Assembly: GCA_002839605.1 (NCBI GenBank)
Contig: PGYK01000001.1
Coordinates: forward strand, 248,001-312,000
DNA from: Methanomicrobiales archaeon HGW-Methanomicrobiales-3
GTDB taxonomy: Archaea > Halobacteriota > Methanomicrobia > Methanomicrobiales > Methanospirillaceae
Reading direction: 5' to 3'
DNA length: 64,000 nucleotides
Shown here: piece by piece, positions 1 through 64,000 of the stretch
How positions within the stretch are numbered: position 1 is the stretch's first letter
Layout: the number at the start of each line of letters is the position of its first letter
Position numbers and translations under genes: made by a program
Notes under the pieces: generated by a model
Told to the model about the DNA's origin: nothing
The model's input: only the letters and a program-made list of their open reading frames with translations
The model's database searches: none

Positions 1-1067
1 TGCGGGAACTCACTCCCCGTTCAAAGGACCACATTGTGTCGTATGGCGAGCGGCTCCTTGCCCCGATCCTCGGGGCTGCCCTCCGCCAGCGGGGTCTCGC
101 TTCGAGCGTCCTGGACGGCTGCGAGGCCGGCATTCTCACCACCCCCCAGCATGGGGAGTCCACGGCGCTCCCCGAGAGCGATGAGCGGATCCAGAAAAAG
201 ATCGGCGTGCTCTTAAAAAAAGAGATCCCGGTCATCATGGGGTTCATGGGCTGCACCCGCGAGGGGGTCCTCACCACCCTTGGCCGGAGCGGCTCGGATT
301 ACTCCGCCTCCATCATCGGGGCCGGCATTGATGCCGACGAGATCTGGATCTGGACCGATGTGGACGGCATCATGACCTGCGATCCCCGGATCATCAACGA
401 TGCAAGGGTCATGCCCTCGCTCTCGTACCTTGAGGTGATGGAACTCTCGTACTTCGGCGCCAAGGTGATGCATCCCCGTTCGATCGAACCGGCGATGAGG
501 AAGAACATCCTGGTCCGGGTCAAGAACACCTTCAACCCGTCCCATCCGGGTACCATGATCATCCGGAACGGCCAGCGGCACAACCGCGTGGTCAAAGCCC
601 TCACCTATATCGACAAGGTTGCCGCCATCAACATCAACGGTGCCCAGATGATCGGCCGGCCCGGTGTTGCCAAGGCGATCTTTACCATCCTTGCCGACCA
701 CGAGGTGAACGTGATGATGATCTCGCAGGGGTCGAGCGAGGCAAACATCTCCCTGATTGTGGACGAGCCGCATCTCACTCCGGCAGTCACCGCGTTATCG
801 ACGCTCATGAAACAGGGCATTGTACGGGAAGTCTCCCACAACCACGATGTCTGTGCGGTTGCCGTGGTCGGGGCAGGAATGGCAGGCGCTCCCGGGACCG
901 GTGGCCGCATCTTTACGGCGCTCGGGAAGGCCGGGGTGAACGTGATGATGATCTCGCAGGGGTCGAGCGAGGCGAACATCTCGTTTGTGGTGAGCCAGGA
1001 CGACGGCCCGCGGGCATGCCGGGTGCTCCACGACGAGTTCCGGTTGTCGGAGGAAGACGATGAGTAA
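1..1067 (+). CDS. lysC: Aspartate kinase, 5' truncated by the window edge
   Basis: Phosphorylates aspartate, the first step towards lysine, threonine and methionine. The frame is open from base 3 (reads ELTPRSKDHIVSYGERL), so the gene starts upstream and about 110 N-terminal residues are missing; the GTG at 36 is internal. The kinase-domain core is visible (GRSGSDYSAS, then DVDGIMTCDPR and AKVMHPRSIEPA), followed by two C-terminal ACT domains, each containing NVMMISQGSSEANIS. Paired ACT domains are the usual site of amino-acid feedback. The stop overlaps the purM start by 8 bases, so the two genes are probably co-transcribed. Confidence 0.95.
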   Translation, partial: RELTPRSKDHIVSYGERLLAPILGAALRQRGLASSVLDGCEAGILTTPQHGESTALPESDERIQKKIGVLLKKEIPVIMGFMGCTREGVLTTLGRSGSDYSASIIGAGIDADEIWIWTDVDGIMTCDPRIINDARVMPSLSYLEVMELSYFGAKVMHPRSIEPAMRKNILVRVKNTFNPSHPGTMIIRNGQRHNRVVKALTYIDKVAAININGAQMIGRPGVAKAIFTILADHEVNVMMISQGSSEANISLIVDEPHLTPAVTALSTLMKQGIVREVSHNHDVCAVAVVGAGMAGAPGTGGRIFTALGKAGVNVMMISQGSSEANISFVVSQDDGPRACRVLHDEFRLSEEDDE

Positions 1068-2097
1068 AACCACGACAAGCACGACGAAGAAGAAGCCCGC
1101 CCGCGCACAGAAGAGCGCCTATGCACAGGCCGGCGTTGACATCAATCTTGAAGCAACGGCTATCAAGTCCCTGATCGGGAACCTGACCTTCCGGCGGAAA
1201 GGGGCGTGTAAGATGATGGGGGCGGTCGGCCACTTTGCCGGCCTCATCGACTTCGGGGATATGGCACTCGCCCTGACCACGGACGGGGTGGGCACCAAGA
1301 TGCTTGTCGCCGACCAGCAGGAGGACTGGAGCACGGTCGGGATCGACTGCATCGCGATGAACGTCAACGACCTGTACGTGATGAACATGGAGCCCATCGC
1401 GTTCGTGGATTACATCGCAACCGACAAGCTCTCGATTGCGAAGATGGCCCAGATCGGTATCGGTCTCAACGAGGGGGCACGGCAGGCGAACATCGATATC
1501 GTGGGCGGCGAGACGGCATCGCTTCGGGGTCTGGTGAACGGCCTCGATCTTGCCGGCGCCTGCCTCGGGATGCAGAAGAAGGAGAAGCTCATCACGGGCG
1601 AGAAGATCGCGCCGGGTGACGTGATCGTCGGTGTCCCCTCAACGGGCGTCCACAGCAACGGCCTCTCGCTTGCCCGCCGCGTTGTCGAGAAGTACGCGGA
1701 CTACGACACGAAGCTGAAGAGCAAAAAGACCCTTGGTGCCGAACTCCTCACCCCGACACGGATCTACAGCGAGGTGCTGAAGGTGACGGCGAAGTGCACG
1801 GTTCACGGCATGTGCCATGTCACGGGCGGCGGGCTTCTGAACTTCAAACGCCTGAGCGGGTACGGGTTTGTCATCGACAACCCGATCAAGCCCCCGGAGA
1901 TCTTCGGCTGGATGCAGAAGGCCGGGGATCTTTCGGACGAGGAGATGTACCGCACCTTCAACATGGGCATGGGCTACGCGTATGTCGTGCCCAAAAAGAG
2001 CGCCGCGTGCGTCACGAAGATGGTGCCCGGAGCTCAGGTTGTGGGGAAGGTTGTTGAGGAGCCGGGGGCGTGGCTCGGGGAACTTGAAATAACCTAG
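1060..2097 (+). CDS. purM: Phosphoribosylformylglycinamidine cyclo-ligase (AIR synthetase)
   Basis: Closes the imidazole ring in purine synthesis (FGAM + ATP to AIR). The 345 residues match the family length. Family motifs are TTDGVGTK, GGETASL, HSNGLSLARRVV and HVTGGGLLNFKRL. The first 25 or so residues are rich in Thr, Lys and Ala and form an unconserved tail before AYAQAGVDI, where the family normally begins. It overlaps lysC by 8 bases. purF lies about 2.4 kb downstream in a separate operon. Confidence 0.95.
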   Translation: MSKTTTSTTKKKPARAQKSAYAQAGVDINLEATAIKSLIGNLTFRRKGACKMMGAVGHFAGLIDFGDMALALTTDGVGTKMLVADQQEDWSTVGIDCIAMNVNDLYVMNMEPIAFVDYIATDKLSIAKMAQIGIGLNEGARQANIDIVGGETASLRGLVNGLDLAGACLGMQKKEKLITGEKIAPGDVIVGVPSTGVHSNGLSLARRVVEKYADYDTKLKSKKTLGAELLTPTRIYSEVLKVTAKCTVHGMCHVTGGGLLNFKRLSGYGFVIDNPIKPPEIFGWMQKAGDLSDEEMYRTFNMGMGYAYVVPKKSAACVTKMVPGAQVVGKVVEEPGAWLGELEIT

Positions 2098-2163
2098 ATT
2101 TCTCTGAGACCTTTCTTGTTTTGTAAAACAAAGCCCCCCTCCCCCCACCCGGAACCCGTTCAT

Positions 2164-2280
2164 CCCCTGCCCGACCCCCCTTTCCGCGTATGTGAAAAAC
2201 ACCATAATTTCCTGTGGAAATTATGACGACATTGTGGCTGTTTTTCCCTCCATCGGAACCCGAGGGGGGTCGGGCAGGGG
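2164..2280. repeat. Nested inverted repeat between convergent purM and zpr1
   Basis: An 18-base arm at 2164-2181 (CCCCTGCCCGACCCCCCT) is the exact reverse complement of 2263-2280. Inside lies a second perfect hairpin with 10-bp arms at 2203-2212 and 2216-2225 and a 3-base loop. The whole 117-bp element sits in the 254-bp gap between two gene ends. It could be a bidirectional terminator or a small mobile (MITE-like) element; no coding frame is convincing. Confidence 0.7.
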
Positions 2281-2351
2281 CAGATGATCGGGCCGGAAAA
2301 AGATCCGGGGAAAATTAAAAAAAAACGCCGGGCCGGAAGCTGTTTGCAAGC

Positions 2352-2897
2352 TCACTCTTCCGGCACGTACGGCTCCGTCACCGTCTTATCCGAAACAATC
2401 CCGCTGTTCCCATCGGGATCTTCTAAAATCAAAGTAACCGGAAACGTCCCGGCCTTGATCCGGACAATGTCTGCAAGGAGTGCAGCGGCATTTTCTTTCT
2501 CCTCGTCCGTTCCCCAGGTGAACGCACCCTTCACCACCTGCTCGATCCGGTCGAGCACGCCTTCCATGTTCGAGACAAACCCCTGGCAGACCGGGCCCGG
2601 GTCGATCCGGACCCCGATCTCCGGGATCTCGATGGCGGCGCTCATGCTCCTGATGACCCGGATGGACATGTCCTCTTCGGTAGTGATCGCAACGGTGTAC
2701 CGTGCTGGATCGTTATGCGTGATGAGCTGGGTATCCACGAACTTGTAGCCGCAGGAAGGGCAGATAGCCGATATGATAAGAATATCAGAAAAATAGGGGA
2801 TATTTTCTGTCTTATACAGGTATTGTATTTCGGTATTACAGCACGGACACGGTCCCGAAACGTTTGTCTGCACGCGATTATCCACCGATCTTATCAC
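2352..2897 (-). CDS. ZPR1-type zinc finger protein
   Basis: Archaeal ZPR1 homologue of up to 181 residues. A four-Cys zinc finger is near the N-terminus (CPCC about 26 residues before CPSCGY), followed by the ZPR1 beta/helical domain (HNDPARYTVAITTEEDMSIRVIRS). Eukaryotic ZPR1 binds elongation factor 1A; the archaeal role is not established. The start is uncertain: GTG at 2897 overlaps sepF by 20 bases, GTG at 2885 by 8, and GTG at 2873 would not overlap. It follows sepF and is probably translated from the same mRNA. Confidence 0.85.
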   Translation of the reverse strand: MIRSVDNRVQTNVSGPCPCCNTEIQYLYKTENIPYFSDILIISAICPSCGYKFVDTQLITHNDPARYTVAITTEEDMSIRVIRSMSAAIEIPEIGVRIDPGPVCQGFVSNMEGVLDRIEQVVKGAFTWGTDEEKENAAALLADIVRIKAGTFPVTLILEDPDGNSGIVSDKTVTEPYVPEE

Positions 2898-3243
2898 GGG
2901 AGATCTTGACCGACATGGGGGTTAAGACAACGTAGCGCTGGTCCCCGAGGCCGATGATGTCGCCGTTGACATCCTTTGCAACCTCTTTTAAGTCCTTCAG
3001 GACACGCTCGTAGGTGATCTTGTCCATCTTGAGACGCGAGATGTCCACAATGACGATGTTGCCGGAATAAACCTCGTCCTTGACCCGGGGAGTGTCCTTG
3101 AGGTCGTTGATCGTTGCAATCTTAACCAGAAGTGCCGGGGATCCGCTGCCGTGCTCCTCGTAGGATGCGAGGTCGAGCTCCATATAATCTTCATCCGAAT
3201 TAGCGGAGCTCTTGCCCAGAAGGGTGTCTATGATCTTAACCAT
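2878..3243 (-). CDS. sepF: Archaeal SepF, FtsZ membrane anchor
   Basis: 121 residues. The N-terminus (MVKIIDTLLGK) has the amphipathic helix that places SepF on the membrane, and residues 40-120 form the SepF/DUF552 core (GNIVIVDISRLKMDK, DVNGDIIGLGDQRYVVLTP). Archaeal SepF links FtsZ to the membrane at the division site. A TATA-like element at 3265-3273 puts the transcript start almost on the ATG, so translation is probably leaderless. It is the first gene of a sepF-zpr1 unit. Confidence 0.9.
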   Translation of the reverse strand: MVKIIDTLLGKSSANSDEDYMELDLASYEEHGSGSPALLVKIATINDLKDTPRVKDEVYSGNIVIVDISRLKMDKITYERVLKDLKEVAKDVNGDIIGLGDQRYVVLTPMSVKISRDKIGG

Positions 3244-3264
3244 AAAAAAACTGTATTGAGAAAC

Positions 3265-3273
3265 TTATTTAAT
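3265..3273 (-). promoter_or_regulatory. TATA box of sepF
   Basis: The minus strand reads ATTAAATAAG about 22-30 bases before the sepF ATG, the spacing expected of an archaeal TATA box giving a leaderless mRNA. Confidence 0.6.
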
Positions 3274-3364
3274 AGTATCTATTTTGAAGGCATCCGGGCC
3301 TCTTTTAAGCCCGGAAATTCGGAAAATTCGGCATTTCCCGCAGTTTTTAAAAAAGCCGGAACCT

Positions 3365-3862
3365 TCAGATCTCCATGTTCCAGATCTCGTCACCGACGTG
3401 ATGGAACCGTTTGACCATCTTGCCCCCGGAACTGGCACGGATTTCGGGCGCATCAAGGAGGGCAATACCGATGGCCAGCGGCTTGCCGTGCCGCTCGTCC
3501 ACGATCTGGACGGGAAGACCGGCTTTCACATCATCCGTAACCGAGACGATGCCCGGCCGCATGATGTCTGCCCCGTTCACCACGAACGGGATTGCGCCGG
3601 CATCCACCGCCACCCTGCGCTCCGGAAACGGGCACTGAACGGCGCCTTTGAGCGTGGGAAACACCCACGTCCCATTGTCCATTAAAAACGGCTTCTTGTT
3701 CACCATGAACAACGAGATTGCCGCATTGGTCTCCAGCACCTCGATCATGTCCGCGCGGAAGAGGTCTGCTGACGCTCCGATCTGCTCCGCGAGCCGCACC
3801 AGCAGGTCGGCACCCTGGCTTTTCCTGATGGAATGGCGTTTTTTTATCGTGATCTTTTTCAT
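3365..3862 (-). CDS. PUA-domain RNA-binding protein (MCT-1/Tma20-like)
   Basis: 165 residues. The N-terminal part (MKKITIKKRHSIRKSQ, then a helical stretch) is the archaeal pre-PUA/DUF1947 domain. Residues about 80-155 form a PUA domain (RRVAVDAGAIPFVVNGADIMRPGIV, GLPVQIVDERHGKPLAIG). Homologues such as MCT-1, Tma20 and eIF2D bind tRNA or rRNA and act in translation initiation or recycling. It is monocistronic here, with sepF downstream and a divergent lsm operon upstream. Confidence 0.85.
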   Translation of the reverse strand: MKKITIKKRHSIRKSQGADLLVRLAEQIGASADLFRADMIEVLETNAAISLFMVNKKPFLMDNGTWVFPTLKGAVQCPFPERRVAVDAGAIPFVVNGADIMRPGIVSVTDDVKAGLPVQIVDERHGKPLAIGIALLDAPEIRASSGGKMVKRFHHVGDEIWNMEI

Positions 3863-4006
3863 GGCTGCTGCCTAACATTCATACTCCGCGGCAAAAAAAT
3901 TTGCTCATGGGGAAGAGACATTTCCCGTGCCCCAGCCGGTATATCCGGCCATGCAAAGGTTTTTCGCACTCAGGATCTACGGTATGTTTAAGTGATCCGC
4001 TCACCC

Positions 4007-4016
4007 ACATATATTA
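4007..4016 (+). promoter_or_regulatory. TATA box of the lsm-rpl37e-purF operon
   Basis: ACATATATTA lies about 30 bases before the lsm ATG. The expected transcript start is near 4036, leaving a leader of only about 10 bases. Confidence 0.55.
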
Positions 4017-4033
4017 CTCCAGAGCGATGGTAA

Positions 4034-4279
<246 letters not shown>

Positions 4280-4289
4280 GTGAAGTAAC

Positions 4290-4472
4290 ATGTCAAAAGG
4301 CACTCCCTCAATGGGCAAGATGAACAAGTTCACTCACATCGCCTGCCGGCGCTGTGGGAAGATCTCGTTCCACGCCCAGAAGAAAGTCTGCTCTGCCTGT
4401 GGTTTTGGCAAGAGCACAAAGATGTCCAGCTTTAAGTGGAACACCAAGCGACCAAAAACAGTAACGCATTAA
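4290..4472 (+). CDS. rpl37e: Large-subunit ribosomal protein eL37
   Basis: 60 residues, basic, with a four-Cys zinc ribbon (CRRCG and CSACGFG) and the family start [10 protein letters not shown]. It lies 10 bases after lsm and 11 bases before the most likely purF start. Confidence 0.95.
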
Positions 4473-4483
4473 AGAGTTGTATC

Positions 4484-5905
4484 ATGTGTGGAATCGTTGG
4501 CATCGTCGATGCTGGCGGTGTTTCAATCCAACTCTATTACGCTCTGTACGCTCTCCAGCATCGTGGGCAGGAGAGCGCCGGAATATCCACGTTTGACGGC
4601 ACCAGCCTCCACAAGTTCAAGGGGAGCGGTCTGGTTGCCGACGTCTTTTCCCCTTCTGTTCTCTCCGATTTACAGGGCAATGCCGGTATCGGGCATGTCC
4701 GCTACCCGACAACAGGGTTCAACCTCCCGGAAAATATCCAGCCGCTGAACTTCCAGTTCCAGGACCATTTCATCTCGATTGCCCACAACGGCAACCTGGT
4801 CAACACTGCGGCTCTCCGGGCCGATTATGAGAAGGAAGGCCAGATCTTTACCACAACGACCGATACCGAGGTCATTGCCAAAATCCTGATGGACGAGATC
4901 GGCAGGTCGGGGATTGTCGAGGATGCCGTCCACGTCTGCATGCAGAAGATCGAGGGCTCCTATTCCGTGGTTATGCTGATCGACGGGGCCATCTATGCCT
5001 TCCGCGATCCGCTCGGGATCAAGCCGTTTGTTATCGGGAAGACCGAGAACGGGTACATGGTTGCATCCGAGAGCGTTGCCATCGATGCCCTCGGGGGAAA
5101 ACTTGTCCGGGACGTGAAGCCCGGGGAGCTGATACGGGTTGATGGCAACGGGATCAACTGCACGCAGGTTGCCGTTGCCGGCCAGCGGGCGCACTGCATC
5201 TTCGAGTACATCTACTTTGCCCGGGCGGATTCGGTCATCGACGGGGTCCTGGTCTACGATGTCCGGCGCAGGATCGGCGGGAAGCTGCACGATGAGGCTC
5301 CCGTGAATGCCGACAGTGTGGGAGCTCTGCCCGACTCCGGGACTGCCTACGCGATCGGGTACGCGGAACAGTCGAAGATCCCGTATGTCGAGTGCCTGAT
5401 GAAGAACCGGTACATGGGCCGGACGTTCATCATGCCCACGCAGAAGGAACGGGAGAAGGCTGTCAGGATGAAGCTCAACCCGATCCCGGCACACCTTGAA
5501 GGCAAGTCCGTGGTGCTGGTGGACGACAGCATTGTCCGGGGCACGACCTCAAAGCGGATCCTCGGGATTGTCCGGGAAGCCGGTGCCCGCGAGATCCATG
5601 TCCGGGTCGGTTCACCGGCCATCAAGGCACCCTGTTACCTGGGAACCGACTTCCCCACGCGGGAGGAGCTCATTGCCCACAACCGGAACCAGGAGGAGGT
5701 GCGAAAGAGCATCACGGCAACCACCCTCCACCATATCTCGTTCGATGCCATGATCGAGGCGAGCGGCTTCTCCCGCCACGATCTCTGCACCGGGTGCCTC
5801 ACGGGCTGCTACCCGGTCCCCATTGACGGCGAGCAGGCAAAACCGGTCAGGATCGATTTCGTCGACTCCACCGTGCAGGCAAAACTGGAATCGTTTGAAG
5901 CGTGA
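4484..5905 (+). CDS. purF: Amidophosphoribosyltransferase
   Basis: First committed step of purine synthesis: PRPP + glutamine to phosphoribosylamine. The start at 4484 makes Cys2 of MCGIVGIVD the Ntn-type glutaminase nucleophile (473 residues). The PRPP loop is VVLVDDSIVRGTTSKR. Cysteines in CIFEYIYFAR, KAPCYLGTD and CTGCLTGC match the Fe-S cluster type known from Bacillus PurF. An in-frame ATG at 4436 would add a 16-residue propeptide and overlap rpl37e by 37 bases. Bacillus-type PurF does carry a propeptide, so this alternative is not excluded. Confidence 0.95.
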   Translation: MCGIVGIVDAGGVSIQLYYALYALQHRGQESAGISTFDGTSLHKFKGSGLVADVFSPSVLSDLQGNAGIGHVRYPTTGFNLPENIQPLNFQFQDHFISIAHNGNLVNTAALRADYEKEGQIFTTTTDTEVIAKILMDEIGRSGIVEDAVHVCMQKIEGSYSVVMLIDGAIYAFRDPLGIKPFVIGKTENGYMVASESVAIDALGGKLVRDVKPGELIRVDGNGINCTQVAVAGQRAHCIFEYIYFARADSVIDGVLVYDVRRRIGGKLHDEAPVNADSVGALPDSGTAYAIGYAEQSKIPYVECLMKNRYMGRTFIMPTQKEREKAVRMKLNPIPAHLEGKSVVLVDDSIVRGTTSKRILGIVREAGAREIHVRVGSPAIKAPCYLGTDFPTREELIAHNRNQEEVRKSITATTLHHISFDAMIEASGFSRHDLCTGCLTGCYPVPIDGEQAKPVRIDFVDSTVQAKLESFEA

Positions 5906-6005
5906 GCCGGCACGCCCGGCTGACGCCTTTTTTCTCTCTGTCCCGATCAGGTTTTTATCATTTGGCACTGATAGTACCAAAACCACATTCATTCCCGGAG
6001 TCTTT

Positions 6006-6782
6006 ATGCCCCCCGCCCGCCGCATCCTGATAGTCGATGACGATACCATCATCACCCACCTCATCTCCACCATGCTCCAGAAGAAGGGGTACAATATCGT
6101 GGGGGTCGTGGCAAAGGGCGAGGAGGCGGTGGTCAAAGCCGCAGAACTGAACCCCGATCTTGTCATTATGGACGTGAACCTTTCCGGAAAAATGGACGGG
6201 ATGGACGCTGCCCATTACATCTTCCAGCTCTTCCACTACCCGATCATCTTCATCACGGGGATCTCGGATGAGGAGCAGCTGGACCGGGTCACGTGCTCGC
6301 AGCCGTACGGGATCATCTTCAAGCCGTTCACTGCCATCGAGATCTCGACTTCCGTCAATCTTGCGCTCTACAACCACAGCAACCGGAAAAAATCGCCCAT
6401 GGACTTTCCGCTCGGGGACACGCGGAAGATGATGGACGCCCACGAAGCAGTTCTCCTCTTTGACAAACGGGGCCGGATCATCTTTCTCAACACCTTTGGT
6501 TCATGGTTTGTTGATATCCCGGGAAATGAGGCGCTCATGCGGCACTGGCGCGAGGTCCTGATGCTCATCAACGACCAGACGGGTGAGGAGCTCAAAGATC
6601 CCGTTGCCGAGGCAGCCACGCAGATGGCAGGGGTCATCTACGATGCCAACACCGCCATGGTCACCACCACCTCAAAGCGCCGGAAGGTGAGTGTCTCCGT
6701 CCGGCCGATCATGGATGATCATGACCGGTTCCTTGCGGTGCTGATGTCCATCAAGGAGAAAACCACAAAGACGTATATGTGA
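6006..6782 (+). CDS. Response regulator with C-terminal PAS-like domain
   Basis: 258 residues from ATG 6006; the open frame continues upstream without family similarity. The N-terminal receiver domain has the acidic pocket (IVDDD), phospho-acceptor Asp56 in VIMDVNL, then FITG and FKPF for the switch Thr/Ser and the conserved Lys. After about residue 125 comes a PAS-like sensor domain (EAVLLFDKRGRIIFLNTFG to VRPIMDDHDRFLAVLM). No output domain or histidine kinase gene is adjacent, so it probably acts in a phosphorelay with an unlinked kinase, a common arrangement in methanogens. Confidence 0.8.
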   Translation: MPPARRILIVDDDTIITHLISTMLQKKGYNIVGVVAKGEEAVVKAAELNPDLVIMDVNLSGKMDGMDAAHYIFQLFHYPIIFITGISDEEQLDRVTCSQPYGIIFKPFTAIEISTSVNLALYNHSNRKKSPMDFPLGDTRKMMDAHEAVLLFDKRGRIIFLNTFGSWFVDIPGNEALMRHWREVLMLINDQTGEELKDPVAEAATQMAGVIYDANTAMVTTTSKRRKVSVSVRPIMDDHDRFLAVLMSIKEKTTKTYM

Positions 6783-6813
6783 TTCCGGCAACCCCCGGAT
6801 CCGGCAGGATATC

Positions 6814-7488
6814 ATGGAGCACGTCAGGCAGGCATTCAACCGGTTTGCAACCGAATACGATACGCATCGCGAGGTCATCATCCCGGAGATGCGGCAGTTC
6901 TACGCTGCGGCGGTCTGGGCAATGGAGTCTCCGGTACCGCAGCCGGAGATCCTTGATCTCGGGGCCGGCACCGGCCTGCTCTCGGCCTTCCTTCTTCAGA
7001 AGTACCCGGACGCACGGCTGACGCTGGTGGACATCGCGGGGGACATGCTCGATATGGCAAGGAAGCGGTTCGCCGGCCGGCCCGAGACGCGGTTCATCGA
7101 TGCCGATTACCGGCATTCGGCGTTTGGCGGGCCGTACGATATTGTCTGTTCGGCACTCTCAATTCACCATCTCGAAACGGAGGACAAGCGGCAGCTCTTC
7201 AAACGTATTTACGCTGTATTGAAGCCGGGCGGGGTGTTTGTCAATGCCGACCAGGCGGACGGGGAGACCGCGTACTTCCGGAAGCGCTATCTCGATTACT
7301 GGAACGAGTTCCTTGCGGGCGGACCGATGAATGGGGAGCAGCACGCCCTGATCCTGAAGCGCATGGACCTTGATGAGAACGAGAAACTCTCCGACCAGCT
7401 CGCATGGCTTCGCGAGGCCGGGTTTTCCGACGTGGACGTGGTGTACCGGAACCGGACGTTTGTTGTGACGGTGGCAAGGAATGAGTGA
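6814..7488 (+). CDS. Class I SAM-dependent methyltransferase
   Basis: 224 residues. Motif I is ILDLGAGTG at residues 46-54, followed by the acidic end of beta2 (LTLVDIAGDMLDMARKRF) and motif IV/post-I (DIVCSALSIHHLETEDK). This is the UbiE/Tam-like small-molecule type. The substrate cannot be read from the sequence. It lies 31 bases after the response regulator on the same strand and may share its transcript. Confidence 0.8.
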   Translation: MEHVRQAFNRFATEYDTHREVIIPEMRQFYAAAVWAMESPVPQPEILDLGAGTGLLSAFLLQKYPDARLTLVDIAGDMLDMARKRFAGRPETRFIDADYRHSAFGGPYDIVCSALSIHHLETEDKRQLFKRIYAVLKPGGVFVNADQADGETAYFRKRYLDYWNEFLAGGPMNGEQHALILKRMDLDENEKLSDQLAWLREAGFSDVDVVYRNRTFVVTVARNE

Positions 7489-7607
7489 GCGTCCCCGCAA
7501 AGCGGTGTACGGGGATCTGAAATTTTCCATCATCTGGGGTTCGCGACTGAAAACCCAGTAGGTATCACCAGAGGTCCGGTTTTTGCTCTGTATAAATCAT
7601 TCACAAT

Positions 7608-7785
7608 GCGTCCTTTTGTGGAATTACGATGGTGACCCCCTCTCTCCCCCAGAGGGGGAGGCACCCCAAGGGGGCAAGCCCCCTTGACCCCCGGTTCTAT
7701 CATTCAGTTTCAAGTGCCCATTTACCTCCGGCTCCACAAAGGCGAGGGTCGATGAGACCCTGGGCGCCCGTGGCCCCATGGCAGG
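7608..7785 (+). repeat. Dispersed repeat, copy 1 (about 178 bp)
   Basis: Homologous to the reverse complement of 22326-22502. The first 59 bases (from GCGTCCTTTTGTGGAATTAC) differ at only two positions by my count. Similarity then weakens but continues through TCCAC..GGCGAG..CGATGAGACCC..GGGCG. It contains a small hairpin, CTCCCCC-AGA-GGGGGAG. It fills most of the 458-bp gap 7489-7946; the rest of the gap shows only a weak hairpin just after the methyltransferase stop. Confidence 0.75.
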
Positions 7786-7946
7786 TTTTCATGCTTCGGG
7801 TGCGAACTCCCGTATATGCTCATTTCACCAGAGCAGGATTTCCGTATCCCCCTCGCAGCCCGGGCGAAAAAGATACGATCCGGGCGCCCGTCATCGCGGT
7901 TACTTTATTGCTCTCCGGCACCCCAACGGGGTACAGGAAAATCCCC

Positions 7947-8756
7947 ATGACCCGTTCCTCCCCGGTATATCTCTTCGCGCTGCTCCTGCTCTGCTTCTGC
8001 CTCTGTATTACGGCAGCAAATGCCGCCCCCGAGGCCGGCCTCCTCACTGCGGCCGGCGACACGCAGGGCCCTCCGCCAAAGGAAGTGGACGCATATGTTG
8101 CCAGCGCTCAGGCAGCGGTTGCGATCCGGGACTGGCCGGAGGTTCTCATCATCACAACCCGCGGCCTTGCCTGGTACCCGGACAATGCAGACCTCCACTG
8201 CCTGCAGGGATACAGCTACCGGAAAATGGGGCAGTACCAGAAATCCGTAGACGCGATTTCCCGCGGCATCCTGATCGACCCGAAACCTGTCCGGTTCGGC
8301 AACCGGGGATACGGGTACCTCGCCCTCGGGAATTCCACGGCGGCCCTTGCCGATGCACAGGAAGGCATCCGGCTCGATGCGAGCTCTACGACCAGTTACG
8401 GCGTCGGGGCGCTTGCCCTCCATGGGCTGGGGCGGGATGAGGAAGCCCTTGCCATGATCGACACCGCGATTGGAATGGACCCGCAGTCGGCCCATTCCCG
8501 GCATGTGAAGGGCATCATCCTTACTGCACGGGGTGACTGTGCAGGAGCACGGGCTGCGCTTGAAGAGTCCCTTGCGCTGGACCCCGATTACTCGCTTCCC
8601 TGGCCGGGATTCCCCTCGACGCAGGAGAGCCGTGACGCTCTCCCCGCCACCTGCCCTCCCGCGCAAGACGGACAGTCGCCTGCGCAGTCACCGGTGGGGT
8701 GGGCGGCGTTTGTTGCGGTAGTTGCCATCGTGGCCTGGGCTGGAATGAGGCGGTAA
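7947..8756 (+). CDS. Secreted TPR protein with C-terminal membrane anchor
   Basis: 269 residues from ATG 7947, chosen because it gives a clean signal peptide (MTRSSPVYLFALLLLCF then cleavage near AANA-AP). Residues about 40-230 hold five or so TPR-like helical pairs (VAIRDWPEVLIITTRGLAWY, YRKMGQYQKSVDAISRGILI, ALHGLGRDEEALAMIDTAIG, GDCAGARAALEESLALDPDY). The extreme C-terminus is SPVGW, a hydrophobic helix and ARG-ARG, like archaeal surface-anchor tails. It probably acts as an extracytoplasmic protein scaffold; its partner is unknown. The open frame reaches back to 7629, but that part is repeat DNA. Confidence 0.7.
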   Translation: MTRSSPVYLFALLLLCFCLCITAANAAPEAGLLTAAGDTQGPPPKEVDAYVASAQAAVAIRDWPEVLIITTRGLAWYPDNADLHCLQGYSYRKMGQYQKSVDAISRGILIDPKPVRFGNRGYGYLALGNSTAALADAQEGIRLDASSTTSYGVGALALHGLGRDEEALAMIDTAIGMDPQSAHSRHVKGIILTARGDCAGARAALEESLALDPDYSLPWPGFPSTQESRDALPATCPPAQDGQSPAQSPVGWAAFVAVVAIVAWAGMRR

Positions 8757-8769
8757 TCCGATAAAAAAA

Positions 8770-10260
8770 TCAGAGGTACCTTTTCACGGCAAGCCACAGT
8801 GCCCCGTAGAGCCCGGCATTGATGGTGAAGAGCACAATGGCAAGGACCGGGTCCCGGGAAAAGATGTACATTCCGTACGCAAACCCGATAACCGGCAGGA
8901 TACCGAGGAAGGTCGCGAGATTTCCAAGCCCGCGGGCAACCCCCGGGTTTGCCAGCGCACCCAAAAGGGCGAAGACGCCCGTGAACACGGCATAGAAGAG
9001 GATGAAGTATGCGATCTTCTGCCTCCTTGTAATCTCCCCGGCCTTCAGGTTGATGGCAGTCCCGTATACAAACCCGATCATGGTGGCGCAGTTCCACAGG
9101 CCGTTTGCAGCAAGGGCCTTTGGTGGCACCCTGCCCCGGCCGAACACGACGATGCCGGCGACAAGGCTTGCCAGCACCGAGACGATGATGTAGAGCGGGA
9201 CTGCCCAGATGACCGGGGTATTGACAAGCACCTCTTTTGCCTGCACTGCGGGCGGGGTTTTTGGGTCGATGAAAAGGTCGCGGGTGAAGAACGCCGAGGG
9301 AGCATCGATCCTGACCCGGGTGTACCGGAACGGCCCCTCCCCTTTCTTATGGTTGAAGAACCCTGCGAGGTCTTCAGAGTAGTACGAGCTCCAGTAAAAG
9401 TCATCGATAAAATATGACACTTCCGTACCCGGGCGAATCTCCTCGTACGGAAGGGGCGTCACAAAGCCGGTGATGTCGATGACCACCGGAATTACCCGTT
9501 CGCCATAGACGCTCGTGGGTTGGAGAGGGAAGTAGATGCTCTCGGCCGGGAACCGGATAAAGACGGCAAGGATGTCATAATCGGGGTCGGAACGGGACGC
9601 GCCGTCCACTCCCGTCGCGGTGTCATCAACGGTCATTGTACCTGCACGGGATATGACAAAGGAATAGTCCTTCCCGGTATACTCATCAAGGACTCCCACC
9701 GCCCCTTCCGGGAGTGTAATGCCGTTTGCCGCGAGGTAGTCTCTTACTGACGCCCCGTCACGGGCAGTGACCAGTTCGGTGACCACACCCATCTTCTCGA
9801 TCCGCTCATGAATGGTGATGCCGGAATGGTCGTATACGGCCTCCTGGGATTTCTGGAAGGTAAAAAACCCATAATTCGCAAACACCCAGAGCGGCAGGCT
9901 TGCCGGGAATGTGCCCCATGCTGCTGAGATCATGGCCGCATTTCCCGCAGTATCGCCGACAACCCGGTCGAGGTTCTTTCCCCCGAACCTCGGGAACCCG
10001 CTGACAGCATCGATCTCCACCCTGTCCGGTGGTTGTGGGACCGGAACGATCCAGACCGTCCTGTCGGCCGCAGCGTCCTTCTCAAGCGTGACCGACAGGA
10101 GCAGATTCTCGTACCCGTCCTCGTAGTGGATGGCCGCAAGCTGGCTGGTCTCGGGCTGCAGGGCCCATCGTTCCTCAAAGCCCTTGACTGCCATGCCGTC
10201 TGCCGATGCGGCCGGGATTAAGAAAAGGGAAATAAGGATAACGAAAATATAATTTCTCAT
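8770..10260 (-). CDS. DUF2330-like membrane protein
   Basis: 496 residues. A signal peptide (MRNYIFVILISLFLIPAASA) is followed by an extracytoplasmic domain of about 330 residues that looks like DUF2330 (YENLLLSVTLEKDAAADRTVWIVPVP, then VRIDAPSAFF). Five C-terminal membrane helices follow (from PVIWAVPLYIIVSVLASLV to LFTINAGLYGALWLAV). Function is unknown. It is convergent with the TPR gene, with 13 bases between the stops. Confidence 0.65.
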   Translation of the reverse strand: MRNYIFVILISLFLIPAASADGMAVKGFEERWALQPETSQLAAIHYEDGYENLLLSVTLEKDAAADRTVWIVPVPQPPDRVEIDAVSGFPRFGGKNLDRVVGDTAGNAAMISAAWGTFPASLPLWVFANYGFFTFQKSQEAVYDHSGITIHERIEKMGVVTELVTARDGASVRDYLAANGITLPEGAVGVLDEYTGKDYSFVISRAGTMTVDDTATGVDGASRSDPDYDILAVFIRFPAESIYFPLQPTSVYGERVIPVVIDITGFVTPLPYEEIRPGTEVSYFIDDFYWSSYYSEDLAGFFNHKKGEGPFRYTRVRIDAPSAFFTRDLFIDPKTPPAVQAKEVLVNTPVIWAVPLYIIVSVLASLVAGIVVFGRGRVPPKALAANGLWNCATMIGFVYGTAINLKAGEITRRQKIAYFILFYAVFTGVFALLGALANPGVARGLGNLATFLGILPVIGFAYGMYIFSRDPVLAIVLFTINAGLYGALWLAVKRYL

Positions 10261-10359
10261 CTATCCTGCGATTGGGTGCGGGGAGTAATATTCCTGTCGG
10301 AATTTTGCGGGGACGCAGCGCTGTCCGGAACGAAACCGCTGAAACGATCACAAAAGAAG

Positions 10360-10434
10360 TAGCGAGGGATGGATTTGAACCATCGATCTTCGGGTTATGA
10401 GCCCGACGGGATATCCTGACTACCCTACCTCGCT
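10360..10434 (-). tRNA. Initiator tRNA-Met (CAU)
   Basis: 75 nt with all arms: acceptor AGCGAGG/CCTCGCT, anticodon arm TCGGG-CTCATAA-CCCGA, T arm GATGG-TTCAAAT-CCATC, discriminator A. The A1-U72 pair and the three consecutive G-C pairs in the anticodon stem are initiator hallmarks. CCA is not encoded. Confidence 0.93.
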
Positions 10435-10468
10435 GCTATAATCAGGGTTATACTATAGGCAAGGGGCG

Positions 10469-10480
10469 CTTTTATACTTT
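10469..10480 (-). promoter_or_regulatory. TATA box of initiator tRNA-Met
   Basis: The minus strand reads AAAGTATAAAAG about 40 bases before the tRNA 5' end, allowing a short leader that RNase P would remove. Confidence 0.6.
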
Positions 10481-10545
10481 ACCCACTCGCCCCTCCGGAA
10501 ACGGGTTTCCGGTTGTCGCTAGATTAAATTAGCAGCGGCAGTATA

Positions 10546-10959
10546 ATGAGAACCATGGATGACGAGCTTGCCCTTCTTTTAGAGAAGCGCAGGAAGGAGC
10601 TTGAAGAGAAGATGAGACCCGAGAAGAAGACGCCCAAGGTTGAGAATGTTGACGAGATGCACTTCCAGCAGTACGTAAAGACCCACCCGTATGTGATCGT
10701 GGATTTCTGGGCGGAATGGTGCGGGCCCTGCCGGCGGATAGCGCCCATCATGGAAGAACTCTCCATGGAATTTGCCGGAAAAGTCGCATTCGCGAAGTGC
10801 AACACGGACGACAACCGGAACCTTGCCATGCAGTTCAATATCGATGCCATCCCCGCCATGATGCTCTTTGCAAACGGGCAGCTGGTGGACCGGATCATCG
10901 GGGCGTATCCCAAGGAAGCGATCCGGGAGAAGATTGTCCGGAAGTTCGGGCTGGACTAA
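10546..10959 (+). CDS. Thioredoxin with charged N-terminal extension
   Basis: 137 residues. Residues 1-35 are a charged helical extension (LLEKRRKELEEKMRPEKK). Residues 40-137 are a thioredoxin fold with the active site WCGPC (Cys59, Cys62) and the cis-Pro loop IDAIPAMM. It reduces protein disulfides. ATG at 10555 is an alternative start. The extension is longer than in ordinary 105-residue thioredoxins and may serve for docking. It is the first gene after the divergent tRNA. Confidence 0.88.
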   Translation: MRTMDDELALLLEKRRKELEEKMRPEKKTPKVENVDEMHFQQYVKTHPYVIVDFWAEWCGPCRRIAPIMEELSMEFAGKVAFAKCNTDDNRNLAMQFNIDAIPAMMLFANGQLVDRIIGAYPKEAIREKIVRKFGLD

Positions 10960-11034
10960 CCCCCTGCCATATTTTCGTATTGCCCGGACCCTGCGGGAAA
11001 CGATCCCGGCAGGAATGCAGAACAGGAGCGGGAG

Positions 11035-11682
11035 ATGGACCGTTTGAGACGACACGCGCTGCAACGGGATTTCCATGACCTGTACCGCCGGCTCCCGTAC
11101 CGGGCGGTTGCCCTGCTCGTTCCGTTCCTGGTCCTTGCCGTTCATGTCAGCGTGATGGCACTTACGCTCTCCCCGCAGGACTTTGCTGCCATGCTCGGGC
11201 TGATGGCTGCGTACATGCTGCCACCCGCCGGAAAGGAGACGGTCATCCCCATCGGTATCGCACTTGGGATCCCGTGGTGGTATATGGCGCTCTCGATTGT
11301 GATGATCGATGTCGAGACGGGCCTTTTCATGGCGCTGAACTTCGATGTCGCGTACCGGATCCCCTTCCTCGGTCCGCTGCTCGCCGACCTGACAAAAACG
11401 ACAAAACAGTTTCTTGAGTATCACCGCTGGCTGGCCGGTCTCTGGTTCTTTGCCATCGTTCTCATGGTCAGCGTGCCGTTCTTCGGGAGCGGAGGGGTAC
11501 GGGGATCGATTGCCGGAAAACTGCTGGGCATGAGCACGCTTCTTACGTTCCTTGCTATCCTTGCCGGGGCACTGATCGGGTGCTTTGGGATCGCCCTTGG
11601 ATCGGACGCACTCCTCACCCATCTCTGCACCAACGGGGCGCTCCCCGCTGAGATTTCCGGGCTGGTCTGCGGGGGGGTATGA
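11035..11682 (+). CDS. Small multidrug export-like membrane protein
   Basis: 215 residues with about five membrane helices (RAVALLVPFLVLAVHVSVM, the MLGLMAAYMLPPAGKE region, WYMALSIVMIDVETGL, LWFFAIVLMVSVPFF, LLTFLAILAGALIGCFG). The AYMLPPAGKETVIPIGIALG stretch resembles the Sm_multidrug_ex family (COG2426). That family name is historical and the substrate is unproven. GGAG lies before the ATG. Gene spacing suggests it follows the thioredoxin on one transcript. Confidence 0.65.
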   Translation: MDRLRRHALQRDFHDLYRRLPYRAVALLVPFLVLAVHVSVMALTLSPQDFAAMLGLMAAYMLPPAGKETVIPIGIALGIPWWYMALSIVMIDVETGLFMALNFDVAYRIPFLGPLLADLTKTTKQFLEYHRWLAGLWFFAIVLMVSVPFFGSGGVRGSIAGKLLGMSTLLTFLAILAGALIGCFGIALGSDALLTHLCTNGALPAEISGLVCGGV

Positions 11683-11818
11683 TCCGGCGCTGAACGGCCC
11701 CCCTCCCGTCAGAACTCCTGTCGCTCCACTACCTCATGGACTGTACGGGGCAATGCACGCTCCGTTGGGGATTTTCCGCAGGGGTATCAAGCCAAAGGTT
11801 GATGTATTTGCACCCCCA

Positions 11819-11827
11819 TTTAAAATA
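11819..11827 (+). promoter_or_regulatory. Possible TATA box upstream of a structured RNA
   Basis: TTTAAAATA lies about 25-30 bases before the first strong hairpins of the 11.84-12.14 kb region. The assignment rests on spacing only. Confidence 0.35.
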
Positions 11828-11837
11828 GACACGATTC

Positions 11838-12140
11838 CGGCAATCTTCAAAAACGGCCGGAACCCCCTGCACGATCACCCGGATGATTGTGCAGATGAAC
11901 GCGGACGATGGCAAATATTGCCATCTTGAGAGCACAGCACCGACAGAAGATACCGGTGCTCTGCATAGGGTCAGGATGATCCACGGTTTCGTGGTGATGG
12001 CCCGCGTCAGGGGCCCCGGATCATGCCTGCCGCATGAATAACCTGTGTGCAGGCTCTCCACCAGTGTACCGGGAGTTGCAGAGGGAGCAAAAAAGGATGA
12101 GCAGGGATAATTCCGCTCTCCTTTGTCCTTTTTCTGCCAC
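11838..12140 (+). ncRNA. Candidate structured non-coding RNA or long leader
   Basis: This part of the 698-bp gap before RNase J has no credible gene but holds a run of hairpins. CTGCACGATCA (11867-11877) pairs over 11 bp with 11884-11894. GATGGCAA (11907-11914) pairs with 11918-11925. AGAGCAC (11929-11935) pairs with 11956-11962. CCACG-GTTT-CGTGG comes next, and finally a hairpin (GAGC..GCTC) flanked by AAAAAGGA and TCCTTTTT near 12090-12135, which looks like a terminator. I see none of the conserved blocks of SRP RNA or RNase P RNA. It is either an independent sRNA or the 5' leader of RNase J. Confidence 0.4.
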
Positions 12141-12289
12141 TCGCGTATCCGATGTCACTGGTGGAATTCCCGTAAGGGTGCCGGGGCAACAATCGCTGCC
12201 ATCCGAAATCAAAACGGTGAATCCCAGAATAAAAATGTGCCCGGTTTGCAAAAATGGCATCCGGTCGCTGGCCGGAACCTCTTTTTCAG

Positions 12290-12318
12290 GGGTACCCCCA
12301 GAACCCGGATAACCGGGT
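12290..12318 (+). other. Two palindromes before the RNase J gene
   Basis: GGGGTACCCC (12290-12299) and ACCCGG-ATAA-CCGGGT (12303-12318) lie 60-90 bases before the RNase J start. They may form leader structure or an operator. A ribosome-binding site AAAGGAG follows at about 12363. Confidence 0.4.
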
Positions 12319-12380
12319 AAAAGATCCCAATCGCAATACCAGAAATACCCCAACAAAAATCAAAAGGAGATACGCATAGA

Positions 12381-13718
12381 ATGGAAATAGAGATAATCGC
12401 CGTAGGCGGATATGACGAGGTCGGGCGGAACATGACCGCTGTCCGCTGCGGCAAGGAAATTGTCATCTTTGACATGGGGCTCCGCCTCGACCAGCTGATG
12501 ATCCACGAGGATGCAGAAGTGGACGAGATGCATTCCCTTGACCTGATCAAGATCAAGGCAATCCCGGACGACACCGTCCTCCAGAATGTCGAGGGGACGG
12601 TCAAGGCCATCGTCTGCTCGCACGGCCACCTCGACCATATCGGGGCTATCCCGAAACTCGCCCACCGGTACAAGGCGCCGATCATTGCAACCCCGTATGC
12701 CACGGAACTGATCCGCCAGCAGATATCCGGCGAGAAGAAGTTCGGTGTCGGCAACCGGCTCTTTGCCCTCAAGGCAGGGCAGCGCTACACGCTCTCGCCC
12801 AACCTCGTTTTGGAGTTTGTCCGGACCCAGCACTCGATCATCGATACCGTGACACCGGTGCTCCACACTCCCCGCGGCGCAATCGTCTATGCCTGCGATT
12901 TCAAGTTCGACCGGTCTCCGGTCATCGGCGAGCCCCCGGACTTTGCCCGGTTCCGCCAGATTGGCAAGGAAGGGGTGCTCGCCCTCATCGTGGAGAGCAC
13001 GTACATCCACCGGCCGGGCCGGTGCCCGAGCGAGCGGATCGCCCGCGATCTTGTCCGGGACGTTATCACGAGTTTCGAGGACGACAAGAACGGTATCGTG
13101 GTATCGACGTTCTCATCCCACATCTCACGGGTCAAGACCATTGCGGAATGTGCGCACGAGATCGGCAGGAAGCCGGTCTTTTTAGGCCGCTCCATGGAAA
13201 AGTATTCTGTTACCGCGGAGCAGATGAAGTTCGTCTCGTTCCCCTCGTCGGCGAGCGTCTTTGGAAACCGGAAGACCGTTGACCGCGTGATGCGCCGGAT
13301 GATGAAGGAAGGAAAGGACAAGTTCCTCCCGATCGTGACCGGTCACCAGGGAGAGCCGGGTTCCATCCTCACCCGGATGGCGCTTGGCGACACCCCGCTC
13401 ACCATCGGGAAGGGCGACAAGGTGCTCTTCTCGGCCAACATCATCCCGAACCCGATGAATGTCGGGCAGCGGTACCGGATCGAGCAGTTCATCAAAAAGG
13501 CGGGTGGCAGGATCTTTGAGGATCTGCACGTCAGCGGCCACGCGTACCGGGAGGATCACTATGAGTTCCTCCAGATGCTCAATCCTCAGCATATCATCCC
13601 CGCCCATGCCGACCTGAAGATGACGGCCGGCTATGCCGAGTTTGCCGGCGATCTCGGCTACACGGCAAACAACGATGTCCACCCGATGCGGAACGGGCAG
13701 CGACTTATCATCAAATAA
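12381..13718 (+). CDS. rnj: Ribonuclease J (archaeal aRNase J)
   Basis: 445 residues. A beta-CASP metallo-beta-lactamase nuclease: metal-binding motif SHGHLDHIGA, early strand MEIEIIAVGGYDEVGRNM, and beta-CASP motifs (IVVSTFSSHISRVK, IVTGHQGEPGS, HVSGHA, IIPAHAD). It degrades mRNA 5' to 3' and trims RNA. The length suits the archaeal form, which lacks the extra C-terminal domain of bacterial RNase J. It has a good ribosome-binding site and is preceded by the hairpin-rich leader region, which invites the idea of autoregulation. Confidence 0.9.
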   Translation: MEIEIIAVGGYDEVGRNMTAVRCGKEIVIFDMGLRLDQLMIHEDAEVDEMHSLDLIKIKAIPDDTVLQNVEGTVKAIVCSHGHLDHIGAIPKLAHRYKAPIIATPYATELIRQQISGEKKFGVGNRLFALKAGQRYTLSPNLVLEFVRTQHSIIDTVTPVLHTPRGAIVYACDFKFDRSPVIGEPPDFARFRQIGKEGVLALIVESTYIHRPGRCPSERIARDLVRDVITSFEDDKNGIVVSTFSSHISRVKTIAECAHEIGRKPVFLGRSMEKYSVTAEQMKFVSFPSSASVFGNRKTVDRVMRRMMKEGKDKFLPIVTGHQGEPGSILTRMALGDTPLTIGKGDKVLFSANIIPNPMNVGQRYRIEQFIKKAGGRIFEDLHVSGHAYREDHYEFLQMLNPQHIIPAHADLKMTAGYAEFAGDLGYTANNDVHPMRNGQRLIIK

Positions 13719-13862
13719 TCTCCTCTTTTTCGTGTAACCGGAACGGATGCTGACGCTCACGGGAGCGGCGGTACGTATCTTTTTCCGGGAGGGGAATCTC
13801 AACCTCCAACAGATATTTGTGAAGAAGCCGGTTTTCAGAGGGATTATTTTAGGATAATTCCA

Positions 13863-15113
13863 TTACGCAGCCGGTGCTTCCTTCCCAAACGACCAGAACA
13901 ACCGCTGGTACACCCGGGAAAAGGGCGTCCGTTCGAGCAGGAAGACCATCACCGAGCAGATGAGGATGCTTTGGAAGATCACGATGAAGACGATGTCCTG
14001 GATGCCCTGACCCACTGCAATACCTGCCTGAAGGGGAATTGATGCGAGGACTGCTGCGGCAAGCCCCTTTGCCTGCATCACGGCAATGATCGAGGCATCC
14101 GATTTGGGAATGGTCCGTGGGATGGTGAGCCAGACGATGACGATCCGGGCAAGATAGGCAGCAACCGTGATCGCCGCACCCATGATAAAGATCTCGATGT
14201 ACGTGAACCGGATCGAGATCCCGATATAGATGAAGAAGAAGGTCTTCAAAAGCGTCACAAGCTGGGCAAAGAAGATGGTCTCCATGGGAGAGAGTTCGAC
14301 CTGCCGGTCCTCATCTGCGAGGAAGGGCAGGATCTTCTCAACCCGGAAATAATGGAGGTTGCCGAGCGTGACACCGAGCGCCAGCGCAGCAATGGCTCCC
14401 GAGAACCCCAAAAGGCTCACAAACCCAAAGACAATGAAGACGAACGCCGGGGTGATGAAGATACTCTTGATACTGGCGATCTTGTGGTAGATCAGCGACC
14501 ACCCGACCCCGGCAATCACCCCGATAGCGATAGCGGCGAAGAACGAGAAGAAGAGGTTGCCGAGCAGGTAGCCGACATCGAACTCGTTGAGGTTCATGAA
14601 GTTGATAAGCGCGATGAGCAGGACAATGCAGAGCACATCGCTGATGGCTGATTCGAGCGCAAGGATGGCCTTGGTATCTTTTTTCAGGCTTAAGTATTTG
14701 GTAAACGGGATAACCACAGCAGAGGATGTCCCGCCGAGGATTGCGCCAAGAAGGCAGGACTCGATCACGGTGAAACCTGCAAGATACTTCATGATGACGA
14801 TGCAGATGAGCGTCATGACGATAAAGTTTGCAAGTGCGATTGCCAGCGTTCCTTTCATTGCCTTTCGCAGGGCTTCAAGGGTGATGTGAAGGCCGCCTTC
14901 AAAGAGAATGATGGCGAGCGTGACCATGGTAAAAAGTGGTCCGGCAACCCCGAAAGCTGCGGGTGTCACAAGACCCAGGAACGGCCCGATAAAGATCCCG
15001 ATGGCCATTAAAAAGAGCACATCGGGGATCTTGGTGATCGCAAAGAACCGGGAGAGGATGTTTCCTAAGAAGATGAGCAGACCTAAGAAAAGGACCGTGA
15101 CTGCTGCATCCAT
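13863..15113 (-). CDS. Cation/proton antiporter (CPA family, NhaP/Kef-like)
   Basis: 416 residues, nearly all membrane (about 12 helices), with the Na+/H+ exchanger fold. An early segment reads FLMAIGIFIGPFLGL. ILFEGGLHI corresponds to the conserved FxxG motif, and ILGGTSSAVVIPF and LALESAISDV to the ion-binding helices. No RCK domain is present. It exchanges Na+ or K+ for protons at the cytoplasmic membrane. It lies downstream of mscS and ablAB on the same strand, in keeping with a role in osmotic or pH balance. Confidence 0.85.
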   Translation of the reverse strand: MDAAVTVLFLGLLIFLGNILSRFFAITKIPDVLFLMAIGIFIGPFLGLVTPAAFGVAGPLFTMVTLAIILFEGGLHITLEALRKAMKGTLAIALANFIVMTLICIVIMKYLAGFTVIESCLLGAILGGTSSAVVIPFTKYLSLKKDTKAILALESAISDVLCIVLLIALINFMNLNEFDVGYLLGNLFFSFFAAIAIGVIAGVGWSLIYHKIASIKSIFITPAFVFIVFGFVSLLGFSGAIAALALGVTLGNLHYFRVEKILPFLADEDRQVELSPMETIFFAQLVTLLKTFFFIYIGISIRFTYIEIFIMGAAITVAAYLARIVIVWLTIPRTIPKSDASIIAVMQAKGLAAAVLASIPLQAGIAVGQGIQDIVFIVIFQSILICSVMVFLLERTPFSRVYQRLFWSFGKEAPAA

Positions 15114-15150
15114 CAGGTTAGTATTGAGTGCGGGGGAATTTAGAGATTAT

Positions 15151-15166
15151 CGCTCACCCGTGAGCG
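15151..15166. terminator. Hairpin between mscS and the antiporter
   Basis: CGCTCA-CCCG-TGAGCG forms a perfect 6-bp stem in the 127-bp gap. Neither strand has a clear T-run after it, so processing or attenuation is also possible. Confidence 0.35.
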
Positions 15167-15240
15167 GACGCCCGGGCCAACAGGACACAGAAAGGAACCC
15201 GGGGGTGTGCCTCCGATGGTTTCCTGCTCCGCTCAGCCGG

Positions 15241-16317
15241 TCACGCCTCTTTGCCGTTACCGCTCTCTGGCCCCCGCATATGGATGTCGACCTGTTTGAA
15301 CGGGATCTCGATTCCCTCTTCCCTGAACCGTTCATCGATCCGGACATTGATCCAGTCCTGTGCGTCCCAGAGGTGATCGTAGTTATCCGTGTAGAGGATC
15401 AACTGGCCGTTTAAGCTCGATTCACCGAATTCGAGGAAATAGACCGATGGTTTTGGGTCCGGCACTGCCCAGGGGGTCTTCTCGATGACCTCGTGTGCGA
15501 TCTCGAGAAGGATCTGCTTCACCCGCTTGATGTCGCTGCCGTACGCGACTGCAAAGGGGATCCTCACTTTCATCTTGACATTCGGCTGGGCGTAGTTGAT
15601 GGTGACGTTCGAGGTGAGCTTGGAGTTGGGGATGGTTACGATCTGGTAATCCAGTGTCTTGATCCGGGTACTCCGCGGCCCGATGCTGATGACGTCGCCG
15701 AAGTAGGTGTCATACTTGATCCGGTCGCCCACCTTGAAGGGTTTATCCAGCGTTATGATCGCCCCGCCAAGGAAGTTGCCGATGATCTCCTGTGCGGCAA
15801 GGGCAAGGGCGATGGCACCGATTCCGGCCCCGGCCAGCATCGGGGTAACATCGATCTCGAATTCCGACAAGATGAGCATGAGGGCAACAAACCAGATGAG
15901 GTATTTGGCAAGCACCTCAAGGAGCGGGAGGAGTTGGTCATCGAAATCCGTATCGGTCTTGGATGCCAGCCACTTCCCGTACGTGGTGATGAAATTGTAA
16001 CTGAACGCCGAGACGATCCAGGCACCGATGAGGATGAAGAAGGTGTTGAAGAACTGGTAGCCGTGGATCTCCATGCCGCCAACGGTCCAGTTCATGGCCT
16101 CCGGCTCGATGACAAATGCGGTCAGGGCGATATATGCCGAAGCTGCCAGGATCGTGACAATGAGTGGTTTTCCGATGGCAAGGATGACGATATCGTCAAG
16201 CAGGGTATCGGTCTGGTCTGCTTTTTTCTGCAGCCAGCAGACAATCGCGTGGGCGACACCTGCCGCAACAAGCCCGGCAGCAATGGTGAGCAGGGCATAG
16301 AGATAATTGGGTTCCAT
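15241..16317 (-). CDS. mscS: MscS-family mechanosensitive channel
   Basis: 358 residues. Four or so N-terminal membrane helices (YALLTIAAGLVAAGVAHAIV and onwards) lead to the pore helix and conserved beta domain (AGIGAIALALAAQEIIGNFLGG, FKVGDRIKYDTYFGDVISIG, IVTIPNSKLTS). It releases solutes on hypo-osmotic shock. I place the start at ATG 16317, 6 bases after GGAGG; longer TTG or ATG starts at 16332 and 16323 leave no room for that site. It lies 53 bases after ablB, which couples osmolyte synthesis to emergency release. Confidence 0.9.
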   Translation of the reverse strand: MEPNYLYALLTIAAGLVAAGVAHAIVCWLQKKADQTDTLLDDIVILAIGKPLIVTILAASAYIALTAFVIEPEAMNWTVGGMEIHGYQFFNTFFILIGAWIVSAFSYNFITTYGKWLASKTDTDFDDQLLPLLEVLAKYLIWFVALMLILSEFEIDVTPMLAGAGIGAIALALAAQEIIGNFLGGAIITLDKPFKVGDRIKYDTYFGDVISIGPRSTRIKTLDYQIVTIPNSKLTSNVTINYAQPNVKMKVRIPFAVAYGSDIKRVKQILLEIAHEVIEKTPWAVPDPKPSVYFLEFGESSLNGQLILYTDNYDHLWDAQDWINVRIDERFREEGIEIPFKQVDIHMRGPESGNGKEA

Positions 16318-16370
16318 TGACATCCTCCACAAAAGGTTCGGGTTTTTTATTGATTTGCCGGTGTCCGGGC

Positions 16371-17207
16371 TTATAATTTCCGGTACCAGACGTTCATGCT
16401 CTCCATCGATCCGCTGATGTTGGTGTTGTTAGGCAGCATTCCCCCGAACTGGTACCCCGCCCCGACAAATACCGCATTGATCGGCCGGAAGATCGCCCGG
16501 GCGATCGTGTAGGAGAGCTGGATTCCTTCCTGTTTCATATCCGCCTCCATGGCACGCAGGAGGATGCCGGCAAAGCCACGTCCCCGGAAGAGCGGGTTCG
16601 TTGCAAAGTCGGTCACCTCGATATTCCGGTTCTCAGAATCTATCTCGCAGGATGCCACGGCAGCCAGCATATGGGATTTTTTAATAACAAAATACCGGAT
16701 ATTTTCCGTCATGGTCTTGCGGATATATTCCGAATCAAAGACCGGAAACGGGTAGGTTTCGAACACCAGACGATACAGGGAGGCGATATCGTCCGCATCG
16801 TCCGCGTGTCCGTTCACCAGGGAAAAATCCTCCGGTATCTCGTGAGATGACCGCTCGCCGGCATACCCGGACACCTCACTGAGCACATCAGCAAGCTCCC
16901 TTGCATCATGAGGTGTCGCCCGTGCAGGGTCCCCGTATTTTGCCATGAATACGGCAGGTTCTGTACCTTTATAGAAGAACGGGACCGTTGCCTCAACGGT
17001 ATAGCCGGCAGTGGCAAATATCTCCTGTCCGGATGCCGGCACCTTTGCAAAGATCTTGGTGTACCCCTCTTTCTGTGCAAGGTCGTCTGCATACCTTATG
17101 ATATCCTGGCAATCCCCCGGCGCGATTTTCATAAGATACACCCGGTTGTTGTAATGACCGTGCTGAAGAAGACTGTTTTTATAACGCAGGACGGTATCAC
17201 TCTGCAT
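16371..17207 (-). CDS. ablB: Beta-lysine N6-acetyltransferase
   Basis: 278 residues. Acetylates beta-lysine to N-epsilon-acetyl-beta-lysine, a compatible solute of methanogens. The C-terminal half is a GNAT fold ([20 protein letters not shown] is the acetyl-CoA binding segment). ATG 17207 sits inside the last codons of ablA (8-base overlap ATGCAGAGTGA reading into the ablA stop) with GGAGGT just upstream, so translation is coupled. Confidence 0.92.
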
Positions 17208-18657
17208 CGTCCGACCTCCGTTCAAGCCGGTCATTGTTCTCGGGGATCAGGGTTGTTGTCTCATCGTAATCGGCAAGGAGTTTTGCCACTCCGACAATTT
17301 TTGATTCGTCAGCACGATTGATGTTGAGCTGGAGCTTACAGGCGATACAGTCGCCATCGCAGGTGATATGGTCATACTGTTCCGGTTCCTGGTACGTGCA
17401 GATCATGCCCTCGTAATTGCGAAGCACGACCTTGTGCACCGACCAAGTCAGGAGATAGTTGGGGAAGACCGGAATTTTGCCCCCGCCGCCCGGTGCATCG
17501 ACCACGTACCGGGGGATTGCAAAGCCGCTGGTATGTCCGATCAGGTTCTCCATGATCTCGATGCCTTTCGATACCGGGGTCCGGAAATGGCTGATCCCCT
17601 CCGAGAGATCGCACTGGTAGAGGTAGTACGGGCGGACGCGGTTTTTCACCAGCTGGTGGACGAGCTCCTTCATGATCCTTGGGCAGTCGTTGATGCCTGC
17701 CAGCAGGACCGACTGGTTCCCGAGCGGGATACCGGCATCGGCAAGTTTTGCCACTGCAGCCTCTGCGGATGCCGTCATCTCCTTGGGATGGTTGAACTGC
17801 ATGTTCACCCAGAGCGGGTGATGCTTTTTCAAGACGGCCACGAGGCTGTCGGTTATCCGGTACGGCAGGACAACCGGCACCCGGGACCCGATACGGATTA
17901 CCTCTACATGCGGGATGGCCCGAAGCTCGGTTAAGATCCAGTCAAGGTAATCATCGCTGAGCATGAACGGGTCTCCCCCGGAGAGGAGGACATCCCGGAT
18001 CTGCGGGTGGTTGCGGATATATTCGATCCCCTGCAGGATCTCATCGCGGTCAGGAATTGAATCCACGTCACCCACTTTCCGTTTGCGGGTGCAGTGCCGG
18101 CAGTACATGGCACAGGTGTTGCTGATGAGGAACAGAACCCGGTCCGGGTAGCGGTGGGTGATGCAGGAGCAGGGGCTGTCTTTGTCCTCTGCAAGCGGGT
18201 CGGACAGTTCGTAGTGTTCGACAATCAGCTCTTTGGGTGAAGGTAACGCCTGCCGGAAGATCGGGTCGTTCTTATAATCGTTCACATCGATGAGCGAGAG
18301 ATAGTACGGGGTGATGCTGAACGGAAACTTTTGAATGGTCTCTTCGAGGCGCTCCCGCTCGGCAGGATCGAATGTTATCCCGAGGAGCTGCTGGAAGGTA
18401 TCGATGTCACGGACAACGTGCCGGATCTGCCACCGCCAGTCTTTCCAGTATTCCGCACCATCACCGGGTTCGGTATTTTTCTGGATACGGGAAGGATCCC
18501 CGGCAGTCTCTGCTCCCTGGGAGTGACCTTTCAGGATCGATATCAGGTCCTTAACCGTTGTTTTTACCTGTCCCCGCAAATGCCTGAGAACCTCGGCAGG
18601 ATCCCCCGATGGAGATATCTGCCGGGCTCTGTCTGGGGTGCCGGAGGTTGCAGTCAT
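17197..18657 (-). CDS. ablA: Lysine 2,3-aminomutase
   Basis: 486 residues. A radical-SAM, PLP-dependent enzyme that turns lysine into beta-lysine. The cluster motif is CAMYCRHC. The two acidic residues that bind the lysine side chain in the clostridial enzyme are present in QCDLSEG and [10 protein letters not shown], where the Lys binds PLP. A C-terminal Cys group (CDGDCIAC) matches the zinc site of the family. The N-terminus has an extra 60 or so polar residues. It is transcribed with ablB and follows a second aminomutase-like gene by 15 bases. Confidence 0.93.
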
Positions 18658-18672
18658 CTGAATATTCCCCCG

Positions 18673-19800
18673 TTAGAACAACCACATCATCTTTTTTGGC
18701 TGGAGATCGGTAACCGCATGATGGTAATCATCGAACCACCGTGCAACGGGGTTACTCTTGAAGACCATGAATTTCCCGATGTTTGCGGGGTCGGCCGCCT
18801 GGTGGTACCGCATGAAGACGTGCCCGGCGGTCTTTCCCACCATCTCGATCTTGCCGGTTGCATGGGACATGACAAAGCGGGCACGTTTTGCAAGGCCCGA
18901 GCAGGCCTGCCATGACTTCTGGATCACCTCGTACGATTGCTCAACCGGGACCTGGAAGAGCAGGTTGCCGGTTGCGGGCCGGCACTGGAAGACATAATAC
19001 GGCGAGATGCCGGCAAAGGAGACCTGGCGGAAGAGCGAGGTTAAGGTATCCGCATCGCTGTTGACCCCGTTTAAGATCGGGGTCTGGTTGACCACAATAA
19101 CGCCCGCGTTGTTGAGCGCCTCGGCTGCTTTTATCGAGACATCCGTGAGTTCGCGGGGGTGGTTGAAGTGTGCCATTAAGTAAATCCGCTTCTCCGGCGT
19201 GCTGTAGCGGGAGAGGACCGTGACCAGTTCAGGGTCGGCCAGGATCCGGTACGGGTTATAGGCAAGCATTTTGCTGCCCATCCGGATGATGTTGACATGC
19301 GGGATCTCCCTGAGTTCCTTTAAGATCGATTCGATCCGCTTTGTATCGAGCATCAGGGAATCGCCCCCGGTCATCAGGACGTTCGTTATCTCCTTATGTT
19401 CGCGGATATACTCGATGTTTGCAGAAACGTCCTTTATCGCTTCCCGCTCGCAGCTCATGAAGAGGCGTTTTCTGAAGCAGAAGCGGCAGATGCCGGCACA
19501 GACATCGGTGACCAGTAAAAGGCCGGTCTGGTCATATTTGTGCTGGAGGCCGGGAAGTTTTGTGTAATCTTTTTCTTTCGAAGGATCGGCACAGCCGCCT
19601 CCGTTGAGCTCCCGCTCGTCGGGGATCACGATCTTGCGGATCGGGTCATGGCGGTCTTTCCAGTCAATGAGCGAGAGATAGTAATCATTGGACCGGAACG
19701 GGAACTTGTCCGTTACCGACTCCATCGTCTCCCGCTCTTTGGGGGCGAGCCCGACAAGATTGTCAAGCTCAGCTATTGATGTTAGGTATCTGGGGTTCAC
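18673..19800 (-). CDS. KamA-family radical SAM aminomutase, probably not lysine-specific
   Basis: 375 residues, the first gene of the ablAB operon. The radical-SAM motif CAGICRFC and the PLP lysine in SHATGK (Lys317) are intact. The lysine-binding Asp pair is gone: QCD is replaced by QCRPA (Arg274), and the second site reads VMSHATGK without an Asp. The C-terminal zinc Cys group is also absent. In known glutamate 2,3-aminomutase, as I recall, the same two positions are Lys and Asn, so beta-glutamate synthesis is a good guess; beta-glutamate is a methanogen osmolyte. Start GTG 19800 has GAGGTGA upstream. Confidence 0.8.
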   Translation of the reverse strand: MNPRYLTSIAELDNLVGLAPKERETMESVTDKFPFRSNDYYLSLIDWKDRHDPIRKIVIPDERELNGGGCADPSKEKDYTKLPGLQHKYDQTGLLLVTDVCAGICRFCFRKRLFMSCEREAIKDVSANIEYIREHKEITNVLMTGGDSLMLDTKRIESILKELREIPHVNIIRMGSKMLAYNPYRILADPELVTVLSRYSTPEKRIYLMAHFNHPRELTDVSIKAAEALNNAGVIVVNQTPILNGVNSDADTLTSLFRQVSFAGISPYYVFQCRPATGNLLFQVPVEQSYEVIQKSWQACSGLAKRARFVMSHATGKIEMVGKTAGHVFMRYHQAADPANIGKFMVFKSNPVARWFDDYHHAVTDLQPKKMMWLF

Positions 19801-19831
19801 TAGTCATCACCTCGTGTTTTTTGGGTGGGCT

Positions 19832-19849
19832 CTGTCCGTCAGAGGACAG
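19832..19849 (-). promoter_or_regulatory. Leader hairpin of the kamA-ablAB operon
   Basis: CTGTCC (19832-19837) pairs with GGACAG (19844-19849) around a 6-base loop, about 30 bases before the GTG start. The 323-bp gap 19801-20123 also holds the TATA candidate further up and no gene. Confidence 0.35.
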
Positions 19850-19941
19850 GGTCGAGTGGTGCAGTAAGTTTCCAGCCAGGCATTAACAGGAATTTAGGTA
19901 TTATGAGTACACCACTCAGTAAACGTTACTATGGGGCTCAC

Positions 19942-19950
19942 CCTATAAAG
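19942..19950 (-). promoter_or_regulatory. Candidate TATA box of the kamA-ablAB operon
   Basis: The minus strand reads CTTTATAGG. A start about 25 bases on would leave a leader of roughly 120 bases containing the hairpin at 19832-19849. Confidence 0.4.
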
Positions 19951-20123
19951 CATTTCTGTTCCGGACATTTTGCATGCCGCAAAAGGAAAAAGGCAATCGA
20001 TTGGAGCTCCGTTCTGTCCGTGGGCGGGCGAACCGGGCTGCCTGTGGGAGTTTTTGGTCCCGCAGCCGTTTGTGGTGACGGACACGCTCCCGCGATGAAC
20101 CGTCCGCGTCCGATATCAATGAG

Positions 20124-20639
20124 TTATCCCCGCCGCCCGGCCCACGAGCGGTACTCATCGGTGGCATCGTGCATGTCTTCCCAGAGCCATGCCATCCGGT
20201 CAAGGAACCAGAGTTTCCCGGAATAGACAAGTGCCATCCCAAGCACGGTTGGCCAGAGATCGAAGAAGATGACCCCCCAGAATATAAAGAGCATCCCAAT
20301 CCCGGAGATCGCTGAGAGGATGTTGGGGGCGGTCCGGTGATGCACCGGTACCGGGACGGTATCCCGGTTCAGCCAGATCCGCTCGCCGAACACGGCCTTT
20401 GAGGCCCAGGAATTAAACGATCGCGGTGCCGGAAAGATCCGGGGATTGTACCAGGTCCAGAGGAGGGCAAGGGCCACCGGGATGAGGGCATACCACCCCA
20501 GCCAGAGCCGGCTCCAGAATGCAAGGATGAGGATGGGCAGCACGGTATTGCGCAAGGCAACGCTCCACGGGTTGGCGTGCCGGAGCCAGGTCTCGTCATC
20601 CAGCGCAAACGCGCCGGCTATCCTTCGTTCAAGGGTCAT
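20124..20639 (-). CDS. Conserved membrane protein (DUF6653-like)
   Basis: 171 residues from ATG 20639; the longer frame upstream is non-conserved. Reads MTLERRIAGAFALDDETWLRHANPW in two parts, then membrane helices (VLPILILAFWSRLWLGWYAL, IPVALALLWTWYNPRIFPAP, ILSAISGIGMLFIFWGVIFF) and ends DMHDATDEYRSW. It resembles a family I recall as DUF6653; function is unknown. It is divergent from malQ with about 130 bases between starts. Confidence 0.6.
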   Translation of the reverse strand: MTLERRIAGAFALDDETWLRHANPWSVALRNTVLPILILAFWSRLWLGWYALIPVALALLWTWYNPRIFPAPRSFNSWASKAVFGERIWLNRDTVPVPVHHRTAPNILSAISGIGMLFIFWGVIFFDLWPTVLGMALVYSGKLWFLDRMAWLWEDMHDATDEYRSWAGRRG

Positions 20640-20770
20640 TTGATTCCGGTTCGACCTGTTTGTATAATAGCATCGTGCATAAGCGATGCGTGTACCAGGA
20701 ACCTGAACTGGCGGGGATAGCTTTTTACCGTTTCCAACCGGCATCTGATGTGCTGGAGAGATGGTCTGAA

Positions 20771-22267
20771 ATGAAACAACGGGGGAGCGGGATACTCCTG
20801 CACATCTCATCCCTGCCGTCACCGTACGGCATCGGGGATGTTGGGCCGGCGGCCTGCCGGTTTGTGGATTTCCTTGCAGCCACCGGGCAGAAATACTGGC
20901 AGATCCTGCCCCTGTCCGTGACCGATCCCGCTCATGACAACAACCCGTATCACAGCATCTCGGCATTTGCCCATAACCCCCTGTTCATCAGCCCGGAACT
21001 GATGGCAGCGGACGGGCTCATTGACGCATCCGATATTGCAAATCCCCCGGATTTTCCTGGTTCCCGGGTCGATTTTTCAGCCGTCATCCCCTACAAGGAA
21101 GCGCTCTTTTCCCACGCATACCGGCGGTTCAGTCACGGTGGGGACCGGCAGGAGTATGACCGGTTCTGCACAGAGAATGCGGGATGGCTTGACGATTTTG
21201 CCCTCTTCTCCGCCATCCGGTCAGATCGGCCGAATCTTGCCTGGAACCAGTGGCCGGACGAGCTCAAAAACCGTAACCCTGCGGCACTCGCCTCGGAACG
21301 CGAACGGCTGCATGACGCGTTCGAACGCACCCGTTTCCTCCAGTTCGTCTTTATCAGCCAGTGGGAGCGGCTCAGGGCCCGATGCAGGAATGCCGAAATC
21401 TCGCTGGTTGGCGACATCCCCATCTACGTGGACCACGACAGTGCAGACGTGTGGCGTTACCCGGAATATTTCAAACTCGACAGCGAAGGCAACCCCACGG
21501 TTGTGGCAGGCGTTCCCCCGGATTATTTCAGCACAACCGGCCAGCTCTGGAACACCCCGGTCTATTCCTGGGATGCCCTGAAATCCGATAATTTCTCCTG
21601 GTGGGTCCGGCGCCTCGGACACACTCTGTCGCATGTGGACATTGTGCGGATCGATCATTTCCGGGGACTGGTCGCCTGCTGGGAAGTCCCGGCCGGCTCC
21701 TCGTCGGCAGCGGGAGGCAGCTGGGTTCCCGTACCTGCCAACGAACTCCTCCCCGCGTTCACACGGGCATTTCCCCGCCTGCCGGTCTTTGCCGAAGACC
21801 TTGGCATCATCACCCCGGATGTTCATGAGGTGATGCAAAAATTCGGGATCAAGGGCATGAAAGTGCTGCTCTTTGCCTTCGAGGACGGGTTTCCTGATAC
21901 GCCGTACCTGCCCCACAACGTCATCCCGGAGTGCTACCTCTACACCGGTACCCATGACAATGCCCCGGTGCGGGGGTGGATTGAGGAGGAGGCAACCGCC
22001 AGCCATCGCGCCCGGATGCACCAGTACTTTGGCCGCGACCTTTCCGTTAAGGAAGCGAGCCAGGTATTTATCCGGCTTGCGATGTCAACCGTGGCTGATA
22101 CGGTTATCATCCCCATGCAGGACCTTCTCGGGCTCGGGGCAGAGTCCCGCATGAACCGGCCCGGGACGGACCGGGGGAACTGGAAGTGGCGGTTTACCGA
22201 TACGCACCTGACACCGGAGATCAGGAATTCCCTGCAAAGCATGACTGCCGCGTATGCACGGGACTGA
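20771..22267 (+). CDS. malQ: 4-alpha-glucanotransferase (amylomaltase)
   Basis: 498 residues, GH77. Begins MKQRGSGILLHISSLPSPYG, the usual GH77 start; the open frame back to 20660 is not conserved. Catalytic residues are the nucleophile Asp in VRIDHFRG, the acid/base Glu in FAEDLG and the Asp in TGTHDN. It transfers glucan chains in glycogen or maltodextrin metabolism. No other glycogen genes are nearby. Confidence 0.93.
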   Translation: MKQRGSGILLHISSLPSPYGIGDVGPAACRFVDFLAATGQKYWQILPLSVTDPAHDNNPYHSISAFAHNPLFISPELMAADGLIDASDIANPPDFPGSRVDFSAVIPYKEALFSHAYRRFSHGGDRQEYDRFCTENAGWLDDFALFSAIRSDRPNLAWNQWPDELKNRNPAALASERERLHDAFERTRFLQFVFISQWERLRARCRNAEISLVGDIPIYVDHDSADVWRYPEYFKLDSEGNPTVVAGVPPDYFSTTGQLWNTPVYSWDALKSDNFSWWVRRLGHTLSHVDIVRIDHFRGLVACWEVPAGSSSAAGGSWVPVPANELLPAFTRAFPRLPVFAEDLGIITPDVHEVMQKFGIKGMKVLLFAFEDGFPDTPYLPHNVIPECYLYTGTHDNAPVRGWIEEEATASHRARMHQYFGRDLSVKEASQVFIRLAMSTVADTVIIPMQDLLGLGAESRMNRPGTDRGNWKWRFTDTHLTPEIRNSLQSMTAAYARD

Positions 22268-22325
22268 CGGGTGAGCGGGATGCAAAGATATGCTCTGTGG
22301 AAAACCTGCGATGGATAGTATTGGA

Positions 22326-22502
22326 TTGCGATGGGGATGTGGACGCCCGGGGTCTCATCGCCACTCGCCCCGTGGAGCAGACCATTAATGGGCACCTGAA
22401 AATGGATGATTGAAACCGGTGGTTTTAGGTGCTTGCCACCGCAGGGTGCCTCCCCCCCTGGGGGAGAGTGGGGGTCACCATCGTAATTCCACAAAAGGAC
22501 GC
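22326..22502 (-). repeat. Dispersed repeat, copy 2 (about 177 bp)
   Basis: Inverted copy of 7608-7785, lying in the 287-bp gap between convergent malQ and the antiporter. The conserved end (GTGGAATTACGATGGTGACC on the minus strand) is the same in both. There are no terminal genes, and I recognise no target-site duplication. The rest of the gap shows nothing notable. Confidence 0.75.
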
Positions 22503-22554
22503 TGGTGGAATAATTCTCCAGAGCACAAAGATAATGATGCGGGTTTCCAGAGAC

Positions 22555-24075
22555 TCACCCTTTTTTTGTCTCGAACCCCCAGTCAGGCAGGTCGAGTTTT
22601 GGTTCCTCTTTAACCGCGGCGACGCCCAGGATGATCGTTTGCACCTCATCCTTTTTGTCACGGGGGGTAAGGATGAGGAGGGTGTCCCCGCCCTCCATCA
22701 CTGTGCTCCCCCGGGGGACATACTGCTCGGCGTCCCGTGCAAGAAGGATGATGAGGGTACCGGCAGGAAGGCCGGCATTCACCACCTGCTTCTGGATTAC
22801 CGGCGAATCAGACGGAATGGTCAGTTCGATGAGTTCGCTCTGGCCGGTCTTGTCCGGGTCAAACTCCATGCCGAACCGTGACCCTTTGGGAAGCGGAGCT
22901 GAAAGCCCGAGATGGTGTGCAACAAAGGGGATCGAGGTCCCGTGCAGGAGAGCGGAGGTGATCACCATGAAAAAGACGAGGTTAAAGATGATATGAGCCC
23001 CCGGCACGCCTGCGAGAAGCGGGAACGTGGCGAGCACGATCGGTGCAGCACCCCGCAACCCTACCCATGATATCATCAGTTTTTCGTTCTTCTCCATCCT
23101 CCACGGAATGAGGGAGAGGTAAACGGCGACCGGGCGGGCAATAAATATCAGCACAACGGCCACGATAATACCAGGAACAAAGACCGGCAGGAGCTGGGAG
23201 GGGAAGACGAAAAGACCAAGGGTAAGGAAGAGGGTGATCTGCATGAGCCAGGCAATACCTTCATGGAACCGGATGAGGCTCTTTTTATGGACAATCGCGC
23301 TGTTCCCGATCACGATGCCGCCGATATATGCAGCAAGGAATCCGTTACCTCCCAAAAGGACCGTGAAACTGTAAATAAGGAGTGCAGAAGCCAGCGTGAG
23401 AACGGCGTAGAGTCCTTCGTATTCCAGCTTCACCACGTTGATCAGCCAGGCAGTCCCCTTACCCATCCCGTAGCCCAGTAATCCTCCGACTGCCATCTGC
23501 TGGACAAAGAGGGGCACGAGAGCAAGAATTGTCATCTCCGGCTGCATAAGAAGCGCGATAGCCCCGATGGTCAGGAAGATGGCCATGGGATCGTTGCTGC
23601 CGGATTCCAGCTCCAGAAGTGGACGTAAACTGCCTTTGAGGTTCGCCCTTCGGGAACGCAGGGTGGAGAATACTGCCGCAGCATCCGTGGACGAGACGAT
23701 GGCCCCCAGAAGGAATCCCTCCAGTGGCGTGAACCCGAGGAGGAGGACCGCCGCCAGGCTCATGATCAGCGCGGTGAGGGCGACCCCCAGGGTAGAGAGG
23801 GCAAGGCTTTTGGTCAGGACGGGCTTCACTTCGGACCATTGGGTATCGATACCCCCCGAGAACAGGATGAGTGCGAGTCCTACAACACCAATAGCCTGTG
23901 CGGCCGGGGCATTGTCAAAGGTGATCCCCCCGGGACCTTCCGATCCCGCAAGCATACCGACAATGATGAAGATGAGGAGTGCGGGAAGGCCGAGTCTGCC
24001 TGAGACCTTGTTGGCGATGATGCTGACCAGTACAAGGACTGCGGCACCTGCAAGGATGTACTCAATGGCTATCAT
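22555..24075 (-). CDS. K+/H+ or Na+/H+ antiporter with RCK_C domain (NhaP2/CvrA-like)
   Basis: 506 residues. Twelve or so membrane helices with CPA1 motifs (LILFSGGIDTQW, GAIVSSTDAAAVF, LELESGSNDPMA, WVGLRGAAPIVLA). A cytoplasmic tail follows from about residue 395, whose residues 410-490 look like a TrkA-C/RCK_C domain (IELTIPSDSPVIQKQV, GDTLLILTPRDKKDEV). Such domains gate transport by nucleotide or ion binding. It expels K+ or Na+ in exchange for protons. Confidence 0.9.
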   Translation of the reverse strand: MIAIEYILAGAAVLVLVSIIANKVSGRLGLPALLIFIIVGMLAGSEGPGGITFDNAPAAQAIGVVGLALILFSGGIDTQWSEVKPVLTKSLALSTLGVALTALIMSLAAVLLLGFTPLEGFLLGAIVSSTDAAAVFSTLRSRRANLKGSLRPLLELESGSNDPMAIFLTIGAIALLMQPEMTILALVPLFVQQMAVGGLLGYGMGKGTAWLINVVKLEYEGLYAVLTLASALLIYSFTVLLGGNGFLAAYIGGIVIGNSAIVHKKSLIRFHEGIAWLMQITLFLTLGLFVFPSQLLPVFVPGIIVAVVLIFIARPVAVYLSLIPWRMEKNEKLMISWVGLRGAAPIVLATFPLLAGVPGAHIIFNLVFFMVITSALLHGTSIPFVAHHLGLSAPLPKGSRFGMEFDPDKTGQSELIELTIPSDSPVIQKQVVNAGLPAGTLIILLARDAEQYVPRGSTVMEGGDTLLILTPRDKKDEVQTIILGVAAVKEEPKLDLPDWGFETKKG

Positions 24076-24230
24076 ACGTTCTCATGTCGACGGAATTGTG
24101 TTGCATCTTGTTCCGGCCCGTGCTTCCGGATGGGACCGGCACCCCTTCCCTCATCTGGAACATTGAGTTAGTCGTGGGTTGTTTAATCATAAACTTTTTA
24201 CCCGCCACGTGCCGGGAAGCAACGTGGCAC

Positions 24231-25064
24231 TCATTCCGATACTGGCACCAGTTTCCCTTTCAGTCTCTCTTCGAGACCGATCTGCATGACCTCTATGACG
24301 TTGGCAACAATGCCCCGGGTATCATGGACGATCTGCTCATCTGCCCGGAAAAACTCCCGGTCCGTTTTGCTGTTGAACTGCGCCCCGTGCGTCCGGAACG
24401 CAATGCCGAACGGGGCAAGGACATACCCGAGCTGCTGGAAGTTGAAGAAAACGTCCATTGCCGTTTTGATCGCCCCGTCCTCGTGCCCGTTGATGAGGAT
24501 CCCCACAACCTTACCTTCGGTCAGCCCGGGCTTTTCGAGATGATAGAGGTTCTCCATGCAGGTGGTCCGGTCAAGGAAGGTCTTGAGCCGCACCGACATG
24601 CTGTTCCAGTTGATTGGCGAGGCAACGATGACCGCTTTTGAAGCGGCAAGCATGTGGTGAAACGCCGGCATATCGTCATTCTGGTTCCGGCACGGGAACG
24701 TGCAGGACTCTGCCCTGACCGAGTAGCAGCACCAGCAGTACTCGATGTGGTGTTCGGCAAGGTTGAACCTGCGATAGGTGATGCCCCGGTCTTTTAAGAG
24801 CGCTTCGGCGATGTCGGCCATGTAGCCGGTGTTTCCCGCACGGTGGGTGCTGCCGTTGATGAGGAGGACATCGAACGGTTCCCCGTCATAGACGAGTCTC
24901 ACCCGCTCCTTCTCGGGGATAAACTCATCAGCATGGCTGTGGCAGACCGGGCACCCTCTGGGTGGTTTTTCCCCGGTAAATTCAAACCCGCAGACGGCGC
25001 ACCGCCACGTTATCCTCGCTTTTTGTTCACCCGCTGATGTTACAGGGTCCTGGTTCTCTGGCAT
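24231..25064 (-). CDS. Rubredoxin-like domain fused to an iron-sulfur flavoprotein
   Basis: 277 residues. Residues 15-50 are a rubredoxin-like iron site (WRCAVCGFEF and GCPVCH). From about residue 60 comes a flavodoxin-type FMN domain (FDVLLINGSTHRAGNTGYMA) with a compact Cys group (CWCC, seven residues, C, three residues, C) like the Fe-S site of methanogen Isf proteins. The likely role is NAD(P)H or ferredoxin-linked electron transfer, perhaps in oxygen or peroxide defence. The fusion could pass electrons within one chain. It is monocistronic. Confidence 0.8.
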   Translation of the reverse strand: MPENQDPVTSAGEQKARITWRCAVCGFEFTGEKPPRGCPVCHSHADEFIPEKERVRLVYDGEPFDVLLINGSTHRAGNTGYMADIAEALLKDRGITYRRFNLAEHHIEYCWCCYSVRAESCTFPCRNQNDDMPAFHHMLAASKAVIVASPINWNSMSVRLKTFLDRTTCMENLYHLEKPGLTEGKVVGILINGHEDGAIKTAMDVFFNFQQLGYVLAPFGIAFRTHGAQFNSKTDREFFRADEQIVHDTRGIVANVIEVMQIGLEERLKGKLVPVSE

Positions 25065-25206
25065 TGGTCATCGCTCTCCTGGTTCAGGATCGTACAGAAT
25101 ACCCCTTGTTGCCCGGACAGGAAAATCATATCTGTACCCCGCAGGACAAAACGGGTGGCTGGGCCGGGCCGTGACTATGAAGCACATGCTCGTGTGGTCA
25201 GGCATG

Positions 25207-26070
25207 CTACGGGTGCTTGTCCGAAACGTCCGGGTGCAGGACCGGTGCCGGTGCTGACCCCGGGGTCTCCTTAATCCAGACTGTCCGTTGCGGGAACGGG
25301 ATCGTCATTCCCTCACTCTCGAGCGCCGTCTTGATCTTCAGGAGCATCTCAGTACGGACTGACCACCACTCGCGGGACGGGGCCCAGATCCGGACCATGA
25401 TGATGACGGCATTAACCCCGAGTTCATCGACATAGATCGAGGGGGATGGGTTTTTGAGAACGAACGGGTGGGCTTCAAGGAGCTCGCGGATGATGCGGAT
25501 CGCCTTTTCCGCATCATCGCTGTACCGGATGCCGACCCGGTACTCGAACCTCCGGGCAACGTTCGCGACATAGTTGGTGATCTCGGAGTTGAAGACAGTC
25601 TCGTTGGGGATCCGGACATAGATCCCCTCGAAGGTCTTGATGGTTGTCGAGAGGATCCTGATATCCTCGATGGTGCCTGATGTTTCGCCAATCTTGACCG
25701 TATCGCCGATGGTAACCGGCCGTTCTACGATGAGAAAGACTCCCGACCCGATGCTCGTCACGAGGCGCTGGCTGGCAAACCCGATGATGATACTCGCAGC
25801 ACCGCCGATAAGGAGGAGTTCGGCAAAGTCGACGTGGAAACTCGGGAGGCCGATGAAGATCCCGATGAGGACGATGATGACCTGTACGATCCGGATGAGT
25901 TTCTCGAGTTCATCTTTCTTGACCCGGTCGGTAAGGCTCTTCTTGATATGGGCACCAATGATCCGCGCAACGATGATGGAAGCCGAGATGATGACGAAGA
26001 AGACGATGAGGTCGGCAACCCTGATATTGCCAAACACCACTTCGTTGAGGAACTCCACTGCCACGGTCAC
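25207..26070 (-). CDS. MscS-family mechanosensitive channel
   Basis: 287 residues. Three membrane helices (VADLIVFFVIISASIIVARI, VQVIIVLIGIFIGL, the pore helix LLIGGAASIIIGFASQRLVT) lead to the MscS beta domain (ERPVTIGDTVKIGETSGTIE, YVRIPNETVFNSEITNY). Start GTG 26070 overlaps the DUF432 stop in GTGA, so the two proteins are translated together. It is shorter than the other MscS here and of a different subgroup. Confidence 0.9.
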   Translation of the reverse strand: MTVAVEFLNEVVFGNIRVADLIVFFVIISASIIVARIIGAHIKKSLTDRVKKDELEKLIRIVQVIIVLIGIFIGLPSFHVDFAELLLIGGAASIIIGFASQRLVTSIGSGVFLIVERPVTIGDTVKIGETSGTIEDIRILSTTIKTFEGIYVRIPNETVFNSEITNYVANVARRFEYRVGIRYSDDAEKAIRIIRELLEAHPFVLKNPSPSIYVDELGVNAVIIMVRIWAPSREWWSVRTEMLLKIKTALESEGMTIPFPQRTVWIKETPGSAPAPVLHPDVSDKHP

Positions 26071-26780
26071 TTCACCCCATGCTCCATGAGAAATCCTTTT
26101 GCCTCTGCGGAGATGAGGCGGAGCCGGCTTGACGTGATGACCTGGATCGCCTCCTGCATGCCCCCGATTATGGGTTCGCTGAGCACATGAGTCTCGGCAA
26201 GGTCCCGCGAGTACACGAGCATCTCGGCGGTCATCGAGACGAACGGGCCAAAGTAGATCGGCATAAACGTTGCGTCGAGTACCACCCTGCCCACATCAAC
26301 CCAGCTCTTTCCCGCGTTGGTGAGACGCAACCGGAGGATTCCGTCAACCCCGTTGTCCGTGTCAGGGAGCCTGTCGGAGATTATGGACCTCCAGTACCGC
26401 GTGATAACCCCGGACTCCGGTGTCCCGTACAGGGAATATTTCGGGGTGGCTTTCGAGAAGACATCAAGGAGCTCGTGTTCATTTTTGTAGCCCATGATGA
26501 TGCCAACCTCCAGCGGGAAGGTGAGGTAGATGGTTGTATCTGATTCGGGTGCGAGGGTCACTGAGGGAAACTCGATCTCGAGGAACCGGGTCACCTCCCG
26601 GGGGAGGTGGACGGGCTCGATCGGGTGGACATAGAGATCTGCATCCGCAAGGGTGAGGGTCATGTCCGCCCCCGACTCCCCGCAGGATCTGCGGTACCGG
26701 TACAGGGCCCCGTCCTGCTCGATACAGAACATCACGTCCCCCTCGTCAAACCTGCAGGGATACTCGTACCGGCCAAACAT
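26067..26780 (-). CDS. DUF432 protein
   Basis: 237 residues from ATG 26780 (MFGRYEYPCRFDEGD). A beta-rich soluble protein without signal or membrane helices (FLEIEFPSVTLAPESDTTIY, GVDGILRLRLTNAGKSWVDVG). It is recognised as DUF432. That family is often found beside MscS genes, as here where they overlap by 4 bases. It may be a cytoplasmic channel regulator; that is inference. Confidence 0.7.
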   Translation of the reverse strand: MFGRYEYPCRFDEGDVMFCIEQDGALYRYRRSCGESGADMTLTLADADLYVHPIEPVHLPREVTRFLEIEFPSVTLAPESDTTIYLTFPLEVGIIMGYKNEHELLDVFSKATPKYSLYGTPESGVITRYWRSIISDRLPDTDNGVDGILRLRLTNAGKSWVDVGRVVLDATFMPIYFGPFVSMTAEMLVYSRDLAETHVLSEPIIGGMQEAIQVITSSRLRLISAEAKGFLMEHGVK

Positions 26781-26838
26781 TATACGGGATCGACTTTTGG
26801 GGAATATAGGTCTTGTGGCATGGCGTATTCTTCTTCGA

Positions 26839-29361
26839 TCAGTCGGCAGCTGGTGGCTGGTGCGTCTCTTTGTATTCAAGCCATTTGATCGCCTCAACGA
26901 CTATAAATGCCGCAACGGTCATGCCGATGACGTATCCCCAGTGTTCAGGGTTGAGCGGGACGGCCCCAAAGACGCCGGGGATCACGTAGATCGCGATGAG
27001 CTGGAGCACCAGTCCGGCCCCGATGCCGTAAAAGATATACGGGTTGATCGTGAGGCTCTTTCTCAAATTCAGGAAGTAGGGCTCGTGCTCCATCTGCGCC
27101 TGCAGGCCGTTTCCCCACTGGAGGCAGACAAAGGATGTGAACATAATCGAGACCACCAGCTCATAAGGATATTTTCCCAGGAGGTGCCAGAAGAGGATCA
27201 CCCCAAGGCCTCCCATGACAAGGCCGAAGGTCACGATGCGCCGGATCTGCCGCTTGTCGAAGAACTGCCGGGACGGGGGAATGGGATGCCGGGTCATCAC
27301 GTCCCCCTCCTCTTTTATGAACGGGAAGGTCTTGTCCTGCACGCCATCGGTCACAAGGTTGACCCAGAGGATCTGGATGGGCAGCAGGGGCAGGGGGAGG
27401 CCGGCGATGACGCTTGTACTGATAAGCACGATCTCGGTTATTGACGTGGAGACGAGGTAGTAGATGACCTTCCTTATGTTGTCCACGATCACGCGGGCAT
27501 TCCGTATGGCATCGACGATGACCGAGAGGTTGTTGTCCACGATCACCATCTTTGCCGCGCTCTTTGCCGCTTCGCTGCCCGATCCCATCGCGATCCCGAG
27601 GTCGGCAGCCCGGAGCGCCGGGACATCGTTCACCCCGTCCCCGGTCACGGTTACCGTCTCGCCGTGCTCCTGCAGGGTCTTGACGACCCGGTACTTATGT
27701 TCGGGGAGGATTCGCGCAAGGACCGTGGTGTGCTTTAAGGCTTCTGCAAGTTCCTCGTCGCCCATCGCCGCGATTTCTGGACCGGTGAGAAGCCCGTCCC
27801 CCTCCTTCCAGATGTTGACCGAACGGGCGATCTCCCGTGCCGTGAGCGGGTGGTCGCCCGTTATCATCATAACGCGGACACCGGCCCGCTTTGCCACCCG
27901 GACCGCTTCGGCAGCGCTCTCCTTGGGTGGGTCGATGAACCCGATGATCCCGACAATCGAGAACTTCCAGTGGGCCGGGTCCTCCGAGAGCCACGCGCCG
28001 GCGCCAAATGCAAGGACGCGGAGGCCCCGGCCTGCCATTGCCTCGATCCGGAGTTCCAGTTCGCCAAGTGCGGAAGCGTTGTCAGCGTGTTTTCTGAGTT
28101 CCTCGTACGCCCCCTTGACATAGAAGCGTTCAACGCCATCCACCACGTTCGCGGTTGCCATCAGCCGCCGGGCGGTGTCGAACGGGTACTCCCAGCGGCG
28201 GGGGTTCTGCTCCCGGATCCGTTCGTACCCGTCCACCCATCGCGCGAGGGCGACATCGATGGGGTCGCCCGACCCGGCATGGGAATCGTTACAGAGCGCT
28301 GCAGCTTTGATGAGTTCGTCAAGATCGAGAGCAAAGTCCTCGTGGACGGTAAGTTTCCCCTCGGTGATGGTACCGGTCTTGTCCGAGGCGATCACGGTTG
28401 CGCTGCCCATTGTCTCGACTGCCGGCAGGTACCGCACCAGGGTCTGGTGTTTTGAAAGGGCGAGTGCCCCGACCACCATGATGATGGTCACAACGATGGG
28501 GAGCCCCTCGGGGACTGCCGAGACCATCTGGGCGACCAGCAGGTAGGCGATCTCGGCTCCAGGCCGGCCCTGCAACGCGGCGATCACCCCGACAATAGCG
28601 AAGATGGCAAGCAGCATGGTGATATACCGCTTCGAGAAGTGGGCGATGGCCTTCGTGAACGGGCTGTCGGGCGACTTCTCCTGCGCCAGCTCCGCGATGC
28701 CGGCGAAGTACGTGCTCCTGCCGGTCCGCACCACATATCCTTTCCCGGACCCCCGGACGATGGATGTCCCCGAGAGGAGGCTGTTTTTCAGATCATAGGG
28801 GGGGCTGTCGGCTGCCAGCTTTGCTGCGTGGTCTTTTATCACGGGCAGCGATTCGCCGGTCAGGGATGCTTCATCCACGGTGAGGGCGTGAGTTTCGAAG
28901 AGCCGGATGTCGGCGGTCACCAGATCGCCCTCGGCAAGGTGCACGCAGTCCCCGGGGACAAGTTCGTTTGATGATATGCTGTGCTGCTCTCCGTTACGGA
29001 CAACGGTGACTTTACTCTCGGTCAGTTTTTTGAGGGCATCGAGCGATGCTTCTGCCTTGACCTCCTGCCAGAACCCGATGATGCTGTTGACACCGATGAT
29101 GAAGATGATGATGAAGAAGTCCTTGACATCGGAGACGATGAGCGAGATCACTGCTGCAATGATGAGGATATAGACAAGGATGCTTTTGAACTGCCGCAGG
29201 AAGATGACAAACTTGCTCGTCTTCTCTTCCTTGAGGACGTTCCTGCCATACGATGCAAGCCGTGCCTGCACCTCGCTCTCAGAAAGACCGGAAGGGCTTG
29301 TGCCGAGCTGGTCCCGGACCGTCTCAGCGGGGAGCGCGTGGGGTGATTCGGGAAGGGTCAT
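26839..29361 (-). CDS. P2-type cation-transporting ATPase (PacL-like)
   Basis: 840 residues. All P-type landmarks are present: TGES in the actuator domain, phosphorylated Asp327 in SDKTGTITEG, KGAYEE in the nucleotide domain, TGDGVNDVPALRAAD hinge, and 8-10 membrane helices. The M4 motif is PEGLP, as in Ca2+ and Na+/K+ pumps of class P2, not the CPC of heavy-metal pumps. The ion (Ca2+, Na+ or Mg2+) is not settled. It is first in a unit with DUF432 and mscS (58-base gap). Confidence 0.9.
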   Translation of the reverse strand: MTLPESPHALPAETVRDQLGTSPSGLSESEVQARLASYGRNVLKEEKTSKFVIFLRQFKSILVYILIIAAVISLIVSDVKDFFIIIFIIGVNSIIGFWQEVKAEASLDALKKLTESKVTVVRNGEQHSISSNELVPGDCVHLAEGDLVTADIRLFETHALTVDEASLTGESLPVIKDHAAKLAADSPPYDLKNSLLSGTSIVRGSGKGYVVRTGRSTYFAGIAELAQEKSPDSPFTKAIAHFSKRYITMLLAIFAIVGVIAALQGRPGAEIAYLLVAQMVSAVPEGLPIVVTIIMVVGALALSKHQTLVRYLPAVETMGSATVIASDKTGTITEGKLTVHEDFALDLDELIKAAALCNDSHAGSGDPIDVALARWVDGYERIREQNPRRWEYPFDTARRLMATANVVDGVERFYVKGAYEELRKHADNASALGELELRIEAMAGRGLRVLAFGAGAWLSEDPAHWKFSIVGIIGFIDPPKESAAEAVRVAKRAGVRVMMITGDHPLTAREIARSVNIWKEGDGLLTGPEIAAMGDEELAEALKHTTVLARILPEHKYRVVKTLQEHGETVTVTGDGVNDVPALRAADLGIAMGSGSEAAKSAAKMVIVDNNLSVIVDAIRNARVIVDNIRKVIYYLVSTSITEIVLISTSVIAGLPLPLLPIQILWVNLVTDGVQDKTFPFIKEEGDVMTRHPIPPSRQFFDKRQIRRIVTFGLVMGGLGVILFWHLLGKYPYELVVSIMFTSFVCLQWGNGLQAQMEHEPYFLNLRKSLTINPYIFYGIGAGLVLQLIAIYVIPGVFGAVPLNPEHWGYVIGMTVAAFIVVEAIKWLEYKETHQPPAAD

Positions 29362-29388
29362 GATATCTTAAGGTATCCTGAACCGCGG

Positions 29389-29397
29389 GATATAAAG
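29389..29397 (-). promoter_or_regulatory. TATA box of the P-type ATPase operon
   Basis: The minus strand reads CTTTATATC about 28-36 bases before the ATG at 29361, suggesting a very short leader. Confidence 0.55.
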
Positions 29398-29587
29398 CAT
29401 TACCGGTTATGGATGATTCTCCGTTCCATGGCAACACGCTCGCATCGCCGAACCTGTACTGGGACGCGGGGTCACTATCCCGGCAGAGCATCATGACGCA
29501 TTGGCGTTTCGCCTAAAAACCGGTTGGGGGCAGAATTATTCAAAAACTCTAACGGCGGGACAATGCTGGAGATGGATATCCGGCCGG

Positions 29588-31003
29588 TCATCGTTTCAGC
29601 CGGGTTGCGATCCCCCATGCCAGGAGGATGAGGAGCACGACCAGCGCCAGCCCTTCGACAACCGGAAAATCTCCCGGAAAAAATGTGCCCGGCAGGTAGG
29701 CGGCAATCTTCAGGTGTAATCCGCCCAGGATTTCTGTAGCGACCGTAATTACCAGTACGGTCGGGATGAGGTATTTGCAGAGGATGAAGATGGCGCGGTT
29801 CAGCAAAGTCGGCCCCCCCGTTTCGGCATAGAAGATCTCCCGGGGTGCGTATGCGGTAAAGACGACGGCAAGCAGGATGGCAGTGATATGGAGGCCAAGT
29901 GTTCCGGCGGTCCTGTCCATGAAGTCGAGGACCGGCTCCCCTGCAACGGTCAGGTTAAGCGCACTGTAGCTGAGCGCCGGCAACAGCGTGACTGCCAGCA
30001 GGATAGCCGTGAGGATCGTTGCGGTCTTCTTCCGGGTCCATACCGCCGCCTCGCTCACGGCAGCAACGCACACCTCAAGGCAGGCGACCGTTGTGGTGAT
30101 GGCGGCAAAGAAGAGGAGTGAGAAGAACGCGATGGCAATGTACCGGCCGAAGGGCAGACCGGCAAATGCCACAGGTAGCGTAGTGAACGCGAGCTCGGCT
30201 CCTGCTGTCGGGGAGAGCCCGTAGGTGAAGACGACCGGGAAGATGACGAGGCCGGCAAGGAGCGCGACCGAGGTATCGGCAACCGTGATGACCAGCGCCG
30301 CTTTGCGGATGTCCTGGTCCTGCGCCATATACGCGCCGTAGGTGAGCATGATCCCCTCGCCTACCGAGAGCGAGAAGAGCGCCTGCCCGAACGCGGCAAG
30401 CCAGATCCCGGGCTTTGCGAGAACGGAGAGATCCGGGGTGAAGAGGTAGGATACGCCCGCAGAAAACCCTGAGAGGGTGGTGCTGTAGAGTGCCATGATA
30501 ACGAGGATGCCGATGGAGAGTGGCACCAGTACGACAACCATCCGTTCGATCCCCGCGCGGACGCCTGCGGCAACGATCGTGCCGGTAATGAGAGCACAGG
30601 CAAGCGCGAAGAGGACGGGTGTGTACGACCCGGTGAACGCATCAAACGAGACCTCTGCGCCGGTGACCGAGAAGGTGAGGTAGGCAAATGTCCAGCCCGT
30701 GATGACAAGGTAATACGCCGTGATGAGGAACGAGACGATACAGATGAGCCAGCCGATGGTCCCGAAGGATGGCCGGATAGCGGCAAACGTGCTCACCACC
30801 GTACCCCGGAACCTGCGCCCCACCCCGATCTCGAGCACCATTAAGGGCAGCGCAAAGACAAAGACCGCGATGAAATACGGGATAAGATATGCCCCGCCAC
30901 CGTTCTGCCCGAGCACGGCCGAGAACCGCCAGATGTTGCCAAGGCCTACTGCTGCACCGATGGCGGCGAGGATGAATGCAAGGTGCGAGGACCAGCGCTC
31001 CAT
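29588..31003 (-). CDS. Neurotransmitter:sodium symporter (NSS/SNF family)
   Basis: 471 residues with about 11-12 membrane helices. The TM1 signature GNIWRFSAVLGQNGGGAYLI carries the Na+ and substrate site of LeuT-type carriers. Archaeal members import amino acids or related solutes with Na+. In this neighbourhood uptake of an osmolyte or its precursor is possible, but the substrate cannot be read. Confidence 0.9.
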   Translation of the reverse strand: MERWSSHLAFILAAIGAAVGLGNIWRFSAVLGQNGGGAYLIPYFIAVFVFALPLMVLEIGVGRRFRGTVVSTFAAIRPSFGTIGWLICIVSFLITAYYLVITGWTFAYLTFSVTGAEVSFDAFTGSYTPVLFALACALITGTIVAAGVRAGIERMVVVLVPLSIGILVIMALYSTTLSGFSAGVSYLFTPDLSVLAKPGIWLAAFGQALFSLSVGEGIMLTYGAYMAQDQDIRKAALVITVADTSVALLAGLVIFPVVFTYGLSPTAGAELAFTTLPVAFAGLPFGRYIAIAFFSLLFFAAITTTVACLEVCVAAVSEAAVWTRKKTATILTAILLAVTLLPALSYSALNLTVAGEPVLDFMDRTAGTLGLHITAILLAVVFTAYAPREIFYAETGGPTLLNRAIFILCKYLIPTVLVITVATEILGGLHLKIAAYLPGTFFPGDFPVVEGLALVVLLILLAWGIATRLKR

Positions 31004-31117
31004 TCAGTCAGCCCTCTTTTGGCATATGCTCTTTTGCGGTATCACGGATGGAGGACGCGATCAGGTGGCTCTGCCGTCCCGTACGGGATTGGGGTAACCA
31101 GCTCCGCCAGCCCCGCT

Positions 31118-32722
31118 TCATATTTCCCGCTCCCTCGCAAGCAGCCGGGCGGTCTTCCGTATCTCCCGGATCGTGCCTGCCATCCCCTCGATCTGGAAGA
31201 GTGCCCGCGAGAACTCGCTGCCGGCCGGTGTCCTGCCGGCAGCGAAGCGGTTCAGGTAATCGTTGTACTGGAGCGTCACGACGTCGCGGAGGAGGTCGTC
31301 CTGCCGGCGCATCTGTTCGTTTGTCTCGTCCGTGATGACCGGAAATGTCCTGGCGAGCGTCTCAAGGTTCAGGCTGCACGGGACAAGGGAGTGCTGGAGC
31401 GCCCCTATCGAGCGTTCGGTGAGGGTGATCCCCTGTTCCTGCACCTGGTGGATGATCTCGTCGAGTCCCCCGGTCTGGTCGGCGAGCACCTGGCCGAGCT
31501 TGGAGATCCGGACAAGCCCGGCAAGATACGCGGCTCTCTTTTTTGAGAGGTCCCGTTTTGAGAGCTCAAGGGCAGCTTTGCTGATCTGCACGTCAAGGTA
31601 GGTTGCATAATCGCGGAGCTGCGATACCTGCGGAGAGTATTTCTTTGAGTCTTTGAGAAGGGTCTCAAGTTCATCGAGCAGCTTCTGGGGGATGGTCAGG
31701 AGATTGGCAATCTCCTGTTCGATCTGCCGCACGGCGTCCGGGGTTATCTCCGGGAGCGGGTGAACGATATGGCGGGTGACCAGCACCACGTCGTCCTCCC
31801 TGCCCGGAACGATCCGCATCACCACCCGCTCGAACGGCCGCAGCAGGATGAGGAAGATGATGCAGCATGTCAGGTTGAAGACAAGATGGGCGTTTGCCAC
31901 TTGCTGGCCGGCGTCGCCACCCAATGAGACGATGAAGTCCGTGAATGGTCCAAGGAAGGGGAGGAATATGAGTACACCCAGAAAATTGAAGAGGAAATGG
32001 GCGACGGCGGCACGCTTTGCCGAGGTGTTCATCCGCATCGCGACAACAAGCGCGGTTGTGGTGCTCCCGAGGTTTGCCCCCAGCAGGATCGGGATTGCCA
32101 TCGTCGGGGTAATGAGGCCGTTCTGCGACATGAGCACAACAAGCCCGGTAGTCACGGAGCTTGACTGGAAGATATTGGTGACAAGGAACCCGAATGCGAT
32201 CTGCAAAAAGACCGTGTTCATCATTCCCATCAGTTCCAGCAGCTGCGGGTCGGTCCGGTACGGGGCCATGACGCCCGAGATGAGGGTTAAGGAGAAGAAG
32301 ACGAGACCGAAGTAGAAGATGGGCCGGCCGAAGATCCGGTATTTTCCCGGGATGATCCCGATGACAAACCCGATCAGGATGAAGATCGGGGCAAAGGCCG
32401 TGAAGTTTAAGGCAACCAGCTGGGAGGTGAGGGTTGTGCCAAGGTTCGAGCCGAAGATGACCCCGAGCGATGCGGCAAACGAGATGATGCCGGCATTGAC
32501 GAGCCCTACCGTGATGATGGTGGTGGCGTGGCTGGACTGGACGATACCCGTGACGAGCGCCCCGACAGCAGTGCCCCTGAGCGGGGTCTTGGTGAGGTTC
32601 TGGATCAGGTCCTGGAGCTTGTCCTTTGCCGCCAGTTGTACTTCGCGGGAGAACTGCTCAATCCCGTACAGGAAGAGGATGATCCCCGGGATGATGGCAA
32701 AGAAGAGTTCCCACGAGTCCAC
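31118..32722 (-). CDS. Na/Pi cotransporter-family protein with PhoU-like tail
   Basis: 534 residues. Two inverted membrane repeats each carry the QSS motif of the family (QSSHATTIITVG near residue 63 and QSSSVTTGLVV near 187). From about residue 335 a helical cytoplasmic domain (IEQEIANLLTIPQKLLDELE onwards) looks PhoU-like. It is thought to move phosphate with Na+. The fusion with a PhoU-type domain suggests self-regulation. Confidence 0.88.
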   Translation of the reverse strand: MDSWELFFAIIPGIILFLYGIEQFSREVQLAAKDKLQDLIQNLTKTPLRGTAVGALVTGIVQSSHATTIITVGLVNAGIISFAASLGVIFGSNLGTTLTSQLVALNFTAFAPIFILIGFVIGIIPGKYRIFGRPIFYFGLVFFSLTLISGVMAPYRTDPQLLELMGMMNTVFLQIAFGFLVTNIFQSSSVTTGLVVLMSQNGLITPTMAIPILLGANLGSTTTALVVAMRMNTSAKRAAVAHFLFNFLGVLIFLPFLGPFTDFIVSLGGDAGQQVANAHLVFNLTCCIIFLILLRPFERVVMRIVPGREDDVVLVTRHIVHPLPEITPDAVRQIEQEIANLLTIPQKLLDELETLLKDSKKYSPQVSQLRDYATYLDVQISKAALELSKRDLSKKRAAYLAGLVRISKLGQVLADQTGGLDEIIHQVQEQGITLTERSIGALQHSLVPCSLNLETLARTFPVITDETNEQMRRQDDLLRDVVTLQYNDYLNRFAAGRTPAGSEFSRALFQIEGMAGTIREIRKTARLLAREREI

Positions 32723-32856
32723 GCTGGCGGCACCTTATACCGAATTACTCCGGGTGATGGTTATAGTTTTTCCCAGAAGGAACGCCCATCCTGGGCCGGG
32801 GTGTCAGGTGAAAATTCTGTGCGGGAGTGGCCATGCCGCAGGAGCGATCCCGAGCC

Positions 32857-33783
32857 TTACCGGAAGGGTGGTTTCAGGATAAGGACCGGCTTTTTGGCAT
32901 TGCGGGCAACGGGTGCTGATGTACTGCCGATAAGGCTCGTTATCAGGCTCTTTTTCCCCCGGGACTTGAGCAGGATGAGGGACATGTTCTCCCGTTCCGA
33001 GAATGCGAGGATCTCTTCTGCGGCACCTCCCGTGGCAACGCGGGTATCCGCCGTGATTCCGTGACGGGTAAACAATGCCTTGAGTTCCGCGAGCCGGCCT
33101 TCTGCCTCTGATTCTCTCTCCTTTACTTCCTGTTCGGAATGTCCGCTGCTTACTGCATGGAAGAGCGAAGCCCTGCCAATCCATGGCAGGAGCTCAAGGC
33201 ATATGGTCCCGATCTCCGGATCTGAGAAGTCTGTGCAGACCATCACATGAGAGAACAATCCCGCGGGCGTTGCGGCAGGAAACCCGGAAGGTGGAGTTAT
33301 GGCAAAATCCTGATTGGTGATTGCCGATGGCGGGATGAGGAGGAGCGGCTTCTCCCCGTAGCGGACAAGATCCGAGGCAACGCTGCCAAGGAGTACCGAA
33401 CCGATGATACCGGCCCCTCTCCGCGACATCACGATGAGGGATACTTCGTGTTCCCGGGCAACCTGGCTGATGGCATCGGAGATCTCACCCCCCGCGATCT
33501 CCCGTACAATGGTTGTGACCGGAACACCGGGCAATGCGATGAGGGACTTCATCTCCTCAAGGGCGATACCTGCTTTTTCGGTGTCCGGGTTAACAACCGG
33601 TGTTTCGCTTCCCAGGTACCGGTTGTAGATCACATGGAGCAGGACGATCTTCCGGATGCCGGGGATCTGTTTTACGGACCTGAGTGCAGTCCGGCAATTC
33701 TCTGAAAAATCAACCGGGAGAAGCACGCACCCGGCAAGGATCTTTCCCGTCACGCTCTCTTCTGCGGAACATCTCTCCATCAT
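32857..33783 (-). CDS. Tandem-domain universal stress protein
   Basis: 308 residues with two UspA domains. The first (ILAGCVLLPVDFSENCRTAL) ends with the ATP-type loop RRGAGIIGSVLLGSVASDLV. The second (FSHVMVCTDFSDPEIGT) ends SRGKKSLITSLIGSTSAPV. The ATG at 33783 overlaps the antiporter stop (ATGATG with TGA inside), so it is translated with the Kef-type carrier. Usp-antiporter pairs are common, and the Usp may regulate the carrier. Confidence 0.88.
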   Translation of the reverse strand: MMERCSAEESVTGKILAGCVLLPVDFSENCRTALRSVKQIPGIRKIVLLHVIYNRYLGSETPVVNPDTEKAGIALEEMKSLIALPGVPVTTIVREIAGGEISDAISQVAREHEVSLIVMSRRGAGIIGSVLLGSVASDLVRYGEKPLLLIPPSAITNQDFAITPPSGFPAATPAGLFSHVMVCTDFSDPEIGTICLELLPWIGRASLFHAVSSGHSEQEVKERESEAEGRLAELKALFTRHGITADTRVATGGAAEEILAFSERENMSLILLKSRGKKSLITSLIGSTSAPVARNAKKPVLILKPPFR

Positions 33784-35009
33784 GCAACTTTCTCCTGTGA
33801 GGAGTCCGGCATGCTCGTGCCGCCTCCCTCGTACTTGCAGTACTCTCCCCGGTAAAACCAGTTCCGGTACACAATGGGCGTGATGATGGTAGTCAGCAGG
33901 CTCATCATCACGATAGCGACATAGATGCCCTGCCCGATGATACCCCGTTCAAGACCAATGAGTGCGATGATCATCGCCACTTCGCCCCGGGGCGCCATGC
34001 CAAACCCGACGATCAGCGCGTCCTTTGTGCACAGTCCACCCATCTTTGCGGGAATCCCGCACCCGATCACCTTGGTCAAGATTGCGACAATGGTCAAAGC
34101 GACCAGGAAGAGGAAAATCTCCGGTGTCACTGCATGGAGATCGGCGATGATCCCAAGCGAGACAAAGAAGATCGAGGCAAAGATGATCTGGAGGTATTCT
34201 GCCCCTTCCTTGAGACTGTGGCTCTGGTGGAGCTCGACATCCTTGAACGAGACCCCGGCGATGAATGCCCCGACAATGGCCGAGAGGCCGACTGCTTCGG
34301 CGCACATGGCGTAGAAGAAGGCAAGCATCATGGCAAAGAGGAAGATGAACTCGGGATATTTCTTGACAAACGGGGTGGTATCGAGTCTGACAAGGAACCT
34401 GCTGACCACGAGAAGCCCGAAAGCTGCTGCAATCACGATGAATCCAATCGCTTTTGCCGTGACAATCGCGACACCCAGGTACGAGAACGAGCCGCCAACA
34501 ATGTCGGTGCTGATGGCAAGGGCCAGAAGGGCGAGGACATCATCGATGACCGCAGCGCCGATGATAGCCTTTGCGGCATCGGTCTGGAGCTTGCCCAGTT
34601 CCTTTAAGACATTGGCGGTGATGGCGATGCTCGTTGCCGTGCAGGCAGTCCCGACAAAGATCGCGCTTGCCGAATCGAACCCGAAGAGTACGGCAAGGTA
34701 CCAGCCGCCAAGCCATGGGACAATCACTCCGACAAGAGCAATGGCAAAGTTCCGTGGCTGGATGATATCCTTCATATTGAACTCAAAGCCGATCACGAAC
34801 AGCAGGATGACCGCACCGAGGTGGGCAAGACCGCTGACGAAGTCCGTGTACGTGATGAGGCCAAGAACGCTGGGCCCGACAAAGAGCCCGACAAGGATAA
34901 GCCCGATGACTGCGGACTGGTTGATCCGTGAAGCGACCAGGTAGCCCCCTATTGCCACGAAGAGGAGCAGGCTCATCTGGAATTCAGGTGTGGCGAAGAG
35001 ATTATCCAT
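33780..35009 (-). CDS. CPA2 cation/proton antiporter (KefB-like)
   Basis: 409 residues from ATG 35009 (MDNLFATPEFQMSLLLF); the longer frame runs into repeat DNA and is rejected. About 12 helices carry CPA2 features (GLILVGLFVGPSVLGL, ILLFVIGFEFNMKDI, GTACTATSIAITANVL, IIGAAVIDDVLALL). The tail is short and lacks a TrkA-N domain, so ligand gating may come from the overlapping Usp. The function is K+ or Na+ efflux against protons. Confidence 0.88.
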   Translation of the reverse strand: MDNLFATPEFQMSLLLFVAIGGYLVASRINQSAVIGLILVGLFVGPSVLGLITYTDFVSGLAHLGAVILLFVIGFEFNMKDIIQPRNFAIALVGVIVPWLGGWYLAVLFGFDSASAIFVGTACTATSIAITANVLKELGKLQTDAAKAIIGAAVIDDVLALLALAISTDIVGGSFSYLGVAIVTAKAIGFIVIAAAFGLLVVSRFLVRLDTTPFVKKYPEFIFLFAMMLAFFYAMCAEAVGLSAIVGAFIAGVSFKDVELHQSHSLKEGAEYLQIIFASIFFVSLGIIADLHAVTPEIFLFLVALTIVAILTKVIGCGIPAKMGGLCTKDALIVGFGMAPRGEVAMIIALIGLERGIIGQGIYVAIVMMSLLTTIITPIVYRNWFYRGEYCKYEGGGTSMPDSSQEKVA

Positions 35010-35130
35010 TTTAAATAACTTGGGAGGATGAGTAAAAACGTTTTGTGATGTCGGGAACCGGAATGGTTTCCTGGTGGGTAAAAAAAGAGAAGGGCAGGCG
35101 AACCATCTTTTCCAACCAGACCCTGCTCTC

Positions 35131-35185
35131 AAATTTTCAAGCGCGATCATGATCGCGATCGAAAAACTGATCCGGATCAATCAAA
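35131..35185 (+). repeat. GATC-rich palindromic repeat, copy A
   Basis: AAATTTTCAA followed by GCGCGATCATGATCGCGATC and AAAAACTGATCCGGATC. The core is a near-perfect palindrome with five GATC sites in about 40 bases. It is nearly identical to copy B (35412-35463) and related to copies C and D near 55 kb. Confidence 0.75.
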
Positions 35186-35412
35186 CCTTGATTTTCATTT
35201 TTCAACCAAACCTTGATTGAAAAATTTTCAGCAGACCTTGATGAAAAAATTTCAAGCACACCCTGATTGAAAACCGGGCCCCGCGTTCGTGCTCCCGTCG
35301 TGAACATACAAACCGGACTCATACAGATCAGCTTAACATTTTGCAACCACACCCTGATTGAATTTTTTTGAGCGGACCTTGCCGGAAAATTTTCAATCAA
35401 ACCTTGAATTTA
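35166..35412 (+). repeat. Degenerate tandem array, unit about 24 bp
   Basis: Several imperfect units of the form AAAATTTTCA-NNNN-ACCTTGATTGA stand between copies A and B of the GATC-rich repeat. About six can be read, interrupted by a non-repetitive stretch near 35275-35335. Unit length and sequence drift, and no constant spacers exist, so it is not CRISPR. The remainder of the gap (35010-35130 and 35464-35569) shows no gene. Confidence 0.6.
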
Positions 35413-35463
35413 AAATTTTCAGCGCGATCATGATCGCGATCGAAAAACTGATCCGGATCGATC
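35412..35463 (+). repeat. GATC-rich palindromic repeat, copy B
   Basis: AAAATTTTCA-GCGCGATCATGATCGCGATC followed by AAAAACTGATCCGGATC, almost the same as copy A about 280 bases upstream. Confidence 0.75.
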
Positions 35464-35569
35464 GGATCCTGCCCGAAAAGATGTGATCAGGCGCCGGGTA
35501 AAAAAGGGGCACCCAAATACAGCCCCAATACCATCTCCCGCAGAGCATTCGATCCCGCAGGGCAGCACT

Positions 35570-36982
35570 TCAAGGAGCAAACACCGGAATGCAGATCATC
35601 AGCACCACGATGCTGATGCAGTTCATCCAGAACCCCGCCCGTACCATTTGGGCCATGGTCACGTAACCGGTGCCGTACACGATCGCGTTGGGTGGTGTGG
35701 CTACGGGAAGCATGAACGCGAGTGATGACGATATTGCTGCTGCTACCATCAGGGTGAGTGGATTCATCCCCTCGACCAGAGCAAGGGCAGCAGCGATCGG
35801 GATGAAAACCGTTGCCGTTGCAGTGTTGGAGGTGACCTCAGTCATAAAGATTACAAGGACTATTACGGCAAGGAGGATGACGAGCGGGGGAACGCTGCTT
35901 ATCACCTGGAGCTGGTCGGCAATCCACACCTCAAGACCTGTCTTTACAAACCCTTTGGCAATTGCAAGCCCGCACCCGAACAGGAGAATGATATTCCATG
36001 GCAGGCGCACCGCATCCTCCCAGACAAGGAGCCTGCTGCCTTCCCCTGCCGGAATGAGGAAGAGCAGCACCGCGCCGAAGACAGCGATTGTCGTGTCAGA
36101 GACCATAGGCACGTACCCGCCCCAGAAAGTCCGCGTGATCCAAAGTGCTGCAACCATCAGGAAGACGGCAAAGACCCTTTTCTCCCCGATAGAGGCCATA
36201 CCAAGGTTTTGGAACTCCTCGTCAAGATTGATCCGCAGGCTGGTCTTTTTCTGGGGGAATGCAAATATTACGAGATATATCCAGCAGAGCGCAAGCATGA
36301 TACCGGCGATGGGAACTCCAAACGTGGCCCACTGGAGAAATGAGATCGATGAACCGGTGAGTGTAGTATACATGCCTGCAAGTATCAGGTTCGGGGGAGA
36401 CCCGATCAGCGTTGCAACCCCCCCGATTGAAGCACCATAGGCAACGGCAAGCACAAGGGCCGTCCGGAAGTCCTCCTCATACCCCGCACTTTTAAACTTC
36501 ACCGTCACTGCGGCAGCCACAGGCAGCATCATGAGCGCGGTTGCCGTATTGCTGATCCAGGCTGAAAGGAACGCTGTTGACAATAAGAACCCGCCGATGA
36601 TCATCCGCGGGCTCGTGCCGATCACCTGAACGATGCCAAGCGCAATCCGGCTGTGTAAATTCCACTTCTCAATGGCAATCGCGATTAAAAACCCCCCGAT
36701 GAACAGGAAGATGATCGGGTTTCCGTACTCTCCAGTTACATTGCCTGTGTCCATTGCCCCAAAGAGCGGGAAAAGTACGATTGGGAGCAGGGATGTGGCA
36801 GCAATGGGAACGGGCTCGGTTATCCACCAGACAATGACCCAGAGGGTCCCCCCGGCAACCACGGCTGCCTGAAAGGAGAGGCTTTCAGGCGAGAAGAAAA
36901 GGGCCAGGAGGAAGAGGGCGGGTCCTGTGATGAGGCCGGCGATCTGCAAGAGTCCATAACGGGGAGTGATCTTTTCGGGCAT
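35570..36982 (-). CDS. DASS/SLC13-family sodium:anion symporter
   Basis: 470 residues from ATG 36982 (MPEKITPRYG); ATG 36991 and a longer frame to 37048 are alternatives without a clear ribosome-binding site. About 11-12 membrane helices carry the paired SNT motifs of the DASS fold (WISNTATALMML and TSNTATATVFIPI). It imports dicarboxylates, sulfate or phosphate with Na+. Substrate is not determinable here. Confidence 0.88.
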   Translation of the reverse strand: MPEKITPRYGLLQIAGLITGPALFLLALFFSPESLSFQAAVVAGGTLWVIVWWITEPVPIAATSLLPIVLFPLFGAMDTGNVTGEYGNPIIFLFIGGFLIAIAIEKWNLHSRIALGIVQVIGTSPRMIIGGFLLSTAFLSAWISNTATALMMLPVAAAVTVKFKSAGYEEDFRTALVLAVAYGASIGGVATLIGSPPNLILAGMYTTLTGSSISFLQWATFGVPIAGIMLALCWIYLVIFAFPQKKTSLRINLDEEFQNLGMASIGEKRVFAVFLMVAALWITRTFWGGYVPMVSDTTIAVFGAVLLFLIPAGEGSRLLVWEDAVRLPWNIILLFGCGLAIAKGFVKTGLEVWIADQLQVISSVPPLVILLAVIVLVIFMTEVTSNTATATVFIPIAAALALVEGMNPLTLMVAAAISSSLAFMLPVATPPNAIVYGTGYVTMAQMVRAGFWMNCISIVVLMICIPVFAP

Positions 36983-37102
36983 AGAAATCATGAGCCGGAC
37001 CGGCATCAACGGATGCCGGATGGATACCGCTGTCTGGTATTTGGTCAAAAAAGGTAATGAGGGTTTTTATCCGTAAAGCGGGTTGACTGATGAAAAGGAG
37101 TA

Positions 37103-37435
37103 TTACCGGGCCTGGTCCATCCCGTTCAGTTTTGCCGCCAGGATGAAATCGTTCTGTGTCAGGCCCCCGGCAGGGTAGGTATAGAGCGAGACTTCAACAA
37201 GACGGGTCTCCTTCATGCAGATATCGGGAAAATGCCCCTCTTCGGTTGCAAGGGCAGCGATCTCGTTGAAGAACGCGATGCAGGATGCAGCATCGCCTCT
37301 TTCGAAGGTTTTTGTTATGTGACCATTATTGAGCAGCCAGCCCGGCACCTGCCCGAGGAGCTCCATCGTCTCCTTCCGGGTGAGCGGCGGCGAGCCTGCC
37401 TTATAGGTGGTGCACTTCTGCTGTGCGAGTTCCAT
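37103..37435 (-). CDS. Pterin-4a-carbinolamine dehydratase-like protein
   Basis: 110 residues from ATG 37435 (MELAQQKCTTYKAG). The fold motif around the active site reads TEEGHFPDICMKETRLVEVSL, followed by GGLTQNDFILAAKLN. The family recycles pterins in animals; in archaea it is linked to pterin or molybdopterin chemistry with no settled role. It is downstream of the SSS symporter with a 76-base gap. Confidence 0.85.
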   Translation of the reverse strand: MELAQQKCTTYKAGSPPLTRKETMELLGQVPGWLLNNGHITKTFERGDAASCIAFFNEIAALATEEGHFPDICMKETRLVEVSLYTYPAGGLTQNDFILAAKLNGMDQAR

Positions 37436-37511
37436 GGTTATTTCTTCGGTGCGCCACCCCAAAAAACGTTTCCTTGAAAAAAAATCAGGTGGAGATCCCC
37501 CACATCCTGCA

Positions 37512-39083
37512 TTACGATGCAGAGACTGCGGGTTTGGATCTCATACGGTTGTACTGGATCTGCATGACTGCCATAACGATTGCGGATACCGGCAGGGCGA
37601 TGATGAGCGGGTCGATGACCGTCCACGGAGCGCCAAGGAGGGTTACCTGCCCGGTGAGCATCTGGCAGATCCCGAGAGGTTTTGCTTCTGCCACATGGAC
37701 AAAGGCCGTCCAGAAGAACCAGATAACTGTGCCCGAGACAATGCTCCAGAGCGCTGCCCGGGTGCAGGGAGTTTTCGCATAAATTCCGACCGCAAACGCC
37801 GGCAGGAACGCTGCTGCACAGAGACCCATGAACATCGCGGTTGCCCGGGCAATGATACTGCCCGGCAGAACGAACGCGATGACGAGGCTGACAAGGATCA
37901 TGACGACAAGACCGCACTGGTTTGCCCGGAGGGAGAGTGCGCACTCCCTTCCACGACCCCAGATATCGCAGATAAGCGCCGTTCCCATGGCATGGAAGAG
38001 CCCGCTCAAGGTGGACATCGCCGCCGAGAGGAGGGTTAAGAGGAAGATGACCACGAAGATGTCCGGCATCGCCTGCGTGATGAAGAGCGGGATGATCGCA
38101 TCGACATTGCCCCCGGCAGCCGTGATGGCGATGGTGCCGTCCTGCTGGAAGAACCAGACATTGGAGAGAGCGCCGACCGTGAACGCCACGCCGGTCATCA
38201 TCAGGATGAACGGGCCCCCGACAAGGACCGCCCGGTTGAGGGATTTGCCGTCCTTTGCGGTCATGAACCGGACAATGAGCTGGGGCTGGGCGAGAACCCC
38301 GATGCCCACGCCAAGCACGAGCGTGGTGATGAGGGTGAACCAGATGGGCGAGCCGAGTTCGGGCATCGTTGTCCAGCCGGTCATTCCCTGGTCAGAAAGG
38401 GCTTGTGGGACCATGTCTGCCATGGTGGTGAGCGCGGTGTTTGCCGCGGTGATGCCCCCGAGGTAGACATACGTGAGAACGAGAAGGAAGCTCATGCCGA
38501 TGAGCATGATGGCGCCCTGCAGGGCGTCGGTGTACATCACCGCGATTAGCCCGCCGAAGAAGACATAGATGGCAACGATCGCTGCAAAGAGGAAGAGTGC
38601 GGTGGTGTACTCCATGTTGAAGGTGGGCTCGATGAACCGTGCTCCCCCGATGAGAATCGCCGCCGTGTACAGGGGCATGCCGATGATGATGATGATCCCG
38701 CTGATGTACTGGAGCGGGGGTGACTGGTAGATCTTGCCCATCAGGTCCGGGAAGGTGATGGCCGAGAGCCGCTGGCCGATCTCCCGGGTTTTCTTGCCGA
38801 AGACAACAAAGGCAAGGAGGATACCGATCCCGATATTCAATACCGTGAGCCAGATGAGTCCCATCCCGAGGTTTGCCGCCGCTCCCCCGAACCCGACAAT
38901 CGCGGACGTGGAGATGAAGGTGGCACCATAAGAGAGGGCGATGATGACCGGGTGGCTGCTCCTGCCCGCAACCAGGTAGTCCTCGGTGCTCTTCGTCTTT
39001 TTGTACCCGAGATACCCAAGGTAAAAGGTTACCGCGATATAGATGAGGGCAAGGACCGTCAGGGTCAGGGTGTCAACTGCCAT
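37512..39083 (-). CDS. Sodium:solute symporter (SSS family)
   Basis: 523 residues from ATG 39083 (MAVDTLTLTVL), 6 bases after GAGGGGG; ATG 39089 is the alternative. About 13 membrane helices with SSS features (YLGYKKTKSTEDYLVAGRS near residue 28, GAALSYGATFIST-like ALSYGATFISTSAIVGFGG). It imports organic solutes such as proline, pantothenate or acetate with Na+. The upstream 41-residue gene overlaps it by 11 bases and encodes the small partner typical of this subfamily. Confidence 0.9.
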   Translation of the reverse strand: MAVDTLTLTVLALIYIAVTFYLGYLGYKKTKSTEDYLVAGRSSHPVIIALSYGATFISTSAIVGFGGAAANLGMGLIWLTVLNIGIGILLAFVVFGKKTREIGQRLSAITFPDLMGKIYQSPPLQYISGIIIIIGMPLYTAAILIGGARFIEPTFNMEYTTALFLFAAIVAIYVFFGGLIAVMYTDALQGAIMLIGMSFLLVLTYVYLGGITAANTALTTMADMVPQALSDQGMTGWTTMPELGSPIWFTLITTLVLGVGIGVLAQPQLIVRFMTAKDGKSLNRAVLVGGPFILMMTGVAFTVGALSNVWFFQQDGTIAITAAGGNVDAIIPLFITQAMPDIFVVIFLLTLLSAAMSTLSGLFHAMGTALICDIWGRGRECALSLRANQCGLVVMILVSLVIAFVLPGSIIARATAMFMGLCAAAFLPAFAVGIYAKTPCTRAALWSIVSGTVIWFFWTAFVHVAEAKPLGICQMLTGQVTLLGAPWTVIDPLIIALPVSAIVMAVMQIQYNRMRSKPAVSAS

Positions 39084-39198
39084 CCTCATCCCCCTCGCGG
39101 TTCCAGTTCAGTAAACCATACACAATGCAGGCTATGGCTAACCCGATGGCAAGGCCATAGCCGATCACGATCTGCAGATCAGGAATTCCGAGAATCAT
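39073..39198 (-). CDS. Symporter small accessory protein
   Basis: 41 residues: MILGIPDLQIVIGY, one membrane helix (GLAIGLAIACIVYGLL) and NWNREGDEDGS. The MxLGIPD start and the helix ending in YGLxNWN match the small proteins annotated as symporter accessory subunits that precede SSS genes in archaea and bacteria. It overlaps the symporter start by 11 bases, so the two are probably translated together in equal amounts. Confidence 0.8.
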   Translation of the reverse strand: MILGIPDLQIVIGYGLAIGLAIACIVYGLLNWNREGDEDGS

Positions 39199-39477
39199 AC
39201 AAGAAACCTCGGGTAAACTCTTCTTGCAACGACATTACATGGGGATCCTGGCGGATGCAGGTCCCCTATCTAAAGAAGAATGCGAAGCCCGGGCTCTGGA
39301 AAGAAACAGGTGGATATGCCCGGTGCGACCTCATTGTTTACCGGATACTATTCTTTAAATTTTCATATTTATGTGTTGTGAGTTCTGCTCCGCGGCTCAC
39401 CTTTTTTATGCTGCCATGAGAGCACGATCCGAAAAAGACCTTATCGCTTCAGGCACAATCCTCCTTCCGGTATCGCT

Positions 39478-41631
39478 GTGGTTCTGGTATTTCCCCTCCT
39501 GCACGAGTCCCTCCAGCAGGTGCTCGCCCAACGGCTTGAATGGACCGAGCTCCGCGAGGTACAGGAGAAGGCGTATGCGGCAGTGGCGGCGGGTAACGAT
39601 GCCCTGATCATCGCCCCAACGGCTGGTGGCAAATCCGAGGCAGCCCTCATTCCGGTGATGGACGACATCCTTAAACACGGCAGGCCGGGCGTGACCTGCC
39701 TGTATATCTCGCCCTTGAAAGCGCTCATCAACGACCAGGAGGACCGGTTCCGAATGTTCTGTGTTCCCACCTCGCTTGCGGTGATGAAATGGCACGGGGA
39801 CGTGGCAAAAGGCGACCGTTCGTGGAAGGGCGAGCCCCCGCATTTCCTGATGATCACGCCGGAATCGCTCGAAGTGCTGTTGCAGGAGCAGACACTTGTT
39901 GCAGATCTCCGGCAGGTGCGGTACATCATTATCGATGAACTCCACGCATTCGTGGAGACCGAACGGGGTGTGCACCTGAAGGTGCTGCTGGAGCGGATGG
40001 ACCGGCTCGCAAAGCGGAAGATCCAGCGGATCGGGCTCTCGGCCACCATGGGAAACCCGGCCGGGATCCTCTCCTGGCTTTCGGACGGGCGGCATGGCGA
40101 AGAACTCGTTTCTGTCCTTTCCGATCCCAAGGAGAAGCATTTCCGGTTCATCGTGGAGCCGGAAGAGAGCGGCCGTACAGAAGCGCTCATCAGGACGGTT
40201 GCCGGTAAAAGGGCGCTGGTCTTTGTGAACAGCCGGAGCGTGGCAGAGGCGCTCATGCAGGCGGCATCGGGAAGGGTGCAGAACCTGCATATCCACCATT
40301 CCTCCCTTTCCCCGGCAACCCGGAAGACTGCCGAGGAAGCGTTCCTCTCGGAGGACGGGGCGTGCATTATTTGTACCAGCACGCTTGAGCTGGGGATCGA
40401 TATCGGGGATCTCGATGTGGTGGTGCAGGTTGGCCCGCCCAACACGGTCTCCTCGTTCCTCCAGCGGATGGGCAGGAGCGGAAGGCGCGGAAAGGCAGCT
40501 AACGTGGTCTGGATTGTGAAAAATCCCTGCGAACTCCTTTGCAGTATCGCCATCATCGAATGCGCGATGGAGAAGAGCGTTGAGGACCTTCATCCGCCGG
40601 AAAGACCCTATAATGTTCTTCTCCAGCAGCTCTTCCTTTCCCTGCACCGCAAGGGCCGGGTCTCAAAAAACGAACTAATACAGGAGCTCCTCTCCTATCC
40701 TGTGTTCGCCGGCATGGACCCTGCCGATCCAGAGCGGATCATCCGTCACCTCATTGCTGAGGGATACCTGACAACCGATGGCGAGATGCTGATGGCCGGC
40801 ACCGAGGCTGAACGGGTGTTCGGGCGGTCGAACTGGAAAGACCTGTACTCGGTAATCCTCGGCGGGGGCGAGTACCGGGCGATCACCCCGGATGGCGAGA
40901 TGGTCGGGAAGCTGGATGCGCGGTTCGTAAACAGCCATGAGAACGGTGAGGTGACGCTGGGTGGCAGGAGTTACTCGATGGTGAAGTGCGATGATGACCA
41001 CGACATCGTGGTTGTGGTTCCGGGGAATGCGGAATCTTCCCGCACCTTCTGGACGGGGAGCACGGATGAAGGGTACTCCCCGCTGGTCTGCCGGAAGATC
41101 CGCGCAATCTGTGCCCGGGGCAGGTCCGTTCTTCCCCTGCCGGCGCCGGAAGCAGAACTTCTCGACACACTCTTTTTACGGCTGCCGCCCGAACTGGGGA
41201 GATCTGGACTTGCGGTAACCACCCGGAAAGGCACCCGCGGCCGGGAGATCCTCATCTTCTCCTTTGAGGGCAGCAGGTTCAACCGCATCCTCTCCCGGAT
41301 CCTGGAAAAAAGACTGGGGCGCGGGGCACTGGTGCGGTACGATGATTTCGTCGTCCGGGTCCAGCGGGCCGGAAAGGAGGACGCTGCCGACCGGGTCCGG
41401 GCAGCCCTTGAGAGTATCCGTCTCATGGAACGGTCCCGTATTGCTTCCGCGCTTCCCCTGCCCCCTCCGGATGGCTGGAAGTTTGCAAGGGTGCTGCCCC
41501 ATAACCTCTTTGCCGGCCTCGTTGTTGCGGATTATTACCATCTTGATCAGTTCCTTAAGAGCATCTCCGAAATGGAGATCACAATGATCGCTTCCGCCTC
41601 ACCGCTTCCGGCTCCTGGTGTTGATGACTGA
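39478..41631 (+). CDS. Lhr-like superfamily 2 DNA/RNA helicase
   Basis: 717 residues from GTG 39478. Helicase motifs in order: Q-like region, Walker A APTAGGKSEA, Ia YISPLKALINDQ, DELH in IIIDELHAF, SAT in GLSATMG, IV FVNSRSVAEAL, V CTSTLELGIDIGD, VI QRMGRSGRRGK. A winged-helix and Lhr-type C-terminal region follow. Archaeal Lhr proteins unwind and anneal RNA:DNA hybrids in DNA repair. At 717 residues it is shorter than full Lhr (about 850-900), so part of the C-terminal domain is reduced. Confidence 0.9.
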   Translation: MVLVFPLLHESLQQVLAQRLEWTELREVQEKAYAAVAAGNDALIIAPTAGGKSEAALIPVMDDILKHGRPGVTCLYISPLKALINDQEDRFRMFCVPTSLAVMKWHGDVAKGDRSWKGEPPHFLMITPESLEVLLQEQTLVADLRQVRYIIIDELHAFVETERGVHLKVLLERMDRLAKRKIQRIGLSATMGNPAGILSWLSDGRHGEELVSVLSDPKEKHFRFIVEPEESGRTEALIRTVAGKRALVFVNSRSVAEALMQAASGRVQNLHIHHSSLSPATRKTAEEAFLSEDGACIICTSTLELGIDIGDLDVVVQVGPPNTVSSFLQRMGRSGRRGKAANVVWIVKNPCELLCSIAIIECAMEKSVEDLHPPERPYNVLLQQLFLSLHRKGRVSKNELIQELLSYPVFAGMDPADPERIIRHLIAEGYLTTDGEMLMAGTEAERVFGRSNWKDLYSVILGGGEYRAITPDGEMVGKLDARFVNSHENGEVTLGGRSYSMVKCDDDHDIVVVVPGNAESSRTFWTGSTDEGYSPLVCRKIRAICARGRSVLPLPAPEAELLDTLFLRLPPELGRSGLAVTTRKGTRGREILIFSFEGSRFNRILSRILEKRLGRGALVRYDDFVVRVQRAGKEDAADRVRAALESIRLMERSRIASALPLPPPDGWKFARVLPHNLFAGLVVADYYHLDQFLKSISEMEITMIASASPLPAPGVDD

Positions 41632-41724
41632 CGCGGCTCTCCCTCCCAAGGCAGGATTTGAAGGGTGGTTTTCCATCCCCTGTTATGCACCAGCTTTTTT
41701 ATGAAAAACCATCAAGATCACCTT

Positions 41725-42162
41725 ATGAAACATATCCTCCTCCTTCTGGCTGTTGCACTCCTGCTGGCAACCTGCGGGTGCATGCAGTCTTCCCCGGAAG
41801 CTGCGCCGACACCCGTGCCTGCGACCATTGCGGCGTCCCCGACAGAATCCCCGGTGACGGCCATCCCGACACGGGAACCGACAGCCTCGGTGAGCGACAA
41901 TACTATAACCATCGAAAAGGAAGGGTTCAGCCCGTCCACGATAACCGTGAAGCGGGGATCAACGGTCCGGTGGGTGAACAAGGATTCAACCGAGGACCCC
42001 GCCCTTTACAACCCCACCCACCGGATCAAGATCATCGGTGTGTACACCGCCCAGACCTTATCCCCCGGGCAGGGGTGGAGCTGGATCTTTACCAATACCG
42101 GGGTCTATGCGTATGAGGATCTGATTCACCCCGATCTGCAGGGAACCGTTATCGTGGAGTGA
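41725..42162 (+). CDS. Cupredoxin-like lipoprotein with degenerate copper site
   Basis: 145 residues. Signal peptide MKHILLLLAVALLLATCGC with a lipobox-like Cys, then a Pro/Thr-rich linker (residues 25-55) and a cupredoxin fold (DNTITIEKEGFSPSTITVKR, TVRWVNKD, YEDLIHPDLQGTVIV). Type 1 copper needs His, Cys, His and Met. Here His99 and His135 remain, but the Cys position is Asp132 and the Met position Leu138. It may bind another metal or none. ATG 41701 is an alternative start. A small membrane protein gene follows by 4 bases. Confidence 0.8.
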   Translation: MKHILLLLAVALLLATCGCMQSSPEAAPTPVPATIAASPTESPVTAIPTREPTASVSDNTITIEKEGFSPSTITVKRGSTVRWVNKDSTEDPALYNPTHRIKIIGVYTAQTLSPGQGWSWIFTNTGVYAYEDLIHPDLQGTVIVE

Positions 42163-42166
42163 TCGC

Positions 42167-42385
42167 ATGGTTGGACAGATTGCCTATACCCTCATCTTTG
42201 GCAAACCTGTTATCGTCTACCTCGGTCTCCTGACCCTTGCCCTGCTGCTGCTGACCGCTGCAATACCCCTCCTGAACCGGAACGGAATCCGGACAATTCC
42301 GCTTGCATGGCACCCCCGGTGTGCCATGGCAACGATCTGCCTGGCGATAATCCATGGTATGCTGGGCATCCTTGCCTACAGGTAA
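42167..42385 (+). CDS. Small membrane protein, partner of the cupredoxin-like protein
   Basis: 72 residues with two membrane helices (VIVYLGLLTLALLLLTAAIPLL and the CAMATICLAIIHGMLGILAY segment) and a short loop containing WHPRC. The His/Cys residues near the membrane could bind metal or haem. It starts 4 bases after the cupredoxin-like gene, so the two probably act together. I do not recognise the family. Confidence 0.65.
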   Translation: MVGQIAYTLIFGKPVIVYLGLLTLALLLLTAAIPLLNRNGIRTIPLAWHPRCAMATICLAIIHGMLGILAYR

Positions 42386-42411
42386 ATGAGGAAAAGAAGA
42401 GAGAGGTGTTA

Positions 42412-42615
42412 TCAGAGTCCGACCATGCGGAGGATCGCCCCGACAAGGATGCCGAACATCGAGGTTGATGCCGAGAGCATCCCAAGCAGGATATACCCGA
42501 CGACAGCCCCAATCTTGAGCGGCATGTAGGTCCGGTTCAGGTTCAGCCGCCGTATGGCGCGAAAGGACTTCGCATCCGGTGATATGGGTGGTTTATTTTG
42601 TTTGATACGGATCAT
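42412..42615 (-). CDS. Small hypothetical membrane protein
   Basis: 67 residues. A basic N-terminal 30 residues (MIRIKQNKPPISPDAKSF, RAIRRLNLNRTY) are followed by two hydrophobic segments (IGAVVGYILLGMLSAS and FGILVGAILRMVGL). It is convergent with the 72-residue gene. A TATA-like GTATATGG near 42677-42685 on the minus strand supports transcription. No family recognised. Confidence 0.55.
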   Translation of the reverse strand: MIRIKQNKPPISPDAKSFRAIRRLNLNRTYMPLKIGAVVGYILLGMLSASTSMFGILVGAILRMVGL

Positions 42616-42701
42616 TGTGGCTCAACCCCAGATTATGGTGATACGCGGCAGATCCATTGCAGGATTCCGCGTACCCTATACCATATACTATGGATATGAT
42701 C

Positions 42702-42721
42702 TATTTAATTTTTGTTAAATA
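42702..42721. other. AT-rich inverted repeat
   Basis: TATTTAA (42702-42708) pairs perfectly with TTAAATA (42715-42721). A second palindrome CCATA-TAC-TATGG lies at 42681-42693. The pair sits upstream of the 67-residue gene in an AT-rich stretch and could be an operator. Confidence 0.4.
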
Positions 42722-42883
42722 CGCAAAATGAAAATTCGTGCCTTAAAACAATTATTTTGACAAAATATCAAAGATATCATGGTATTTTCCCATTCTTGCG
42801 ACGATGTGGGAAATATGGCGGAAAAACTTCAGGAATCCGAAGAAAATCGTGGCGAGATCCAAATAAGAGATCGCACCATGAGA

Positions 42884-42969
42884 CGCCGAGGGGGAGAGTT
42901 GAACTCCCGAGGCGCGGGAGCGCCAGTAGCTTTCGAGGCTACCGCCTTTCCGGGCTAGACTACCTCGGC
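42884..42969 (-). tRNA. tRNA-Ser (CGA)
   Basis: 86 nt. Acceptor GCCGAGG/CCTCGGC, anticodon arm GTAGC-CTCGAAA-GCTAC giving anticodon CGA for UCG codons, a long class II variable arm, and T arm CGGGA-GTTCAAC-TCTCC-type. Discriminator G, as archaeal seryl-tRNA requires. CCA is not encoded. Confidence 0.93.
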
Positions 42970-42980
42970 AAATAGTGCCC

Positions 42981-42994
42981 TTGTATTTTTTAAT
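42981..42994 (-). promoter_or_regulatory. TATA box of tRNA-Ser
   Basis: The minus strand reads TTAAAAAATACAAG starting about 25 bases before the mature tRNA 5' end. Confidence 0.45.
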
Positions 42995-43122
42995 CGCCTG
43001 CTCTAAAAAGGTATCTGGTCGCTTGTATGCACGAATGGGATGTGCCCGAATCCCTCATGGCGAGGGGTGCTTTGAGATACCTGGAATAGGTCAGAAAAAA
43101 TGGGATGTGTGTCGGAGGTGAT

Positions 43123-44718
43123 TTACATCCCGGGCGGTGCGCCCCTGCCACCCTGCTGGGTGATCATCATGTCATCAACGCGGATGAGCATGACGGCGGT
43201 CTCGGACGCGCTCTGGATTGACTGGCGCTTGGACCGGAGGGGTTCAATAACGCCCTCTGCGAGCATGTCAACAACCTTGCCCTCGTACACGTTCAGACCG
43301 GCATTCTTCTTGCCTTTGGAGTGGACGTTCTTGAGTTCGACCAGTTTGTCGATCGGGTTGTAACCCGAGTTCTCGGCAAGGGTGCGGGGGATCGACTCGA
43401 ATGCTGCGGCATAGGCTTCAAGCGCAATCTGGACCCTTCCACCGACGGTCTGGGCATAGTCGCGGATCTTCATTAAGAGCTCGGTCTCGACTGCGGCGCC
43501 ACCGACAACATAGGTGCCGTCTTCCATGGCGTCCATGACCACGCGGGTCCCGTCAACCACTGCACGTTCGAGTTCTTCAAGGAGGTAGTCGCTGGTTCCT
43601 CTCAGGAGGATGGTGGTGGTCTTCGGGTTCTTGCATCCGGAGATGCGGGTCACGTTGCCTTCCGTGTCTTCCTCAACAAGATCTGCGGTACCAAGGTCCT
43701 TTGCAGTCAGGGTCTCGGGCTTGTTGACGATGGTTGCATTGAGTGCCCGGGCAGCATACTTCATGTCCTTCTCGGGAACGTCCTCGATGGCGAGGATATT
43801 GTTCTTGGCAAGGTAGAACTGTACCGGGTCGGCGATGCCTTTCTGGCAGAGCAGGACATTCGCCCCGCTCTTGATGACAGCGTCTGCAAGCTTGTGCAGG
43901 GCTTCCTGCTCCTGCTCGGAGAATGCCGTGATCTGCTCGGCGTTTGAGATCTTGATCTTGGCCTTGACCTGCGTCTTGGAGATCTCAAGGGGCATGGCAA
44001 CAAGGGCGACCTTTGCCTTCGTCACTTTCTTAGGCATCCCTTCGTTGATCCGCTTCTTGTCGATGACCACACCGCGGATCAGCTCGGCATCGTCCATGGA
44101 CTGGCCCTTCTGCTTCTTGATCATCACGTCCTCTTCATCAACAAGGTACTTTTTGCCGGACTTCTCGGCAACGGTCATGACTGCATCGACAATGATGCCG
44201 TCGAGCTTGTCCTTGACCGACTCGATTGACTTGCCCGTGATGGCGGTGTCGGCGATCTTGAGAAGGGTCTTCCTGTCGGTCGGGTCGACCTTGAGGGAGA
44301 GGGAGTTGACAATCTCAAGCGCTTTCTCCATGCCCATGCGATAGCCCTGCGCGATGACGGTCGGGTGGATGCCCTGTTCGAGCATGTACTCAGCCTGCTC
44401 CATGAGGGCGCCGACGAGCACGACCGCGGTGGTGGTCCCGTCGCCGACTTCATCGTCCTGAGTCCTGGCTACTTCTATGACCATCTTTGCACCGGGGTGC
44501 TGAACGGCAATCTCGCTCAAGATTGTCGCGCCATCGTTGGTGATGACAATATCCCCCGAGCCGCTGACGAGCATCTTGTCCATGCCGCGGGGTCCCAGAG
44601 TCGACCTTACTGCTCCGGCGATAGCCTTTGCGGCCGCAATATTCGAGCGCTGGGCTTCTTTGCCGCGATTACGCTCCACATTTTCCTTTAAGATGATAAT
44701 TGGCTGTCCAGATAGCAT
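43123..44718 (-). CDS. thsA: Thermosome subunit (group II chaperonin)
   Basis: 531 residues. Group II motifs are [40 protein letters not shown] (ATP and Mg site) and, near the C-terminus, [13 protein letters not shown]. The tail ends GGRGAPPGM, a short Gly/Met tail as in mesophilic archaea. It folds proteins as an 8- or 9-fold double ring. Expression signals are strong: TATATATA box and a GGAGG site 7 bases before ATG. Confidence 0.96.
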
Positions 44719-44757
44719 ACTGTATCCTCCGATGATGTAAAAGGTGGAATTGAAGTT

Positions 44758-44768
44758 CTATATATAAT
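44758..44768 (-). promoter_or_regulatory. TATA box of the thermosome gene
   Basis: The minus strand reads ATTATATATAG about 40-50 bases before the ATG; a ribosome-binding site GGAGG lies in between. Confidence 0.65.
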
Positions 44769-44814
44769 GTGTGGTAATGAGATTCCTGCACCGGGCCAAA
44801 AAAAGAGAACTGAA

Positions 44815-45423
44815 TTAGTCTATACGGGATATTGTGAAGAGCGAGTAGACCGGCACGCCTTCAACATCCTTGATACCGCGCTTGTCAAAGATGACGCAGA
44901 TCGCAACCGGAGTTGCGTTATGCTTCTTGAGATACTTCACCACTTCCCGCATGGTATTGCCCGACGTTATCGTGTCGTCCACGATCAGGCAGCGTTTCCC
45001 GCTCACGGCGGCAAAATTTGCACTGATGGATCCGGTGGGGCGGTCGTTTGCGTTCTGTTTTACCGGGTGATAGATCGAAAGTTCTGCGGCTTCCTGCACG
45101 GCAATGAGGGTTGCAAGAGGGATACCGGAGATCGCGATACCCACAATGGCGTCGGCGACCGGTGAGCTGACCTCGCCATCTCCCTGTGCCTGGTAATACC
45201 GTCCCAGCAGCATGCCGGCGGTATCTTCCAGCAGGGTGGCGTTGCTTGATACCGCGGTCCAGTCAATATGCACATCCTTTGGGGCGGCTGCCCCTTTTGC
45301 CTGGGTGAGGAGCCAGGTCACGGTCTCCATGGATAAGGAGAGTTCATCTGCAATCTGACCGGGGCTGTGCCCTTCTCCAAGGAGCATCTTTGCCCTGCTG
45401 ATCAGATCGTCAAGGGAAGACAT
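44815..45423 (-). CDS. gfcR: PRTase-like transcription regulator (GfcR/PyrE2-like)
   Basis: 202 residues. Residues 1-45 form a helix-turn-helix ([20 protein letters not shown]), followed by a phosphoribosyltransferase domain with the PRPP loop [17 protein letters not shown]. This fusion is the GfcR type described in haloarchaea as a sugar-catabolism regulator, and is often misannotated as orotate PRTase. Last gene of a prs-nob1-gfcR unit, 20 bases after nob1; a PRPP-sensing regulator beside PRPP synthase makes biochemical sense. Confidence 0.85.
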
Positions 45424-45443
45424 GAAAAAAGATTCGCCGGTAT

Positions 45444-45899
45444 CTATTTAAGTTTTCTTTTAATGGCCGCACCGCAGACCTGGCACTCGCCGTCATGATC
45501 AAAATACCGCCCGCAGCCGCTGCACCGGTATTTCCAGAGAACCCGTTTTGCTTTCCGTTGCAGGATCGGATGAGTCCTGACATTGAGGACACTTGCAACA
45601 TTCTGGATTGCGAAATCGTCCGTATAGAGAACGGCATCGAGTTCGAGAGCGAGTGCCAGCAGGTCGGCATCCGTTGCCGAGATGATTCCCGTGTCCCGCG
45701 ATGTGGCCGCAGCAGCAGCAACCCGGTCGAGTGCCTGGCGGCCGGGCGAGACAACCCTGAGCCCGGCAGCACACCATTTCTCAAAGTTTCCCTTTGACCG
45801 GATGTCTTTGAGTTCATCCAGGACCGATGGTGACGTAAAGACCTCACCGTCTAAAGCGAACTCAGAAAAGAAGACACTGGCGTCGAGGATCGCTTTCAT
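45444..45899 (-). CDS. nob1: Nob1-type PIN endoribonuclease
   Basis: 151 residues. PIN domain ([36 protein letters not shown] with the acidic metal site), then a zinc ribbon ([18 protein letters not shown]). Nob1 makes the 3'-end of 16S rRNA during 30S maturation. It lies 52 bases after prs and 20 before gfcR on the same strand. Confidence 0.9.
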
Positions 45900-45951
45900 A
45901 AAAAAGGATCCTGTGGGGAAAAAAGTCGGGTGGTCATCAGAGATCCTGTGA

Positions 45952-46800
45952 CTACGGGTTTTTCAGTGCATGGGCTATCCGGTCTGCCGCAGAGATCCTG
46001 CTGCATGCCCGCTCGATGGTGTCGCTGCAGACCACGTCACGGATACCGCTTGCCATCAGCCGTGCATAAGCCCCGCTTGTCAGCACACCATGGACGCATG
46101 CCGTGTAGACCTCGGTTGCCCCCTGCTGGTACAGCATGCCTGCTGCCGTCGCGATGGTGCCCCCGGTCGAGATGATGTCGTCAACAATCACAATGGACCG
46201 CGATGAAGCGCTCAGCTGCTTGCTGTCCATCTTCACCTCAACCCCGCTCAGCCGGGTCTTTTCGAGATGATCCACATCCCATCCCCCGACTGCTGCCACC
46301 CCTTTGGCAAAGTTCAGGGCACCGTCATCGGGAGCAAGGATGAGCGGGTTTTTGAGATCGAGCGTCCGCAGGTACATCCCGATATCTTCAGCAATGGAGA
46401 TGTTCCGGGCAGGCACGGAAAAATACGGTAATATTGACGGATCATGGATATTGATCGTGGTGACATCATCAACACCACTACTCAGCGCCCGCGCAACCGC
46501 CCGCGCACTCAGCGGCTCTCCTTTATTGAACTGCTTGTCCTGCCGGGCATAGGCCATGTACGGGATGACCAGCCGGCACCGGGACTCCGCACAGGTATCG
46601 ATCAAAAGGATGAGCTGGACGAGGGCGTCGTTGTCCGGAACACTCCCGATGATGACTGTCTCGTCATCGAGTTCTCCGGTCTTCAGGTAGTGTTCCCCGT
46701 CCGGGAACCGGGAAAATTTTACATCGACAAGTTTTACGTCCAGTGCCCGTGCCACCCGGGTGGCAAGAACCTGTGAATGCTCCGTACTGATGACTCTCAT
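45952..46800 (-). CDS. prs: Ribose-phosphate pyrophosphokinase (PRPP synthase)
   Basis: 282 residues from ATG 46800 (MRVISTEHSQVLATRVA); the longer frame to 46920 is not conserved. Motifs: FSRFPDGEHYL, DDVTTINIHDPSILPYF and the PRPP loop SIVIVDDIISTGGTIATAA. It makes PRPP for nucleotides and other pathways. At about 282 residues it is the short archaeal class, shorter than the 310-315 residues of bacterial enzymes. Confidence 0.93.
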   Translation of the reverse strand: MRVISTEHSQVLATRVARALDVKLVDVKFSRFPDGEHYLKTGELDDETVIIGSVPDNDALVQLILLIDTCAESRCRLVIPYMAYARQDKQFNKGEPLSARAVARALSSGVDDVTTINIHDPSILPYFSVPARNISIAEDIGMYLRTLDLKNPLILAPDDGALNFAKGVAAVGGWDVDHLEKTRLSGVEVKMDSKQLSASSRSIVIVDDIISTGGTIATAAGMLYQQGATEVYTACVHGVLTSGAYARLMASGIRDVVCSDTIERACSRISAADRIAHALKNP

Positions 46801-46965
46801 GCTCTCATTCCCTCGGATTTTTGTTGGGGTGCGGGGATCAACAAAAAATCGTATGCAGTAATTATTCCGCTGCGCTGGTATTGTAGTTTTTCTGCACCCA
46901 CGCGGGTCACTGGTTCCCAAACCCGGATGCAGGAGCGTTTCTGACGGTATGCAATCAGCTGAAAG

Positions 46966-46975
46966 TACTTAAACC
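46966..46975 (+). promoter_or_regulatory. Candidate TATA box of lonB
   Basis: TACTTAAACC lies about 60 bases before the lonB ATG, leaving a leader of roughly 30 bases. The match is modest. Confidence 0.35.
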
Positions 46976-47029
46976 ATCGTGATACAACTAATATGACACC
47001 CCCCGGATACAAAAGAGGGATTTTTCGCA

Positions 47030-48961
47030 ATGGAAATTTCTGAACAACCCCAACCCCAATCACCCCCGGAGACCCCCGCTGCACCGCAGGCTGTGGAGAT
47101 CGAGGCTGCCACATCATCCAAGATCGAAGTCCCTGCATCGCTCATCGATCAGGTCATCGGCCAGGAACGCGCTGTCGAAGTCATTAAAAAAGCAGCCATC
47201 CAGCGCCGGCACGTGATGATGATCGGGAGCCCCGGTACCGGAAAATCGATGCTTGCCAAAGCCATGGCCGAGCTCCTGCCAAAAGAAGAGTTGCAGGACA
47301 TCATGGTATACCCGAACTCTGACGACTCGAACAACCCCATCGTCCGCACGGTCGCTGCCGGGCGGGGCAAGCAGATTGTCGGGGCGCACAAGGCCGAGGC
47401 AAAGAAGAAGATCCAGTTCCGGCAGACGCTTCTCATGCTTCTTCTTCTGGGAATTGCCGGTTACGCCATCATCACCATGCAGCTTTTGATGGGGCTCATC
47501 GCAGGCGCGTTCGTCTTCATGGCGCTCCGGTACACCACCCCCCGCGAAGAGGCGATGGTGCCCAAGCTCCTGGTCTCAAACGATGCCAAGAACGTCGCCC
47601 CGTTCATTGACGGCACCGGTTCCCATGCCGGCGCCCTGCTTGGCGATGTCCGGCACGATCCGTTCCAGAGCGGCGGCCTTGAGACCCCGGCCCATGACCG
47701 TGTCGAAGGCGGCGCAATCCACCGTTCGAACGGCGGCGTCCTCTTCATCGACGAGATCAACACCCTCGACCCCCATTCCCAGCAGAACCTCTTAACCGCC
47801 CTGCAGGAGGGGGAATTCCCCATCACCGGCCAGAGCGAGCGTTCGAGCGGTGCGATGGTCCGGACCGAACCGGTCCCCTGCAGGTTCGTGATGGTTGCTG
47901 CCGGCAACATTGATGCAATCTCGGGAATGCACCCGGCACTCCGTTCCCGAATCCGGGGCTACGGCTACGAGGTTTACATGGCCGAGAGCATGGATGACAC
48001 GCCCGAGAACCGGCAGAAGTATGTCCGGTTCATTGCCCAGGAAGTCAAGAACGACGGCAAGATCCCCCACTTCGACCAGAGTGCCATTGACGAGATCATC
48101 CGGGAAGCCCGCCGGCGTTCCAACCGCAAGGATCACTTAACCCTCAAGCTCCGGGACATGGGCGGCCTTATCCGGGTTGCCGGGGACATTGCCCGGCAGG
48201 AGAATGCCGCCATAACCACTGCGGCGCACGTGACCACGGCAAAGAAGACTGCCCGGTCCATCGAGGACCAGGTCTCGGACGAGATCACCCGCCACCTGCG
48301 CGAATACGAGATGACGGTGGTTGAAGGCACCCGTGTCGGCAGGGTCAACGGTCTTGCCGTTACCGGCAGCGATGCCGGCTCCGTCCTCCCCATCATGGCG
48401 GAGGTAACTCCCGCACAGGGTGCGAGCGGCACGGTGATTGCCACAGGTATGCTCAAGGAGATTGCCCAGGAATCCATCAAGAACGTCAGTGCGCTCTTAA
48501 AGAAGTTCACGGGAAAAGATGTCCGGAATATCGATATCCATATCCAGTTCATCGGCACCTACATGGGAGTCGAAGGCGATTCCGCGTCGGTGAGCGTTGC
48601 GACTGCTGTCGTGAGCGCGATCGAAGGGATCCCGGTCCGGCAGGACATCGCCATGACGGGTTCACTCTCCGTTCGCGGGGATGTCCTCCCGGTCGGCGGT
48701 GTGACCTACAAGATTGAAGCAGCGGCAAAGGCCGGCATCAGGACGGTCCTCATCCCCCGGATGAATGTCGGGGACGTCCTCATCGAGGAACGGTTCAAGC
48801 CCCTGGTCACGATCATTCCGGTCGACAATATCGAAGATGTCCTGAAGATCGCGCTCGTTCCCGAGAACACGGAAGGGTTCCTCGCCAAGCTCCGGAAGAT
48901 GGCCCTGAGGTCAACGGAGATGCTGATCGATGCACCGCCCCTCAACCAGACAACGGCCTGA
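47030..48961 (+). CDS. lonB: Membrane-anchored ATP-dependent protease LonB
   Basis: 643 residues. Archaeal Lon with Walker [14 protein letters not shown], an inserted pair of membrane helices ([35 protein letters not shown]), Walker [11 protein letters not shown], and a C-terminal protease domain with the catalytic dyad Ser518 (GDSAS) and Lys561 (TYKIEAA). The 43-residue spacing is that of the Lon family. It degrades misfolded and membrane proteins. tldD follows 5 bases after the stop. Confidence 0.95.
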
Positions 48962-48966
48962 GCACG

Positions 48967-50298
48967 ATGCACGGTATCTCGTATTATGACCTGCGGCAGG
49001 TGACCGGCGCATTCACCCACATCGATATCGATAACGGCGTAGTGGAATCCGCCGGAACCTCATTTTTCAACAAGGCTGTTTTGCGGGTACTGGTAAAAAC
49101 CGGCTGGGGCGTGCTCCAGATCGACAACTACTGCCCCTGCACCGGGAAAAAATTTGACGAACTTCTCGAAAAGGCCGCCCGGCTCGCAAACATCACGGAC
49201 GAGAACGTGAACCTTGGAGACGTTCCGCGGGGAATCCTGCCCGTTCCTCCGGTAAAAGAAGATCCCCGCGATGTTGATATCGAAGAGAAATCCCGGCTGC
49301 TTGCTGAGATTGAACAGGCTGTTGTCCGGGAGGGGATTGTCAACCGCCGGGCCAACTACATCGAGAAAGACGAACTCGTTCGGTTCACGGATAGTTCCGG
49401 CAACGAATTCGAGTACCGGATGGGAAGGAGCGGTTTCAATGTGCTCGCGGTTGCCTCCCGGAACGGCAACGTCCAGATGGGCTACGAGCGGGAGCACTCC
49501 ATTCACGGGTTCAACCTCCGCCACCAGCAGGAGTCTGGCAGGAAAGCGGCGGAGACTGCCGTCTCACTCCTGGATGCCATCATCCCCAAGGGCGGGAAGA
49601 TGCATGCCGTTCTTGACCCGGAACTGGCCGGGGTCTTTGCCCATGAGGCCGTCGGGCATGCCAGCGAGGGCGACCTTATCCACGAGGGCAACTCGGTCCT
49701 GAAAGGGAGGACCGGGGAGCGGATAGGAAACGACAATCTCACGATTGTCGATGACCCGACCCTTCCCGAGTTCGGGTTCGACCCGGTCGATGCGGAGGGT
49801 GTTGCCGTGAAACGGACCGAGATCATCAGAAAAGGGGTCATCAACGCCTTCCTGCACAACCGCGAGTCCCTTGCTTCGGTCGGGAACGGCTGTGCCGGCC
49901 ATGCACGGGCAATGCCCGGCGAACCCCCGCTTGTTAGGATGAGCAACACGTTCATTCAGGAGGGCGATGCCACGAAAGAGGAGATCTTCGCTGAATGTAA
50001 AAACGGGATCTACCTTATCGGTTCCCGGGGTGGGCAGGTTGATCCCGGCCGTGGAGTCTTCCAGTTCAATGCCGAGTACGGCTACCTTGTGAAGAATGGC
50101 GAGTGCACAACGATGGTGCGGGACGTCTCGCTCTCGGGAGATATCCTCTCGACCCTGCACGGGATCACCCTGTGCGGGAACGAGCGGAAGATGAGCCCGG
50201 GATATTGCGGCAAAGGCGGCCAGAGCGTGCCGGTGAGTGACGGTGCACCGTTCATTCTCTTACGCGATGCGGTGGTGGGTGGCAGTGGCGTGGATTGA
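48967..50298 (+). CDS. tldD: TldD-like metalloprotease subunit
   Basis: 443 residues. Contains the HExxxH zinc motif (HEAVGHASEGD) and the downstream SGDILSTLHGITLCGNE region of the family. TldD and TldE form a heterodimer with the active site in TldD that cleaves unfolded peptides and, in bacteria, matures some peptide antibiotics. The gene lies between lonB and tldE. Confidence 0.92.
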   Translation: MHGISYYDLRQVTGAFTHIDIDNGVVESAGTSFFNKAVLRVLVKTGWGVLQIDNYCPCTGKKFDELLEKAARLANITDENVNLGDVPRGILPVPPVKEDPRDVDIEEKSRLLAEIEQAVVREGIVNRRANYIEKDELVRFTDSSGNEFEYRMGRSGFNVLAVASRNGNVQMGYEREHSIHGFNLRHQQESGRKAAETAVSLLDAIIPKGGKMHAVLDPELAGVFAHEAVGHASEGDLIHEGNSVLKGRTGERIGNDNLTIVDDPTLPEFGFDPVDAEGVAVKRTEIIRKGVINAFLHNRESLASVGNGCAGHARAMPGEPPLVRMSNTFIQEGDATKEEIFAECKNGIYLIGSRGGQVDPGRGVFQFNAEYGYLVKNGECTTMVRDVSLSGDILSTLHGITLCGNERKMSPGYCGKGGQSVPVSDGAPFILLRDAVVGGSGVD

Positions 50299-51571
50299 GG
50301 AACTGATCCGGGAAGCGGAGAAGAGTGTTGACGAAGTCGAGGTCTTCTTTGTCGAAGGCGAGAGCGTCTCGGCCGAACTGAAAACAAAGAAGGTGAGCCT
50401 TGCAACAACCTCCCGCGACTGCGGGCTTGGCATCCGGACGATCCACAAAGGACGGATCGGCTCATCGAGCACCAACAACTCAGAAGAGTGGCGGGACTGT
50501 CTTAAGGCCGCCATCGCGAGCGGGAAACTCGCAACGCCGCAGGAATGGGGCGGGCTGCCCGGCCCGGCAGACCTCCCGATGACCCCGCTCGCGTTCGATC
50601 CGGATCTTTGTGTTGAACCCGAAACCGCCCGCGAACTCCTGGAGACGATGCTCTCCGGGGCACAGGAACATGACGCGGAGGTGACTGCCGGGTCGGCCGG
50701 TCTCTCCTCCACCCGTGTCCTTCTTGCCAACAGCCACGGCGTGAGGTACAGCGATGAACATACCGGCGTCTCGGTCTCCCTTGAAGCGATCCACGGCCAG
50801 TCGACCGGCTATGAGTTCGACAGTTCATGGGCGCTTTCGCGGATCGATCCGGCCCATGTGGGGGAACGGGCAGGCTTCTTTGCCAGCGAATCTGCGAAGG
50901 GTACCGACATCCCGACCGGTGCATATGATCTCCTGCTCTCCCCGCTTGCCTGGGCCGAGCTGCTCGGAAATGTGTATGTCCCGGCCCTGAACGGCCGCAG
51001 CGTCCATGCCGGCCGCTCGAAGTTTGCCGATATGCTCGGAAAACCGGTAGCCTCGTGCGGGCTCTCCATGTATGACGATCCCCATCTGTCGGGTGCAAGC
51101 GGGAGCACAAGGTGGGATGCCGAAGGTACACCGACACGGCGGATCGATTTCATTGAAAAGGGGGTCCTTAAGGCATTTGCCTACGACCTCAAGACGGCAT
51201 ACCGGTACGGGAAGGCGAGCACGGGAAGCGCGTCCCGTGGCGGGTATGGAGGTTTGCCGGGGATCGGCCACCACAACTTCGTGATTGACGGCGAGCGGGG
51301 CACCGTGGATGACGAGCGTGTCCTCTTTATTCACAATCTCATCGGAGCCCATACCGCAAATCCCCTGAGCGGGGAGTTCTCGGTCGAGCTCTCGAATGCT
51401 TTTTTCATGGAAGGCGGGGAGTACCAGGAACCGGTCCGGAGCGCGATGCTCTCCGGCAATGTCTTTGACCTTCATTTCATGATAGCGGGACTTGGAAAAG
51501 ATTCCCGCAATCTCGGATCCCTGATCCTGCCGGCCGCAAAGATTCATGACCAGCGGATAATCGGCAAATAA
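50285..51571 (+). CDS. pmbA: TldE/PmbA-like protease partner
   Basis: 428 residues from GTG 50285 (MAWIEELIREAEKS), overlapping tldD by 14 bases; ATG 50267 and the longer frame are alternatives. It has the PmbA fold (ELKTKKVSLATTSRDCGLGI, GKPVASCGLSMYDDPHLSG, FIHNLIGAHTANPLSGEFSV) without an HExxxH motif, as expected for the non-catalytic subunit. Confidence 0.9.
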   Translation: MAWIEELIREAEKSVDEVEVFFVEGESVSAELKTKKVSLATTSRDCGLGIRTIHKGRIGSSSTNNSEEWRDCLKAAIASGKLATPQEWGGLPGPADLPMTPLAFDPDLCVEPETARELLETMLSGAQEHDAEVTAGSAGLSSTRVLLANSHGVRYSDEHTGVSVSLEAIHGQSTGYEFDSSWALSRIDPAHVGERAGFFASESAKGTDIPTGAYDLLLSPLAWAELLGNVYVPALNGRSVHAGRSKFADMLGKPVASCGLSMYDDPHLSGASGSTRWDAEGTPTRRIDFIEKGVLKAFAYDLKTAYRYGKASTGSASRGGYGGLPGIGHHNFVIDGERGTVDDERVLFIHNLIGAHTANPLSGEFSVELSNAFFMEGGEYQEPVRSAMLSGNVFDLHFMIAGLGKDSRNLGSLILPAAKIHDQRIIGK

Positions 51572-51747
51572 CCGTTGCAGGATCTCTCCTGAAGATCCCA
51601 AAAAACCGTTTTTTGTTTTTTCTGGTTGAAGCGCCGCGTTTTTTTACTCAGTCCTGCCAAGAGTACTGGCATGATGTCCATCCATCTGCATGCCAGCGGG
51701 CATTTCTGTTAGATGGCCGGTATCAGGAAAGATGGTGGAACCCCGAA

Positions 51748-52113
51748 ATGAAAATTGATTATCATTCGTACGCGTTCATCGCTGCGGGAGGATTTATCGG
51801 GGCAGTCCTGCGCTGGCTCATCGATGAACAGATCCCGTCGCTTCCAGGAACGCTTGCGGTCAATTTTCTCGGCTGCATCTTTCTTGGCATCTTCATGTAC
51901 GAATCGATCTATATCGGGGCATACAGCCGTACGACCCGGATCTTCTTTGGCATCGGGCTGCTTGGGGCATTTACCACGTTCTCGGCATTTGCGGTGCAGA
52001 GCTGTGCTGTCCCGCTGCCGCTGGCAGCCCTGAACATCGGGGCAAATCTCCTGCTCGGATTTTTCGGGATCTACCTGGGGCGGTACATCATCACGTACCA
52101 GCGGGGGATCTGA
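51748..52113 (+). CDS. crcB: Fluoride channel CrcB/Fluc, first subunit
   Basis: 121 residues, four membrane helices, with the Fluc motifs [20 protein letters not shown] and [12 protein letters not shown] (the Phe box and polar track for fluoride). It starts at ATG 51748. The second crcB begins 1 base after its stop. Two unequal genes suggest a heterodimer with fixed opposite topologies. I looked for a fluoride riboswitch upstream and could not find one. Confidence 0.92.
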
Positions 52114-52114
52114 G

Positions 52115-52468
52115 ATGGAGCCGTTTCTTCTTGTCGGGATCGGGGGAGCTATCGGATCGATCTTCCGGTTCGAGCTGGCAAAACTGCAACCGTCACGGGG
52201 GCTTCCCGTGGGGACGGCGCTGGTGAACATCCTTGGCAGTTTTCTCTTCGCGGTTGTGGTCTTTGCCGCACTGCCCGGCGATTTGTATTACCTCACCGGC
52301 ATCGGGGCGCTGGGCGGGTTCACCACGTTCTCGACCTTCTGTTTCGAGACCTTCCGCATGCTTGAAGACCATGATTATCATACGGTGATTACCAATACTC
52401 TCATCAACGTTGCCGGAAGCCTCGCGGGTGTGTATGCGGGCTATCTGCTTGTCGTGTGGTTTGTGTAA
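52115..52468 (+). CDS. crcB: Fluoride channel CrcB/Fluc, second subunit
   Basis: 117 residues, four membrane helices, motifs [25 protein letters not shown] and [15 protein letters not shown]. Partner of the preceding crcB. ATG 52115 follows TGA of crcB1 directly. Confidence 0.92.
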
Positions 52469-52479
52469 GGAGGAAAAAT

Positions 52480-52815
52480 ATGCTGAAGGACGGTATGCTG
52501 TTACGAATCTATGTTGCTGAATCAGTACGCATCAGGGAGAAGCCGGCGTACAAGTTTCTTGTGGATTATTTTAAGGAGAGAAAATTTCCCGGCTGCACGG
52601 TCTTCCGGGGCATGGCCGGGTTCGGAGAGGATCTCAGGATCCGGAGCGTGGACGTGCTCAACCTCTCGCTTGACCTGCCGGTCATCATCGATGTTGTTGA
52701 CACCGAGGAAAAGATCTATTCCGTCCTCCCTGAGGTCGAAGCGATGGTCGAACACGGGCTTGTCACCGTCCAGAGAGTGCAGATGGGGCAGAAAAAACAG
52801 CACGAGGGGACATAA
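52480..52815 (+). CDS. DUF190 protein
   Basis: 111 residues from ATG 52480 with AAGGAGG 5-8 bases before. PII-like ferredoxin fold (MLLRIYVAESVRIREKPAYK, FPGCTVFRGMAGFGE, LSLDLPVIIDVVDTEEKI). DUF190 genes commonly follow crcB genes and are thought to regulate them; direct proof is lacking. Third gene of the crcB-crcB-DUF190 unit, 11 bases after crcB2. Confidence 0.88.
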   Translation: MLKDGMLLRIYVAESVRIREKPAYKFLVDYFKERKFPGCTVFRGMAGFGEDLRIRSVDVLNLSLDLPVIIDVVDTEEKIYSVLPEVEAMVEHGLVTVQRVQMGQKKQHEGT

Positions 52816-52943
52816 GCGCTGATCCGGGTGGCAAACCCGAATCTCATGGTAAAAAAAAGTGTACCTGTCTCAGCTCCCATTCACCGGATTCCGGTGTACG
52901 TCTCCTCCTTTACGACAACAGGCGAAACCCCGGTCACGGGGGG

Positions 52944-54227
52944 TTACCGGACAAACGCTTTCCGACCCGCGTAGATCGCCCGTTCTCCCAGTTCCTCCCC
53001 GATCCGGAGGAGCTGGTTGTACTTCTCGACCCGCTCGCCCCGGCAGGGGGCGCCGGTCTTGAGCTTGCCGGCGCCGGTTGCCACCGTGAAGTCGGCGATG
53101 AACGAATCGACCGTCTCACCGCTCCGGTGGGAGACGTTGATGCCCCAGCCGGCCTTCTTTGCGAGAGCAATGGTATCAAGCGTCTCGGTCACGGTCCCGA
53201 TCTGGTTGAGCTTGATGAGAACGGAGTTTGCAACCCCCGTCTCGATCCCCTTCTTCACGAGATCGGGGTTCGTGACAAAGAGATCGTCGCCGATGAGTTC
53301 AATCTTCTTCCCGAGCACACTGGTAAGAAACCCCCAGCCGGTCCAGTCATCCTCGGCAAGCCCGTCCTCGATGGAGACGATGGGGTAGGTTGCGCACAGT
53401 TTCTCGAAATAGGCTACCAGATTTTCCGCGGTCAGCTTCCGGTTCTCCCGCTTCAACTCGTACTTCCCGTCCTGGAAGAACCCGCTCGATGCCGGGTCGA
53501 GCGAGATCCCGATATCCTTGCCGGGCCGGTACCCTGCCTGCTCGATTGCTGCCGTGATGAGTTCGAGCGGTTCCTCGTTGGACGCGACCTTTGGTGCAAA
53601 CCCGCCCTCGTCTCCGACTGCTGTCGGGTAGTCCTTCTTCTTGAGGATCGCCTGCAAAGCGTGGTAGGTCTCAGCTCCCCATTGGTATGCTGTCGGGAAG
53701 TCGGGTGCCCCGAAGGGTGCGATCATGTATTCCTGGAAGTCCGCACCCTGCCACTGGGCGTGCACCCCGCCATTGAGCACGTTCATCATCGGGACTGGCA
53801 GGAGATACCGGGGGTCATTTTTCAGGTATTCGTAGACCGGGATGCCCCGCGAGATCGCGACCGCCCGGGCCGCTGCCATCGACACCCCGAGGATCGCGTT
53901 TGCTCCGACCCTGCCCTTGTTCGGTGTGCCGTCAAGTTTGATCATGGTCCGGTCGATTGCCTCCTGCTCTCCGGCATCTTTGCCGGCAAGCGCCGGGGCA
54001 ATGATGGTGTTGACGTTTGCGACGGCACACAGGACACCTTTCCCCCCGAACCGGTTTTTGTCCTTATCGCGGAGTTCGACTGCTTCGTGTATCCCGGTCG
54101 ATGCGCCGGAGGGGACCGCTGCCCGTGCCGTTGTCCCGTCTTCCAGTACCATGTCCACTTCGACCGTCGGGTTGCCCCGCGAATCGAGGATCTCCCGTGC
54201 ATGGATCGTTTTTATTGCTGTTTTCAT
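52944..54227 (-). CDS. eno: Enolase
   Basis: 427 residues, the usual length. Interconverts 2-phosphoglycerate and phosphoenolpyruvate. Begins [20 protein letters not shown]; other motifs: [46 protein letters not shown]. An in-frame open stretch continues upstream to 54374, but its 49 residues do not resemble enolase. The 313-bp gap before the divergent BofA-like gene holds this stretch and no clear gene. Confidence 0.96.
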
Positions 54228-54540
54228 TGTCGTGTCACGTCCTTGTTGTCGCATTTTCCCGATCTGGTGAGCCGGAACCGGAATGGCCAGAGCCTTCCGG
54301 TCTGCCCAATGCCGGTCCGCTGACCTTTTCACCACCGCCTGCTCATCGGGCAGGCCAATACAATACAATGTCATCAGTCATCTTCTGGTGATTGTGGCGG
54401 ACTTCATCGACATTGGGATAAAAAGAGATGCTGGCTTCTCCAACTAAAACGTTTTCTTTTTTCATTTCCGGTTGAGGGAACGGATCAAACTACCGATAAC
54501 GTATTGTGAAAAGACCGTCAAAAAGGTACGTTGAAAGACC

Positions 54541-54804
54541 ATGAGTGACATCCTCATTGCCATCATCCTTGTCGTGATCATCGTCGCGATCGTCTGGTAC
54601 CTGCTCAAGCAGGTCTCGGCGCTTGTCATCAACGCCATTGTCGGGCTCATCTGCCTGTTCCTCCTCAACTTCCTGCACGTGATGCAGTGGATAGGAAGGC
54701 CCGATCCCGGCTGGGACATTGCAACGGTGCTCATCTGCTGCATCGGCGGAGTCCCCGGTGTGCTTATCCTGATGCTGCTCTCGATTCTCGGAATTACGAT
54801 CTGA
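54541..54804 (+). CDS. BofA-like small membrane protein
   Basis: 87 residues, almost all hydrophobic: helices at about 3-22, 27-48 and 62-86, the last with CIGGVPGVLILMLLSILGI. It resembles the pro-sigmaK processing inhibitor BofA family, which in bacteria holds an intramembrane protease. Methanogens do not sporulate, so the archaeal role is unknown; regulating an intramembrane protease is only a guess. Confidence 0.75.
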   Translation: MSDILIAIILVVIIVAIVWYLLKQVSALVINAIVGLICLFLLNFLHVMQWIGRPDPGWDIATVLICCIGGVPGVLILMLLSILGITI

Positions 54805-54845
54805 ACGGGGCCGCTCTTCGCTTTGTCAGTGCCCCCCATCAGACC

Positions 54846-54910
54846 CTGCCCGAAAATTCCCCGGCGCGATCGTGATCGCTATTGAAGAACCGATCCGGAT
54901 CATTCAGGGT
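54846..54910 (+). repeat. GATC-rich palindromic repeat, copy C
   Basis: CTGCCCGAAAATTCCCCGGC, then GCGATCGTGATCGCTATTGA and AGAACCGATCCGGATCATTC. It corresponds to copy A base for base apart from scattered changes, including the CAGACCCTG lead-in. Confidence 0.65.
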
Positions 54911-54959
54911 ATAATCGTTCACCGGCAAACCGATCCCGGTTTTTTTATTTCATTCGCAC

Positions 54960-55212
54960 CTGCGCTCGCGATCAAAAACCGTTCCGGAAAAACCGCGATC
55001 CGATTTCGATCCGGAAATCGATCAGCGAATGTGATCTTCAAATCGATCCGCGATGTAGGTTTTCCAATCGATGAGCGATAAAAAATCCGTTTCAGGGCCA
55101 CAGGTTCAGACGGAGAGAAAAATCGCGCACCGATTCTTGTACGAAAATCGGTCAGCGATTTTGATCTCATAATCGAAGAGCGATGGACGTTTTCCAATCG
55201 ATCAGCGATTTT
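54960..55212 (+). repeat. Degenerate array of AATCGATCAGCGAT units
   Basis: Six or so units of the form AATCGATCAGCGATNNN..TTTTCC with a spacing near 25 bases, divided by a plain stretch around 55085-55130. The array lies between copies C and D of the GATC-rich repeat, the same plan as at 35.1-35.5 kb. The 528-bp gap 54805-55332 holds no convincing gene. Confidence 0.6.
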
Positions 55213-55270
55213 GTAATTACAATCGCGATCACGATCGCGATTGAAAACGTAATACGGATCATTCAGGGTT
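55213..55270 (+). repeat. GATC-rich palindromic repeat, copy D
   Basis: AATCGCGATCACGATCGCGA followed by TTGAAAACGTAATACGGATC and ATTCAGGGTT. It ends with the same GATCATTCAGGGT as copy C. Confidence 0.65.
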
Positions 55271-55332
55271 TGCAGCCCAATCACAAAAACCGGCCCTTGG
55301 TCCGGACCAAAAAAGAGGAGCCGCAGTCCCCC

Positions 55333-56031
55333 CTAAAACACGTTCGCTTCCGAATACACCAGCACCTGGTCCTGCTGGATCTCGTACGGCTTGATCTCGC
55401 GGGAGTGCGCCGACATCCGCATCTTGACCACTTCGAGGGCAAGGTGGACATCGGTTAAGTCCGAGGGCCGGACGTACCGCAGCAGGATGACCGTGTCCGA
55501 GAGGTACTCGATGAGGCCGTGCCGGCTTGAGAAGACATTGTCCTTGTCCGTCTCTGAGGTCATCATGATGGTACATTTCTTGTCCCGGAGCCCCTCGATG
55601 AAATGGAACATCTCCTGGCGCCGCTCGGAATCTGTCGTAAAGAGATCCTCAAAGAGAGAGATGGGATCGATGACCACCCGGGTTGCCCCCACCTGCTCGA
55701 TGAGACGCGGCAGTTCGTTCTTGATCCGGTTGTTGGCGAGGTTGAAGTCCGTAGGATCGAGCTTGATGACAAACAGCGCGGTGTTCAGGTAGGGTGTAAC
55801 ATCCCAGCCTTTCAGCCGCATGTACTCTACGATCCGCTCCTGCCGCTCCTCGAGGCTGATGTAGATGACCTTCTCCTCCTTCTTTAACCCGTCCCAGACA
55901 AACTCAAGGGAGAACGTGGTCTTGCCGGTACCATACGTCCCGATAACCGCACAGATGCTCTCCGGAATCAGGCCGCCACCGAGCATATCATCAAGCCCCA
56001 CGATCCCGACCTTGACCCGCCCGCTGTTCAT
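55333..56031 (-). CDS. KaiC/ArlH-like RecA-fold ATPase, intact P-loop
   Basis: 232 residues. Walker A is GTYGTGKTT, Walker B VVIDPISL, with KaiC-like features (GIVGLDDMLGGGLIPES, EERQERIVEYMRLKGWD). A single KaiC domain of about 230 residues matches archaellum protein ArlH (FlaH). The start at 56031 overlaps the upstream gene in ATGA, so the two proteins are translationally coupled. It is divergent from an ArlI/ArlJ-like pair. Confidence 0.85.
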   Translation of the reverse strand: MNSGRVKVGIVGLDDMLGGGLIPESICAVIGTYGTGKTTFSLEFVWDGLKKEEKVIYISLEERQERIVEYMRLKGWDVTPYLNTALFVIKLDPTDFNLANNRIKNELPRLIEQVGATRVVIDPISLFEDLFTTDSERRQEMFHFIEGLRDKKCTIMMTSETDKDNVFSSRHGLIEYLSDTVILLRYVRPSDLTDVHLALEVVKMRMSAHSREIKPYEIQQDQVLVYSEANVF

Positions 56032-56855
56032 ATGACCACCCGGATATTGCTCACTTCAAACCCGCCGGTCGTCGAGATCCTGACAGCAAACTTCACGAGA
56101 TCGCGCTCTTCGAGCTGGGGCATGACGCCCCGGAACTTCTCAAAATACATCACCCGGTGCCTCCGTGCACCCGTGCTCTCCTCCCATTTGAAGAGCACCA
56201 CCGCATCGGCAATCTCCGCCAGTTCCCGCTCCTTTGAAGGTTCGAGAATCCCCTGGCTGAGCAGCAGGTAGGTAGTTATCCCCCGCTGCTTGGAGACCCG
56301 CTGGAGGCCCCGCATAAAGCCGGTCATGTTCTCCCACGAACCGGGGATCATGGACTGGGTAGCGATATCGGTAACCGAATCCAGCACAACAAGCCCGCCC
56401 GGTTTTGTCGCGTTGATGACATTTGCCAGCTGGACAAGAATGTTTTCGTGGCCGGACCGTTTCTGGAGGCGCGTAAAGATATCGCTGTGGCTGTACCAGT
56501 CATCCGGCACCACGCTGCGATCGAAATAGAGCTCAGATAAGTCGTCAAACTGGATTGCGCCCACCAGGTTTTCCAGGTCATTGACATGCAGGGAATTCAG
56601 CATCTCCTGCCGTACATCCTCCTTGATCCGGGTGAAGGTGATGTACCGGATCTCTGTGGGGACAACAACGCCTTCCGGTGCACCTGCCGGCCGGGGGCTC
56701 AGGTTATTGACGATCGAGCTGAAAACAAACTCGTAGTTGCCCGCTCCGAGATCCCCAAGGAGCAATATCACCGAACCCTGGGGAACCCCACCATCAAGGA
56801 TGGGATCAAGGGAGGCGATCCCGGTCGGCATTTTTTGTAACATTGTCTCTGGCAT
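56028..56855 (-). CDS. KaiC/ArlH-like protein with degenerate P-loop
   Basis: 275 residues. A KaiC-like domain (PTGIASLDPILDGGVPQGSV), but the P-loop reads GDLGAGNYEF: Asn replaces the invariant Lys and Tyr the Thr. The Walker B strand GLVVLDSVTDI is kept. It probably binds but does not hydrolyse ATP, or binds none. It is the first gene of the pair. ArlH itself is known to bind ATP without strong hydrolysis, so a regulatory subunit is plausible. Confidence 0.8.
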   Translation of the reverse strand: MPETMLQKMPTGIASLDPILDGGVPQGSVILLLGDLGAGNYEFVFSSIVNNLSPRPAGAPEGVVVPTEIRYITFTRIKEDVRQEMLNSLHVNDLENLVGAIQFDDLSELYFDRSVVPDDWYSHSDIFTRLQKRSGHENILVQLANVINATKPGGLVVLDSVTDIATQSMIPGSWENMTGFMRGLQRVSKQRGITTYLLLSQGILEPSKERELAEIADAVVLFKWEESTGARRHRVMYFEKFRGVMPQLEERDLVKFAVRISTTGGFEVSNIRVVI

Positions 56856-57011
56856 CTGTTCGCCTCACTACAAAATAATCGGGGATTGTATTCGCACAAG
56901 AGACTCGCATGGAGTCACTGATAAAGATATCTGTCCTGCGGTACACGAAAAAAGAAAAAAATGCCGGACAATTTCCAAACAGGGCACGCATCCTCCTGCA
57001 ATGACCCATAC

Positions 57012-57020
57012 TTATATAGA
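57012..57020 (+). promoter_or_regulatory. TATA box of the secretion ATPase operon
   Basis: TTATATAGA lies about 60 bases before the ATG at 57079; the expected start is near 57042. Confidence 0.5.
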
Positions 57021-57078
57021 ATGGTTACCCGAATTATAATCCGGGAATACCCAAATTAACCGGTAGCGGGACGGCAAT

Positions 57079-58872
57079 ATGCAGATCAAGGATTTTTTCA
57101 AATCCATCGGGAGAGAAGCCCCTGATGGCGAGCCAATCACGAAACCTCAGGATCCTGTCGTGGGCGAACCAGAACTCCCGCCAGCAGATGCCCCTGTGGC
57201 AGAACCAGTACCGGAACCCCCCGCGCCCGTTCCTGGTCCCGCTCCTGCACCCCCCGTCCCCGCCAGCCCGCCAGCACAAAAGAGCCCGGATGCAACCTAC
57301 CGCCACTACTTCCGTCTCCTGAAAGGAAAAGCCGCATCCAAAATCGAGGAATATGACTTCGAACGCCACGGAAGCCTTGTCGAAGCGGATATTCCTGACG
57401 AATATGAGCAGCTGGACCAGTACTGGATCGAGAAAGGGCGGTCCCTCATCATCATCGGCCACAACAAGCGGACCAACCAGAAAGAGTACCTGTTGTTCGA
57501 GCCCGCCCTCTCGGATTTCGAATACGAGCTCCTCGAACGTCTTCATGAAGACCTTCGCGATGTCCTCATCCTGACAAGCGACGAGATCCGGAAAGACCGC
57601 AAGCAGATCCTCTTAGAGAAGATGCAACGCCTGGTTGACGATTACGGTCTCTCGCTTGAATCAACAACAATGTTCAAGCTCCAGTATTTCCTTATCCGGA
57701 ACTTTATCGGATGGTCGCGGATCGATCCGCTCATGAAAGACCCGATGCTTGAGGATATCTCCTGCGACGGTAACAATATCCCCCTCTTCCTGTACCACCG
57801 GCAGTACCGGAACATCATGACCAACATCATGTTCGAGTCCGATGTCCTGTACTCGCTTGCAATCACCCTTGCCCAACGGTCCGGGAAGCACATCTCCACC
57901 GGCTCGCCTATGATCGACGCCACCCTGCCGGAAGGCTCCCGGCTGCAACTGACCCTTGGCACGGAAGTGACCACCCGGGGAACCTCGTTTACCATCCGTA
58001 AGTTCCGGGAGGAACCGTTCTCTCCCATCGAACTCATGGAGAACGGGACGTTCAATGCCGACTCGCTCGTCTATTTCTGGCTCGCCATCGAGAACAACAA
58101 GAGCCTGATCTTTATCGGCGGGACCGCGTCAGGCAAGACCACCTCGCTCAACGCGGTCTCTCTCTTCATCCCCCCGGTTGCAAAAGTGGTCAGCATCGAG
58201 GATACCCGGGAAATTACCCTCTACCACGACAACTGGATCGCGAGTGTCACCCGCGAAGCCTTAACCGAAGGCGGCAATGCCATCAACATGTTCGACCTGC
58301 TCCGGGCTGCGATGCGGCAGCGGCCCGAATTCATCCTTGTGGGCGAAGTCCGTGGTCCCGAGGCCCAGACGCTCTTCCAGGCCATGAACACCGGGCACAC
58401 CACGTTCTCGACCATGCACGCGGGCAGTGTCGACGCGGCCATTCACCGTCTGGAGAGCGAACCCCTCAATGTGCCCCGGAACATGATGCAGGCGTTAAAC
58501 ATCCTGAGCGTCCAGGGTCTCATCTACCGCGGCACTGAACGGGTCCGTCGGGTCCAGGAAGTAGTCGAGATCGCCGGCATCGACCCCACCACCGGCAATC
58601 TCCGGGTGAACAATGTCTTTGTCTATGACCCGGTTTACGACGTATTCAGCTACACGGGCCGGTCGCAGGTCTACATGGACATCACGGAGAAACGCGGCTG
58701 GACCCGCGAACAGCTCGAAAAGGAGATCGGGGTCCGGAAATCGGTTCTCCTTGCCATGCAGGCGCAGGACATCAAGGACTACATCTCGGTAGCCTCGCTC
58801 TTCCACGCCTACAACATCAATCCAAAGAACGTGCTTGCCAACATCGCCGACCTGCGTAAGGTAATCCAATGA
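57079..58872 (+). CDS. Type II/IV secretion ATPase (ArlI/GspE/TadA-like)
   Basis: 597 residues. After 12 residues of membrane-binding type (MQIKDFFKSIGRE) a Pro/Ala/Glu-rich linker runs to about residue 75. Then come the N-terminal domain and the RecA-like motor: Walker A GGTASGKTT (about 347-355), VVSIEDTREIT (Asp box), EFILVGEVRGPEAQTL (Walker B) and GHTTFSTMHAG (His box). It powers a pilus-like or archaellum-like machine. The stop overlaps the next gene (ATGA). Confidence 0.9.
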   Translation: MQIKDFFKSIGREAPDGEPITKPQDPVVGEPELPPADAPVAEPVPEPPAPVPGPAPAPPVPASPPAQKSPDATYRHYFRLLKGKAASKIEEYDFERHGSLVEADIPDEYEQLDQYWIEKGRSLIIIGHNKRTNQKEYLLFEPALSDFEYELLERLHEDLRDVLILTSDEIRKDRKQILLEKMQRLVDDYGLSLESTTMFKLQYFLIRNFIGWSRIDPLMKDPMLEDISCDGNNIPLFLYHRQYRNIMTNIMFESDVLYSLAITLAQRSGKHISTGSPMIDATLPEGSRLQLTLGTEVTTRGTSFTIRKFREEPFSPIELMENGTFNADSLVYFWLAIENNKSLIFIGGTASGKTTSLNAVSLFIPPVAKVVSIEDTREITLYHDNWIASVTREALTEGGNAINMFDLLRAAMRQRPEFILVGEVRGPEAQTLFQAMNTGHTTFSTMHAGSVDAAIHRLESEPLNVPRNMMQALNILSVQGLIYRGTERVRRVQEVVEIAGIDPTTGNLRVNNVFVYDPVYDVFSYTGRSQVYMDITEKRGWTREQLEKEIGVRKSVLLAMQAQDIKDYISVASLFHAYNINPKNVLANIADLRKVIQ

Positions 58873-60800
58873 TTGTCCGGGACTACATCCACCGGTGGGT
58901 CCACAAAGACCCGGTCAGGTTTCACAGCCTGCATGCCGACCTGATCTCGGCCCGGAGCGGAATGACGCTGGAACAGTATCTCGGGCAGGTGATCCGGGTT
59001 TCGTTATTGTCCGGTGTCCTGCTTGCTGTTCTTGGCTATTTTGCCAGCGCATTCCTCTCCCTGCAGGTGGTGACCGGAAAAGCCGGCATCACCAATGTCT
59101 TCAATGTCCAGATGCCGGTCATCTTCAATGCAGTCTACCCGACCGTGTATGTGCAGGCGTTCGTGGTCATTGCCGCATTCTTACTCGGCACCTATGCCGG
59201 CTATCTCCTGATGCTAAAAATGCCCGGCATCAATAAGGGGAGCCGATCGATCAAGATCAACTTAACCCTCCATAACGCCGTTGCCTACATGTACGCCATG
59301 CGACGGGGCGGCGCCCAGCTGATGACCATCTTCCGGTCCCTCTCGGACCGGGCAAATATCTATGGCGAGGTTGCGCTCGAGTTCCGCCAGATCGTGCGGG
59401 ACGCAGACTTCTTTGGCTACGATGTGGTCTCGGCAATCCGTCACCTTGCGGAGACCACCCCTTCAGAAAAACTCAAGAATTTCCTTGAAGATCTCCTCTC
59501 TGTCATCGAGAGCGGGGGCGACATGGCCGATTTTCTTGGTACCCGTGTGCGGATGTACCAGGAAGAGGCCCGCTTTGAGCAGCGCCAGTTCTTAAACGTC
59601 CTCTCCATTGTTGCGGAATCCTACGTCACCATGTTCGTTGCCGGCCCGCTCTTTCTCATCATCATCATGGTCGTCATGGGTATGATGGGCGGTTCAGCAG
59701 TACTCCAGCTTGCGCTCGTCACATACGCCATCATGCCCATCGGGTCTCTCGTCTTCATCCTCTTAATCGACCTCATCTCCATCAAGGCGGAGCGGACGGA
59801 GCGGTATGTCCGGACCAAGTGGCTCCATACCTATTCTGACGTGCGCATCTCAAGAAAAGAGGGCGAACAACCCTTGTTTGAACAACTCAAGAAGTACGAC
59901 CGTCTCCGGGCGATCGTCCACTACCTCAAACATCCGCTGGAGAGTTTTGTCAGCAACGTGAACCACACCCTCTACATCACCGTTCCCGTTGCGATTCTCT
60001 ATATCCTCATGGTCCTTGTCCGGGTTCCCCAGTACCAGGATCTTGAGATCTATATCGGTGTCGTGGACGACCACATCGTCATCGGGCTCCTCATCGTGAT
60101 GATCCCGTACGCCATCTTTTACGAGATCTGGTCCCGGAAGGTACTGGGTATCCAGGCCCTGATCCCGGACTTTCTGGAACGGATGGCCGGGATCAACCAG
60201 GTCGGGCTCACCATTGCGCAGGCGATCGCCATCATGGTGAACACGAACCTCGGCCTGCTCAGTTACGAGATCCGGCGTATCAAGCGCGATATGGACTGGG
60301 GTGCCAACTTCACCGAAGCCCTGATGCGGTTTGAAGAACGGGTCAGCACCCCCACGATCGCCCGTACTGTCACCCTGATCACCAAGGCAAGCGAGATGAG
60401 CGGACAGATCAACGAGGTGCTCTCGATCGCGTCAAGCGATGCCAAGATGAGCGAGGTCCTGAAACGGGAGCGTCTTGCCGAGATGTTCATCTATACCGCG
60501 ATTGTCTATCTCTCGTTCTTCGTCTTCCTCTTCGTTGTCGCGGTCCTGACCACCCAGTTCCTGCCGGTTCTTGCAGATGTCTCGATGTCCGGTATCCCCC
60601 AGACCGGGGCACTCTCGGGCCTGGGATCGATCCCCATCGTGACCTTTGGCAGGCTGCTGTACCACGCGTGCCTTGTCCAGGCCCTCTTCTCGGGGTTAAT
60701 TGCCGGGCAGATGGGAGAATCCGCGGTCTCGGCCGGGGTCAAGCACTCCTGCGTCCTGCTCATCATCGCCCTTGTCGCGTTCAACTTTGTGCTCATATGA
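58869..60800 (+). CDS. Type II secretion F-domain membrane platform (ArlJ/TadC-like)
   Basis: 643 residues. Two F-type helical domains (AVAYMYAMRRGGAQLMTIFRSL near residue 135; FLERMAGINQVGLTIAQAIAI near 435) separated and followed by membrane helices, about 8-9 in all (VSLLSGVLLAVLGYFASAFLS, TMFVAGPLFLIIIMVVMGMMGG, IYTAIVYLSFFVFLFVVAVLT). It forms the membrane base on which the ATPase acts. Overlaps the ATPase gene by 4 bases. No pilin or prepilin peptidase gene is within the window. Confidence 0.9.
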   Translation: MIVRDYIHRWVHKDPVRFHSLHADLISARSGMTLEQYLGQVIRVSLLSGVLLAVLGYFASAFLSLQVVTGKAGITNVFNVQMPVIFNAVYPTVYVQAFVVIAAFLLGTYAGYLLMLKMPGINKGSRSIKINLTLHNAVAYMYAMRRGGAQLMTIFRSLSDRANIYGEVALEFRQIVRDADFFGYDVVSAIRHLAETTPSEKLKNFLEDLLSVIESGGDMADFLGTRVRMYQEEARFEQRQFLNVLSIVAESYVTMFVAGPLFLIIIMVVMGMMGGSAVLQLALVTYAIMPIGSLVFILLIDLISIKAERTERYVRTKWLHTYSDVRISRKEGEQPLFEQLKKYDRLRAIVHYLKHPLESFVSNVNHTLYITVPVAILYILMVLVRVPQYQDLEIYIGVVDDHIVIGLLIVMIPYAIFYEIWSRKVLGIQALIPDFLERMAGINQVGLTIAQAIAIMVNTNLGLLSYEIRRIKRDMDWGANFTEALMRFEERVSTPTIARTVTLITKASEMSGQINEVLSIASSDAKMSEVLKRERLAEMFIYTAIVYLSFFVFLFVVAVLTTQFLPVLADVSMSGIPQTGALSGLGSIPIVTFGRLLYHACLVQALFSGLIAGQMGESAVSAGVKHSCVLLIIALVAFNFVLI

Positions 60801-60885
60801 GGCGGATGTCCCAGACAGGCAGGATACGTCATTGGGATAACCTTAAATCTTTATGATGAAGAAGTCGTTATGAGGTGAGTGAACG

Positions 60886-61050
60886 ATGTGCACTGTCGGT
60901 GGAGGTCCATCAGGGGATCTCGATTTCGATGACCGGGTAAAAGCAAGAAAGTTCCGTTGCAACGACTGCGAGGAAGAATTCTCCCACATCAACCCGGATA
61001 AAAAACCCATCTGCCCCAACTGTGATTCGGACAATGTCAAAGAGACATGA
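60886..61050 (+). CDS. Small zinc-ribbon protein
   Basis: 54 residues: MCTVGGGPSGDLDFDDRVKA, then a four-Cys zinc ribbon (CNDCEEEF and CPNCDSDN). The GAGGTGAG upstream is a ribosome-binding site and the stop overlaps the next ATG (ATGA), so it is a real and coupled gene. It may bind nucleic acid or a protein partner. Family not recognised. Confidence 0.75.
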   Translation: MCTVGGGPSGDLDFDDRVKARKFRCNDCEEEFSHINPDKKPICPNCDSDNVKET

Positions 61051-61523
61051 TCCAGACACTTGGGGGACCCGAGTTCCTGCTTATTTCAGGATCCCGATCT
61101 TTTTTACTGGTTGCGCAGGCAGGCGCCATGTTTGCACTCTGCATCGAGACCATGGATGCGGAATATTGCCAGACGCTGGAACCGCATGACCTTGTTGCGG
61201 CGTCAGCACCCGAAGGAGGGCCACTCGAACCGGCGATTATGCTCATCGAGTTTGTCCGGAAATACCGCATACCGGTCACGGTCCTGCCCCGCAATCACCC
61301 CGGGTCAAAACGGTTCCCGTACCTGGTATCCGCAGGGCCGGCGATCCATACCAGTTGCAGCATCCGGCGGGGAACTCATCCCGAGCAGCACCTTCTCTGC
61401 TCCCACGATGAACTGGCCGGAATCGTGCTGAAGGGAACCAAAACCGGGGTTGAAGTCCAAAACCTTCCCGATGAAGCCACCGTTCAGCGGCTCACATACC
61501 ACTTCTTACTGGATCCCGTGTGA
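61047..61523 (+). CDS. Conserved hypothetical protein of 158 residues
   Basis: Soluble; the first 40 residues are hydrophobic strands (PEFLLISGSRSFLLVAQAGA) and Cys/His residues lie in HTSCSIRRGTHPEQHLLCSH, which could bind a metal. It overlaps the zinc-ribbon gene by 4 bases, and the two probably form one unit. It lies just before the ATP synthase operon with its own promoter in between. I do not recognise the family. Confidence 0.6.
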   Translation: MIQTLGGPEFLLISGSRSFLLVAQAGAMFALCIETMDAEYCQTLEPHDLVAASAPEGGPLEPAIMLIEFVRKYRIPVTVLPRNHPGSKRFPYLVSAGPAIHTSCSIRRGTHPEQHLLCSHDELAGIVLKGTKTGVEVQNLPDEATVQRLTYHFLLDPV

Positions 61524-61584
61524 ATGAAACCGGGGCTCAAGTCGCATCTTCCCGTTTCCGATAACCGAAGCCACGAAATAACAA

Positions 61585-61594
61585 TACATATATC
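61585..61594 (+). promoter_or_regulatory. TATA box of the A1Ao ATP synthase operon
   Basis: TACATATATC lies about 45-55 bases before the ahaH ATG; a GGAGGG ribosome-binding site follows. Confidence 0.6.
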
Positions 61595-61637
61595 CCAATT
61601 TTCCCAACTATTGTACTTGCCGTGAGAGGAGGGTTGG

Positions 61638-61967
61638 ATGAAGACTGAGGTCCTAAGAGACATCAAAAAAGCTGAAGAAGAGTACCAGTCCACCATCAGC
61701 AAGGCTCAGGATGAGAAGAAGCAACGACATTCTCAGGCCGAGCTCGAGGCTGATAACCTGGTATCCAAGGCGCAGAGTAATGCAGAACAATACAAAAAGC
61801 TGAAACTGGAAGAAGCACGGCACCAGGCGGCACTTAAGCACGCTGAAATCATAAAAAGTGGCAATCAGCGCGCAGCGACACTCAAGGTGAAAGGCGAACA
61901 GAACCTTTCAAATGCAGTGCAGCTGCTGGTTTTGCGGTTTAAGGAGCAGCTGCATGTTAAAGCCTAA
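61638..61967 (+). CDS. ahaH: A-type ATP synthase subunit H
   Basis: 109 residues, almost wholly helical and charged (RDIKKAEEEYQSTISKAQDE, KKLKLEEARHQAALKHAEII), the right-handed coiled coil that forms the peripheral stalk with subunit E. First gene of the operon. Its 3' end overlaps ahaI by 14 bases. Confidence 0.9.
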   Translation: MKTEVLRDIKKAEEEYQSTISKAQDEKKQRHSQAELEADNLVSKAQSNAEQYKKLKLEEARHQAALKHAEIIKSGNQRAATLKVKGEQNLSNAVQLLVLRFKEQLHVKA

Positions 61968-63942
61968 GCGGATGAGCCGGCTTCTCATCGCCGCCTCACG
62001 GGACCAGATGGCCCCGGTTATTGCGGAACTGTACCGCCATAACCTGTTCCACATCGAGGAGTATGTCGATGCCGGGGCAGAAGGCTACGAGGGCTTTAAG
62101 ATAGGTTCGCCTCTTTCAGGTGCAAGCGAAAAGTCCGCCGATCTTATCAGGATCCGGGCTATGACCAACGCCGTCGCACTCAGTGCAGACGACGTAGATG
62201 CAGCCCCGTCCTGTTCGCGGGACGAGCTGCAGACAAGAATCGAAAAAGAACTTCCGGTTCTTGCGCGGGAAGTCGAAGAGCTGACGGTCAGGCGCTCAAA
62301 ACTCGACACCCGGGTAAAGGAACTCGAACAGAAGATTGTCGAGATCACCCCGTTTCTGGATGTACCGGCTGACCTGAATCTGTATCACGGTTACAAGAGA
62401 TTCACCACCATTGCCGGCTACGTCTCCCGCGAAGTTATCATACCCGTCCCCTGCGAGATGCATTTCTCAAAAGGGAAGGAGAAGAATTTCCTTGTTGTTG
62501 TGTACCCGACCGAGCAGAGGGCAGATGTTGAAAAGGCCCTTGCAGAAGCCGGGTTCCAGTCGGTTCCCGTTCCAAACGAGTCCGGGTCCCCGAAAGGCCG
62601 CATCGAGTTTTATCAGGGCGAGATTGCGACCCTGAACAGGGAGATCGAAGAGATCAGCAGAACGCTCGACCAGGTCAAGGCAAAACACGCGAGTTTCCTT
62701 GTTGCCTGTGAAGAGCTCCTAAAAGCAGAAGTTGACCAGACCGAAGCCCCGCTCCGGTTTGCAACAACGAAACAGACGTTCGTTGCAGAAGGGTGGGTCC
62801 CGACAGATCAGGTCACCGCGGTAACAAACTCCCTTGTCCATGTTGCCGAGGGGAAGATCTTTGTAACGGTATTGCCAACAGACCTCGAGCATGATTCTGT
62901 ACCGGTGGAATACAACAACCCGGACTTTGCCAAACCAACGCAGGTCTTAATGGATGTGTATTCCCGGCCCAGTTACACCGAGGTTGACCCGACCCTGATG
63001 ATCGCTGTCGTATTTCCCATCTTCTTTGGGTTGATCCTTGGCGATGTCGGGTACGGCCTGATACTCCTGATTATGTCCATGGCGCTTCGGAAGTATCTCA
63101 AGGGCGAAGCAGGCAACCAGTTGCTTGACGTTTTACGAAACGCCAGTCTGTCAAGTATCTTCTTTGGTATCATATTCAGCGAGTTTCTGGGCTTTGCAAT
63201 TCCCGGGTGGAACCCGGTGCTGTACTCCCGTCACCTCATGTCAGGTGAGCACGGCGGGCATGGCCCGAACATTCCGGAACTGATGGTCCTGTCCATCTGG
63301 ATCGGTATTGCACACATCACGCTTGGCAGGCTGCTTGGCATGTACAACCATGCAAAACAGGATCATGGTCACCACCGGACGCTTGCCGTTATGGCGAATT
63401 TCGGGTGGCTTGCCGTGATGTGGGGGATCATCCTTGCAATCTGGTCGGTAGCAGCAGTTCCGCTGATGCCCGACTTTACCGGTCTTCCGGCGCTTGCAAC
63501 CGTGCCGGGTCTCGGGCTTGGCCTGAATCTTACCATGTTCATCGGAGGAGCACTCATCCTTGTGGGTATCATCTTCATTGCACGGGAATCCGTTCTTGAA
63601 GTGATCGAGTTGCCCACGATCGTGTCCCACGTGCTCTCGTATGCCCGTATTGTTGCGGTCGGCCTCTCGTCGGTCGCCATTGCAATGGTCGTGAACTTCA
63701 TGACCTTTGATATGTTCATCAATCCGGCGCTTGAAAATTTCTCGATTATCAGTATCGTTCTGATCCTTATCGGTCTGGGGATATTCCTCTTCGGGCATAC
63801 CCTCAATATCGCTCTTGGGATCCTGGGTGGCGGGCTCCACTCGATTCGTTTACATTATGTTGAATTCTTCACCAAGTTCTACAAAGGTGGAGGCAGGAAA
63901 TACAATCCCTTTGGGATGAATCGCAGATTTACGGAGGAATAA
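61954..63942 (+). CDS. ahaI: A-type ATP synthase subunit I (a subunit)
   Basis: 662 residues from ATG 61954 (MLKPKRMSRLLIAASRDQ), with AAGGAG 8 bases before. The N-terminal half is the soluble collar domain with coiled coils (residues about 85-130 and 215-260). The C-terminal half has about eight membrane helices (MIAVVFPIFFGLILGDVGYG to IISIVLILIGLGIFLFGHTL) and includes the conserved Arg region SYARIVAVGLSSVAIA that faces the rotor. It conducts Na+ or H+ to drive ATP synthesis. Confidence 0.95.
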   Translation: MLKPKRMSRLLIAASRDQMAPVIAELYRHNLFHIEEYVDAGAEGYEGFKIGSPLSGASEKSADLIRIRAMTNAVALSADDVDAAPSCSRDELQTRIEKELPVLAREVEELTVRRSKLDTRVKELEQKIVEITPFLDVPADLNLYHGYKRFTTIAGYVSREVIIPVPCEMHFSKGKEKNFLVVVYPTEQRADVEKALAEAGFQSVPVPNESGSPKGRIEFYQGEIATLNREIEEISRTLDQVKAKHASFLVACEELLKAEVDQTEAPLRFATTKQTFVAEGWVPTDQVTAVTNSLVHVAEGKIFVTVLPTDLEHDSVPVEYNNPDFAKPTQVLMDVYSRPSYTEVDPTLMIAVVFPIFFGLILGDVGYGLILLIMSMALRKYLKGEAGNQLLDVLRNASLSSIFFGIIFSEFLGFAIPGWNPVLYSRHLMSGEHGGHGPNIPELMVLSIWIGIAHITLGRLLGMYNHAKQDHGHHRTLAVMANFGWLAVMWGIILAIWSVAAVPLMPDFTGLPALATVPGLGLGLNLTMFIGGALILVGIIFIARESVLEVIELPTIVSHVLSYARIVAVGLSSVAIAMVVNFMTFDMFINPALENFSIISIVLILIGLGIFLFGHTLNIALGILGGGLHSIRLHYVEFFTKFYKGGGRKYNPFGMNRRFTEE

Positions 63943-63945
63943 ATT

Positions 63946-64000
63946 ATGGCAGCAGAAGCAGTTATCGCAGCAGTTGACGTTGGAATGAGTGTTGAACAGA
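63946..64000 (+). CDS. ahaK: A-type ATP synthase subunit K (rotor ring), 3' truncated
   Basis: Only the first 18 codons are in the window (MAAEAVIAAVDVGMSVEQ), after GGAGGA. Position straight after ahaI and the Ala-rich start fit subunit K, the membrane rotor proteolipid of the H-I-K-E-C-F-A-B-D order. The ion-binding site lies beyond the window. Confidence 0.7.
   Translation, partial: MAAEAVIAAVDVGMSVEQ

Follow-up and report, generated by a model that had tools for sequence, protein, structure and literature searches.

Described aminomutases and the locus in the window

Glutamate 2,3-aminomutase (Eam) is reportedly known from the work of Ruzicka and Frey in 2007 (cited in PMC9105233). In lysine 2,3-aminomutase (KamA/AblA), two Asp residues bind the lysine, whereas Lys and Asn replace both in glutamate aminomutase (SFLD paper, PMC3965090), a published difference that an earlier note on the DNA studied here had also given. 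The same paper flagged unannotated clusters in the subgroup as potentially new functional families.

We analyzed a stretch of 64,000 nt (the window) from Methanomicrobiales archaeon HGW-Methanomicrobiales-3 (PGYK01000001.1, positions 248,001-312,000, forward strand). A gene encoding a KamA-family protein with Arg274 in a QCR motif (hereafter the R274 protein) is followed in the same-strand run by ablA, ablB, an MscS gene and a Na+/H+ exchanger gene:

19801..19820 (-): ribosome-binding site region, GAGGTGAT, just upstream of the GTG start of the R274 gene
18673..19800 (-): aminomutase-family gene encoding the R274 protein; 375 aa, KamA-family radical SAM/PLP protein, R274 and S312-H313 replacing Asp293/Asp330
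17197..18657 (-): ablA, lysine 2,3-aminomutase; TIGR03820 at 774 bits (cut-off 525), LAM_C present, Asp293/Asp330 retained
16371..17234 (-): ablB, beta-lysine N-acetyltransferase; TIGR03827 at 316 bits (cut-off 205)
15241..16332 (-): mechanosensitive channel, MscS type; Pfam MS_channel domains
13863..15113 (-): Na+/H+ exchanger family transporter; PF00999 at 121.9 bits, last gene considered in the run

The R274-gene stop is 15 bp from the ablA start, ablA and ablB overlap by 38 bp, and the MscS gene is located 38 bp downstream of ablB. Based on their profile scores, the two genes after the R274 gene encode a true AblA and an AblB, in agreement with the earlier description of an acetyl-beta-lysine operon. 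Comparison of the R274 gene with its congeners gave dN values of 0.12-0.15 and dS values of 0.9-1.8 (dN/dS about 0.1); this is an intact gene subject to purifying selection and not a relic.

Upstream of the operon, a gene encoding a DUF6653 protein (20124-20966, minus strand) partly overlaps an opposite-strand frame (20660-22267, plus strand) that resembles 4-alpha-glucanotransferase. Both frames probably begin further downstream than this.

Family assignment

The general KamA family model (TIGR00238; 214.1 bits, cut-off 199.2) was the sole curated model passed by the R274 protein, which scored below the cut-offs of all functional models: lysine 2,3-aminomutase (TIGR03820; 222.5 bits, cut-off 525.4), glutamate 2,3-aminomutase (TIGR04368; 225.6 bits, cut-off 650), arginine 2,3-aminomutase (TIGR04468; 213.3 bits, cut-off 600), AblA_like_2 (TIGR03822; 204.9 bits, cut-off 396.25) and EpmB (TIGR03821; 179.5 bits, cut-off 369.3). 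The LAM_C domain (PF12544) was found in the neighboring AblA and not in the R274 protein. Judged by these profiles, the protein belongs to the KamA family and is a predicted radical-SAM/PLP aminomutase.

Each described relative shares some features with it. The catalytic cysteines, the equivalents of Arg134 and Lys337 and the overall fold are those of KamA/AblA (TIGR03820; solved structure 2a5h), whereas Asp293, Asp330 and LAM_C are lacking. Eam has the same radical SAM/PLP fold, a positive residue at position 293 followed by Pro, Phe at position 290, and a substrate that, like the one predicted here, is anionic; however, the R274 protein has Arg rather than Lys at 293, and its 330 column is deleted, with S312-H313 instead. 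EpmB (YjeK) is likewise a radical SAM/PLP protein with CFR after the cysteines, but it falls in a separate clade, and an EpmB identity was ruled out by the score, the pocket and the tree. The arginine 2,3-aminomutase BlsG, also a KamA-family member, similarly has no Asp at 330 but retains Asp293.

Catalytic and pocket residues

The reference for the alignment was the solved lysine 2,3-aminomutase 2a5h, in whose chain C125, C129, C132, R134, D293, D330 and K337 were checked. C101/C105/C108 of the R274 protein align to the cluster cysteines C125/C129/C132, K317 aligns to the PLP lysine Lys337, and R110 aligns to Arg134, the carboxylate-binding residue. R274 falls on Asp293, and the Asp330 column is a gap, with Ser312-His313 lying in a hairpin that is one residue shorter (VMSHATGK). 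The alignment thus reproduces what had been read directly from the open reading frame at 18673-19800 (-), namely an intact CxxxCxxC motif and PLP lysine, a change from QCD to QCR, and a VMSHATGK stretch with no Asp.

AlphaFold predicted the structure of the R274 protein with confidence throughout (pLDDT 94, pTM 0.91). The best PDB match of this model was 2a5h (E about 1e-30), which was also the only solved relative recovered by sequence search; an AblA model intended for comparison was too poor for use (pLDDT 69).

We aligned 92 subfamily members with 40-80% identity to the window protein. C101, C105 and C108 are invariant among them, and R110, R274, P275, G278, S312, H313, G316 and K317 are each found in 92/92. 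Since R274, S312, H313 and K317 never vary, the R274/S312/H313 pocket is not due to chance. An inactive relic or regulatory pseudo-enzyme might be suspected from the loss of the lysine-binding residues and the LAM_C domain, but we regard this as extremely improbable in view of cysteines, R110 and K317 that are invariant across phyla, a model that is confident throughout, and the low dN/dS. A pseudogene was ruled out by dN/dS and residue conservation.

Column 293 holds Arg in 39/39 subfamily tree representatives, Lys in 8/8 glutamate-aminomutase-like sequences and Asp in 11/11 lysine enzymes. At column 294, Pro occurs in all 39 subfamily representatives and in 6/8 glutamate-aminomutase-like sequences, compared with Leu in the lysine enzymes, and column 290 is Phe in both of the former groups and Tyr in the latter. 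When we compared columns conserved within each group, four non-conservative states were common to the R274 subfamily and the glutamate aminomutases and distinguished both from the lysine enzymes: Tyr226, Phe290, Pro294 and a positively charged residue at 293. All of these except Tyr226 cluster in the five-residue segment that holds position 293. The states at 290, 293 and 294 support an anionic side-chain group as the ligand of the pocket. At column 330, sequences that score as glutamate 2,3-aminomutase have Asn, Ser or Thr. The second pocket residue of the R274 protein is not the Asn of the known glutamate aminomutase, and the hairpin there is shorter, which is a point against glutamate as the substrate.

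Phylogeny and distribution

Archaeal and bacterial R274 representatives formed one clade (support 100/100) on a long stem (1.19), apart from both the lysine aminomutases and EpmB (YjeK); the tree check proposed earlier thus placed the protein with neither group. The R274 family is therefore separate from both. A duplicate of lysine aminomutase was ruled out by score, pocket residues and tree.

The Eam yardstick sequences comprised one above the TIGR04368 cut-off (L229; 716 bits) and several at 608-638 bits (L230, L231 and L238-L242). Free trees grouped them with the arginine aminomutase BlsG (98/88 and 97/82) and not with the R274 family, whereas a constrained union of the R274 family and Eam was not rejected (AU p 0.35 and 0.44). 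The R274 protein resembles the glutamate-aminomutase sequences in the Arg/Lys-Pro segment. With a score of 226 bits, where the cut-off is 650, and with these tree results, it is not a demonstrated orthologue of Eam.

In the host's order, 110 of 150 genomes had a match, about 100 of them at the R274 family's own score level. Across the phylum, the family was present in 75/295 genomes, and no canonical glutamate aminomutase above the cut-off was found in the 295. About 40 of 101 Thermotogota genomes also carry it. A scan of named genomes returned >500 related loci, the best 80 of which (50-78% identity) belong to methanogens, Nitrospinota, Planctomycetota, KSB1, Desulfobacterota, Aquificota, Kosmotogales and others. 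In most genomes the R274 gene stands as a single gene, and among the subfamily loci compared it usually does not adjoin ablA. These data replace the earlier view of a paralogue in the operon that has lost residues: the protein belongs to a deep, widespread subfamily and is neither a recent paralogue nor a decayed ablA copy.

In about 35 of the 150 genomes of the order, the R274-family protein is the sole KamA-family match, with no AblA, and the R274 gene is thus independent of ablA. This bears on whether the protein might be an additional lysine 2,3-aminomutase that contributes to the pathway for acetyl-beta-lysine, for instance under low-salt conditions. Such a role would suit a gene that precedes ablA by 15 bp within one same-strand run, in an order that recurs in at least five other genomes, and a predicted overall fold like that of 2a5h; however, both lysine-binding Asp residues are missing, Arg lies where the lysine amine would lie, the score is 222 bits against a cut-off of 525, and the protein so often occurs in genomes that lack AblA. 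We consider a second lysine enzyme very improbable.

Genomic context in relatives

The order R274 gene-ablA-ablB recurs in Methanoregulaceae and Methanospirillum. In a relative (L033), ablAB is absent beside the R274 homologue, which is flanked by a Na/H exchanger and a universal-stress protein on one side and an MscS channel on the other. At two bacterial loci (L161 and L133), the same gene clusters were found, with a GT20 trehalose-phosphate synthase, a TreT-type trehalose synthase and a trehalose phosphatase upstream of the R274 homologue. The R274 homologue of Paenibacillus (L226) stands alone, preceded by a promoter that matches the consensus perfectly (TTGACA-17-TATAAT), a c-di-AMP riboswitch (80.5 bits) and a terminator. 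Searches of 64 other bacterial loci and of the window gave neither Na+ nor c-di-AMP riboswitches. In Dehalobacter, an osmolyte ablA is controlled by tandem c-di-AMP and Na+ riboswitches, and the Na+ class has been linked to both ablA and eam (PMC9337991). The MscS/exchanger, trehalose and riboswitch contexts support an osmotic role independently of the pocket, in line with the role that the earlier note had assigned.

At another locus (L034, genome G089), ablA lies downstream of the R274 homologue and a short frame of 89 aa occupies the expected position of ablB; the acetyltransferase may be missing or decayed there.

We found no partner gene conserved across phyla beside R274 homologues, which fits a solute that is made in a single step. 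The protein might instead not act on a free amino acid at all, serving in a modification pathway like that of EpmB or catalyzing a different PLP-using radical reaction. Its deep separation from the characterized clades (stem 1.19), the ATP-grasp peptide ligases that adjoin some KamA relatives, and a widespread single-gene occurrence compatible with many functions would agree with this; on the other side, the EpmB score is under half of the cut-off, no gene for elongation factor P was noted in the vicinity, and the osmotic context appears in three unrelated settings. On balance, we view a role of this kind as improbable.

Proposed function

With moderate confidence, we propose that the R274 gene encodes a radical-SAM/PLP 2,3-aminomutase of a separate, functionally unassigned KamA subfamily that serves osmoadaptation, most likely by converting glutamate to beta-glutamate. 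In the predicted reaction, PLP on K317 would hold the substrate amino group as an aldimine, and a 5'-deoxyadenosyl radical generated at the C101/C105/C108 cluster would initiate the 1,2 shift. R110 would grip the alpha-carboxylate of the substrate, while another negatively charged group, located where the side chain ends, would be held by R274 with help from S312/H313. A 2,3-shift on aspartate would simply yield aspartate again, so this amino acid makes little sense as the substrate; L-glutamate, which would give beta-glutamate, is the simplest dicarboxylic candidate. Formed under osmotic stress, the product would serve as a compatible solute without the action of any further enzyme. Of the earlier proposal of an acidic substrate, most likely glutamate, the acidic part agrees with the observed pocket (with Arg at 293 where the glutamate enzymes have Lys), whereas glutamate itself, like the chemistry and the accumulation of the product, is what we infer from the conserved residues, the family and the osmotic context.

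A different substrate is unlikely, although it has a real share of the probability: R274 could bind the corresponding group of alpha-aminoadipate, glutamine (giving beta-glutamine), alanine (giving beta-alanine) or another anionic amino acid. The conserved pocket fixes a likely positive charge and not the exact ligand, the D330 region is unlike that of known glutamate aminomutases, and beta-glutamine is a known methanogen osmolyte. However, the Phe-x-x-(Lys/Arg)-Pro segment specifically matches the glutamate aminomutases, an invariant Arg is not needed to bind a neutral side chain, and in most genomes the gene stands as a single gene with no recurring partner.

That methanogens use beta-glutamate as an osmolyte has been known since about 1990. 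MJ0400, one of two genes once named for its synthesis, was later assigned to aromatic amino-acid synthesis. A review (PMC1224877) names no confirmed complete route to beta-glutamate in methanogens and proposes a hydroxyglutaryl-CoA route, for which MJ0800 and MJ0400 are named by personal communication; the reassignment of MJ0400 weakens this proposal. According to the same review, glutamate aminomutase was excluded by early NMR work as the source of methanogen beta-glutamate, which argues against the glutamate reading; the review's discussion centred on Methanothermococcus, which belongs to another order. Methanogenium cariaci and M. anulus accumulate beta-glutamate (PMC6958431). Since Methanogenium belongs to the same order as the host (based on taxonomy) and the phylum sample has no canonical glutamate aminomutase, this accumulation favors glutamate. 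In Methanoculleus bourgensis, NMR detected mainly betaine and acetyl-beta-lysine (PMC12776343), which counts against glutamate because the genus carries the R274 family (M. sediminis, L104); betaine suppresses other solutes in another methanogen.

A broader reading is tentative, and we think it may well be wrong: the R274 subfamily would be a glutamate 2,3-aminomutase that evolved a second time, independently, and makes beta-glutamate as an osmolyte; it would be the missing synthase of Methanomicrobiales and possibly the source of much marine-sediment beta-glutamate. The subfamily itself spans methanogens, Nitrospinota, Planctomycetota, Thermotogota, Desulfobacterota, Aquificota and Bacillota, and many bacteria and archaea may make beta-glutamate as a protectant through this enzyme. 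If so, the beta-glutamate question could be tested with a single gene and a single assay, and a function in osmotic adaptation could be assigned to hundreds of proteins that are labelled only KamA family or, wrongly, lysine 2,3-aminomutase. The Paenibacillus enzyme would then be a second kind of beta-amino-acid mutase to be controlled by c-di-AMP.

KamA proteins beside ATP-grasp genes

On an accessory plasmid of Sinorhizobium meliloti (L225, 4559-8382), a KamA protein with 38% identity to the R274 protein is encoded between two LAL_C2 ATP-grasp amino-acid ligases. It has the same Arg-Pro and MSHxTGK pocket and falls in the same 100/100 clade. This protein is labelled lysine 2,3-aminomutase, yet both lysine-binding Asp residues are absent. 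Based on its position between the two ligases, it probably serves peptide synthesis.

ATP-grasp genes also accompany other KamA proteins. A 908-aa open frame (L231, 1486-4209, minus strand) fuses an ATP-grasp_3 domain to a glutamate-aminomutase-like protein, and an ATP-grasp gene abuts the gene for a 523-aa KamA protein at another locus (L163, 2492-5462, minus strand); this pairing suggests that a beta-amino acid may be ligated into a small peptide. On a Streptomyces plasmid (L235, 2798-6338), a KamA protein is encoded two genes downstream of a PGM1-type peptide ligase, possibly as part of another beta-amino-acid peptide cluster.
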